Source: an uncultured Bacilli bacterium (GTDB lineage: Bacteria > Bacillota_I > Bacilli_A > RF39 > UBA660). From it: a stretch of 42,904 bases of DNA. The translations under genes and the position numbers were made by a program. The notes below the pieces were generated by a model that saw nothing but the letters and a program-made list of their open reading frames with translations, did no database searches and had not been told where the DNA came from. The stretch is taken from the NCBI GenBank assembly GCA_944363855.1, contig CALVVM010000080.1, positions 1-42,904 on the forward strand. Reading direction: 5' to 3'. Within the stretch, counting starts at the first letter, position 1. The number at the start of each line of letters is the position of its first letter. Shown piece by piece: positions 1 to 42,904 of the stretch.

Positions 1-6
1 TTCCAT
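1..6 (-). CDS. Start of a leftward gene cut off by the window edge
   Basis: On the minus strand an ATG at 6-4 followed by GAA sits 8 bases after an AAAGGGAG ribosome-binding site, and a good promoter lies upstream. Only two codons are visible, so nothing can be said of the product from sequence. In Bacillus the genes after noc on this strand are soj (parA) and spo0J (parB), which is a guess from order only. Confidence 0.4.
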
Positions 7-39
7 ATACCAAACTCCCTTTAGTTTTAATGTATAAAC

Positions 40-68
40 ATTATATCAAAAGAACATTTGTTTGTAAA
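40..68 (-). promoter_or_regulatory. Promoter for the gene at the left edge
   Basis: Minus strand -35 TTTACA (68-63), 17-base spacer, -10 TATAAT (45-40). A Noc-type half-site GGGAAAT (79-85, plus strand) lies just upstream of the -35, so the same factor may act here. Confidence 0.5.
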
Positions 69-123
69 TAGAATTTGTGGGAAATTTTTGTGAAATTACC
101 AAGCACTTTCCTATTATATAAAA

Positions 124-149
124 AAAATAGAGAATTATTTCTCTATTTT
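124..149 (-). terminator. Intrinsic terminator of the noc-like gene
   Basis: Eleven-base stem AAAATAGAGAA / TTCTCTATTTT with a 4-base loop holding the stop codon, followed on the minus strand by a run of T. Confidence 0.8.
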
Positions 150-1676
150 GAAAATTACTTGATATAGATTTGATAAATCTATTTCTTCTACATCTATTTT
201 AAATCCTAATTGTTCTATCTTACTTGAACATTCTCTTATTGCATTTATTACTTCTTTAAAGTCTACTGCTGATGGCACTGTTCCATATTGTGGCATAACT
301 GGATCATATTGTTTAGAATAATCTGTAACAATAATTGGTTCAGGCATTTTAAATTCTGGAACCACAGGATCTACCGGTGATACTGTTGCTTCTGACGCAT
401 TTAAATTATTATCTCCAAAACTAAATAAATTTTCTGACTGTTGAGTCATTTCTATAGGTTGATTAACTACTGGTGACTCTATGATTGGAGCAGTAACAGG
501 AATTTCTGTCACTACTGGTGTAACTGGTTGGGCCTCTGGCATACTTGGAGCCTTTTCTGGCATTGGTGCTGATACTACATTTCCATTTGCATCAAATTGT
601 ATTCCGCCCATTGTTGGCATCTCTGGTACCACTTGTGTTGGTGCTACTATTGGTGTTTCCATTACTGGTGTAACTGGTTGGGCCTCTGGCATACTTGGAG
701 CCTTTTCTGGCATTGGTACTGATACTACATTTCCATTTGCGTCAAATTGTATTCCACCCATTGTTGGCATCTCTGGTACCACTGGTGTTGGTGCTACTAT
801 TGGTGTTTCCGTTACTGGTGTAACCGGTGTTGTATTAGCTCCACCAAATATATCAAAACTTGGAGCAACTGATTGTTGCACAGGTTCTGGAACTGTATTT
901 ATAACTGGTTGAGGAGATTGAGTATTTGATGGACCAAATATATCAAACCCTGTTGATGGTTGTGGATTTGTCTCAACAGCTGGCATACCAAACATATTAT
1001 TATTCATATCATTTTCCCCTTTTCTTATTATCTTTTGATTATCGTCGTCATCATTATCTTCTACTGATAGATTTTTTATTTTTTCAATTTCTTCATCTGT
1101 TCTTCTAACAGTTAATCTATCACTTATTATTCTATCTAACATTTCATTTTGTTGTTTTGAATTAGTTAATTTTAATAGTGATCTTGCATGTCGCTCAGAT
1201 ATTTTATTTTCAAGAAGTGCTTCTTGGACTTCATCAGAAAGATTTAATAATCTTATCTTATTGGCAACTGCAGATTGACTCTTACCTAATTTAGAAGCTA
1301 GATTTTCTTGAGTTATATATCCCATATCAAGGATTTTTTTATAACTTAATGCTTCTTCTATAGGAGTTAAATTTTTTCTTTGTATATTTTCTATAAGCGC
1401 TATTTCTGCACTATCTTTATCATTTAAGTTTTTAACAATTACTGGCACTGTATCTTTTCCAGCAAGTACACTTGCTTTATATCTTCTTTCTCCAGCAATT
1501 ATTTCGTATTTATCTCCGATAGTTCTTACTACTAAAGGTTGGATAACACCATGTTCTTTTATTGAATCAGATAATTCTAATATTTCTTCTTCATCAAATT
1601 GTATTCTTGGTTGAAATCTATTAGGTAATATTTCATTGATATCTACTTCTATTACCCTAGATGAATTATCATACAT
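135..1676 (-). CDS. noc: Noc-like nucleoid occlusion protein (ParB family) with long repetitive C-terminal extension
   Basis: DNA-binding CTPase-family protein that in Bacillus keeps cell division away from the nucleoid. Residues 8-200 are ParB-like: NRFQPR (19-24), the CTP-binding GERR motif (62-65), ENIQR (96-100) and a helix-turn-helix (about 125-146). The four residues that separate Noc from ParB specificity read Q134, K140, N145 and R162, against Q, K, K, R in Noc and R, T, A, G in Caulobacter ParB. The gene lies directly after mnmG-rsmG, the noc position in Bacillus. Oddities: it starts without the N-terminal amphipathic membrane helix of Bacillus Noc, and residues about 205-513 are Pro/Val-rich and low complexity, with two 50-residue repeats and FDIFG-type motifs. 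The last 45 residues look structured. It is 513 aa against about 283 for B. subtilis Noc. The AGGAGG site fixes the start. Confidence 0.8.
   Translation of the reverse strand: MYDNSSRVIEVDINEILPNRFQPRIQFDEEEILELSDSIKEHGVIQPLVVRTIGDKYEIIAGERRYKASVLAGKDTVPVIVKNLNDKDSAEIALIENIQRKNLTPIEEALSYKKILDMGYITQENLASKLGKSQSAVANKIRLLNLSDEVQEALLENKISERHARSLLKLTNSKQQNEMLDRIISDRLTVRRTDEEIEKIKNLSVEDNDDDDNQKIIRKGENDMNNNMFGMPAVETNPQPSTGFDIFGPSNTQSPQPVINTVPEPVQQSVAPSFDIFGGANTTPVTPVTETPIVAPTPVVPEMPTMGGIQFDANGNVVSVPMPEKAPSMPEAQPVTPVMETPIVAPTQVVPEMPTMGGIQFDANGNVVSAPMPEKAPSMPEAQPVTPVVTEIPVTAPIIESPVVNQPIEMTQQSENLFSFGDNNLNASEATVSPVDPVVPEFKMPEPIIVTDYSKQYDPVMPQYGTVPSAVDFKEVINAIRECSSKIEQLGFKIDVEEIDLSNLYQVIFKIEK
514..813 (-). 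repeat. Two tandem 150-bp repeats inside noc
   Basis: Two nearly identical 150-base units (514-663 and 664-813), with the beginning of a third at 814. Each encodes 50 residues including the motif MGGIQFDANGNVVS. The period is a multiple of three, so copy-number change would keep the frame. Confidence 0.9.
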
Positions 1677-1705
1677 GATATCCCTCCTTTTTATTCTTCA
1701 CTATC

Positions 1706-1734
1706 ATTCTACAACATTTTGGGAAATAATGCAA
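1706..1734 (-). promoter_or_regulatory. Promoter of noc with a Noc half-site in its spacer
   Basis: Minus strand -35 TTGCAT (1734-1729), 17-base spacer, -10 TAGAAT (1711-1706). The spacer contains TATTTCCCAAA, half of the Noc-binding palindrome, which suggests autoregulation. Confidence 0.55.
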
Positions 1735-1773
1735 TAAGTTTGGGAAATATTTAAAAATATTTTTGGGAAATAA
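1715..1773. promoter_or_regulatory. Three Noc-type half-sites upstream of noc
   Basis: TTTGGGAAATA occurs with GGGAAAT starting at 1721, 1742 and 1765, spaced 21 and 23 bases, about two helical turns. GGGAAAT is one arm of the Noc site ATTTCCCGGGAAAT. Further half-sites are at 1832 and 2002 inside rsmG. Binding is inferred. Confidence 0.55.
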
Positions 1774-1783
1774 TATAAAATAA

Positions 1784-1812
1784 AAAGAAAACCTATTATA
1801 AAGGTTTCTTTT
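1784..1812 (-). terminator. Terminator of mnmG-rsmG
   Basis: Imperfect stem AAAGAAAACC / GGTTTCTTT overlapping the rsmG stop, with a T-rich run on the minus strand. It separates rsmG from the noc promoter. Confidence 0.6.
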
Positions 1813-2497
1813 TTATCTCACTATATTTTCTGGGAAATAATTTTGAAGTTGATTTTTCTTTTTTTATTTTTATTAAACTTCTATTACTTTCTTCTATTGG
1901 TAATTTAAATTTTACAATATTTCTCAAAGAGCAATCTAATTTTTTTATTGCATTACTATAATCAGGTTCATTTTCTATATTACCTTTCATAGCGATGAAG
2001 TATTTCCCAATTTTTACTAAATTAATACCTAATTCTAAAAGAATGTTTAGAGGCGCTACTGCTCTAGCAGTTACTACATCAAATTTTTCTTTATTAGCAA
2101 CTGCATATTCTTCTATTCTAGAATGAATAGCTGTTATATTTTCTAAACCTAATTCTTTTATAACTATATTTAAAAAATTTATTCTCTTATTTAATGAATC
2201 TATTAAAACAATATTTAAATTAGGATAAAATATTTTTATAACAATACCTGGAAAACCTGCTCCACTACCTAAATCACATAAACTATTTTCTTTATTTAAA
2301 TCTATTATTTTTGATATAGTAAGTGAATCATAGAAATGTTTTAAATATACTTCATCTTTTTCTGTAATACCAGTTAAATTAATCACTTTATTGTATTCAA
2401 TTAGAAGTTCGTAATATTTTTCTAATTGATTTAATTTTTTATCAGTTATTTCTATACCAAGATTTTCTACTTCTTCAATAAATCTATCTTTGTTCAT
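1796..2497 (-). CDS. rsmG: 16S rRNA (guanine527-N7)-methyltransferase RsmG (GidB)
   Basis: SAM-dependent enzyme that methylates G527 of 16S rRNA (E. coli numbering). Visible family motifs are NLTGI (40-44), HFYDSL (54-59), the SAM-binding loop DLGSGAGFPG (75-84) and TARAVAPL (about 143). The length of 233 aa is normal. Its start overlaps the end of mnmG by 14 bases, so the two are co-transcribed and probably translationally coupled, as in many bacteria. A terminator follows, before noc. Confidence 0.95.
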   Translation of the reverse strand: MNKDRFIEEVENLGIEITDKKLNQLEKYYELLIEYNKVINLTGITEKDEVYLKHFYDSLTISKIIDLNKENSLCDLGSGAGFPGIVIKIFYPNLNIVLIDSLNKRINFLNIVIKELGLENITAIHSRIEEYAVANKEKFDVVTARAVAPLNILLELGINLVKIGKYFIAMKGNIENEPDYSNAIKKLDCSLRNIVKFKLPIEESNRSLIKIKKEKSTSKLFPRKYSEIKKKPL

Positions 2498-4355
2498 AAA
2501 AATATTCCTTCTTTATATATACCATTATTAAAGATATATCTGCTGGATTTACTCCACTAATTCTTAAAGCTTGTCCTATTGATGTAGGTCTTATTTGATT
2601 TAATTTTTGTTTTGCCTCACTTGCAAGATTATGTATTTTATCATAATCTATATCTTCTGGTATTTTTTTATTATCTAAATCTACCATTTTATTAGCTTCT
2701 TCTACTGCTTTTTTAATATATCCTTCATATTTAATATTTATTTCTACTTGCTCTAGTATTTCATTTGAATATTCTTTTTCTATATATTTAGTTAAATTTT
2801 CTAATTTTACTTCTGGTCTTTTTATAAAATTATATAAACTTATCCCATCTTTTAATTCAGGTAAACCAATACTTGTTAAATATTCATTAGTTTCAACTTT
2901 TGGAGTAAGTTTTATATTTTTTAAAGATTCTGTTAATTCTTCTATTTCTTTTTTCTTATTCTCAAACTTATCATATCTTTCCTGATCTACTAAACCAACT
3001 TGATAACCATAATTTCTAAGTCTCATATCTGCATTATCATGTCTTAAAAGTAATCTATATTCAGCACGAGAAGTTAATAATCTATAAGGATCTATTATTC
3101 CCTTAGTTACTAAATCATCTATTAAAACTCCTATATATGCTTCATTTCTTTTAAGTATTAAAGGTTCTTTTCCTTCTAGTTTTAATGATGCATTTATACC
3201 AGCAATTAAACCTTGACAAGCAGCTTCTTCATATCCACTTGTTCCATTTATTTGCCCAGCAGTAAATAGATTTTCTATTACTTTAGTTTCTAATGATTGT
3301 TTTAATTGTTTTGAATCAATAGCATCATACTCTATAGCATAAGCATATTTATTTATTATTGCATTTTCTAACCCTGGTAAACTATGCACCATTCTTTCTT
3401 GTACATCCTTAGGCATACTTGTTGAAAAACCTTGAATATAAATATCATCATAATAAATACTTTCTGGCTCTAAAAATAATTGATGTCTTTCTTTATCAGC
3501 AAATCTAACTACCTTATCTTCTATAGATGGACAATATCTTGGACCTACACCTTTTATATCATCAAGACCACCATACATACTTGATTTATTTAAATTTTCT
3601 CTTATTATTTCATGTGTTTCTGGTTGAGTATAAATCAAATGGCATGGTATTTGTTTATCTTTGTCATAATAAATTTCATTATCAAAACTAAATGTCCAAT
3701 TTTTATCATCACCATATTCTACTTTAGTTTTTGAATAATCTATTGAACTTTTTTCTATTCTTTGAGGAGTACCTGTTTTAAGTCTTATAATATTAAATCC
3801 ATATTCTTTTAATTTTTCACTCAAATGATTACTAGGCTTTTCTCCATGTGGACCTTGTCTAGTTCTAGTATCTCCTATTAATATATCTGCTTTTAAGTAT
3901 GTTCCTGTTGTAAGTATTACTGCATCACTATATATTTCTATTCCATCTTCTAACCTTATACCTTTTATCTTATTATCTTCAACAATTAAATCTTCTACTA
4001 TTGCTTCTTTTATTTCTAAGTTAGGTGTGCTATTTAATGTTTCAATCATATTTTTAGGGTATGTTATTTTATCGGCTTGAGCTCTTAGTGCCCTAACAGC
4101 AGGACCTTTTGCACTGTTAAGCATCTTTATTTGTAGTAAACTTTTATCAGCATTACGACCCATTTCTCCACCTAATGCATCTATTTCTCTTACTACAATA
4201 CCTTTCGCACTTCCACCTATTGATGGATTACAAGGCATGTCTGCTATATTTTTTATATTACCTGTTACAAGTAATGTTTTATGTCCTTTACGAGCACAAG
4301 CTAAACTTGCTTCACACCCAGCATGACCTCCACCTACTACTATAATTTCATACAT
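2484..4355 (-). CDS. mnmG: tRNA uridine-5-carboxymethylaminomethyl synthesis enzyme MnmG (GidA)
   Basis: FAD-dependent partner of MnmE in modifying U34 of tRNAs that read codons ending in A or G. The N-terminus MYEIIVVGGGHAG is the FAD dinucleotide-binding fold, followed by CNPSIGG, KGPAVRALRAQADK and the C-terminal TSRAEYRLLLRHDNADMR motif. I start at 4355 (ATG with AGGTGAT upstream), because the ten extra residues upstream match nothing in the family. That gives 623 aa, the usual length. It is first in the mnmG-rsmG pair, while mnmE lies about 1 kb upstream as a separate unit. Confidence 0.96.
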   Translation of the reverse strand: MYEIIVVGGGHAGCEASLACARKGHKTLLVTGNIKNIADMPCNPSIGGSAKGIVVREIDALGGEMGRNADKSLLQIKMLNSAKGPAVRALRAQADKITYPKNMIETLNSTPNLEIKEAIVEDLIVEDNKIKGIRLEDGIEIYSDAVILTTGTYLKADILIGDTRTRQGPHGEKPSNHLSEKLKEYGFNIIRLKTGTPQRIEKSSIDYSKTKVEYGDDKNWTFSFDNEIYYDKDKQIPCHLIYTQPETHEIIRENLNKSSMYGGLDDIKGVGPRYCPSIEDKVVRFADKERHQLFLEPESIYYDDIYIQGFSTSMPKDVQERMVHSLPGLENAIINKYAYAIEYDAIDSKQLKQSLETKVIENLFTAGQINGTSGYEEAACQGLIAGINASLKLEGKEPLILKRNEAYIGVLIDDLVTKGIIDPYRLLTSRAEYRLLLRHDNADMRLRNYGYQVGLVDQERYDKFENKKKEIEELTESLKNIKLTPKVETNEYLTSIGLPELKDGISLYNFIKRPEVKLENLTKYIEKEYSNEILEQVEINIKYEGYIKKAVEEANKMVDLDNKKIPEDIDYDKIHNLASEAKQKLNQIRPTSIGQALRISGVNPADISLIMVYIKKEYFYEQR

Positions 4356-4438
4356 ATTATCACCTAACTTTCGTGTTTCTTGCAATATTATACTATCTTT
4401 TTTTTATTTTAACAATAAATATTTTTTTAAATAAAAAA

Positions 4439-4457
4439 AGTATACACTAAGTATACT
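4439..4457 (-). terminator. Terminator after the unknown gene pair
   Basis: Perfect 7-base stem AGTATAC / GTATACT with loop ACTAA and a following T run on the minus strand. Confidence 0.75.
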
Positions 4458-4749
4458 AAATTTTTTCTACTAAATCTGCTACACCTGATGAAAAATCACA
4501 AATAGAATTTTGTATTGAATTGATAAATACTATAATTGCTTCTGAAAAATCATCTTCTGTATAATTACTGTTTTCTAAATCTAAAAGTTCTTTATTAGTT
4601 ATTAATTCATTTTTTATACCTGCAGTTTCACATAAATTATTTGTAAATCCAGATAAAAGTTTTAGTTGGTCATAAATTATTTTTTGTTTTTCTTTCAATG
4701 ATAGATTCTTAAAATAATCCATATATTCTTGAAAATTTTCATTATTCAT
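4456..4749 (-). CDS. Hypothetical protein, 97 aa
   Basis: Not recognised. Small, acidic, soluble-looking helical protein with no membrane segment or signal peptide. The start has an AGGTGATA ribosome-binding site and a terminator follows. It begins 4 bases after the 168-aa gene, so the two form an operon between mnmE and mnmG, where no gene lies in Bacillus. Confidence 0.7.
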   Translation of the reverse strand: MNNENFQEYMDYFKNLSLKEKQKIIYDQLKLLSGFTNNLCETAGIKNELITNKELLDLENSNYTEDDFSEAIIVFINSIQNSICDFSSGVADLVEKI

Positions 4750-4753
4750 ATTA

Positions 4754-5260
4754 TCACCTAAATAATTTATTTAATTCTTCACTTACTTGTTCCTGTTGTT
4801 GTTCATTTAATTGATTTGCAGCTTTATTCCATAGTTGTTGAAATTTTTTATATTGTCCATTCATTTTTGCAATAGTTTGTTTTAATTTTCCCATCGCAAA
4901 AAATCTGTGTTGAGCATCATATCTAGCAGCAAGTGCTTGAGATTTTGTTTCCATCTCTTTTCCACCAGCTGTATACCCGTACTTTGGTATTTGACTTTCT
5001 CTTATAAATTCTTGTCTTTCTCTTTCTGCTTGAGCATTTTTTGCATAATTTTCTATTTTTCTATCTAATTCTTTTATTTCATCTATAAGTCTATAAGCTT
5101 TACTTGTGTCAGTATATTCATTATAAGAATACGAATCTGATTTATGTTGATCTTGGATTCCAGCAGCCCAAGGAGTTGATCCATGTTTTTTTATTGTTAT
5201 TTTTTCAAGATCATATTCAGCTTGTCTTTTTCTGTTTTTTAAACTTTCTAAACTCTCCAT
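4754..5260 (-). CDS. Hypothetical coiled-coil protein, 168 aa
   Basis: Not recognised. Rich in K, E and Q, with heptad-like stretches at about 1-22, 55-85 and 120-165, so probably a soluble coiled coil. A Gly/Ser/Tyr-rich loop (about 26-50) and the segment IPKYGYTAGGKEMETK (about 92-107) look conserved rather than random. AGGAGG precedes the ATG. First gene of a two-gene operon with the 97-aa protein. No signal peptide or membrane segment. Confidence 0.7.
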   Translation of the reverse strand: MESLESLKNRKRQAEYDLEKITIKKHGSTPWAAGIQDQHKSDSYSYNEYTDTSKAYRLIDEIKELDRKIENYAKNAQAERERQEFIRESQIPKYGYTAGGKEMETKSQALAARYDAQHRFFAMGKLKQTIAKMNGQYKKFQQLWNKAANQLNEQQQEQVSEELNKLFR

Positions 5261-5328
5261 ATATTAACCTCCTATTATTACTTTAAGTTTAGCACGTTTT
5301 TATTTTAAATACAAAACTTTTAAAAAAA

Positions 5329-5346
5329 ATACACTTTTAAGTGTAT
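5329..5346 (-). terminator. Terminator of mnmE
   Basis: Stem ATACACTT / AAGTGTAT with a 2-base loop, followed by eight T on the minus strand. Confidence 0.7.
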
Positions 5347-5363
5347 AAAAAGTGTAAATTTTA

Positions 5364-6713
5364 TTATTTTCCTAAACAAAATTGACTAAATAATTGATCT
5401 ATAAGTTCATCAGTGTATGTCTCACCTATTATTTCTCCAAGTGTAGACCACATTTGTTTCAAATCTATTTCTACCATATCTACTGGCATATTATTTTTAA
5501 TACCTGTTTTAACTGCATCTAAACTTTCTAATGATTTTTTTAGAAGTGATATTGAACGAGCACTACTTAGATAAGTATAATCATTTTGTTCTATTTGTTC
5601 TAAATTAAACATTTCTTTAATCTTATTTCTTAATTCATCAATGCCAACATTATCTTTTACTGACATTTGAATATAATTTGATAATTCATTTAAATCAAGT
5701 TTATTTTCTAAATCTATTTTGTTAACTATTACTATATGATTTTTATCTTTAATTTTTTCTAATATTTCTTTTTCTTCTTTAATTAATTCTTCATTATTAT
5801 TTAAAACATATAATATTAAGTCAGCTTCATTTATTAAATCAAGACTTTTCTTAACTCCTATACTTTCTACTACATCATCAGTTTTTCTAATACCTGCTGT
5901 ATCTATCATATTAAGAACTATTCCATCTATTTGAACATTTCCTTCTACAATATCTCTTGTAGTTCCGGCTATATCAGTAACAATAGCTTTCTCTTCATTA
6001 AGAAGTCTATTTAATATACTACTTTTTCCTACGTTAGGACTTCCTATTATTATTGTTTTAATTCCTTCTTTAATTAATTTACTATCTTCTGAATGTCTTA
6101 ATATGTTTTTTATTTCTTTTTCTATTGAATCTATATTAGTTAAAATCATACTATTATTCATTTCTTCTATATCTTCATATTCTGGATAATCTATATTAAC
6201 TTCTATATTAGCTAAAATTTCTATTACCTTTTGTCTTAAATCTTTAATAAGTTTAGATACTTCACCATTTACTTGACTTATAGCAAGTTTTCTAGATTTC
6301 TCAGTTTTAGAATTTATTAAATCCATTACCCCTTCTGCTTCTATTAAATCTATTCTACCATTTAAGAAAGCTCTTTTAGTAAATTCTCCGGGTTCAGCAA
6401 GTCTACATCCATTAAGTAATAATAACTCCAATACTTTATTTGTTATAGCTATACCACCATGAGTATTTATTTCTACTACATCCTCTCTAGTAAAGGTTTT
6501 TGGAGCACGCATTATACTTACTAAAACTTCATCTATTATATTTTCATTATCTATAATATGTCCATAAGTTATAGTATGACTATCTACTTTAGTTAAATCT
6601 TTTCCTTTAAATATTTTTTTAACTATATTTATTGAATCATTTCCACTTACTCTTATTATAGATATAGCACCTACACCCATTGTAGTTGAAATTGCAGCTA
6701 TTGTATCATTCAT
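5364..6713 (-). CDS. mnmE: tRNA modification GTPase MnmE (TrmE)
   Basis: GTPase that acts with MnmG on tRNA U34. It has the N-terminal folate-binding domain (about 1-120), a helical domain interrupted by the G domain with P-loop GSPNVGKS (224-231), TTRD (251-254), DTAG (271-274) and NKID, and the C-terminal FCLGK holding the conserved cysteine. I start at 6713 (MNDTIAAIST) rather than six codons upstream, because that ATG matches the family and has GGAAGTGAT before it. The 449 aa are normal. It stands alone, with its own terminator and the jag terminator upstream. Confidence 0.96.
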   Translation of the reverse strand: MNDTIAAISTTMGVGAISIIRVSGNDSINIVKKIFKGKDLTKVDSHTITYGHIIDNENIIDEVLVSIMRAPKTFTREDVVEINTHGGIAITNKVLELLLLNGCRLAEPGEFTKRAFLNGRIDLIEAEGVMDLINSKTEKSRKLAISQVNGEVSKLIKDLRQKVIEILANIEVNIDYPEYEDIEEMNNSMILTNIDSIEKEIKNILRHSEDSKLIKEGIKTIIIGSPNVGKSSILNRLLNEEKAIVTDIAGTTRDIVEGNVQIDGIVLNMIDTAGIRKTDDVVESIGVKKSLDLINEADLILYVLNNNEELIKEEKEILEKIKDKNHIVIVNKIDLENKLDLNELSNYIQMSVKDNVGIDELRNKIKEMFNLEQIEQNDYTYLSSARSISLLKKSLESLDAVKTGIKNNMPVDMVEIDLKQMWSTLGEIIGETYTDELIDQLFSQFCLGK

Positions 6714-6758
6714 ATAATCACTTCCCAACACGTATATAATATCAAAAAAATAAAAAAA

Positions 6759-6778
6759 AATATACCTTTTGGTATATT
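6759..6778 (-). terminator. Terminator of the rpmH-rnpA-yidC-jag cluster
   Basis: Stem AATATACC / GGTATATT with loop TTTT and a T run on the minus strand, overlapping the jag stop codon. Confidence 0.75.
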
Positions 6779-7373
6779 ATTTTTCTACATATCTAATTAC
6801 TACATATCTTTCTGGTTCTTCACCGAAACTTTCAGTTTCAATATTGTAGTATTCACTAGATACTGAATGAACTATTCTTCTTTGATATGAATTCATTGGA
6901 TCTAATTTTACTTCATCTTTTGATTTCATAACATCATTTATTATATTTTTAATATTTTTTTCAAAGAATCTTTCTCTTTTTACTTTGTAATTAGAAGCAT
7001 CTAAATTAACTTTTACATTGAATTTAATTTGATTACTAAGTGCTTGTCTAAGTAATACTTGTAAAGATTTTAATGTTCTTCCTTCTTTTCCAATTAATAT
7101 TGGATTATTATTTGAAAACATTTTAGCAGTAAATATTCCATCTTCTTCTGTTATTTCAATACGTGCTTTAACTCCCATATCTGTAGTAGTTTTAGTTAAA
7201 AATTCATTTATATATTCTTCTACATCTGATTTTTTAACTACTTCCATATGATATGCATTTTCTTCTTCATATTCTTTTGTTAAGATTTCATTATTATAAA
7301 CATCTAATTCTTCTAAACATTTAATTCTACAGTTTTCTTCTGTATCACTTTCAAATTTATAAACTTTTACCAT
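6777..7373 (-). CDS. jag: RNA-binding protein Jag/KhpB (SpoIIIJ-associated)
   Basis: Jag (KhpB) binds RNA and affects cell division and elongation in Gram-positive bacteria. The sequence has an N-terminal Jag-type region (1-50), a KH domain with GKEG (95-98) and a C-terminal R3H domain with RRIVH (165-169). It follows yidC by one base, the conserved gene order. The 198 aa are typical of a short form. Confidence 0.92.
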   Translation of the reverse strand: MVKVYKFESDTEENCRIKCLEELDVYNNEILTKEYEEENAYHMEVVKKSDVEEYINEFLTKTTTDMGVKARIEITEEDGIFTAKMFSNNNPILIGKEGRTLKSLQVLLRQALSNQIKFNVKVNLDASNYKVKRERFFEKNIKNIINDVMKSKDEVKLDPMNSYQRRIVHSVSSEYYNIETESFGEEPERYVVIRYVEK

Positions 7374-7374
7374 A

Positions 7375-8370
7375 TTATTTATTTCCTTTCTTAACTAGTA
7401 AGTTTTGACCAATCCCTAATAAACTATTAACCACCCAATATATAATGATTGCAACTGACATACTAAATGAAGTTACAAATATCATTACTACCATTATATT
7501 AAACATCATATTCATTTGTTTAATTTGATTATTTGGTTGAGCTGTTTTATTCATTTTAAATGAGAAATATGTAACAAGTCCAACTATTACTGGTAATATT
7601 AAGTAATACCAATCACCTTGTCCTGCAGCTGCAAGTGGTGTAATTCCCATATGAAAACCTAAGAACTTACCTTCAAAAAGAAGTGGTAAACGATATAAAG
7701 CTTCATAGAATGCAAAGAATATAGGAATTTGTAAGAAACTAGTTAAACATCCAGACATAGGATTTATTTTATATTCTTTATAAACAGCCATCATTTCATT
7801 AGATTTCATCATCATTGATTCTTGATCTGTTTTACCTGCATATTTTTTTTCAATCTTATTTAATTTAGGTTGAACTTTTTTTATTACTTCACTTTGTTTT
7901 AATGATTTATATGTTAATGGGAATAATACTAATTTAATTAATATTGTTATTAATACGATTGCTAAACCATAATTTTTAACTAATTTTCCTAATTGTACAA
8001 TTACCCAAGCTAAAGGTTTAACAAATATACTTGTCCAAATTGATTCATATCCACCTGATGTAATAGACATTTCAGTACATACAGGTAATTCTTCTATATC
8101 TAGAAGTTTATCAACTTGTTTTTTATGTTCTTTTTTAGATATTTCTCCATCTTCCAATAATTTATCTAAATCATTTTTCTTTTCTTCTATTGCTTCTTCG
8201 TATGTATCTTTTAAATCTACTGGTTTACATAAAATATTTTCTACTAATGTTTGTTTTGTTGTTTCATCTTGGATTACTTTTCCTTCTGCATCTTTAAATT
8301 GCTTAGTACATCCAGTAATTAAAAACATTAAAGCAATTACTACTATTAATAATTTTTTATTTTTTTTCAT
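7375..8370 (-). CDS. yidC: Membrane protein insertase YidC (lipoprotein form)
   Basis: Inserts membrane proteins alone or with SecYEG. It has a lipoprotein signal peptide ending in LITGC (Cys21), an extracellular acidic stretch (about 35-95) and the conserved five-helix core starting near residue 118, including the Gram-positive-type core without the large periplasmic domain. Length 331 aa. Its start overlaps the end of rnpA by 14 bases and jag follows at once. B. subtilis calls this gene spoIIIJ, which is also needed for sporulation. No MifM-like sensor gene is visible nearby. Confidence 0.95.
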   Translation of the reverse strand: MKKNKKLLIVVIALMFLITGCTKQFKDAEGKVIQDETTKQTLVENILCKPVDLKDTYEEAIEEKKNDLDKLLEDGEISKKEHKKQVDKLLDIEELPVCTEMSITSGGYESIWTSIFVKPLAWVIVQLGKLVKNYGLAIVLITILIKLVLFPLTYKSLKQSEVIKKVQPKLNKIEKKYAGKTDQESMMMKSNEMMAVYKEYKINPMSGCLTSFLQIPIFFAFYEALYRLPLLFEGKFLGFHMGITPLAAAGQGDWYYLILPVIVGLVTYFSFKMNKTAQPNNQIKQMNMMFNIMVVMIFVTSFSMSVAIIIYWVVNSLLGIGQNLLVKKGNK

Positions 8371-8707
8371 CTGTTTTCTCCTTTATTATATTTAAGTTAT
8401 TTAAGGCAATTAATAAATTATTTTCCTTTTCTTCATAAGTTCTTTCATTAATTCCCCTACCAACTATTATAATACAATTGAAATTATTTTGATAGTCTTT
8501 TTTATCAATTATAGATTTTAATTGTCTTTTAATTTTATTTCTATTAACTGCATTTCCTATTTTTTTACCTACAGATAATCCAAACTTATATAAATCATTA
8601 GTATTTCTTTCTATATATATAATATAGTCTTTATATTTATATGGTTTGTTGCCTTTTATTATTCTATCAAAATCTCGACTATTTTTTAAAATATTGATTT
8701 TTTTCAT
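8357..8707 (-). CDS. rnpA: Ribonuclease P protein component
   Basis: Small basic protein that helps RNase P RNA cleave tRNA 5' leaders. The family RNR motif is present as RNKIKRQLK (56-64). The 116 aa are normal. It lies 49 bases after rpmH with a terminator-like hairpin between, and overlaps yidC. Confidence 0.95.
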   Translation of the reverse strand: MKKINILKNSRDFDRIIKGNKPYKYKDYIIYIERNTNDLYKFGLSVGKKIGNAVNRNKIKRQLKSIIDKKDYQNNFNCIIIVGRGINERTYEEKENNLLIALNNLNIIKEKTDEKK

Positions 8708-8734
8708 TTACTCACCTACTTTGTAAAAATAAAA

Positions 8735-8752
8735 CCACTGACGAATCAGTGG
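8735..8752 (-). terminator. UUCG hairpin between rpmH and rnpA (terminator or attenuator)
   Basis: Perfect stem CCACTGA / TCAGTGG with the stable tetraloop TTCG on the minus strand, followed by TTTTATTTTT. It probably stops part of the transcripts, so that more L34 mRNA than rnpA mRNA is made. Confidence 0.7.
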
Positions 8753-8756
8753 ATTA

Positions 8757-8879
8757 TTAATGAGATAAAACTTTACGTCCTTTTCTTCTTCTTCTATTAA
8801 CAATTTTAGTTTTCATTCTAGCCATGAATCCTAATTTTTTACTTTTTCTATGATTATTTGGTTGATATGTTCTTTTCAT
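8757..8879 (-). CDS. rpmH: 50S ribosomal protein L34
   Basis: A 40-aa very basic protein beginning [15 protein letters not shown] and ending GRKVLSH, the unmistakable L34 pattern. GGAGGTG lies upstream of the ATG. First gene of the cluster reading away from oriC, with its own strong promoter. Confidence 0.97.
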
Positions 8880-8923
8880 TCGTTACACCTCCATCACTTA
8901 TAATTTTTCTGCTTGCTTTATAG

Positions 8924-8952
8924 ATTATATATTTTTTTTATGATTTTGTCAA
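8924..8952 (-). promoter_or_regulatory. Promoter of rpmH-rnpA-yidC-jag
   Basis: Consensus -35 TTGACA (8952-8947), 17-base spacer, -10 TATAAT (8929-8924) on the minus strand. Confidence 0.85.
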
Positions 8953-9394
8953 TTATTTTTATAGGGTTTTTTATTTTAGTTGTAATTAATATTTAGTAGT
9001 ACCCTACTTTTTTATAAAATTTAATATTTCCCAGGAATTAATTAAAAAATATAAGTTATACACATTTTTGTTTATAAATTAGATGTGGACAAAAATTATG
9101 CACAAAATAATACACTTATTAACATTTAATATAAAATGTTTACATGTTTTATTTAATAAAGTTATGCACAAAAATGTCAATAAATGTCGAATTGTGTTAT
9201 AATATAATAAAAAAATTGTTTAAAAGTGGTGTTTATAAGTAAAAATTAGGATGTTTATAATTAATTATTAAAAAATTGTCATGTTCATAACTAAAAAAAT
9301 ATTGCTTTATTTGATTTATACACACATTTTTGTTGTTTTTACTGAAAAAATATTGTAAAATATAGGTGTATAAGTTTTAAGGAGGTTAAGCGGT
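8953..9394. other. Replication origin region upstream of dnaA (oriC part 1)
   Basis: Gene-free AT-rich stretch between the divergent rpmH and dnaA. DnaA-box-like 9-mers: TTATACACA (9056-9064), TGTGGACAA (9084-9092, reverse), TTATGCACA (9096-9104 and 9162-9170), TTATACACA (9316-9324) and GGTGTATAA (9365-9373, reverse). Three more distant direct copies of TGTTTATAA or TGTTCATAA start at 9230, 9252 and 9282. A Noc-like site with two mismatches is at 9026-9039. Strand switch, dnaA context and box cluster all mark an origin. Confidence 0.85.
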
Positions 9395-10750
9395 ATGGAT
9401 TTAAATAACATTTGGAATTCATTTCTAGAGAAAATAAAAGTTCAAATATCAGATATTGCTTTTGAAACTTGGTTCTCAGAAACTAAATTAATAAGTTTAA
9501 ATAATAAAACAGCTACTGTTTTAGTTCCTTATCATATACATAAAAAGAATTTGAGTGAAAACTATAGTGATATAATAGAAGAAGTTTTTACTGAAATTAC
9601 TGGTAGTAACTTTAAATTCAATTATGTTATTGAAGAAGAAGTAGAAAATAACTTAACTGAAGATAATCAAATAATAGGTGTTCCTAATAATAATGATTTA
9701 TATGAATCTAATCTAGATCCTAAATATTCATTTGAAAATTTTATGATCGGACCTAGTAATAAGTTTGCAGCTACTAGTGCTTTAGCGGTTGCTGAACAAC
9801 CTGGTAAAATGTATAATCCTTTATTTATATATGGATCAAGTGGGTTAGGGAAAACACACTTAATGCACTCAATAGGTAACTATATAATAAAGAATAGTAA
9901 TAAAAAAGTTTTATATATAACTTGTGATAACTTTGTATCTGATTTTGTTGACATCTGTAGAAAGAATGCAGGTTCTAACAATATGGATGCTATTAAACAA
10001 TTTAAAAATAAATATAGAGATATAGATGTATTAATAATTGATGATATCCACAATTTAGTAGGAGCTACTAGTGCTCAACAAGAGTTTTTCAACACATTTA
10101 ATGAACTATATAATAATGAAAAGCAAATAATTATATCATCAGATAGATCACCAGACGATATTAAAAAATTAGAAGAAAGATTAAAAACAAGATTCAACTG
10201 GGGACTTCAAGTTAATATATTACCTCCAGATTTTAAACTTAGAATGTCTATATTAAATAAGAAAATAGAAAATAATGAACTATCTGGAGTTGTTCCTGAA
10301 GATGTTAAAGAATATATTGCTAGTAATTGTGTAGGGGATGTAAGAAAACTAGAAGGCGCAATAACTCGTGTATTTGCTTACGCAACTATGATGAATGGTT
10401 CAGATATTACGATGGATTTAACAGTTGAAGCTTTAAAAGATTATTTTGTTAAAACTATTGTGTCTAAAAATAAAATGGATCAAGTAGTTCAAATAGTTTG
10501 TGATCATTATAATTTAACTAATGAAGAATTATTAAGTAAAAAAAGAAGTAATGATATAGCAATCCCAAGAATGATAGCTATGTATATATGTCGTGTATAT
10601 CTAGATGAAAATCTTACTAAAATAGGTATTCAATTTGGTGGTAAAAACCATACAACAGTTATGCACGCAGTTGATAAAATTAAAAAAGAAATAATAAAAG
10701 ATGATCATTTGAATGGAGAAATCCAAAAAATGATAAATGAAATTAGATAA
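9395..10750 (+). CDS. dnaA: Chromosomal replication initiator protein DnaA
   Basis: AAA+ initiator that binds DnaA boxes and opens the origin. Domain I is at 1-80 and a short linker at about 81-110. The AAA+ domain has Walker A GSSGLGKT (147-154) and Walker B VLIIDDIH. The C-terminal DNA-binding domain carries the signature GGKNHTTVMHA. Length 451 aa. AAGGAGG at 9379-9385 sets the start. DnaA boxes lie on both sides of the gene, so autoregulation is likely. Confidence 0.98.
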   Translation: MDLNNIWNSFLEKIKVQISDIAFETWFSETKLISLNNKTATVLVPYHIHKKNLSENYSDIIEEVFTEITGSNFKFNYVIEEEVENNLTEDNQIIGVPNNNDLYESNLDPKYSFENFMIGPSNKFAATSALAVAEQPGKMYNPLFIYGSSGLGKTHLMHSIGNYIIKNSNKKVLYITCDNFVSDFVDICRKNAGSNNMDAIKQFKNKYRDIDVLIIDDIHNLVGATSAQQEFFNTFNELYNNEKQIIISSDRSPDDIKKLEERLKTRFNWGLQVNILPPDFKLRMSILNKKIENNELSGVVPEDVKEYIASNCVGDVRKLEGAITRVFAYATMMNGSDITMDLTVEALKDYFVKTIVSKNKMDQVVQIVCDHYNLTNEELLSKKRSNDIAIPRMIAMYICRVYLDENLTKIGIQFGGKNHTTVMHAVDKIKKEIIKDDHLNGEIQKMINEIR

Positions 10751-10882
10751 ATGTTGATTAAATAAAAATATAAACTTTTTATAAACATTAACAAAAGTAT
10801 TGAAAATAAAGGATAAAATAGGATTATACACATTATGAACACTAATAAAAATAATAATATTATTAAAGAAAGAGGGTAAATT
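10751..10882. other. dnaA-dnaN intergenic part of oriC (DnaA boxes and likely unwinding element)
   Basis: Contains back-to-back boxes TTATACACA (10824-10832) and TTATGAACA (10833-10841), followed at 10842-10866 by an almost pure A/T run rich in TAA triplets. This looks like the box, DnaA-trio and unwinding arrangement of Bacillus origins. Function is inferred from layout. Confidence 0.6.
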
Positions 10883-12004
10883 ATGAAATTATCAATAAAA
10901 CAAAAAGTATTAATGGAGCACTTAAACTATGTTATTAAAGGAATATCTAGTAAAAATTTAATACCTATTTTAAACTGTATCAAATTTGAATTAACAAATG
11001 AAGGTTTATATTTATTAAGTACAGATAATGAACTAGCTATTAAATCTTTTATACCAGCTAGTGAAATAGATAATATAGAAGTTCAAGGAGAATTATTAAT
11101 ATCAGGTAAATATATATATGATATAGTAAGAAAATTAAATAATGAAATAATAAATATAGAAGAAATTATAGATTCACAAGTATTAATTACTACTGAATCA
11201 TCTTCATTTAAATTAAATTGTAATGAAGTTAGTGAATTTCCAAGTATAGATTTAGAATTTACAGGTACTCCTGTAGTTATGGATAAAAGAGTATTTAAAA
11301 CTACTATAAATCAAACTATATTTGCTACATCAACACAAGAAAGTAGACCAGTATTAACAGGTATTAATTTTAAAATAAATGAAAATATAATGGAAGTAAC
11401 TGCTACAGATTCATATAGATTATCTAAAAAAAGAATTACTTTAGATCAAAAAGTAGCTGATAATGTAGATATAATTATTCCAAGTAGAAACTTAAGTGAA
11501 ATAATTAAATTAATGAGTGATGATGAAGAACAAACAGAATTACATATTTTCTCAAATAAAGTAATATTTAAAATAGGTAATTTAATAGTAATGACTAGAT
11601 TAATAAATGGTAATTATCCAGATACAAACAAATTAATTCCAAAAAATTTTGAATTAAAAATAAAAGTAAATCTTGATAATTTCTATAATGCTATAGATAG
11701 AGCTTCTTTATTAACAAATGCAGAAGAAAAAAATATTATTAAATTAGAAACTAAAAAAGATATTATGATTATTTCATCTAATATTCCAGAAATCGGTAAT
11801 GTAGAAGAAAAAATAAAAATAGAAAAGAGTGTAGATTCAGATATTAAAATATCTTTTAGTTCAAAATATATGATGGATGCTATTAAAACATTTGATAGTG
11901 AAGAAATTGAATTATCATTTAATGGAGAAATTAAACCAATTATTATTAACTATGTGGATAACGATGATTTAACACAATTAATATTACCAATAAGAACATA
12001 TTAA
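10883..12004 (+). CDS. dnaN: DNA polymerase III sliding clamp (beta subunit)
   Basis: Ring-shaped processivity factor for replication. The 373 aa match beta clamps along the whole length, from the N-terminal MKLSIKQKVLMEHLNYV to the C-terminal LILPIRTY, the usual end of low-GC Gram-positive clamps. AGAGGG precedes the ATG. It follows dnaA after 132 bases with DnaA boxes between. Confidence 0.97.
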   Translation: MKLSIKQKVLMEHLNYVIKGISSKNLIPILNCIKFELTNEGLYLLSTDNELAIKSFIPASEIDNIEVQGELLISGKYIYDIVRKLNNEIINIEEIIDSQVLITTESSSFKLNCNEVSEFPSIDLEFTGTPVVMDKRVFKTTINQTIFATSTQESRPVLTGINFKINENIMEVTATDSYRLSKKRITLDQKVADNVDIIIPSRNLSEIIKLMSDDEEQTELHIFSNKVIFKIGNLIVMTRLINGNYPDTNKLIPKNFELKIKVNLDNFYNAIDRASLLTNAEEKNIIKLETKKDIMIISSNIPEIGNVEEKIKIEKSVDSDIKISFSSKYMMDAIKTFDSEEIELSFNGEIKPIIINYVDNDDLTQLILPIRTY

Positions 12005-12014
12005 TTAAAATATA

Positions 12015-12116
12015 TGTGTATAAAACTACAAAAATCAACAATTTGTAGTTTTTTTATACAATTTTTTAGAGTTATCGACATAAATCTTCTTTTTTCGACA
12101 AATCTTAGGTGTATAA
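12015..12116. promoter_or_regulatory. dnaN terminator and DnaA-box-like sites before the comK-like gene
   Basis: Stem AAACTACAAA / TTTGTAGTTT (12023-12051) and a T run end dnaN. Box-like sequences are TGTGTATAA (12015-12023, reverse), TTATCGACA (12072-12080) and GGTGTATAA (12108-12116, reverse). The last could also be a -10 element. Confidence 0.55.
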
Positions 12117-12140
12117 GAGATAGCAAGAAAGGGGGATAGT

Positions 12141-12599
12141 ATGGAAGATTATGAAATAAGCTCAGCAACTTTAGCTATAGTGCCTTTGGGTGAAGAAGTA
12201 TCTAAAGTTTATGAAGAAGAAGATGAATATATTATTCAAAAATCTGCTAATAGTATTATTAAAGATAATTGTGAGTTTTATGGCAGTTCATATGAAGGTA
12301 GATGTATTGGTACTAAAACTTTAACTGGTATTAAAACAAAATTTCCAATAATAATAGAAGAAAGTAGAAATATTATATTTTTTCCAACTTCATCAACTAG
12401 AACTAAACAAAGTACTTGGATAGCACTAAATAAAATTAAAGAAATATCAAAAAAAGAACATCAAAATAGTGAAATTTTATTTAAAAATCAAGATACTTTA
12501 GATTTAGATATTTCAGTTAACTCATTAGAAAATCAAATTGTTAGAGCTACTATGTTGAAATCTAAATTATATGAAAGAAAATTAGAAGAAAAAAACTAA
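12141..12599 (+). CDS. ComK-family competence transcription factor
   Basis: Similar to ComK, the master activator of DNA-uptake genes in Bacillus. Matching segments in order: EDYEISSATLAIVP (2-15, ComK has ESYEVNGATIAVLP), YGSSYEGR (47-54), FPTSSTR (81-87), W93 and NSLENQIVRA (127-136, ComK has NSFENQVYRT). At 152 aa it stops where the C-terminal multimerisation and degradation tail of ComK (192 aa in B. subtilis) begins. It sits between dnaN and recF, where Bacillus has the S4-domain gene yaaA. It has its own GGGGG ribosome-binding site and a terminator. Family call is good; a role in competence is inference. Confidence 0.8.
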   Translation: MEDYEISSATLAIVPLGEEVSKVYEEEDEYIIQKSANSIIKDNCEFYGSSYEGRCIGTKTLTGIKTKFPIIIEESRNIIFFPTSSTRTKQSTWIALNKIKEISKKEHQNSEILFKNQDTLDLDISVNSLENQIVRATMLKSKLYERKLEEKN

Positions 12600-12607
12600 T
12601 TTTTCTT
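12586..12607 (+). terminator. Terminator of the comK-like gene
   Basis: Stem AAGAAAAA / TTTTTCTT around the stop codon, followed by a T run. Confidence 0.6.
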
Positions 12608-12625
12608 TTTTTATTGGGTAATTTA

Positions 12626-12651
12626 TGATATAATATGTATAGGTGTATAGG
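12626..12651 (+). promoter_or_regulatory. recF promoter with TAGGTGTATAGG element
   Basis: Extended -10 TGATATAAT at 12626-12634, then ATAGGTGTATAGG at 12639-12651, an element also found before dnaA (9362-9374) and the comK-like gene (12105-12117). Confidence 0.5.
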
Positions 12652-12692
12652 AGTACTTAAACTTACTAAAATTGAAAATAGGGTGGTTTTAA

Positions 12693-12719
12693 ATGAAAAA
12701 AGTGAAAATATGTATATAA
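12693..12719 (+). other. Possible 8-codon leader ORF overlapping the recF start
   Basis: ATG at 12693 preceded by GGGTGG encodes MKKVKICI and stops at 12719, overlapping the recF ATG at 12710. recF itself has no good ribosome-binding site, so this tiny ORF may deliver ribosomes to it. Confidence 0.25.
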
Positions 12720-13837
12720 AAAAGTTAAAATTACACGATTTTAGAAATTATAAAAGTTTAAATGTTACTCTTACAAAAGGAATAAATATAATTTATGGAG
12801 AAAATGCCCAAGGTAAAACTAATTTACTTGAAAGTATATATGTTTTAGGCCTTACAAAATCACATCGAAGTTTTATAGATAATAATCTTATAAATAATAC
12901 TGGTGAATATTTAACTATAGAAGGTATTGTTAATAATGAGAAGATAGATAATAAATTTAATATTTATATAGATAATAAAAATAAAATATTAAAATTTAAT
13001 AATAATACTATAAAAAAGATAAGTGATTATATTTCTTTAATGAATATAATTATTTTTTATCCAGATGATTTGGAATTAATAAAAGGATCTCCAATAAATA
13101 GAAGAAAATATATTAATTTAGAATTATCTCAATTATATAGTAATTATTTTATCTTAATAAATGAATATAATAAGATTTTAAAATTAAGAAATGAATATTT
13201 AAAAAAAATAAACAAAAAAGTATCTGTTGATAAAAATTATATAGAAATATTAACTGGCTATTTGATAGATAAATCTATAATGATATATAAAATGAGAGAT
13301 AAGTTTATAAATAAAGTAAATGAATATTGTACTGATATTTATAATGATATTATGAATTTAGATGGATTTAGTATTAAATATAGACCAAGTATAGAAATAG
13401 ATTTGAAAGATTTTAATTTAAAAGAATATTTAAAAAATGAATATGATAAAAAGTTAGATTATGATATAAAACTTTGTTCAACTAGTATTGGACCACATAA
13501 AGATGATATAGAATTTTATTTAGGTGATAAAAATTTAAAGTATTATGGTTCACAAGGTCAACAAAGAGTAGCTGTTTTAGCTTTAAAATTAGCTGAAATA
13601 GAAATATTTAAAAAATATAAAGAATCAACTCCAATATTACTATTAGATGATATATTTAGTGAGTTAGATGATAAAAAGAAAAATAATTTGTTAAAGTATA
13701 TAAGTAAAAATATACAAACAATTATTACAACAACTGATTTGAATAATTTAGATTCTAAATTAATTAAGAAATCTAAGTTATTTAATATAAATAATGGCAA
13801 CATAATAAAAATAAAAGAGGTGAAGTTAGATGAGTAA
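12710..13837 (+). CDS. recF: DNA replication and repair protein RecF
   Basis: SMC-like ATPase that loads RecA at gaps with RecO and RecR. Walker A GENAQGKT is at 30-37, the signature near YGSQGQQR and Walker B at [13 protein letters not shown] start at 12710 ([14 protein letters not shown]), since the family begins there. The longer frame from 12635 would start inside the promoter. That gives 375 aa, the usual length. No strong ribosome-binding site is visible at this start. The end overlaps gyrB by 8 bases. Confidence 0.95.
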
Positions 13838-15755
13838 TGAGACACATTATGATGCATCGGATATTCAAGTATTAGAAGGATTAGAAGCAGTTAGAAAAAG
13901 ACCTGGTATGTACATAGGTACAACAGATGTTAAAGGGTTACACCATTTAGTTTGGGAAATAGTGGATAATGCTATAGATGAATCTTTAGCTGGATACTGT
14001 GATGATATTGAAGTTATTATAAATAAAGGTAATTCAATAACAGTAAAAGATGATGGTCGTGGTATTCCAGTAGATATACATCCAAAAACTAAAAAGAGTA
14101 CAGTAGAAACAGTTTATACTGTGCTTCATGCTGGAGGAAAATTTGGTGGAGGAGGATACAAAGTATCTGGAGGTCTTCACGGAGTTGGTGCTTCAGTTGT
14201 TAATGCATTATCAAGTTATGTGGAAGTAACAGTTTATAAAAATGGTAAAATTCACTATATCAAATTTGAAAATGGTGGTAAAACTACTGAACCATTAAAA
14301 GTAATAGGTGAGTGTGAACCTGATAGAACAGGTACTTGGGTAACATTTAAACCAGATCCAGAAATATTTGATACTGATATTTATGATTATAATACATTAA
14401 AAGTTAGAATTAGAGAGCTTGCTTTCTTAAATAAAGGCTTAAGAATAACTTTAAGAGATGATAGAGATGATGAAGATACAACAGGAGAAACTTTTGTTTA
14501 TGAAGGTGGTATAAGTGAATATGTTAAATTTATAAATCAAGAAAAAACACCAATTCATGAAAATATTATTCATTTAGAAGGTACTGAAGATAACGTAGTA
14601 TTTGAAGTAGCTTTACAATACACAAATGGATATAATGATAATATTTATTCATTTGTTAATAATATCAATACTCATGATGGTGGTACTCATGAAGATGGCG
14701 TTAAAAGAGCTTTAACACGTGTTATAAATAATTATGCTAGAAAGTTTAATATATTAAAAGAAAAAGATGAAAACTTAACTGGAGACGATGTTAAAGAAGG
14801 TTTAACAATGATAGTTTCTTGTAAACATCCAAATCCACAATTTGAAGGTCAAACAAAAGGAAGACTTGGAAATAGTGAAGTTAGAAAACTTGCAGATAAT
14901 GTATTTAGTGAAGGTTTTGAAAAATTCTTATATGAAAATCCAGATGAAGCAAGAGTTATCATAGAAAAAGCAATGTTAGCTTGTAGAGCAAGAAATGCTG
15001 CTAAAAAAGCAAGAGAAATTACAAGAAAAAGTGATTTAGCAATGACTAATTTCTTTGGTAAACTTTCTGATTGTAAAAGTAAAGATCCAAAAGTATCTGA
15101 AATATTTATAGTCGAAGGGGACTCTGCTGGAGGAAGTGCTAAAAAAGGTAGAGATGCCATGACACAAGCAATTTTACCACTTAGAGGTAAGATTTTGAAT
15201 GTAGAAAAGGCAAGATTAGATAGAGCTTTAGGTAATGAAGAAATAAGAACAATAATAACTGCATTCGGTACAGGTATAGGTGAAGATTTTAATTTAGAAA
15301 AATTAAGATATGATAAAATCATAATCATGACCGATGCCGATGTTGATGGATCTCATATTCGTGTATTATTATTAACATTATTCTATAGATTTTTTAAACC
15401 TATAGTAGAAGCAGGACATGTTTATGCAGCTCAACCACCATTATTTAGAATAATGCATGGTAAAACACGTAAATATGTACTTGATGAAAAAGAAAAAGAT
15501 GAATATTTAGCTACTTTACCAGAAAATGTAAGAAATAGAGTAGAAATCGCACGTATGAAAGGGTTAGGAGAGATGGATGCATCTGAGCTTAACGAAACTA
15601 CTATGGATATTGAAAAAAGAACTCTTAGAAAAATTACAGTTGATGATTGTGTAGCTGCAGATGCTATATTTGAAAAATTAATGGGTGACGAAGTAGAACC
15701 TAGACGCGCATTTATTGAAGAAAATGCTAAATTTGTAGAAAACTTAGATATTTAG
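13830..15755 (+). CDS. gyrB: DNA gyrase subunit B
   Basis: ATPase subunit of gyrase, which introduces negative supercoils. It has the GHKL ATPase domain ([13 protein letters not shown] and [14 protein letters not shown]), the transducer, and the TOPRIM domain with [26 protein letters not shown] and the metal motif [10 protein letters not shown]. The C-terminus has the GyrA-binding [16 protein letters not shown]. The 641 aa are typical for Gram-positive GyrB. AGAGGTG lies inside the end of recF and sets the start. gyrA follows after 12 bases. Confidence 0.98.
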
Positions 15756-15767
15756 GAGGTGTAATAT

Positions 15768-18311
15768 ATGGAAAATGAAGAAAAAGTAACAGAAGAATTA
15801 GAAGAAAAACAAGAATTTGGTGGAACATTCCATGAAAGAGATAGTTTATCTGAAAATAACATAGTAAATGAAGTAAGAACTTCTTTCCTTGATTACTCAA
15901 TGAGTGTTATTACATCTCGTGCTATTCCTGATTTAAGAGATGGTTTAAAGCCTGTTCATAGAAGAATTTTATGGTCTATGTATGAAGAAGGTAATACACC
16001 GGATAAACCACATAAAAAATCTGCAACAACAGTTGGATACGTTATGGGACATTACCACCCACATGGAGATTCATCTATTTATGATGCAATGGTTCGTTTA
16101 GCTCAAGATTTTAACCAAAGATATATGTTAGTTGATGGACATGGTAACTTTGGTAATATTGAAGGTGATGGCGCTGCTGCTTACCGTTATACAGAAGCAA
16201 GACTTGCTAAAATATCATTAGAACTTTTAAGGGATATTAAAAAAGATACTGTTGATATGGATTGGAACTTCGATGTAACAAGTAAAGAACCAAAAGTTTT
16301 ACCATCAAGATTTCCTAATGTTTTAGTTAATGGATCAATGGGTATTGCAGTTGGTATGGCAACTAACATTCCACCTCATAATTTAGGTGAAGTAATAGAT
16401 GGTTGTATTGCATATATAGATAATCCTGATATAGATACTAATGGATTAATGCAATATATTAAAGGGCCAGATTTTCCAACAGGTGGTATAATATTAGGAA
16501 ATTCAGGTATTAAAAAAGCATATGAAACAGGTCGTGGATCAATTACTATTAGAAGTAGAGCTATGATAGAAGAAGAAGGAAATCATAGTAATATAGTAAT
16601 TACTGAAGTTCCATATGGAGTAAATACTTTAGAATTAAAAAACAAAGTTGCAGAACTTGTTCATAATAAAGTAATAGAAGGAATAGCTGACTATCATACA
16701 GATTTAAAAGAAGGAGTAAAAATAACAATAACTTTAAAAAGAGATGCTAATCCACAAGTAGTATTAAACAATTTATATAAACATACCAATTTTCAAGTAA
16801 ATTATGGAATTATTTTATTAGTTATTGATGATGGAACACCAAGAACTTTAGGTCTTAAAGATATAATATCTAAATATATTGAACATCAAAAAGAAGTAAT
16901 TATAAGAAGAACTAAATTTGATTTAGAAAAAGCAGAAAATAGAGTTCATATATTAGAAGGTTATAAAATTGCTCAAGATAATATAGATGAAGTTATTAAG
17001 ATAATTAAATCTGCTAAAAGTGATATAGAAGCAAAAGAAAAATTAATGTCTAGGTTTGGATTAACTGAAATTCAAACAGATGCTATATTAGAATTAAAAT
17101 TAAGACGTTTAACAGGTTTAGAAAGAGAAAAAATAGAAGCAGAACTTGCTGAATTATTGAAACTTATTGCTGAATATAAAGAAATTTTAGCAGATATGAA
17201 TAAAGTATTAGAAATTATTAAAAATGAAATGCTTGAAATAAAAGAAAAATATTCAGATGAAAGAAGAACTTCAATAGATATGACAGCAATTGATTATATT
17301 GATGATGAATCATTGATTCCTGTTGAAGATTTAGTTATAACTTTAACTAATAAAGGATATATTAAACGTGTTGAAAGTGATACTTATAAAGCTCAAAATA
17401 GGGGTGGTGTAGGTATTAAAGGTATGACAACAAATGAAGAAGATTTTGTTGAAAATATTCTTTCAATGACAACACATGATTACATTATGTTCTTTACTAA
17501 TAAAGGTAAAGTATATAGAATGAAAGGTTATGAAGTTCCTTTATTCAATAGACAATCAAAAGGATTACCAATAATTAACTTACTACCATTAGAAAAAGAT
17601 GAAAAAGTTAATGTTATGTTAAAAGCAACTCCAAAAGATGTTCCAGCATATGTTGTACTTTGTACACAAAAAGGAATAATTAAGAGAACTAAAATAACAG
17701 AATTTGAAAATATTAGAACTAATGGTAAGATAGCTATTACATTAAAAGATGATGATGAACTTATTTCAGCTAAAATTACTGAAGGAAATTCAGAAATTTT
17801 AATTGCTTCTTCAAATGGTAGATTAATTAGATTTAATGAAAATGAAGTAAGAATCATGGGAAGAAGTGCATCAGGCGTTAGAGGTATTGATGTAGGAGAT
17901 GGAATAGCTGTTGGTATGGAAATTTCTTCAGAAAAAGATGATGTATTGGTTGTAACTGAAAAAGGTTATGGTAAAAAGACAAATATAGATCAGTATAGAA
18001 TGACACATAGAGGAAGTAAAGGTGTTAAAGCACTTAATGTTACAGAAAAGAATGGAAATATAGTTTCATTTAAAATAGTAAATGGGGAAGAAGATTTAAT
18101 GATTATTACAGATAGTGGAATAATTATTAGATTACCGCTTTCTCAAGTATCATCTACTGGCCGTGTTGCTCAAGGTGTTAAATTAATTAACTTAAAAGAT
18201 AATCAAAAAGTAAGTACAATAGCAATTATTGAACATAATGAAGAAGAATCAGAAGTAGAGGAACAACAAACAATAGAACAAGAAGTAGAAAATAATAATA
18301 GTTCTGAATAA
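15768..18311 (+). CDS. gyrA: DNA gyrase subunit A
   Basis: DNA-cutting subunit of gyrase. The catalytic tyrosine is Tyr141 in AAAYRYTE. The quinolone-binding region reads GDSSIYDAM with Ser102 and Asp106 at the positions of E. coli Ser83 and Asp87, the susceptible form. The C-terminal beta-pinwheel starts near 510 and carries the GyrA box QNRGGVG, so this is gyrase, not topoisomerase IV. Length 847 aa with an acidic Glu/Gln tail. AGGAGGTG precedes the ATG. The gene ends in a terminator that is itself a parS site. Confidence 0.98.
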   Translation: MENEEKVTEELEEKQEFGGTFHERDSLSENNIVNEVRTSFLDYSMSVITSRAIPDLRDGLKPVHRRILWSMYEEGNTPDKPHKKSATTVGYVMGHYHPHGDSSIYDAMVRLAQDFNQRYMLVDGHGNFGNIEGDGAAAYRYTEARLAKISLELLRDIKKDTVDMDWNFDVTSKEPKVLPSRFPNVLVNGSMGIAVGMATNIPPHNLGEVIDGCIAYIDNPDIDTNGLMQYIKGPDFPTGGIILGNSGIKKAYETGRGSITIRSRAMIEEEGNHSNIVITEVPYGVNTLELKNKVAELVHNKVIEGIADYHTDLKEGVKITITLKRDANPQVVLNNLYKHTNFQVNYGIILLVIDDGTPRTLGLKDIISKYIEHQKEVIIRRTKFDLEKAENRVHILEGYKIAQDNIDEVIKIIKSAKSDIEAKEKLMSRFGLTEIQTDAILELKLRRLTGLEREKIEAELAELLKLIAEYKEILADMNKVLEIIKNEMLEIKEKYSDERRTSIDMTAIDYIDDESLIPVEDLVITLTNKGYIKRVESDTYKAQNRGGVGIKGMTTNEEDFVENILSMTTHDYIMFFTNKGKVYRMKGYEVPLFNRQSKGLPIINLLPLEKDEKVNVMLKATPKDVPAYVVLCTQKGIIKRTKITEFENIRTNGKIAITLKDDDELISAKITEGNSEILIASSNGRLIRFNENEVRIMGRSASGVRGIDVGDGIAVGMEISSEKDDVLVVTEKGYGKKTNIDQYRMTHRGSKGVKALNVTEKNGNIVSFKIVNGEEDLMIITDSGIIIRLPLSQVSSTGRVAQGVKLINLKDNQKVSTIAIIEHNEEESEVEEQQTIEQEVENNNSSE

Positions 18312-18315
18312 TATT

Positions 18316-18345
18316 AAAGGAATGTTTCACGTGAAACATTCCTTT
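18316..18345 (+). terminator. gyrA terminator built around parS site 1
   Basis: A 30-base perfect palindrome, AAAGGAA + parS + TTCCTTT, starts five bases after the gyrA stop and runs into six T. The RNA would form a 15-base-pair stem, so one sequence serves as terminator and ParB site. Confidence 0.8.
18323..18338. promoter_or_regulatory. parS site 1
   Basis: Perfect TGTTTCACGTGAAACA, the consensus ParB (Spo0J) binding site. Embedded in the gyrA terminator with outer arms AAAGGAA / TTCCTTT. Confidence 0.95.
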
Positions 18346-18387
18346 TTTATATTTTATTTAATAAATAAAAAAAATTATAACTATCAA

Positions 18388-18403
18388 TGTTTCACGTGAA
18401 ACA
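18388..18403. promoter_or_regulatory. parS site 2
   Basis: Perfect TGTTTCACGTGAAACA with outer arms TATCAA / TTGATA extending the palindrome. Confidence 0.95.
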
Positions 18404-18448
18404 TTGATATAAACTAAATAAATTGTTTTAAAATATATTAAATTTATA

Positions 18449-18464
18449 TGTTTCACGTGAAACA
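18449..18464. promoter_or_regulatory. parS site 3
   Basis: Perfect TGTTTCACGTGAAACA with outer arms ATTTATA / TATAAAT. Left border of the duplicated SRP RNA unit. Confidence 0.95.
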
Positions 18465-18477
18465 TATAAATAAAGTA

Positions 18478-18507
18478 TTGATATTTTTTTTATTTATAAT
18501 ATATTAT
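18478..18507 (+). promoter_or_regulatory. Promoter of SRP RNA copy 1
   Basis: -35 TTGATA (18478-18483) and -10 TATTAT (18502-18507), spacer 18. A TATATT one step upstream is an alternative. Confidence 0.55.
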
Positions 18508-18511
18508 TAAT

Positions 18512-18590
18512 GCACAACATTTATATTCAAATCAGGTCAGAGTTGGAAGACAGCAGCCTTAAGAATCTCTAAATGTGTGTGTTTTTTTTT
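18512..18590 (+). ncRNA. ffs: SRP RNA (4.5S type), copy 1
   Basis: RNA of the signal recognition particle, partner of Ffh. The diagnostic domain IV is present: AGGTCAGAGTTGGAAGACAG with a GGAA tetraloop, then CAGCC on the 3' side. The ends pair as GCACA-ACATTTA with TAAATGT-(G)TGTGT, and a T run follows. At about 79 nt it is the short form without the Alu domain found in Bacillus scRNA, and close to the Mycoplasma size. Its place before tadA-dnaX is roughly as in Bacillus. Confidence 0.9.
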
Positions 18591-18611
18591 GTTTTTGTAA
18601 TAAAACACTAA

Positions 18612-18627
18612 TGTTTCACGTGAAACA
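18612..18627. promoter_or_regulatory. parS site 4 (junction of the duplication)
   Basis: Perfect TGTTTCACGTGAAACA, but with mismatched outer arms: the left CACTAA is that of site 5 and the right TATAAAT is that of site 3. Confidence 0.95.
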
Positions 18628-18640
18628 TATAAATAAAGTA

Positions 18641-18671
18641 TTGATATTTTTTTTTATTTATAATATATTAT
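18641..18671 (+). promoter_or_regulatory. Promoter of SRP RNA copy 2
   Basis: -35 TTGATA (18641-18646) and -10 TATTAT (18666-18671), spacer 19, one base longer than in copy 1 because of an extra T. Confidence 0.5.
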
Positions 18672-18675
18672 TAAT

Positions 18676-18754
18676 GCACAACATTTATATTTGAATCAGG
18701 TCAGAGTTGGAAGACAGCAGCCTTAAGAATCTCTAAATGTGTGTGCTTTTTTTT
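18676..18754 (+). ncRNA. ffs: SRP RNA (4.5S type), copy 2
   Basis: Same RNA as copy 1. It differs by TTTGAATC for TTCAAATC in the 5' arm and by a terminal TGTGC in place of TGTGT, so its closing stem GCACA / TGTGC is fully Watson-Crick. The domain IV apical loop is identical. Its own promoter and T-run terminator suggest it is expressed. Confidence 0.9.
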
Positions 18755-18776
18755 ATTTTTTGTAATAAAACACTAA

Positions 18777-18792
18777 TGTTTCACGTGAAACA
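18777..18792. promoter_or_regulatory. parS site 5
   Basis: Perfect TGTTTCACGTGAAACA with outer arms CACTAA / TTAGTG. Right border of the duplicated SRP RNA array. Confidence 0.95.
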
Positions 18793-18882
18793 TTAGTGAA
18801 AAAACAACTAAATATAATACAAAAAAACAAAAATATTAAAATTTATATAATTTTATAATATAATATAGATAGAAAATATCAA

Positions 18883-18898
18883 TGTTTCACGTGAAACA
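18883..18898. promoter_or_regulatory. parS site 6
   Basis: Perfect TGTTTCACGTGAAACA with outer arms ATCAA / TTGAT. Confidence 0.95.
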
Positions 18899-18967
18899 TT
18901 GATGAAATAAACACTAAAAAATATAATTATTAATAAATAAATTAAAATAATTTTATTTAAATAAATT

Positions 18968-18981
18968 ATTTCCTGGGAAAT
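18968..18981. promoter_or_regulatory. Near-perfect Noc-binding site beside parS site 7
   Basis: ATTTCCTGGGAAAT, one mismatch from the Noc consensus ATTTCCCGGGAAAT, 9 bases from parS site 7. Confidence 0.6.
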
Positions 18982-18989
18982 AAAAAATA

Positions 18990-19005
18990 TGTTTCACGTG
19001 AAACA
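18990..19005. promoter_or_regulatory. parS site 7, abutting the tadA ribosome-binding site
   Basis: Perfect TGTTTCACGTGAAACA ending 2 bases before the GGAGG of tadA. It lacks extended outer arms. Confidence 0.95.
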
Positions 19006-19017
19006 TTGGAGGTTAAA

Positions 19018-19371
19018 ATGAATGAAAATTATATGAATCTAGCAATTCAACAAGCTAAAAAAGCTTATAAATACGAGGAAGTACCGGTAGGTGCTATAAT
19101 AGTTAAAAATAATAAAATAATTGCTATATCAAAAGCATGTAAAAAAATAAAAAATTGGAGATTAGATGATTGTGAAATTTATGTAACAATGGAACCATGT
19201 ATGATGTGTTGTGGCGCAATAGAACAATCAAGAATAAAAAAAATAATATATGGTGTTAAAAATGAAAATTATGGGTCTACTGAATTGTTAAAAAATGTAG
19301 AAATTATTTCCCAAGTTTGTGAAAAAGAATGTAGAGAATTAGTTCGATCATTCTTTAAAAAAAGAAGATAA
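19018..19371 (+). CDS. tadA: TadA-like tRNA adenosine deaminase lacking the catalytic HAE segment
   Basis: TadA converts A34 to inosine in tRNA-Arg(ACG). Here EVPVGAIIV (21-29), WRLDDCEIYVTMEPCMMC (47-64, with zinc ligands Cys61 and Cys64) and the C-terminal helices are intact. However, residues go from NKIIAIS (32-38) directly to KACKKIKNWRL. About 20 residues are missing, and they would hold the HAE motif with the zinc-binding His and catalytic Glu. The reading frame is kept. As written, the enzyme cannot be active. I start at ATG 19018 with GGAGG upstream, not at the earlier TTG. Length 117 aa against about 150-160. Gene position before dnaX is as in Bacillus. Confidence 0.85.
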   Translation: MNENYMNLAIQQAKKAYKYEEVPVGAIIVKNNKIIAISKACKKIKNWRLDDCEIYVTMEPCMMCCGAIEQSRIKKIIYGVKNENYGSTELLKNVEIISQVCEKECRELVRSFFKKRR

Positions 19372-19398
19372 CGTCTTTTTTTTTTACTTGTAAAAGTG

Positions 19399-19404
19399 TA
19401 TAAT
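19399..19404 (+). promoter_or_regulatory. -10 element before dnaX
   Basis: TATAAT 24 bases upstream of the dnaX ATG and after the T-rich tadA end. No clear -35. Confidence 0.4.
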
Positions 19405-19427
19405 ATTAATAGATTTGAGGTGAAATA

Positions 19428-21101
19428 ATGTACCAAGCACTTTATAGAAAATATAGGCCAAAAACTTTTGAAGATGTAGTTGGTCAAAAGGTAATAAAGA
19501 AAACATTAACTAATAGTATTATTAATGATAAAATCAGTCATGCTTATCTATTTACCGGTCCTAGAGGGACTGGTAAAACAAGTATAGCTAAGATACTTGC
19601 TAAAATAGTTAACTGTGAATCATTAGATAATATTACACCTTGTAATAAATGTGTAAGTTGTACACAAATAAATAATAAACAAAATACAGATATAATTGAA
19701 ATAGATGCTGCATCAAATAATGGAGTAGACGAAATAAGAGAATTAAGAGATAAAGTAGGGTTAGTGCCTTCATTTGGAAAATATAAGGTTTATATAATAG
19801 ATGAGGTACACATGCTTACTACAGCTGCTTTTAATGCATTATTAAAAACACTAGAAGAACCTCCAAAACATATCATATTTATATTAGCTACAACAGAACC
19901 ACATAAAATACCATCTACAATACTTTCTAGATGTCAAAGATTTGATTTTAAAAAGATAAGTGTAACAGATATAAAAACAAGATTAAACTATATTTGTAAG
20001 GAGGAAAATATAAATATAGAAGAAGAAGCAATAGAATTAATTGGAAAATTATCAGATGGAGGTATGAGAGATTCAGTAAGTTTACTAGATCAATTAACTG
20101 CTTATACTACTGAAAAAATAACAGTAAATGATGTTAATAATGTATATGGAACAATAACAGAAAAAGAAATAAGTGATTTATTGACTTTAATATTTAATAA
20201 TAAATTGAGTGAAACATTTGATTTAATATCTAAATATGATGAAGATGGTAAGAACTTAACTAAAATAATAGAAACAATAATTGATTTTTTAAAAAATACA
20301 TTAATATATTTTAATAGTTCAGAGTATTTTGATAATGAAGAAAAGAAAAAACTTTATTCAAAAACATGTGATTTAATTACTGAAGACCAAATATATAAAA
20401 CAATAGAGATATTACTTGATTCTATTAAATCTAGTAAAACAACTAATAATGTTAAATTAATATTTGAACTTTCTATAATAAAAATAATTGAATTAACAAA
20501 AGAAAAAGTAGTAGTTCAAAAAATAGAAAAACAATCAGAAATACCTGTATTAGAAGAAAAAAAGAAAATAGTTACAGAAACTAAAATAGAAAAAAAAGAA
20601 ACTAATACTAAAGTAAAAGAAAATGTAGAAAAATTAAAGAAAATAAGAATAAATAATACGTTAGCAAAATTTAATAAACAAGAATTTGTAACATTCAAAA
20701 AAAAATTAGATAACATAAAAGAACTTCTAATGGATCCTGATTATAGTTCAGTAGTTTCTTTAATACTGGATGGAGAATTGAAGGCTAAGGGTGGTCAAAA
20801 TCTATTATTTGTTTATAAATTAAAAAATTTAGAAGAATGTTTTAATTTTTCACTTATTGATATAGAAAAAGTTTTTAGTAAAGTCTTTAATGAAGATTTA
20901 AAACCTATAGCTGTTTTTGAAGAAGAATGGGAACCAATAAAAGTAGAATTTAATAAGCACATGAAATCAAAAACAAATGCTTATGAATATAATGAAGAAA
21001 CTATATCGTTAGAAGAAATATATGAAATAACAAAAGAAGAATCTATTTCAAATACTAATGAAATAGAGAAAATTTTTGAAGATATGATAGTTTATAATTA
21101 G
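19428..21101 (+). CDS. dnaX: DNA polymerase III subunit gamma/tau
   Basis: Clamp-loader ATPase. YRKYRPKTFEDVVGQ (7-21) is the family signature, with Walker A GPRGTGKT (44-51), a zinc module with CNKCVSC, Walker B IIDEVHML and sensor TTEPHKI. A Lys/Glu-rich linker (about 360-410) leads to a tau-like C-terminal domain. Length 557 aa. I saw no obvious frameshift signal for a separate gamma form. GAGGTGA lies before the ATG. ebfC and recR follow in the standard cluster. Confidence 0.97.
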   Translation: MYQALYRKYRPKTFEDVVGQKVIKKTLTNSIINDKISHAYLFTGPRGTGKTSIAKILAKIVNCESLDNITPCNKCVSCTQINNKQNTDIIEIDAASNNGVDEIRELRDKVGLVPSFGKYKVYIIDEVHMLTTAAFNALLKTLEEPPKHIIFILATTEPHKIPSTILSRCQRFDFKKISVTDIKTRLNYICKEENINIEEEAIELIGKLSDGGMRDSVSLLDQLTAYTTEKITVNDVNNVYGTITEKEISDLLTLIFNNKLSETFDLISKYDEDGKNLTKIIETIIDFLKNTLIYFNSSEYFDNEEKKKLYSKTCDLITEDQIYKTIEILLDSIKSSKTTNNVKLIFELSIIKIIELTKEKVVVQKIEKQSEIPVLEEKKKIVTETKIEKKETNTKVKENVEKLKKIRINNTLAKFNKQEFVTFKKKLDNIKELLMDPDYSSVVSLILDGELKAKGGQNLLFVYKLKNLEECFNFSLIDIEKVFSKVFNEDLKPIAVFEEEWEPIKVEFNKHMKSKTNAYEYNEETISLEEIYEITKEESISNTNEIEKIFEDMIVYN

Positions 21102-21114
21102 AAAGAGGGATATC

Positions 21115-21411
21115 ATGAATATGCAAGCAATGCTTAAACAAGCACAAAAATTACAAAAAGATATGTTAGCTACACAAGAAGAAATTAATAATAAAGAGTT
21201 TACTGGTAAATCATCAATAGTAACAGTAAAAATGAATGGTAAAAAAGAATTATTAGATGTTAAAATTGATATGGATCAAATTGAAAGCGATGATGTTGAA
21301 TTATTACAAGATATGATTATAGTAGCGCTTAATGATGCTATGAAACAAATAAATAAAGAGACTGAATCAAAGATGGGTAAATATACTCAAGGAATGCCAG
21401 GATTATTCTAA
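21115..21411 (+). CDS. ebfC: Nucleoid-associated protein, YbaB/EbfC family
   Basis: Small DNA-binding dimer of unclear exact role, nearly always between dnaX and recR. MNMQAMLKQAQKLQKDM and the C-terminal KMGKYTQGMPGLF are typical. Length 98 aa. AGAGGG precedes the ATG, and the stop overlaps the recR start (TAATG). Confidence 0.95.
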   Translation: MNMQAMLKQAQKLQKDMLATQEEINNKEFTGKSSIVTVKMNGKKELLDVKIDMDQIESDDVELLQDMIIVALNDAMKQINKETESKMGKYTQGMPGLF

Positions 21412-22010
21412 TGAAATATCCTAGTATTATACAAAATTTGATAGAGTGTTTTAAAAAACTTCCGGGTGTTGGTGAAAAATCAGCAGAAAGAATGGCTCTA
21501 TCAGTATTAGAATTTGATAAAGAAACAATAGATTTATTTGCTAAATCACTAAAAGAATCTAAAACTAAAATAAGAAGATGCGAAAAATGTAATAACTTAA
21601 GTGAAGATGATAAATGCGAAATATGCAAAGATAATGGTAGAAACAAAGAAATTTTATGCGTGGTAGAGGAACCTAAATTCGTAAATTTATTTGAAAAATT
21701 AAATATATTTGATGGTTATTATCATGTATTAGATGGTTTAATTTCTCCAATAGACGGAATAAATCCGGAAGATATAAATATATCAACTCTTATAGATAGA
21801 GTAAAAAAAGATAAAGTAAAAGAAATTATATTAGCTCTTAAGCCTAGTGTAGAAGGTGAAACAACATCTCTTTATATATCCAAAATATTAGAAGGTACAG
21901 GTGTTAAAATATCTAAAATAGCGCATGGAGTACCTATGGGCGCAGAAATAGATTATGTAGATTCTTTAACTTTAGAAATGGCTTTAGAAAATAGAAGATA
22001 TATGGACTAA
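21411..22010 (+). CDS. recR: Recombination protein RecR
   Basis: Works with RecF and RecO in gap repair. It has a helix-hairpin-helix (KLPGVGEKSAERMA), a four-cysteine zinc finger (CEKCNNL... CEICKD), a TOPRIM domain starting CVVEEPK, and the C-terminal GxEIDYVDSLTL. The 199 aa are normal. Overlaps ebfC by one base. Confidence 0.97.
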   Translation: MKYPSIIQNLIECFKKLPGVGEKSAERMALSVLEFDKETIDLFAKSLKESKTKIRRCEKCNNLSEDDKCEICKDNGRNKEILCVVEEPKFVNLFEKLNIFDGYYHVLDGLISPIDGINPEDINISTLIDRVKKDKVKEIILALKPSVEGETTSLYISKILEGTGVKISKIAHGVPMGAEIDYVDSLTLEMALENRRYMD

Positions 22011-22062
22011 TATATTCATAAAAAAATTATTTTAAACATAATATAAAGTAGGTGGACAAATT

Positions 22063-22251
22063 ATGCTGAAAATACTGTTTAAAATAATAAAACGAATAGT
22101 TATTAGTTCTTTTTTGTTATATGGATATAATGTTATTGTGCAACCCTTAGGTTTGATAATTCCAATAAATGTATTTACGGTAGGTTTTCTTTCAATATTA
22201 GGAGTACCAGCACTCCTTTGTTTAATTTTTATTATGGTTTTAATATATTGA
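22063..22251 (+). CDS. bofA: BofA-family membrane protein
   Basis: BofA in Bacillus inhibits SpoIVFB, the protease that activates pro-sigma-K. This 62-aa protein has two hydrophobic segments and the family core IPINVFTVGFLSILGVPALL (about 34-53). It lies after recR, as in Bacillus, where yaaL stands between. B. subtilis BofA is 87 aa. No other sigma-K pathway gene is in the window, so whether it still serves sporulation is unknown. AGGTGG precedes the ATG. Confidence 0.8.
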   Translation: MLKILFKIIKRIVISSFLLYGYNVIVQPLGLIIPINVFTVGFLSILGVPALLCLIFIMVLIY

Positions 22252-22470
22252 TTTTTAAATTTTTGTATGCTATTAAATTAAACCTTTTGTAGGAGATCAA
22301 GTGGTTTTAGAAGTTAAACCATATGAGCAAGATAAACAAAAAAATGAGAAAAACCAAAAGTGAAAAAACTAAAAAAGCTTATTTAAATAGCTAATTTGCT
22401 ATTTTTTTCTTGTTTTAAAATAATATAAAACTATGTTATAATATATATGACTTTGTTTGGAGGTGTAAGT
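22252..22470. other. bofA-holB intergenic region
   Basis: No convincing gene. Two tiny ORFs with weak support overlap here: a GTG-started 20-codon one (22301-22363, AGGAG upstream) and a basic 23-codon one (22323-22394). The hairpin AAATAGC / GCTATTT with seven T at 22385-22410 is a good terminator for bofA. Confidence 0.5.
22385..22410 (+). terminator. Terminator of the dnaX-ebfC-recR-bofA run
   Basis: Stem AAATAGC / GCTATTT, loop TAATTT, followed by T. Confidence 0.75.
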
Positions 22471-23436
22471 ATGTTAGATGATTTTAGTTTAGAACAAAAT
22501 ATAGTTTATAAAACTTTAATTAATTCAGTTAAAAATAATAAGTATAGTCATGCTTATTTAATTGAAACTAACGGATATTCTAAAGGTTTAGATTTAGGTA
22601 TAGCTTTTGCTAAATACTTACTATGTCCAAATAGTTATAGTAATAATAAAAAATGTGGCAACTGTAGTCAATGTAAAAATATTGATAAAAATGAGTTTAT
22701 TGAACTTAAAATAATAGATTCTGAAGGACAATGGATTAAGAAAAGTCAACTTGAAGAATTACAAGAAATATTTTCTAAAAAGTCTGTTGTAGGAAATAAG
22801 AAAGTTTATATAATTAATAAAGCAGAAAAATTAAATCCTGCATCATCTAATTCACTACTAAAATTTTTAGAGGAACCAGAAGAAGGAATAATTGCTATAT
22901 TAATTACAGAAAATATATACCAATTATTGAGTACTATAGTATCACGTTGTCAAGTTTTATCTTTAAAAAATAAAATAAAATTAGATAATCTTTCTACTAA
23001 AGAAAAACTTGCTCATTATTTAAGTAATAATAATGAAGATATAGAATTTTTTATAAATAATGAGGATAGTATAAATAAAATAGAGAAAGTAATTGAGTTT
23101 ATTAAATACTATGAAGAAAATCATTCTAATACATTAGTTTATATAAATAAATTATGGCATGAATTTTTTAAAGAAAAACAGGATATTTATGATTCTTTTA
23201 CTATTATGCTTTTATTTTATAAAGATGTGTTAAATTTAAAATTAGGAAAAATTATACAAGTATTTACTGATTATGTAAATGATGTTAATATTGTAGAAGA
23301 AAAAAATAATTTAGATGAAATAACTAGCAAAATAAATGTTATAATGGATTTGAGAGAAAAAATTAAGTTTAATGTTAATAATAATTTATTGATGGATAAA
23401 TTAATCATTGAACTTGAAAGGTGTGAAAAAAAATGA
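22471..23436 (+). CDS. holB: DNA polymerase III subunit delta prime
   Basis: Clamp-loader subunit. It resembles DnaX at the N-terminus (SHAYLIETN, then the zinc cysteines CGNCSQCKN, and SNSLLKFLEEPEEG, ILITENIYQLLSTIVSRCQ), but its P-loop region is degenerate, as expected for delta prime. I start at 22471 because GGAGGTG lies 6 bases upstream and the earlier ATG does not fit. Length 321 aa. It overlaps ricT by 4 bases (ATGA). Bacillus has tmk just before holB; none is seen here. Confidence 0.92.
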   Translation: MLDDFSLEQNIVYKTLINSVKNNKYSHAYLIETNGYSKGLDLGIAFAKYLLCPNSYSNNKKCGNCSQCKNIDKNEFIELKIIDSEGQWIKKSQLEELQEIFSKKSVVGNKKVYIINKAEKLNPASSNSLLKFLEEPEEGIIAILITENIYQLLSTIVSRCQVLSLKNKIKLDNLSTKEKLAHYLSNNNEDIEFFINNEDSINKIEKVIEFIKYYEENHSNTLVYINKLWHEFFKEKQDIYDSFTIMLLFYKDVLNLKLGKIIQVFTDYVNDVNIVEEKNNLDEITSKINVIMDLREKIKFNVNNNLLMDKLIIELERCEKK

Positions 23437-24224
23437 TAGAAGTAGTAGGTGTTGTATTTAAACCTAAAAATAAAGTTTACTATTTTTCGCCTAATGGCAT
23501 GAAAATAAAAAAAGGTATAAATGTAATAGTAAAAACTGAAAGAGGATTGCAATTTGGTACAATAGAAATGTCTAACTTTGAAATAGAAGAATCTAAAATA
23601 AGAAGTTCTTTATCTAAAGTTATAAGAATTGCTTCTAAGAAAGATTATGAAAAACATGTCAAAAATGTTAATGATGCTAAAAAAGCACTAAAAAAATGTA
23701 AAGATTTAGTAGAAAGATATAAATTAAATATGATGATATTGGATGCTAATTATACGTTTGATAGAAGTCAGTTGTTGTTTACTTTTATTGCTGATAATAG
23801 AATTGACTTTAGAAAATTAGCTAAGGATTTAGCTAATAATTATAAAACAAGAATAGAATTAAGACAAGTAGGGGTTAGAGACAAAGCTAAAGAAATAGGT
23901 GGATATGGCTCTTGTGGAAGAGAACTTTGTTGTTCTAAGTTCTTATGTGATTTTGATTCTGTTTCAATAAATATGGCTAAAAATCAAAATATTGCTTTAA
24001 ATCCTACTAAGATAAATGGATTATGTGGAAGACTTCTTTGCTGTTTGAAATATGAAGATGAATACTATAAAGAATGTATGAAGAAACTTCCTAAAATAGG
24101 AAAAAAAGTTCAAACTGAGTTTGGTGAAGGTAGAGTTATAAGTACAGATATATTAAAACAAACTTATAGAGTAGATGTTAAAGATCATGGAATAGTGGAA
24201 GTTGATGTAAATGAAGGTAACTAA
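23433..24224 (+). CDS. ricT: PSP1-domain protein RicT (YaaT)
   Basis: RicT, with RicA and RicF, forms the Fe-S Y-complex that directs RNase Y maturation of mRNAs in Bacillus. The C-terminal PSP1 domain has the typical cysteine clusters GSCGRELCCSKFLCDF and NGLCGRLLCCLKYEDEY. The 263 aa are close to normal. Overlaps holB and the next gene (14 bases), so tightly coupled. No yabA gene follows as it would in Bacillus. Confidence 0.93.
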   Translation: MIEVVGVVFKPKNKVYYFSPNGMKIKKGINVIVKTERGLQFGTIEMSNFEIEESKIRSSLSKVIRIASKKDYEKHVKNVNDAKKALKKCKDLVERYKLNMMILDANYTFDRSQLLFTFIADNRIDFRKLAKDLANNYKTRIELRQVGVRDKAKEIGGYGSCGRELCCSKFLCDFDSVSINMAKNQNIALNPTKINGLCGRLLCCLKYEDEYYKECMKKLPKIGKKVQTEFGEGRVISTDILKQTYRVDVKDHGIVEVDVNEGN

Positions 24225-24930
24225 TTATTTATTAGGTTATAAAGATTTAAAAATAGTACAAGATAATGAAATGTTTAATTTTTCATTAGACTCGGTATTA
24301 CTTCCAAACTTTGTCACACTTAATAAAAAAATAGATAGAATACTTGATATAGGGTGTGGTAATGCACCTATACCTTTAATACTATCTACTAAAACTAATG
24401 CAAAAATTACTGGTGTAGAAATACAAAAAGAAGTATATGATTTAGCTTTAGAATCAGTTAATATCAATAAAAAAGAAAATCAAATAACTATAATAAACAA
24501 AGATATAAATGATTATTATAAAAAAATTGAAACTGATTCTTTTGATGTAATAACTTGTAATCCTCCATTTTTTAAGTATATAGAAACGTCTAATATAAAT
24601 AAAAATGATTATAAGACTATTGCTAGGCATGAAGTTAAATTAAATTTAAATCAACTATTTAGTATAGCTAAAAAACTTTTAAAAAATAATGGTGTAATAG
24701 CTATCGTACATAGACCAGAAAGATTTGTTGAAGTAGTAGAAGAAATGAAAAAGAATAATATAGAACCTAAAAGAGTTCAATTTGTATATCCAAAGAAAAA
24801 TATGGAAGCTAATATAATGCTAATAGAAGGAAGTAAAAATGGTAAGCCGGGATTAAAAATTTTAGCGCCTATCTATAGTCATAAAGACAATGGAGAATAT
24901 ACAGAGGACGTAAAAAAATATTTTGAATAG
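24211..24930 (+). CDS. tRNA1(Val) (adenine37-N6)-methyltransferase-like protein (YabB/TrmN6)
   Basis: SAM-dependent N6-adenine methyltransferase. The SAM loop is ILDIGCGNAPIPLIL (about 44-58) and the catalytic motif NPPF lies in TCNPPFFKY (about 116-124). The N-terminal LLGYKDLKIVQDNEMFNFSLDSVLL matches the YabB family. Length 239 aa. In Bacillus yabB stands between yabA and rsmI, the same neighbourhood. The exact tRNA target is not shown by sequence. Confidence 0.88.
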   Translation: MKVTNYLLGYKDLKIVQDNEMFNFSLDSVLLPNFVTLNKKIDRILDIGCGNAPIPLILSTKTNAKITGVEIQKEVYDLALESVNINKKENQITIINKDINDYYKKIETDSFDVITCNPPFFKYIETSNINKNDYKTIARHEVKLNLNQLFSIAKKLLKNNGVIAIVHRPERFVEVVEEMKKNNIEPKRVQFVYPKKNMEANIMLIEGSKNGKPGLKILAPIYSHKDNGEYTEDVKKYFE

Positions 24931-24940
24931 AGGTGATATT

Positions 24941-25789
24941 ATGTCACAAAAAAGTTATGATAATAGTCCAACTTTATATCTTATTCCAACTCCAATAGGA
25001 AATATGGAAGATATAACAATAAGAGCGATTAATACATTAAAAATGGTTGATGTAGTTTTCTGTGAAGATACTAGAGTAACTGGACAATTATTAAAATATT
25101 TAGATATAAGTAAAAAGTTAATATCTAGTCATAATTATAACGAATCAGGTAATAAAGAAAAGTTGTTAGAGTATTTAAGTAGTGGAAGTAATGTAGGGTT
25201 AGTTAGTGATAGAGGAACACCTATAATAAGTGATCCAGGATATGAACTTGCTAAAGTAGCTATAGAAGAAGGTTATAATGTGGTAAGTTTACCAGGAGCT
25301 ACTGCTTTAATACCAGCTCTAACTTCATCAGGTATTAGTCCTATGCCATTTTACTATTATGGATTTTTGAATAGTAAAGATAGTGCTAGAAGGAAAGAGT
25401 TAGAATTTTTAAAAAATATAGATGCTACACTAATACTTTATGAAGCTCCACATCGCATAAATAAAACATTAAAAGATTTGGAAAATATTTTGGGAAATAA
25501 TCGTAAAATATGTATTTCCCGGGAAATAACTAAAAAGTATGAAGAAATATATAGGGGAACAATAGGTGAACTAATAGAGCAAAAAAACGAATATAAAGGA
25601 GAACTTGTAGTAGTAGTAGAAGGTAATAAGGAAACTACTGAATACAAAAATTTAACAGTTGAAGAACATGTTAAACTATATATAGAAGATGGTAAAAGTT
25701 CAATGGATGCTATTAAGATAGTTGCTAAAGAACGTGGTATGAAAAAAAGTGAAGTATACGATATTTACCACAATATAGAAAAGAAGTGA
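24941..25789 (+). CDS. rsmI: 16S rRNA (cytidine1402-2'-O)-methyltransferase RsmI
   Basis: Methylates C1402 of 16S rRNA together with RsmH. The family blocks are LYLIPTPIGNMEDIT, FCEDTRVTGQLLKY, LVSDRGTPIISDPGYELA and SLPGATALIPAL. I start at 24941, where GAGGTGAT is ideally placed, giving 282 aa. Ends with TGA. Inside the gene is a perfect Noc-binding palindrome at 25515-25528. Confidence 0.95.
   Translation: MSQKSYDNSPTLYLIPTPIGNMEDITIRAINTLKMVDVVFCEDTRVTGQLLKYLDISKKLISSHNYNESGNKEKLLEYLSSGSNVGLVSDRGTPIISDPGYELAKVAIEEGYNVVSLPGATALIPALTSSGISPMPFYYYGFLNSKDSARRKELEFLKNIDATLILYEAPHRINKTLKDLENILGNNRKICISREITKKYEEIYRGTIGELIEQKNEYKGELVVVVEGNKETTEYKNLTVEEHVKLYIEDGKSSMDAIKIVAKERGMKKSEVYDIYHNIEKK
25515..25528. 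promoter_or_regulatory. Perfect Noc-binding site within rsmI
   Basis: ATTTCCCGGGAAAT, flanked by T and A to make a 16-base palindrome (from 25513 as TATTTCCC). It is an exact match to the B. subtilis Noc site. A half-site GGGAAAT lies 29 bases upstream (25492-25498). Confidence 0.8.
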
Positions 25790-25793
25790 TAAA

Positions 25794-26348
25794 ATGAAAC
25801 TTATAGTAGGTTTAGGAAATCCAGGAAGGGAGTATAATAAAACTAGACATAATATTGGATTTATGTGTATAGATAAAATTGCTGAACATTTTAAAGTAAG
25901 TTTTGATTCAAATAAATTTACTGGTTCTTATACACAATTTAATCATAATGGTGAAAAGATAATTCTTCTAAAACCTGGAAAATATATGAATTTGTCTGGA
26001 GAAGTAATAAGAAATTTTGTTAATTTCTTTAAAATAGATATAGAAGATGTACTAATTATTTGCGATGATTTAGATACAAAAATAGGCAACTTTAGACTTA
26101 GATATAAAGGATCAAGTGGAGGACACAATGGTCTTAAGAATATAGAACTTCACTTATCCACTAAAGATTATAAAAGAATAAAAATTGGTATATCAAATGA
26201 TAAAAATATGGATACTAAAGATTATGTATTAGGAAAATTTACTAAAGAAGAAATGAATTTAATAAATCCAATAATAGATAAAATGCCTGATATTATAGAA
26301 GATTATTTAAAATTACCATTTGATAATGTAATGAATAAATATAATTGA
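25794..26348 (+). CDS. pth: Peptidyl-tRNA hydrolase
   Basis: Releases tRNA from stalled peptidyl-tRNA. MKLIVGLGNPGREYNKTRHNIGFM carries the catalytic His19. KPGKYMNLSGE, the DDLD active-site region and GSSGGHNGLKNIELHL follow. Length 184 aa. It begins 4 bases after rsmI and ends with TGA; a weak hairpin (26368-26389) precedes mfd. The fin gene that separates pth and mfd in Bacillus is absent. Confidence 0.97.
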   Translation: MKLIVGLGNPGREYNKTRHNIGFMCIDKIAEHFKVSFDSNKFTGSYTQFNHNGEKIILLKPGKYMNLSGEVIRNFVNFFKIDIEDVLIICDDLDTKIGNFRLRYKGSSGGHNGLKNIELHLSTKDYKRIKIGISNDKNMDTKDYVLGKFTKEEMNLINPIIDKMPDIIEDYLKLPFDNVMNKYN

Positions 26349-26414
26349 AAATTAAAATTAATAAACTAATGATACCAAAGTGTATCATTTTGCCGTTGGA
26401 AAGGAGGAAGTATA

Positions 26415-29400
26415 ATGAGTTTATTTAATAATATTTTAAATGAATTGGATGGAGATTCTGTTTATGGTTTAACACCCGAACTTAAAGGTTTATATTTATA
26501 TAAAAAGTTTAAAAAAGAAAATAAAAGTATAGTGTGTGTAACTTCTACTATCTATGAAGCAAATAAACTATACCAAATATTATTAAATTATACAGACAAA
26601 GTATCTTTCTTCCCAATGGATGATTTTCTAACAAGTGAAGCATTAGCTATCAGTCCAGAGTTTAAATTTACTAGACTTGATACTTTAAATACTTTGCTAG
26701 AAGAAAAAAGAGTAGTTATAACTAACTTAATGGGATTTCTAAGATTTTTACCTAGTCCAAAAGATTATAGAAATTCATATTCTAAAATTAAATTAGGTGA
26801 TGAAATAAAAATAGAAGAATTAATTTCAAATTTATATAGAATTGGATATAAAAGAGAATCTTTAGTTAATAAAACAGGTGAAATAGCTGTTCGTGGATTT
26901 ATAATAGATATATTTCCAATTAATTATAGAAATCCTATAAGAATAGAGTTTTGGGGAAATGAAATAGATAGAATTAGTGAATTTGATATTGATACTCAAA
27001 TTTCTAAAGATAGATTAGATGAAGTATTAATAACACCTACAACTGAGTTTATTATTGATAAGGAACTAGAAGAGGAACCTAAATATAGAGAATTGATAAA
27101 ATATATAAAACCTGTATCTATATTAGATTATTTAGATGATTGTATAATTTTTTATGATGATAAAAAATCTATTGAAAAAAGTTTTGAATTATTAATTGAA
27201 GAAATAAACGACTATAAAAATAATAATGAAATAAGTTCTAATACTAGATTCATGTTTGATTTAGAAAAAAGTTATAAATATGAAGAAATAGACTTTGTAT
27301 CATTTGATAATAAAACTAACTCTAAAAAATCTATAAATTATCAATCATTTGAGTTAGATAATTTTATAGGTGGCATGGATTCAATAAGTAAAAGACTTAA
27401 TGGGTATATAAAAGATGGTAAAACTGTTATAGTTTGTTTATCAGATAGATATAAAATTAATAGATTAGAAAGTGAACTCGTAAGTAGTAATGTAGTAGTT
27501 ACAAGTATATCAGATATAATAGACAATAAAATAAATCTTGTAGTTAGAAAAATAAATAGCGGCTATATAATTGGAAACTATGTAGTAGTTTCTGAAAAGG
27601 AACTATTTAATAAAAAAGAAAGTGGAGTAGCATATAAATCTAACTTTAAGATGGGATCTAAGATTAGAGATATAAATAAACTTAATATAGGTGATTATGT
27701 AGTTCATGTAGTTCATGGTATTGGTATTTATAGAGGTATAAAAACTTTAACTAAGAATGGCCTAAAAAAAGATTATTTAACAATTGAATATAAAGGTGAA
27801 GATAAACTTTATATCCCAGTTGAAAAGTTAGAATTCATAAATAAATATTCATCTAATGAAGGAGCAACCCCTAAAATAAATAAATTAGGTGGTACTGAGT
27901 GGACTAAAACTAAGTTACATATAAAGAAAAAAATAGAAAGTATGGCGGGTGATTTATTAAAACTTTATTCTGAAAGAGAAATGGCTATAGGATATGCTTT
28001 TGATAAAGATACAGAAGAGCAAATAGAGTTTGAAAAGAATTTTCCATATATTGAAACAAAAGACCAATTAAAGGTAACAGAAGAAATAAAAAAAGATATG
28101 GAAAAAAGTATTCCTATGGATAGACTTTTATGTGGCGATGTTGGATATGGTAAGACTGAAGTAGCATTCCGTGCTATATTCAAAGCTATTATGTCTAATA
28201 AACAAGTATTATTCTTATGTCCAACAACAATTCTTTCTCAGCAACACTTTCAAAACGCTATAGAAAGATTTAAAGAATTCCCTGTAAGAATAGAACTTTT
28301 AAATAGATTCATTTCTAAGAAAAAACAAAACGAAATATTAAAAGATTTGAACGATGGTAAAGTAGATTTACTTATAGGTACTCATAGAATTTTAAGTGAA
28401 GATGTAGTTTGTAAAAGATTAGGATTACTTGTAATAGATGAAGAGCAAAGATTTGGTGTTAAGCACAAAGAAAAAATAAAATCTTATAAAAATAATATAG
28501 ATGTTTTAACTTTAAGTGCAACTCCAATCCCACGAACACTTCAAATGTCACTTGCTGGAGTTAGAAGTTTATCTTTAATAGAAACTCCACCGGTAGATAG
28601 ATATCCTATACAGACTTATGTGTTAGAAGAAAATAAAAATGTAATTAAAGATGCAATATACAAGGAACTTGCAAGAAACGGTCAAGTATTTATACTTTAT
28701 AATGATATTCAAACAATGGAAGAAAAGAAAAGAAGTTTAGAATATCTTGTTCCAGAAGCACGTATTATATGTGGTCATGGTAAAATGAAAAAAGAAGAAT
28801 TAGAAGATGTTATGTATAAGTTCATGAATAAAGAATATGATGTTTTACTTTGTACTACAATTATTGAAACAGGTATTGATATACCTAATGTAAACACATT
28901 AATTATAATAAATGCTGATAGATATGGTTTATCTCAACTTTATCAAATAAGAGGGAGAGTAGGTCGAAGTAATAAAATTGCTTATTCTTATTTAATGTAT
29001 AATAAAGGTAAGATTTTAAGTGATGTTGCTAAGAAAAGATTAAACGTTATAAAAGAGTTTACTGAACTTGGTAGTGGGTTTTCTATAGCTATGAGAGATT
29101 TATCTATAAGAGGTGCAGGAGATATACTTGGATCTGAACAATCCGGTTTTATAGATACAGTAGGAGTAGAGCTGTTCCTTGATATGCTAAATGAAGAAGT
29201 AAGTAAATTGAAGGGTATAAATATTGAAAAGAATGAAAGTGATACTCAACCTTTAATAGAAGTAGAAACAACTATTGATGATAAGTATGCCAAAGAAGAA
29301 GATTTAAAAATAGAGATACATCAAAAAATTAATAAAATTGATTCCATTGAAACTTTAAATAAAACAAAAGAAGAGTTGGAAGATAGATTTGGTGTGCTAG

Positions 29401-29702
29401 ATGAAAATGTAATTATTTATATGTATGAAGAATTATTTGAAAAAGAAATAAGAACACTAAAAGTTAAAAGTGTTAATCAAACTAAAAACTTTGTTTCAAT
29501 AACACTTACAAAAGAATTAACAAAAAATATAGATGGAGAATTACTTTTTTTAGATGTAATATCATTAACTAGAAAGTTTAGATTTTCTATGAGAAATGAT
29601 GAACTTACAATAACTCTTGATACAGTAGGTTTAGATAAACATTTTATTTATTATTTAATAGATATGTTAAATATATTAAAAAAAGCTATAAAAGAAATGT
29701 AA
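26415..29702 (+). CDS. mfd: Transcription-repair coupling factor Mfd
   Basis: Removes stalled RNA polymerase and recruits UvrA. It has the UvrB-homology region (1-300), the polymerase-binding CarD-like domain with GDYVVHVVHGIGIYRGI (about 430-445), translocase motifs GDVGYGKTEVAFRA and VIDEEQRFGVKHKEK, TLSATPIPRTLQ, then QIRGRVGRS and the TRCF C-terminal domain. The 1095 aa are somewhat short (B. subtilis 1177). AAGGAGGA sets the start. Confidence 0.97.
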   Translation: MSLFNNILNELDGDSVYGLTPELKGLYLYKKFKKENKSIVCVTSTIYEANKLYQILLNYTDKVSFFPMDDFLTSEALAISPEFKFTRLDTLNTLLEEKRVVITNLMGFLRFLPSPKDYRNSYSKIKLGDEIKIEELISNLYRIGYKRESLVNKTGEIAVRGFIIDIFPINYRNPIRIEFWGNEIDRISEFDIDTQISKDRLDEVLITPTTEFIIDKELEEEPKYRELIKYIKPVSILDYLDDCIIFYDDKKSIEKSFELLIEEINDYKNNNEISSNTRFMFDLEKSYKYEEIDFVSFDNKTNSKKSINYQSFELDNFIGGMDSISKRLNGYIKDGKTVIVCLSDRYKINRLESELVSSNVVVTSISDIIDNKINLVVRKINSGYIIGNYVVVSEKELFNKKESGVAYKSNFKMGSKIRDINKLNIGDYVVHVVHGIGIYRGIKTLTKNGLKKDYLTIEYKGEDKLYIPVEKLEFINKYSSNEGATPKINKLGGTEWTKTKLHIKKKIESMAGDLLKLYSEREMAIGYAFDKDTEEQIEFEKNFPYIETKDQLKVTEEIKKDMEKSIPMDRLLCGDVGYGKTEVAFRAIFKAIMSNKQVLFLCPTTILSQQHFQNAIERFKEFPVRIELLNRFISKKKQNEILKDLNDGKVDLLIGTHRILSEDVVCKRLGLLVIDEEQRFGVKHKEKIKSYKNNIDVLTLSATPIPRTLQMSLAGVRSLSLIETPPVDRYPIQTYVLEENKNVIKDAIYKELARNGQVFILYNDIQTMEEKKRSLEYLVPEARIICGHGKMKKEELEDVMYKFMNKEYDVLLCTTIIETGIDIPNVNTLIIINADRYGLSQLYQIRGRVGRSNKIAYSYLMYNKGKILSDVAKKRLNVIKEFTELGSGFSIAMRDLSIRGAGDILGSEQSGFIDTVGVELFLDMLNEEVSKLKGINIEKNESDTQPLIEVETTIDDKYAKEEDLKIEIHQKINKIDSIETLNKTKEELEDRFGVLDENVIIYMYEELFEKEIRTLKVKSVNQTKNFVSITLTKELTKNIDGELLFLDVISLTRKFRFSMRNDELTITLDTVGLDKHFIYYLIDMLNILKKAIKEM

Positions 29703-29705
29703 AGT

Positions 29706-29738
29706 AAGTAAAAAAATAATAATTTTTACTTGCTTTTT
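29706..29738 (+). terminator. Terminator of mfd
   Basis: Stem AAGTAAAAA / TTTTTACTT followed by GCTTTTTTT. Confidence 0.7.
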
Positions 29739-29804
29739 TTATATAGTTTATAATAAAATTATGTTGGATAGTACAACGTATATGTACTATAAAAGGAGGA
29801 TATG

Positions 29805-30863
29805 ATGGAAAAAATAAAATTTGTCCAAATTGGATGTGGTAAAATGTCTATTTATACTATGAGATATGCTATTGAAAATGGATATGAAATAGTAGGTGCG
29901 GTAGATATTAATCCAGAAGTAATTGGTAAGGATGTAAGTAGTGTTATAGGATGTGATAAATTAGGAGTAACAATTAGAAATGTTAATGAATTAGATTCAT
30001 TATTAAAAGAAGTTAAACCTGATATTGCTATAGTTACTACTATGAGTTTAATGAGTGACTTAGAGAGTGTTTTAATGACTTGTGCTGAAAATGGAGTAAA
30101 TGCTATTACTACTTGTGAAGAAGCGTTTTATCCAGCAAACTCATCACCTAGAATTACTGAAGAATTAGATAGAGTAGCTAAAGAAACTAACTGTACTATT
30201 ACAGGTAGTGGATATCAAGATGCTTTCTGGGGTAATTTAATTACTACAATTGCTGGTGCTACTCATAATATTACAAAAATAAAAGGATCTTCTTCTTATA
30301 ATGTAGAAGATTATGGTATTGCTTTAGCTCAAGCACATGGTGCAGGACTTACTTTAGAAGACTTTGATAAAGAAGTTGCTAGTTCTGATAGAATGAGTGA
30401 AGAACAAAGATTAGAAATAATAGAAAAAGGAGAATTTGCTCCTAGTTATATGTGGAATACTAATGGATGGTTATGTGATAAATTAGGATTAACTCCTATA
30501 CATCAAACACAAAAATGTATTCCAATGACTCATACTAAAGATATATATTCTTCAACACTTAACATGACAGTTAAAGCAGGAGATGCAACAGGAATGAGTG
30601 CTGTTGTAACAACTGAAACAAAAGAAGGTATTGTAATAGAAAGTGAATGTATTGGTAAAGTATATGCTGATACCGATTGTGATAAAAATGAATGGACTGT
30701 TTATGGGGAACCTGATACAACATTCGTTGTAACTAGACCAAGTACTGTAGAACTTACTTGTGCTTCAATAGTAAATAGAATTCCTGATGTTATAAAAGCT
30801 GAATCTGGATTTATACCAACATCAAGAATGGGAGAATTAAAATATCAAAAAATAACTTTTTGA
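29805..30863 (+). CDS. NAD(P)-dependent amine dehydrogenase, 2,4-diaminopentanoate dehydrogenase-like
   Basis: Rossmann-fold dehydrogenase: KIKFVQIGCGKMS at the N-terminus binds NAD(P), as in the DapB-like amine dehydrogenases. CEEAFYPANSSP, TGSGYQDAFWGNL and SSYNVEDYGIALAQAHGAG resemble 2,4-diaminopentanoate dehydrogenase of clostridial ornithine fermentation. I recognise the family, but the substrate is inferred. No other ornithine or lysine fermentation gene is nearby, and the gene has its own terminators on both sides, so it looks inserted in the housekeeping order. Of two ATGs at 29802 and 29805, the second has the better distance from AAGGAGGA. 352 aa. Confidence 0.75.
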   Translation: MEKIKFVQIGCGKMSIYTMRYAIENGYEIVGAVDINPEVIGKDVSSVIGCDKLGVTIRNVNELDSLLKEVKPDIAIVTTMSLMSDLESVLMTCAENGVNAITTCEEAFYPANSSPRITEELDRVAKETNCTITGSGYQDAFWGNLITTIAGATHNITKIKGSSSYNVEDYGIALAQAHGAGLTLEDFDKEVASSDRMSEEQRLEIIEKGEFAPSYMWNTNGWLCDKLGLTPIHQTQKCIPMTHTKDIYSSTLNMTVKAGDATGMSAVVTTETKEGIVIESECIGKVYADTDCDKNEWTVYGEPDTTFVVTRPSTVELTCASIVNRIPDVIKAESGFIPTSRMGELKYQKITF

Positions 30864-30874
30864 TAATGTTTAAG

Positions 30875-30909
30875 ACTATTAACAAATAAATTTTGTTAAT
30901 AGTTTTTTG
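30875..30909 (+). terminator. Terminator of the amine dehydrogenase gene
   Basis: Perfect 11-base stem ACTATTAACAA / TTGTTAATAGT followed by six T. Confidence 0.85.
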
Positions 30910-30943
30910 TATAATAATTTTATAAAATTCCCCTTAAAAAATA

Positions 30944-30971
30944 TTGACAGCGTGGGGGGTAATGCTATAAT
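30944..30971 (+). promoter_or_regulatory. Strong promoter of the prepilin-like pseudogene
   Basis: Consensus -35 TTGACA (30944-30949), 16-base spacer containing six G, TG-extended -10 TATAAT (30966-30971). The G run in the spacer could vary in length. Confidence 0.75.
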
Positions 30972-31022
30972 AAAATAGATAGATAAGATATGTCATCTAT
31001 AGTAGAAAGAAGGAAGATATAA

Positions 31023-31824
31023 ATGAAAAAAAAGGATTTACGCTAATAGAACTATTAGCCGTAATAGTAATACTAGCAATCATAGCATTAATAGCAACCC
31101 CAATAATACTAAACATAATAAGTGATTCAAGAGAAGAATCAAATAAAAGAAGTGTAGAATTATATGCTAGTTCAGTAGAACAAGCAATAGCAAAATATCA
31201 ATTAAATAATAATGAAAGTATTTCAGGAACATTTACAACAACAGATGGAAAAATATTAACAAAACAAAATGATTCAACAAAAACGATGAATATAGAATAT
31301 GATGGAAATGTAGTATGCGTAAAATAGAAATATATACAGATGGTAATATATATTTGGGAGATTGTACAGTAAATGGTGGAGATAAAAAATATTCACATGG
31401 CGAATTAATAGCAGGAGCATTCGATGACAATAACAATTTAATAGCAGATTGAGATACATTAGTAAATATATATGGACTAGATGTCGAAAATGGTTCAAAT
31501 TCAGAAGTACTTAGAAATGAAGCGTTAAAAAATGTTACAAAATTAGTAATATCAGATAGTGTAACAAGCATTGGTACGGCTGCATTTGAAGATTGTACAA
31601 GTTTAACAAGTGTAACAATCCCAGATAGTGTAACATATATAGGTTTTTATGCATTTGGTGGAACAGGTTTAACAAGTGCAACGTTTAATAATCCTAATGG
31701 TTGGGAAGCATCTGATGCATTTAATGTGGATTCAGAAGCGGTAGACTTAGATCTTTCAGATCCAACTACTAATGCAACATATTTTAAAGATACATATAGT
31801 TTTTATAATTGGAAAAGAAGTTAA
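31023..31824 (+). pseudogene. Broken prepilin-type / BspA-like leucine-rich-repeat surface protein
   Basis: ATG at 31023 plus eight A runs into stop codons. If one base is added in the A run, the text reads on as a class of type IV prepilin N-terminus, GFTLIELLAVIVILAII, then a helix and a variable domain to a stop at 31327. In another frame, the continuation from about 31309 encodes YTDGNIYLGDC... then TSIGTAAFEDCTSLTSVTIP, a BspA-type leucine-rich repeat, ending at 31824. This part has one in-frame TGA (31450-31452) where a Trp codon would fit (IAD-stop-DTLVNIYG). So two frameshifts and one nonsense codon break a gene of about 265 codons. An AAGGAAG ribosome-binding site and strong promoter remain. 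The open frames on the opposite strand here are shadows. Confidence 0.8.
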
Positions 31825-31829
31825 TGAAA

Positions 31830-31851
31830 AATGGCTGAATAATCAGTCATT
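31830..31851. terminator. Bidirectional terminator between the pseudogene and clpB
   Basis: Stem AATGGCTGA / TCAGTCATT (one G-T pair), loop ATAA, T run on the plus strand and A run before it that serves clpB on the minus strand. Confidence 0.75.
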
Positions 31852-33963
31852 TTTTTTAATAATAAATTTATCATTATCAATATCTATTGTAATAGTTTGA
31901 CCAAAAGAAATATTATCTTCTATGATATTGTTTGCTAGTAAAGATTCAATATTTTTACTTACAAATCTCTTCATAGGTCTAGCTCCATACTTTTCATCGT
32001 ATGAATTATCAATAATATATTTTTTAGCCTCATCAGTTAGATTAATACTAATATGCATATTAGAAAGTCTACTTTCAATATTTTTTATAATATTATCAAG
32101 TATATCGTATAAAACATTTTTGCTTAATGGATTAAATACTATAATTTCGTCAATTCTGTTTATAAATTCAGGTTTAAAGGTATGTCTTAATTCTTCCATA
32201 ACTAAAGTTTCAGAGTTTTCAACATTATCAAGAATATATTCACTACCTAAATTAGATGTCATAATAATTATTGTGTTTTTAAAGTCAACTGTTCTACCTT
32301 GTGAGTCAGTAATTCTACCATCATCTAATATTTGAAGTAATATATTAAACACATCTTTATGTGCCTTTTCTATTTCATCAAATAAAACTATACTATATGG
32401 ATTTCTTCTAACTGCTTCAGTTAGTTGTCCACCCTCATCATAACCTACATATCCAGGAGGAGCACCAACTAATCTAGATACAGAATGAGATTCCATATAT
32501 TCACTCATATCAATTCTAACTATGTGTTTTTCATCGTCAAATAATTCACTAGCTAAAGTTCTAGCTACTTCAGTTTTACCAACTCCAGTAGGACCTAGAA
32601 ATATAAATGAACCAATAGGTCTATTAGGATCTTTTATACCAGCTCTAGCTCTTTTAATAGCTTCACTAACGAGTTCAAGAGCTTTATCTTGTCCTTTTAC
32701 TCTTTTACCCATATTTTCTTTTAAACTAAGTAATTTCTCTTTTTCACCTCCAACAAGCTTACTTACTGGAATATTAGTCCATTTAGAAACAATACTAGCA
32801 ATTGATTCATCATCAACACTATCACTTAATATTTCATTTTTATTCTTATTATTTAATTCATCTAATTCCTTTTGTAATTTAGGAAGAGTTCCATGTCTTA
32901 ATATTGCAGCTTTTTCATAATCATAGCTATCTTCTGCTTTTTCTAATTCGAAAGTTGCTTTTTCAATTTCTTCTTTCTTTTTACTTATTTTAGTATTAAT
33001 ATTTTTTTCATCTTCCCAGTCATTTCTTAATTTTTTCTCTTTTTCTTTTAAATTATCTAATTTTTCATCAATTTCACTAATTCTATTTTTAGATATTTCA
33101 TCTTTTTCTTTTTTCAAAGCTTCTTTTTCTATTTGAAGTTGCATTATTTCTCTAGTTAATGTATCAAGTTCTACTGGAACTGATTCCATTTGTACTTTAA
33201 TAGTAGCGCATGCTTCATCAATTAAATCTATAGCTTTATCTGGTAAAAATCTATCTGTTATATATCTATCAGAGAGTGTTGCAGCAGCAACAAGAGCTTT
33301 ATCTTTAATATTAACTCCGTGATAGACTTCAAATCTAGATTTTAATCCTCTTAAAATAGTTATTGTGTCTAAAACAGTTGGAGCTTGAACTAATACTTTT
33401 TGAAATCTTCTTTCTAAAGCACCATCTTTTTCAATATATTTTCTATATTCATTTAATGTTGTAGCTCCTATACAAAGTATTTCACCACGAGCAAGCATTG
33501 GTTTAAGTAAGTTTCCAGCATCCATAGCTCCTTCTAATGCGCCAGCACCTACTATTAGATGGATTTCATCTATAAAAAGTATTATTTTTCCATCAGACTC
33601 TTTTATTTCTTTTAATACTGCTTTAAGTCTTTCTTCAAATTCACCTCTATATTTAGCACCCGCAATAAGTGCGCCCATATCAAGTTCCCAAATTGTTTTA
33701 TCTTTTAAACTATTTGGAACATCTCCTTTGACTATACGATTAGCTAGTCCCTCAACTATTGCAGTCTTACCAACACCAGGCTCACCAATAAGTACGGGAT
33801 TATTTTTAGTTTTCCTTGATAAAATTCTTGTGATGTTTCGTATTTCTTCATCTCTACCAATTACTGGATCTATTTTACCTTCTTTAGCAGCAGCAACAAT
33901 GTCTCTACCATATTTTTCTAACACATTTTCTAATGATTCTCCAAAAGGATTATTATTATTCAT
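31843..33963 (-). CDS. clpB: ClpB-type disaggregase without the N-terminal domain
   Basis: Hsp100 chaperone that extracts proteins from aggregates with DnaK. Two AAA+ domains: GEPGVGKT (60-67) with [20 protein letters not shown], and GPTGVGKT (about 455) with [12 protein letters not shown]. Between them is a coiled-coil middle domain (about 250-390), which marks ClpB rather than ClpC or ClpE. No ClpP-binding IGF loop was noticed. The usual N-domain of about 150 residues is missing, as in Mycoplasma ClpB. I start at 33963 ([11 protein letters not shown]) from the GAGGTGA spacing and because upstream codons overlap the promoter. Ends with TGA. 706 aa. Regulated by a CIRCE element. Confidence 0.92.
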
Positions 33964-33982
33964 TTTCATCACCTCATATAAC

Positions 33983-34011
33983 ATTGTACTCATTTTTTTA
34001 GCACTTGTCAA
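33983..34011 (-). promoter_or_regulatory. clpB promoter
   Basis: Minus strand -35 TTGACA (34011-34006), 17-base spacer, -10 TACAAT (33988-33983). The -35 lies inside the CIRCE spacer. Confidence 0.8.
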
Positions 34012-34024
34012 GTTAGAGTGCCAA
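33998..34024. promoter_or_regulatory. CIRCE operator (HrcA binding site)
   Basis: TTAGCACTT, nine bases, GAGTGCCAA: a 9-9-9 inverted repeat with two differences from the consensus TTAGCACTC-N9-GAGTGCTAA. It covers the clpB -35 box, so HrcA would repress clpB until heat shock. hrcA is not in the window. Confidence 0.85.
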
Positions 34025-34030
34025 AAAAAT

Positions 34031-34056
34031 AAGATGTAATTTTTTACATCTTTTTT
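34031..34056 (-). terminator. Terminator of the transglutaminase-like gene
   Basis: Stem AAGATGTA / TACATCTT with loop ATTTTT, flanked by T on the plus strand and by A that give a T run on the minus strand. Confidence 0.7.
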
Positions 34057-35441
34057 ATAAAATTATTTTCAGGTAAATCCCCAATTTCATTTTTTAGAGC
34101 TTTTAAAAATCTCATTCTTAATAAATCTTCTTCTACAGAATTTGCTTTAGCTTCTTTTAAATCTTCATCAAGAGTTGGTTCTTCATAAAGATTTAAAGCT
34201 TTTAATAGTCTGATTTCACTTGTTTCTTTAAAATATCGATTGCAAACATTATCAATTATTTCTTCAGTAGGTTCATAATCAATGATACCATTTATATATT
34301 CAATTTTTCTAATTTTATATAAAGCATTTTTAAACGCACTTTCTTTAATTGTTTTGCTGTATAATTTAAAAACTAATTTTATTTTTTCTTTAAGCACTTC
34401 ATTATCAACATTTAATAAATTCATAAAATTTGTTTCAGTTAAATTTTTGTTAAATGTTTTTTCTAAACTATTCAAATCCATTAAAAAATTTATAGATTTA
34501 TAATAATTATTTTTATCTAATTCATCTATTGTTTCTTCACAACTTTTTTCTAATACAGAAAATTTTAATTGAGATGATACATTTTCTGTTGGATTAACGT
34601 ATTTAAAATATCTAAATGGTTTTAAGAAAAATCTATAATTATCTAAATATTCATCACTTTTTTTAGAGTCCCAAGTGGCATCTAAGAAAAAAACACCATT
34701 AATATTATATTTCTCATCAATCAAATGTATATAATTTCTTTCATGACCTGATTTTTTATTTTTATATTGTAAAGTGATTATATTAGAATCAATATCTAAA
34801 TTTATTAATAGGTAATCTAATAAATTAGCAAACCCAACACATACAATTTTATTACTATTTAAAATTTGGTTTAAATTCCTAGATATATTATAACTATCTT
34901 TTCTTTTTTCTTGTCTATATTTATTAGATTTTACTATGTCATATACTAACATAACTCTTTCTAGTGGACTTAAATTATAATGTTTTACAAACTCAATTAT
35001 TTCATTTAGTTTATTATACATTTCTTTAAATTCTTTATGAGTTAATATATCTGTACTATTTTTAAATCTTATTTTTAAATTTTTATAATCTTCATTTTTT
35101 GTGTTACTGATAAAATCTTTAAAATTATTTATTTGTATTTCAATATTTTGATTTTCAAATATTTTTAAAAATTTATATAAATTTTCATTACTATCCTGAG
35201 TTAATTGAAAATTTAAAAATTCAATATTTTTAATATCTAAAAAATCTTTATGTTTAACTATAAAAGTTTTTAATTTATCATTTAATTCATTAAAATTTAA
35301 AGAATTAATATTACACTCATAGAATGATTCGTTTTCAATTTTACTATAAATTTCAATATCTTTTTCCATAAATTCAGAAGGTAAAAATAATTGAAAAGAC
35401 AAATTGTTGTTATTAAATTCTACATAAATATCTAAATTCAT
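34044..35441 (-). CDS. Transglutaminase-like cysteine-peptidase-fold protein, 465 aa
   Basis: Only the central domain is recognised. [12 protein letters not shown] (Cys near 199), [10 protein letters not shown] (His near 233) and FFLDATWDS (Asp near 251) give the Cys-His-Asp triad of the transglutaminase-like fold. The N-terminal 130 residues and C-terminal 200 residues match nothing I know. No signal peptide or membrane segment, so cytoplasmic. It precedes clpB on the same strand but has its own terminator. Function unknown; substrate processing or peptide cleavage are the usual roles of the fold. Confidence 0.75.
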
Positions 35442-35518
35442 ACTATCACCAAGACAATTATACCACTTTTTTAGAATAAATAAAATTATTTAATACAAAA
35501 TAAATTTAGGAGGATTTT

Positions 35519-36049
35519 ATGAAAGCAACAGGAATAATAAGAAGAATAGATGATTTAGGAAGAGTAGTAATACCAAAAGAAATAAGAAAGAACCTAAGAA
35601 TTAAAGAAGGAGATAATTTAGAAATATTTGTAGTAAACGAAGATATAATATTAAAAAAATATTCTATGATGAATAAAATAAATGATTTAGCTCAAGAGCT
35701 TACAGATGCAATATATACATTTATGAAGCACAGTATATTTATAACTGATACAGATCAGGTAGTAGCCGCAAGTGGTCCTTTAAAGAAAAAATATTTAAAT
35801 AAAAATATAAGTGATTTTATAACAGAATCTATAAAAAGAAGAGATAAAATATTAGAAAATCATTTTAAAGAGTTAAACTTTATTGAAGATGAAAAACTTA
35901 CTTGTAGTTATGTTTTATCAACTATACTTGTTAATGGTGAAGCAACAGGTATGATACTTATAATAAGTGAAGAAGAAAAAATGAGTGAATCAGAGATGCA
36001 GATGGCTGGAATAGTTTCATCTTTTATGACAAAATATCTTGAACAATAA
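35519..36049 (+). CDS. spoVT: AbrB-family transcription regulator SpoVT
   Basis: SpoVT controls late sporulation genes in Bacillus forespores. The N-terminal swapped-hairpin AbrB domain MKATGIIRRIDDLGRVVIPKEIRK is followed by a C-terminal GAF-like domain (about 55-176). The 176 aa match B. subtilis SpoVT (178), and in Bacillus spoVT also follows mfd. Here the two are separated by a 5.8-kb insertion. AGGAGG precedes the ATG. In a lineage that may not sporulate it could be a general regulator. Confidence 0.88.
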   Translation: MKATGIIRRIDDLGRVVIPKEIRKNLRIKEGDNLEIFVVNEDIILKKYSMMNKINDLAQELTDAIYTFMKHSIFITDTDQVVAASGPLKKKYLNKNISDFITESIKRRDKILENHFKELNFIEDEKLTCSYVLSTILVNGEATGMILIISEEEKMSESEMQMAGIVSSFMTKYLEQ

Positions 36050-36067
36050 TGGAAAATGTGCTATAAT
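36039..36067 (+). promoter_or_regulatory. Promoter of the T-box / dut-metG operon
   Basis: -35 TTGAAC (36039-36044) inside the end of spoVT, 17-base spacer, TG-extended -10 TATAAT (36062-36067). Confidence 0.7.
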
Positions 36068-36074
36068 CTAACTC

Positions 36075-36285
36075 AAGAAATCAAATGCAGTGAAGGAAAG
36101 AAGGATACAGGAGTATTTTTTAGAGAACTTGATTAGGTGAAAGCAAGTAATACAAAGTATCTCGAATGGGTCTGGAGCATATTTAAATAATACGGTAACA
36201 ACGTTATAGTTTTAAGGTGTATTTATACACGAATTAAGGTGGTACCACGTAAACTCACGTCCTTATACTAGGATGTGAGATTTTT
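36075..36285 (+). ncRNA. T-box leader, methionine specific
   Basis: tRNA-sensing riboswitch. The T-box sequence AATTAAGGTGGTACCACG (36232-36249) is a full match. Stem I closes with GGATAC / GTATCT, and its specifier loop reads GAATGG, placing codon ATG (Met) at 36166-36168. A terminator stem CTCACGTCCT / AGGATGTGAG with seven T (36254-36284) follows. Uncharged tRNA-Met should favour the antiterminator and read-through into dut-metG, which agrees with metG downstream. Confidence 0.9.
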
Positions 36286-36301
36286 TTATAGAGGTGATAT
36301 T

Positions 36302-36778
36302 GTGAGAAAGTTTGAAAAGATTAGTTTTGAACAATTCAAAAAAGACATAAAAGATGATAAAGAATTATATGAATCATATAGTTTACCAAAAAGATGTACT
36401 AAAGCTTCTGCTGGTTATGATTTCTTCGCACTTTATGATTATACACTAAAACCAGGAGAAATTATGAAAGTACCAACTGGGATAAAGGCTAGTATGGAAA
36501 GTGATGAAGTATTGTTTCTTATAGATAGGAGCAGTATGGGATTTAAGTACAATGTACGAATGTGTAACCAAGTTGGTGTTATTGATCAAGATTACTATAA
36601 CAATCCAAATAATGAAGGTCATATGTGGATTAGAATACAAAATGAAGGAGATAAGGATTATATAGTAAAAAAAGGGGAAGGAATGATTCAAGGTATATTT
36701 ATGAAATACCTTAAAACAGATGATGATATAGAATCAGAAAATGAGAGAAATGGTGGATTTGGATCCACAACTAAATAG
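36302..36778 (+). CDS. dut: dUTP diphosphatase (dUTPase)
   Basis: Hydrolyses dUTP to dUMP, keeping uracil out of DNA. The five dUTPase motifs are present: AGYDF (37-41), DRSSMG (75-80), GVIDQDYY (92-99), GEGMIQ (125-130) and the C-terminal NGGFGSTTK (150-158). I start at GTG 36302, since GAGGTGAT lies just upstream and earlier codons are in the T-box terminator. 158 aa. It shares the methionine T-box with metG, 13 bases downstream, an unusual pairing. Confidence 0.88.
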   Translation: MRKFEKISFEQFKKDIKDDKELYESYSLPKRCTKASAGYDFFALYDYTLKPGEIMKVPTGIKASMESDEVLFLIDRSSMGFKYNVRMCNQVGVIDQDYYNNPNNEGHMWIRIQNEGDKDYIVKKGEGMIQGIFMKYLKTDDDIESENERNGGFGSTTK

Positions 36779-36791
36779 AAAGAGGGATATT

Positions 36792-38321
36792 ATGGAAAAA
36801 TATTATATATCAACTGCTATTGCTTATACATCAGGTAAACCTCATATAGGAAATACTTATGAGATAATACTTGCAGATGCAATCGCTAGATTTAAAAGAT
36901 TACAAGGTTATGATGTTTATTTTCAAACAGGAACAGATGAACATGGAGAAAAAATAGAATTAAAAGCTAAAGATCAAGGAAAAACTCCAAAAGAGTTTGT
37001 AGATGAAGTAGCTAGTGAAATTAAAAGAATATGGGATACAATGAATACTAGTTATGATAGATTTGTAAGAACTACAGATGAGATACATGAAAAACAAGTT
37101 CAAAAGATATTTAAAAAAATGTATGATAAAGGAGATATCTATTTAGATGAATATAAAGGATTATACTGTACTCCTTGTGAATCTTTCTGGACTGAATCCC
37201 AACTTGTAGATGGTAAATGTCCAGACTGTGGTAGAGAAGTTAGTGAAAAAAGTGAACAAGCATACTTCTTTAGATTATCTAAATATCAAGATAGATTAGA
37301 AAAATTCTTAACTGAGAATCCTAACTTTTTACAACCAGATTCAAGAAGAAATGAAATGTTAAATAACTTTATTAAACCTGGATTACAAGATTTATGTGTA
37401 TCAAGAACTAGTTTTGATTGGGGAATCCCTGTAGATTTTGATCCAAAACATGTTGTTTATGTTTGGTTAGATGCACTTACAAACTATATTACTAATATTG
37501 GTTACGATGTAGATAATCCAAGTGAAGAATTTAAAAAATATTGGCCAGCTGATTTACACTTAATAGGTAAAGATATCGTTAGATTTCATAGTATTTATTG
37601 GCCAGCATTCCTATGGAGTTTAGATATAGAATTACCTAAACAAATTTTTGGACACCCATGGCTACTCACTAACAATGATAAAATAGGTAAGAGTAGAGGG
37701 AATGCTATATACGCAGATGACTTAGCTGAACAATATGGTGTAGATGCTGTAAGATATTACGTACTACACGAAATACCTTTTGCTAACGATGGTAATTTAA
37801 CTTATGAATTGTTAGAAGAAAGATATAATTCAGATTTAGCTAACATTCTAGGAAATCTTGTTAATAGAACAATATCAATGAATAAAAAATACTTTGATAA
37901 TATTGTTTCTAATAGTGATGTTACTGATACTGTTGATGAAGATTTAATAAATACAGTAATGGGTGCTAAAGGTAAAGTAGAAAAATGTATGGATGATTTA
38001 AGAGTAGCTGATGCTATAGATGAAGTATTTAATATATTTAAAAGATGTAATAAATATATAGATGAAACTACTCCATGGATACTTGCTAAAGAAGAAAATA
38101 AAGATAGATTAAAGAAAGTAATCTATAACTTACTTGAATCAATTAGAATAGGTGCAGTACTACTACACAGTTTCTTACCAACTACTTCAGAAGAAATATT
38201 TAGACAATTAAACACTACTGAAACTAGTTATGATTCAATAAATGAATTTGGCAAATTAAAAGTTGGAGATACTTTAAATGATCCAAAACCATTATTTATA
38301 AGAATAGAGAAAGAAAAATAA
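36792..38321 (+). CDS. metG: Methionyl-tRNA synthetase
   Basis: Class I synthetase. STAIAYTSGKPHIGNTYE holds the HIGH-type motif (18-21, as HIGN), the zinc knuckle has CTPCESF... CPDCG, and the KMSKS loop reads KIGKSRGN (about 293-300), a variant. Start at 36792 with AGAGGG upstream. 509 aa, so the C-terminal tRNA-binding domain of the long form is absent. Controlled by the methionine T-box. It ends in a terminator (38311-38336). Confidence 0.96.
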   Translation: MEKYYISTAIAYTSGKPHIGNTYEIILADAIARFKRLQGYDVYFQTGTDEHGEKIELKAKDQGKTPKEFVDEVASEIKRIWDTMNTSYDRFVRTTDEIHEKQVQKIFKKMYDKGDIYLDEYKGLYCTPCESFWTESQLVDGKCPDCGREVSEKSEQAYFFRLSKYQDRLEKFLTENPNFLQPDSRRNEMLNNFIKPGLQDLCVSRTSFDWGIPVDFDPKHVVYVWLDALTNYITNIGYDVDNPSEEFKKYWPADLHLIGKDIVRFHSIYWPAFLWSLDIELPKQIFGHPWLLTNNDKIGKSRGNAIYADDLAEQYGVDAVRYYVLHEIPFANDGNLTYELLEERYNSDLANILGNLVNRTISMNKKYFDNIVSNSDVTDTVDEDLINTVMGAKGKVEKCMDDLRVADAIDEVFNIFKRCNKYIDETTPWILAKEENKDRLKKVIYNLLESIRIGAVLLHSFLPTTSEEIFRQLNTTETSYDSINEFGKLKVGDTLNDPKPLFIRIEKEK

Positions 38322-38336
38322 TTTTTTCTTTTTTTA
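38311..38336 (+). terminator. Terminator of dut-metG
   Basis: Stem AAGAAAAA / TTTTTCTT around the stop codon, followed by T. Confidence 0.6.
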
Positions 38337-38346
38337 TAAAAAAATC

Positions 38347-38375
38347 TTGCATATTATAACCTAATAGGTTATAAT
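38347..38375 (+). promoter_or_regulatory. Toxin-antitoxin promoter with operator palindrome
   Basis: -35 TTGCAT (38347-38352), 17-base spacer, -10 TATAAT (38370-38375). A perfect palindrome, ATTATAACC - TAATA - GGTTATAAT, fills the spacer and the -10 exactly (38353-38375), a likely binding site for the HigA-like antitoxin. Confidence 0.75.
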
Positions 38376-38393
38376 ATCTTAAAAGGAGAGAGT

Positions 38394-38720
38394 ATGATAA
38401 TCAACAAGAATAAACAATATTTAAAAAGTTATAAGAAAGATATATTAAATAAAAACTTAGTAAAAGAAAAAATTAGAATAGAAAATATAGAAAATCTTAT
38501 AATAAATTCTAGTAATTTACAAAGTTTAATAAATAGTCCTTATAAAAATATTTATCATATAGAACAAAAGCAAGGGGATTTAAAAGAGTATTATACAGCT
38601 AGGGTTAATAATAAAATAAGACTTATTATGAAACCAATTGGAGAATATCCATATAATAAAATTGAAATAGAAGAAATAGATTTTATTGATATAGATTCAA
38701 AACATTATGGGGAGGGATAA
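38394..38720 (+). CDS. RelE/HigB-type toxin
   Basis: Likely ribosome-dependent mRNA endonuclease of a type II toxin-antitoxin pair. The 108 aa have the small alpha-beta layout, with ENLIINSSNLQSLINSPY, a central LKEYYTARVNNKIRLIMKP strand pair (the R-x-N-x-R-L core typical of HigB/YafQ proteins) and IEIEEIDFIDIDSKHY at the end. The toxin-first order and HTH-containing partner fit HigBA. AAGGAGAG precedes the ATG. Confidence 0.75.
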   Translation: MIINKNKQYLKSYKKDILNKNLVKEKIRIENIENLIINSSNLQSLINSPYKNIYHIEQKQGDLKEYYTARVNNKIRLIMKPIGEYPYNKIEIEEIDFIDIDSKHYGEG

Positions 38721-38721
38721 C

Positions 38722-39744
38722 ATGAATGGATTTGGAAGTATGTTAAAAGATTATTTAGATTACTATAAAATATCACAAACTGATTTTGCTGATAGAATAG
38801 ATGTGTCTAGTAAGCATATGAATGAAATATTAAATGAAAATACAAATATATCTGAGAGTGTTATGCTTGCTATAAGTTTAATAACGGATATAGATATCAA
38901 TTTAATATTTTATGTAGAAAATAAAAAAAGAATATATGAATATTTAAATAAAAAATATAAAACTGAAAAAGAAATAAAAGAGTTTTTAAATAGTTATTAT
39001 ATAAATGAAATGCATAAAAAAGAATGGATAACCCTTAAAGATAAAACATCAGTAGTACAAAATACAATAGATTTATTAGATTATTTAAGTGTTAAAAACT
39101 TTGAAGTATTAGATAGTTATTTAAGTAAAAGAGTATTATATAAAAAAAGTGATTCTGCTAATATGAAAAAGATTTATTTATGGATAAAACATTGTGATAA
39201 AATAATAGAAAAACAAGAAGTAGAAAATTATAATAGTTCAAATTTAGTTAAATTATTAGAAGAATTAAAAATAGAAAGAAATAATTCTTTTAATAAAGAA
39301 AACTTAATAAAGTTATTCAATAAGTATGGTATTTATTTATCTATAGAAGATGCTTTAGAAGGAACTAAACTTAGAGGATGTATGATGGTTAAAGGAACTA
39401 ATCCTGCAATATATATGACAAAACACTTAAAAGATAAAGCAAGTTTTTACTATGCTTTATACCACGAATTAAGTCATATAAAAACCGATTATAATAAAGC
39501 AAAAAATAAAATAATAATAGATGAAGAAATAGATAAGTTAGAAAACAGAGCAGATGAGTTTGCTCTAAATCAAATGATAGATAATAAAGTTTGGGAAGAA
39601 ATATTAAATAATTATAACGAAAGAGAAGAAATATGTAAGAAAAACTTTATTCCTTTATCATTTCTTTATAGTAAACTAGCCTATTTAGGCTACATAAAAT
39701 ATTCAAGTGAAGAATATAATAATCATAAAGAAAAAATATATTAG
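38722..39744 (+). CDS. HigA-type antitoxin: XRE helix-turn-helix fused to an ImmA/IrrE metallopeptidase domain
   Basis: The N-terminal XRE domain (about 8-65: KISQTDFADRIDVSSKHMNEIL) binds DNA and probably the palindrome upstream of the toxin gene. The C-terminal zinc-peptidase-like domain has HELSH in YHELSHIKTDY (about 248-258) and ENRADEFALNQM. I start at 38722, one base after the toxin stop, with GGGGAGGG at 38709-38716. 340 aa. A terminator (39727-39758) follows. Antitoxin role is inferred from order and family. Confidence 0.78.
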   Translation: MNGFGSMLKDYLDYYKISQTDFADRIDVSSKHMNEILNENTNISESVMLAISLITDIDINLIFYVENKKRIYEYLNKKYKTEKEIKEFLNSYYINEMHKKEWITLKDKTSVVQNTIDLLDYLSVKNFEVLDSYLSKRVLYKKSDSANMKKIYLWIKHCDKIIEKQEVENYNSSNLVKLLEELKIERNNSFNKENLIKLFNKYGIYLSIEDALEGTKLRGCMMVKGTNPAIYMTKHLKDKASFYYALYHELSHIKTDYNKAKNKIIIDEEIDKLENRADEFALNQMIDNKVWEEILNNYNEREEICKKNFIPLSFLYSKLAYLGYIKYSSEEYNNHKEKIY

Positions 39745-39758
39745 TTTTTCTTTTTTTT
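39727..39758 (+). terminator. Terminator of the toxin-antitoxin pair
   Basis: Stem AAAGAAAAA / TTTTTCTTT followed by T. Confidence 0.65.
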
Positions 39759-39878
39759 GTAAACAAATATGTAAAATGTAGTAATTTGTCGAGTAAAAAA
39801 AATTAAAAACTATTTATTATTATTTTTATATATGTTATATTTGATTTGCTGTATTTTTAAAATAGATAAGGAGAAAAT

Positions 39879-40049
39879 ATGTCAAACAATAAAAACGTAG
39901 AAAAATATCTTTGGATATCAGCAGTAATGTTTGTAACTTATTTACTTTTAGGCAGTTTTATCGTAAGTAAGAATTATTTAGAATTAGGTTATTTAATAAC
40001 TCTTTATGTTTTTTTACTAATTGCTAAATTATCAAATAGAAAGAAATAG
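39879..40049 (+). CDS. Small membrane protein, 56 aa
   Basis: Not recognised. AAGGAG (39868-39873) then ATG. The product MSNNKNVEKYLWISAVMF... has two hydrophobic helices (about 10-30 and 37-50) and a basic tail LSNRKK, so a two-pass or hairpin membrane protein with both ends probably inside. It stands alone between the toxin-antitoxin pair and tatD. Confidence 0.65.
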   Translation: MSNNKNVEKYLWISAVMFVTYLLLGSFIVSKNYLELGYLITLYVFLLIAKLSNRKK

Positions 40050-40069
40050 AAAAATTATATCAAGTGTGG

Positions 40070-40075
40070 TATAAT
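40070..40075 (+). promoter_or_regulatory. -10 element before tatD
   Basis: TATAAT 16 bases upstream of the tatD ATG, very close. The same bases form an AT-only stem AAAATTATA / TATAATTTT followed by T, so it may instead be a terminator of the small membrane gene. Confidence 0.35.
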
Positions 40076-40090
40076 TTTTTTGGTGGTTAT

Positions 40091-40843
40091 ATGTTAATAG
40101 ATACACATTGTCATTTAAGTTATGAAGATTATGAAAACTTAGATGAAATAATAAAAAATATGGATGGTATTATGATTGCTAGTGGATGTAATGATAAAAC
40201 TAATAAAGAGGTTTTAGAACTAGTAAATAACTATGATAATGTTTATGGTACTCTAGGGCTACATCCAGAAGAAGTAGATAATATAGATAAAGATAGTTTT
40301 AAGTTTTTAGAAGAAAATATAAATAATCCTAAAATAGTTGCTATAGGAGAAATAGGTCTTGATTATTATTGGGTTAGTGACAATAAAGAAAAACAACAAG
40401 ATATATTTAAAAGACAATTAGATATTGCTACAAAGTATAATAAATCTATAGTAGTACACTCTAGAGAAGCAATACAAGATACTTACGATATATTAAAACA
40501 ATATAAATTAAAAGGATCGCTACACTGTTTTAGTTCTAGTTTAGAAATGGCTAAAGAGTTTATAAAATTAGGATATAAAATAGGAGTAGGTGGTACTGTA
40601 ACTTTTAAAAACTCTAAAAAGTTACAAGAAATAGTTAAAGAAATAGATTTAAAAGATATATTACTTGAAACAGATAGTCCTTATCTATCACCTGAACCTT
40701 TTAGAGGTAAAAAAAATAATCCAAGTAATACTTATTATGTTGCTCTTAAAATATCTCAATTAAAAAGTATAGATATTAAAGAAGTATTAGATATTACAAG
40801 TTCTAATGCCATACAATTATTTGACTTAAACCTTCAAAAATGA
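40091..40843 (+). CDS. tatD: TatD-family metal-dependent DNase
   Basis: TIM-barrel hydrolase with DNase activity (YabD in Bacillus). Metal ligands: THCH near the N-terminus (MLIDTHCHLS), Glu in GEIGLDYYW, VVHSREA, LHCFSSS and the Asp of ETDSPYLSPEPFRGKKN. I start at 40091, where GGTGG precedes and MLIDTHCH is the family start. 250 aa. It ends with TGA. Follows metG in the Bacillus order, here with a toxin-antitoxin pair and a small gene inserted between. Confidence 0.95.
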   Translation: MLIDTHCHLSYEDYENLDEIIKNMDGIMIASGCNDKTNKEVLELVNNYDNVYGTLGLHPEEVDNIDKDSFKFLEENINNPKIVAIGEIGLDYYWVSDNKEKQQDIFKRQLDIATKYNKSIVVHSREAIQDTYDILKQYKLKGSLHCFSSSLEMAKEFIKLGYKIGVGGTVTFKNSKKLQEIVKEIDLKDILLETDSPYLSPEPFRGKKNNPSNTYYVALKISQLKSIDIKEVLDITSSNAIQLFDLNLQK

Positions 40844-40876
40844 TATAATTATGCTATATATGGTAGAGGTGAGAAA

Positions 40877-41569
40877 ATGACAAAAAAAGTTAAGTTTTCA
40901 TTATTTTTATCAATAAGTGCAATGGTTACTATAATAACAGTTACAATGTTAAATACAGGAACTACTATTTATAATAACGTTGGAGATAAGACTGCAACTG
41001 TATTAAATGAAATAGAACCTTATGGAACTGATTATATATATGTATCAAATATGCCTTCTAATGCAGAACCAATAGTAATAAGTGAAGGTATAAATGGATT
41101 AGATTATACTTATGATGGTTTAAATTATATACATTTAAGCGATATGAAAAATGAAGTTGTTAAAGTAGGAACTGGAAAACAAGGAAACTATAAAGGTAAA
41201 CTTACTGGATATGGTCCTGATTGTCCTGGATGTAGTAAAGTAGGGAATGTTGCTTGTAGAACAGAAAACGGTAAAAATCATAGTTTAATTTATGATGGAC
41301 TATATTATACAGATGATGAATATGGTAGTGTTAGAATACTTGCTGCAGATCATAATTTATTTCCATGTGGGACAATAGTTACTGTAGATAATGGAACACT
41401 TAATAAGTTCACAGGAATAGTATTAGATACAGGATCTGCTATGAGAGGTGCTTGGAGAAATGAAGGAGTAGTTTGGATGGATTTAGCATTCACTTCTCAA
41501 AAAGAAGCACTTACAGGTGGAGCTACTAGTTCAAATACATCATTTAATGTACAAAGATGGGGATGGTAA
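40877..41569 (+). CDS. Exported 3D-domain (double-psi barrel) cell-wall protein
   Basis: N-terminal signal or anchor (about 5-30), then a short unknown region and a C-terminal 3D domain with ILAADHNLFPCGTIVTVDN and the conserved aspartates of GIVLDTGSAM and WMDLAF. Such domains occur in RpfB/YabE, YocH and MltA-type peptidoglycan lytic enzymes. YabE lies at the same place after tatD in Bacillus, but this protein is shorter (230 aa) and lacks DUF348 and G5 domains. AGAGGTGAG precedes the ATG. It ends in its own terminator. Confidence 0.85.
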   Translation: MTKKVKFSLFLSISAMVTIITVTMLNTGTTIYNNVGDKTATVLNEIEPYGTDYIYVSNMPSNAEPIVISEGINGLDYTYDGLNYIHLSDMKNEVVKVGTGKQGNYKGKLTGYGPDCPGCSKVGNVACRTENGKNHSLIYDGLYYTDDEYGSVRILAADHNLFPCGTIVTVDNGTLNKFTGIVLDTGSAMRGAWRNEGVVWMDLAFTSQKEALTGGATSSNTSFNVQRWGW

Positions 41570-41578
41570 TCCCTTTTT
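41560..41578 (+). terminator. Terminator of the 3D-domain gene
   Basis: GGGAT / ATCCC stem with loop GGTA across the stop codon, then five T. Confidence 0.7.
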
Positions 41579-41623
41579 ATTTTCATAAAAATGTGATATT
41601 ATAAGATGGAATGGAGAGATATT

Positions 41624-42457
41624 ATGCAGTATTCACCAATAAAGTTTAAAGAAAAAATGGAAAAATACAATTTTAATCTAAAAAAAATGTTTGGACAAAA
41701 CTTTATAATAGATGAAAATATAATAAATAATATAATTACAAGTGCTAATATAGATAAAGATACATTAGTAATAGAAATAGGTCCTGGAGCAGGGTCTTTA
41801 ACATATAAATTATCTGAGTATTCTAAAAATGTACTTTGTTATGAAATCGATACAACACTTAAAGAACTTTTACAAGATAATTTAAAAGATTGTAATAATG
41901 TAGATATAATATTTAAAGACTTCTTAAAAGCAAATGTACTTGAAGATATAAAAAAATATAGTTATAAAAAACTATATGTAGTTGCTAATCTACCTTACTA
42001 TATAACAACTCCTATAATAGTAAAGTTTATAGAAGATAATATACCAGTAGATAAAATAGTTGTAATGGTACAAAAAGAAGTTGGAGATAGATTTAAAGCA
42101 AAACCAAATACAAAAGAATATAACTCACTATCTATATATTTAAATTATTACTTTAATGTAAAAAAGCTACTAGATATATCTAAAAATGTATTTATACCTA
42201 AACCAAATGTAGATAGTATAGTAGTAGAGTTTACTAAAAAAGAAAATAATTTTAAATTAAAAGATGAAAGATTATTCTTTAACTTAGTAAAAGATTCATT
42301 TACACAAAAAAGAAAAACAATAAAAAATAATTTAAAAAAATATAATTTAGAAAAAATAGAAGAAGTATTAAAAAAACATAACTTTGATTTAAGTGTAAGA
42401 GCAGAACAATTACCAATAGAAGTATTTGTTGATATATCAAATAATTTAACAGATTAA
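41624..42457 (+). CDS. rsmA: 16S rRNA (adenine1518/1519-N6)-dimethyltransferase RsmA (KsgA)
   Basis: Dimethylates two adenines in helix 45 of 16S rRNA. FGQNFIIDENIINNI, the SAM loop EIGPGAGSLTYKL, the catalytic NLPYYITTPI and VFIPKPNVDSIVV are all present. I start at 41624 (MQYSPIKFKEKMEKYNF) with GGAGAG five bases upstream. 277 aa. The rnmV gene that precedes it in Bacillus is absent. Confidence 0.96.
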   Translation: MQYSPIKFKEKMEKYNFNLKKMFGQNFIIDENIINNIITSANIDKDTLVIEIGPGAGSLTYKLSEYSKNVLCYEIDTTLKELLQDNLKDCNNVDIIFKDFLKANVLEDIKKYSYKKLYVVANLPYYITTPIIVKFIEDNIPVDKIVVMVQKEVGDRFKAKPNTKEYNSLSIYLNYYFNVKKLLDISKNVFIPKPNVDSIVVEFTKKENNFKLKDERLFFNLVKDSFTQKRKTIKNNLKKYNLEKIEEVLKKHNFDLSVRAEQLPIEVFVDISNNLTD

Positions 42458-42477
42458 AAAACTAATCTGTTTTTTTG
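42448..42477 (+). terminator. Terminator of rsmA
   Basis: Stem AACAGATTA / TAATCTGTT across the stop codon, followed by T. Confidence 0.85.
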
Positions 42478-42501
42478 TATATTTTTTTATAAAAATTAAA
42501 T

Positions 42502-42555
42502 AATAATAAAAAGAACTTACTTTAATATAAAGCAGTTCCATTTGTTTTTATTATT
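42502..42555 (+). other. Long two-part hairpin after rsmA
   Basis: Outer stem AATAATAAAAA / TTTTTATTATT (11 pairs) and inner stem GAACT / AGTTC, then CTTTA / TAAAG. Could be a bidirectional terminator or part of a small RNA. Confidence 0.45.
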
Positions 42556-42793
42556 TAATTAAACTTTATTTTATAATATATATTTAAATATTTAGACAAC
42601 CTAGCATACTGTTTTATTATAATATTATTGTTTTAAATAATTTGTAGAATATTGAAAAACTTATTTATTTACTTATTATTTATACTAAAGCTTAGACTGC
42701 TTTATAAAAATAATAGTAAATATCTTTTCTTTTAAATTAAATAAATTGTGAAAAATATATAGAAATATTTTTAATAGTGTGATTATCTAAGTT

Positions 42794-42825
42794 TTGTCAA
42801 ATTAAAAAAAATATGATATTATAAT
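42794..42825 (+). promoter_or_regulatory. Rightward promoter near the right edge
   Basis: -35 TTGTCA (42794-42799) with TATTAT at a 17-base spacing (42817-42822) or TATAAT three bases later. No start codon with a good ribosome-binding site follows before the edge. Confidence 0.5.
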
Positions 42826-42904
42826 CACGACAAAAAGAACTGAGTTTTCTCAATTTTTTTTAAAAATGTATGAACAAGTTTATTTGTTATGGTATGGACA
42901 ATCC

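Follow-up and report, generated by a model that had tools for sequence, protein, structure and literature searches.

What purpose is served by seven identical parS sites packed between gyrA and tadA near the chromosomal origin of an uncultured Bacilli bacterium, and for which protein or proteins would they act? Two paralogues with supposedly separate jobs come into consideration. ParB separates origins, while Noc tethers DNA to the membrane and thereby prevents the division septum from forming over it.

The window is the whole stretch of DNA analysed, 42,904 nucleotides in length. Within it the 16-mer TGTTTCACGTGAAACA occurs seven times with zero mismatch, starting at 18323, 18388, 18449, 18612, 18777, 18883 and 18990, whereas in dinucleotide shuffles of the sequence matches average 0.13 and seven are never reached. 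The sites form a 683 bp block that occupies the gap between the end of gyrA (15768-18311, + strand) and the start of tadA (19018-19371, + strand). The tadA product scores 88.8 bits against NF008113, below the cut-off of 150, and its placement between gyrA and dnaX is kept in relatives. The last site, parS7 (18990-19005), lies immediately upstream of the tadA ribosome-binding site. The start of dnaA is at 9395 and the GC-skew minimum at 8909, with DnaA-box-like sites at 9056, 9096, 9162 and 9316 (spanning 9056-9324) between rnpA and dnaA; oriC thus lies at about 8.9-9.4 kb of the window, 9 kb from the parS block. A sequence-only reading of the window had listed these seven sites, their neighbouring genes and a distance of about 9 kb from dnaA, and each of these agrees with our analysis. 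It had seen no other perfect copy, and none is found in the 43-kb window even with up to three mismatches allowed. Beside the origin of this 1.1-Mb genome, in the interval between dnaN and recF, we also find a gene for a ComK-family protein (PF06338, 148.8 bits) at 12141-12599.

The same reading called the block centromere-like, proposed a search of the whole genome for the 16-mer, and held that many further sites or the lack of a ParB homologue would speak against it. A pattern search of the assembly (1,088,370 bases) with up to two mismatches reveals the seven sites and none elsewhere; like all our genome-wide statements this rests on pattern searches, and a few parS sites were possibly missed because the assembly comprises 86 contigs and is 92.5% complete. 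Three ParB-domain proteins are encoded in the genome. On contig C51 a ParA of 261 aa (217-1002 of locus L022) is followed directly by a ParB of 294 aa (983-1867) that has R173, I179, R184 and G201 at its specificity positions. R173 and G201 are the residues that define parS binding in ParB (PMC7383237), and the C51 protein therefore carries the parS-type signature. An SMC condensin is also encoded (TIGR02168, 989 bits, over the cut-off, with neighbouring frames joined). The locus thus combines consensus parS sites near oriC with a parS-type ParB, an adjoining ParA and SMC, and because these proteins are encoded the block is very probably the ParABS centromere of the chromosome. We considered whether the C51 parA-parB genes adjoin the left end of the window contig and rejected this; there is no sequence overlap, and a sister species has no parAB within 4 kb of noc. 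The gene order rsmG-noc-parA-parB is present in two other genera. The ParA and ParB of contig C49 (633-2235 of locus L007) constitute a third pair, perhaps originating from a mobile element. This ParB has non-standard recognition residues, and we set it aside since its helix-turn-helix residues, compared by eye, match neither the parS nor the NBS class and it sits in another ParAB pair.

The system shares consensus parS, ParA and ParB, SMC, a position near oriC and parS-type ParB residues with Soj-Spo0J-parS of B. subtilis and ParABS of Caulobacter. It differs in having all its sites in one 683-bp intergenic block, whereas in those species they are distributed over many kilobases. Comparison with sister genomes, also proposed in the earlier reading, shows that the compact arrangement is kept. 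Exact parS is found in 15 of 16 genomes of the genus, with two to nine copies per genome in one compact group, and one genome (G013) has an extra copy on another contig. At the family level the exact 16-mer is present in 84 of 144 genomes and absent from 60. In each of the 30 family loci inspected (L025-L054) the neighbours are gyrA and/or tadA-dnaX, and the cluster keeps its gyrA-tadA location across the family.

The sequence-only reading suggested that the layout is special, which holds only in part. The single compact block near oriC is confirmed, but we rejected the idea that a compact cluster is unusual in itself. Searching named genomes for three parS within ~170 bp returns at least 118 stretches from many phyla. 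Among the matches listed, 102 clusters lie outside the gyrA-tadA context, and 20 of those 102 contain seven or more parS in 700 bp, in a sample that was selected by density. Published extracts describe 22 parS in 3 kb in Myxococcus xanthus (PMC3899335, PMC3778016), likewise a single compact array of many parS near oriC. Because of these clusters in many phyla and in M. xanthus, a compact cluster is ordinary in kind. Compared with what those extracts describe, the window block is denser (seven in 0.68 kb), lies in the gyrA-tadA gap, contains SRP RNA genes and includes a Noc-binding site (NBS); no Noc site is reported for M. xanthus in the same extracts.

The NBS, together with two SRP RNA genes and a duplicated unit, was absent from the earlier reading. 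It is a match with one mismatch, TATTTCCTGGGAAATA (18967-18982), positioned between parS6 and parS7 and 23 bp start-to-start before parS7, and it is the only NBS in the block. A perfect match, TATTTCCCGGGAAATA, lies at 25513-25528 within a gene of the tetrapyrrole-methylase family (RsmI-like), and occurs at the same position in several members of the genus. Two further matches each have two mismatches. One (9025-9040) lies between rnpA and dnaA next to the DnaA boxes, where relatives L181, L182 and L186 also have an NBS. The other (1824-1839) is at the 3' end of rsmG, upstream of a noc-like gene, and two sister genomes have a match with a single mismatch at this place. These four are the best matches to TATTTCCCGGGAAATA in the genome (0, 1, 2 and 2 mismatches), and all lie in the window, within 24 kb around oriC; the spread over much of the chromosome, with a gap near the terminus, that is typical of Noc sites is not seen in this genome. 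Genomes of the genus have one to four NBS matches each, and the good matches checked are located at rsmG beside noc, in the rnpA-dnaA gap, in the parS block or in the RsmI-like gene. A 14-bp NBS core is present at least once in 124 of 144 family genomes, mostly one to five times, and a reversed control pattern in none; a few genera are richer, one having 22, and some also carry NBS away from parS.

The noc-like gene (135-1676, - strand) encodes a ParB paralogue of 513 aa, with CTPase and helix-turn-helix domains in residues 1-201, a Pro-rich linker and a conserved C-terminal segment. Its specificity residues are Q173, K179, N184 and R201, which are of NBS type; Q173, K179/184 and R201 define NBS binding. 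By sequence, its closest solved structures are those of Noc proteins. The best family match is TIGR04285 (Noc) at 291.2 bits, and because this is under the NCBIfam cut-off of 315 we call the protein Noc-like. There is no room for an N-terminal amphipathic membrane helix, either in the window protein or in 29 relatives from the family, since their conserved core lies close behind the likely start codon. In the window gene only 17 residues separate the start from the conserved PNRFQPR motif; an AGGAGG ribosome-binding site precedes its ATG, and seven codons further upstream there is a stop in the same frame. The N-terminal helix is necessary in B. subtilis Noc, and was predicted in every homologue examined in that study (PMC4331003). 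The linker of about 250 residues is also a departure from the known Noc-NBS system, and a long linker is common to the 29 relatives, whose open frames are of 433-675 codons. A similar C-terminal segment is found in all relatives but one; it has no Pfam match and may be a dimerisation domain.

The resemblance to Noc-NBS nucleoid occlusion therefore lies in the NBS sequence, in Q173, K179 and R201, and in the location of the noc-like gene beside rsmG, and S. aureus shares the NBS near dnaA. The number and distribution of sites are different. Noc of B. subtilis has about 70 NBS around most of the chromosome (PMC4331003) and that of S. aureus has 41 loci, of which only one lies outside the origin-proximal half (PMC5540599), whereas here there are only four good sites, within 24 kb of the origin, one of them in the parS block.

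Is the closeness of NBS to parS general? Loci fetched by parS alone contain 44 NBS matches, and shuffled sequences none. Taking the NBS that lie within a cluster plus 300 bp, with the window locus added, 28 of 41 start within 45 bp of the start of a parS, where random placement in the same span gives 10.8 +/- 2.8 and none of 20,000 simulations reaches 28; because related genomes and tandem copies are counted separately, the significance is overstated to an unspecified degree. Exact close composites of parS and NBS are present in 51 of the 290 family genomes, which represent 41 of the 143 genera, and the reversed control pattern in none. With 239 of the 290 genomes having no such composite, and exact parS absent from 60 of 144 as noted above, NBS adjacency is frequent rather than universal. 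The composite is found in 13 of 394 genomes across the class, all from the same family; a search made at phylum level reached that class only. We found no description of parS-NBS adjacency in the open-licence papers searched. The parS cluster is not new in itself, and it is the NBS within the cluster, here and in many related gut bacteria, that looks new.

What we observe is the sites, the encoded proteins with their specificity residues, a conserved location and the proximity of parS to NBS; from these we infer how ParB and Noc would bind, slide, recruit SMC in the case of ParB, and perhaps act together. The seven parS would be loading sites for the C51 ParB, which on binding would close as a CTP clamp and then slide onto the adjacent DNA. 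ParA would move the ParB complex, the complex would recruit SMC, and the newly copied origin region would be separated first. At the NBS in the block and at the three others within 24 kb, the Noc-like protein would be loaded as a second clamp on this origin domain. In this lineage the ParB and Noc complexes would form next to each other, and Noc would not mark the chromosome as a whole. We consider it likely that the gyrA-tadA gap is a ParB/ParA/SMC centromere with a Noc-like clamp loaded on the same origin domain. We put forward more tentatively, as plausible yet somewhat short of an even chance, the further proposal that the centromere is an array combining sites for two CTP-clamp proteins, with ParB at parS and an anchorless Noc at adjacent NBS, satellite-like in some genera and growing by recombination at parS. 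In that case Noc would serve this family of gut bacteria as another centromere or origin-domain protein, and not as a membrane-tethering occlusion factor.

The main alternative is that the block serves ParB only, the NBS match being a relic or a weak, functionless site, and that the two kinds of site are close from sharing the scarce intergenic space near the origin. Clusters that lack NBS are indeed common, and genus and family loci L010, L015, L020 and L031 carry parS with no NBS in the block. The null in our proximity test, however, was already confined to the cluster plus 300 bp, and still gave 10.8 where 28 were observed. Moreover, the ratio of NBS to parS is one to one with a near-fixed offset in the alternating arrays L108, L061, L164, L198 and L226; L108 has nine alternating units of ~75 bp each (7098-7751), and L061 has eight of ~64 bp each (3560-4049). 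We therefore think a plain parS cluster rather unlikely. On the composite ParB-Noc reading, a family with NBS beside its centromeric parS and with a Noc that lacks the helix would provide a direct test of the role of Noc without membrane binding, and a way to ask how a single loading region accommodates two sliding clamps.

Many of the sites are embedded in longer palindromes. The palindrome extends by 6 bp per side at parS2 (18388-18403), 7 bp at parS3 (18449-18464), 6 bp at parS5 (18777-18792) and 5 bp at parS6 (18883-18898), and parS1 (18323-18338) lies within a perfect palindrome of 30 bp (18316-18345). Arms of at least 5 bp are present at 41 of 89 parS in the genus (46%), against 4.4 (~5%) expected when the flanks are re-paired. 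Corresponding values are 52 of 194 in the family sample, with 5.2 expected, and 49 of 550 outside the family, with 4.6 expected. The arm sequences fall into 33 types among 88 sites, so that the recurring feature is pairing and not sequence, and on this ground we rejected a sequence preference of ParB as the source of the extended palindromes.

Paired arms raise the possibility that in the gyrA-SRP RNA-tadA region the palindromes act mainly in RNA, as hairpins or transcription terminators, and that ParB binding is secondary. The excess of arms in the genus and their variety of sequence would fit this. Just past gyrA, parS1 with its arms has a 13-bp stem, a 4-nt loop and a T-rich tail, TTTATATTTT, and looks like the gyrA intrinsic terminator; the 901-bp region has five terminator-like matches against 0.1 expected. 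Yet a terminator would not need an invariant 16-bp core. A T-run on the transcribed strand is found at parS1 only, with those of parS2, 5 and 6 on the other strand, and extended arms are missing from about half of the parS. At the parS clusters of other phyla, in a different context, arms of at least 5 bp likewise exceed the null. We regard a role mainly in RNA as very unlikely.

The SRP RNA genes lie within a tandem duplication. Units 18449-18611 and 18612-18776, opened by parS3 and parS4 (18612-18627) respectively, agree in 159 of their 165 aligned positions, and each contains a small SRP RNA gene on the + strand (Rfam RF00169, gathering 40), copy A at 18506-18591 with 54.1 bits and copy B at 18670-18755 with 57.5 bits. 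That the repeats, chiefly the doubled SRP RNA unit, are an artefact of short-read mis-assembly is highly improbable; the assembly is fragmented into 86 contigs and the window is the sole one of 21 loci with two SRP RNA genes, the other 20 tested having one, but 6 of the 165 aligned positions, indels among them, distinguish the two units, so this is not one sequence laid down twice, and parS clusters of similar form occur in independent assemblies.

The flanks of parS4 are those of a hybrid. Its left flank matches that of parS5 at 28 of 30 positions and its right flank that of parS3 at 28 of 30, with 12 of 30 and 9 of 30 for the alternatives. Either slippage or an unequal crossing-over that involved parS3 and parS5 would produce just this arrangement; the event gave the block its second SRP RNA gene. 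Arrays like L108 could grow by this simple route, through recombination or slippage at parS. Other loci have arrays of parS alone, with 13 sites at ~38.6 bp (L154, 2-480), ten at 55 bp (L056, 5384-5894) and eleven at 42 bp (L040, 1375-1810). The satellite-like arrays share the gyrA-tadA position but differ in repeat period from genus to genus. The family also illustrates rapid change of a bacterial centromere at one fixed location, akin to the satellite repeats of eukaryotic centromeres. In the relative L046 (74-656), a DnaA-box-like motif, TGTGGA(T/C)A, precedes each of three parS.
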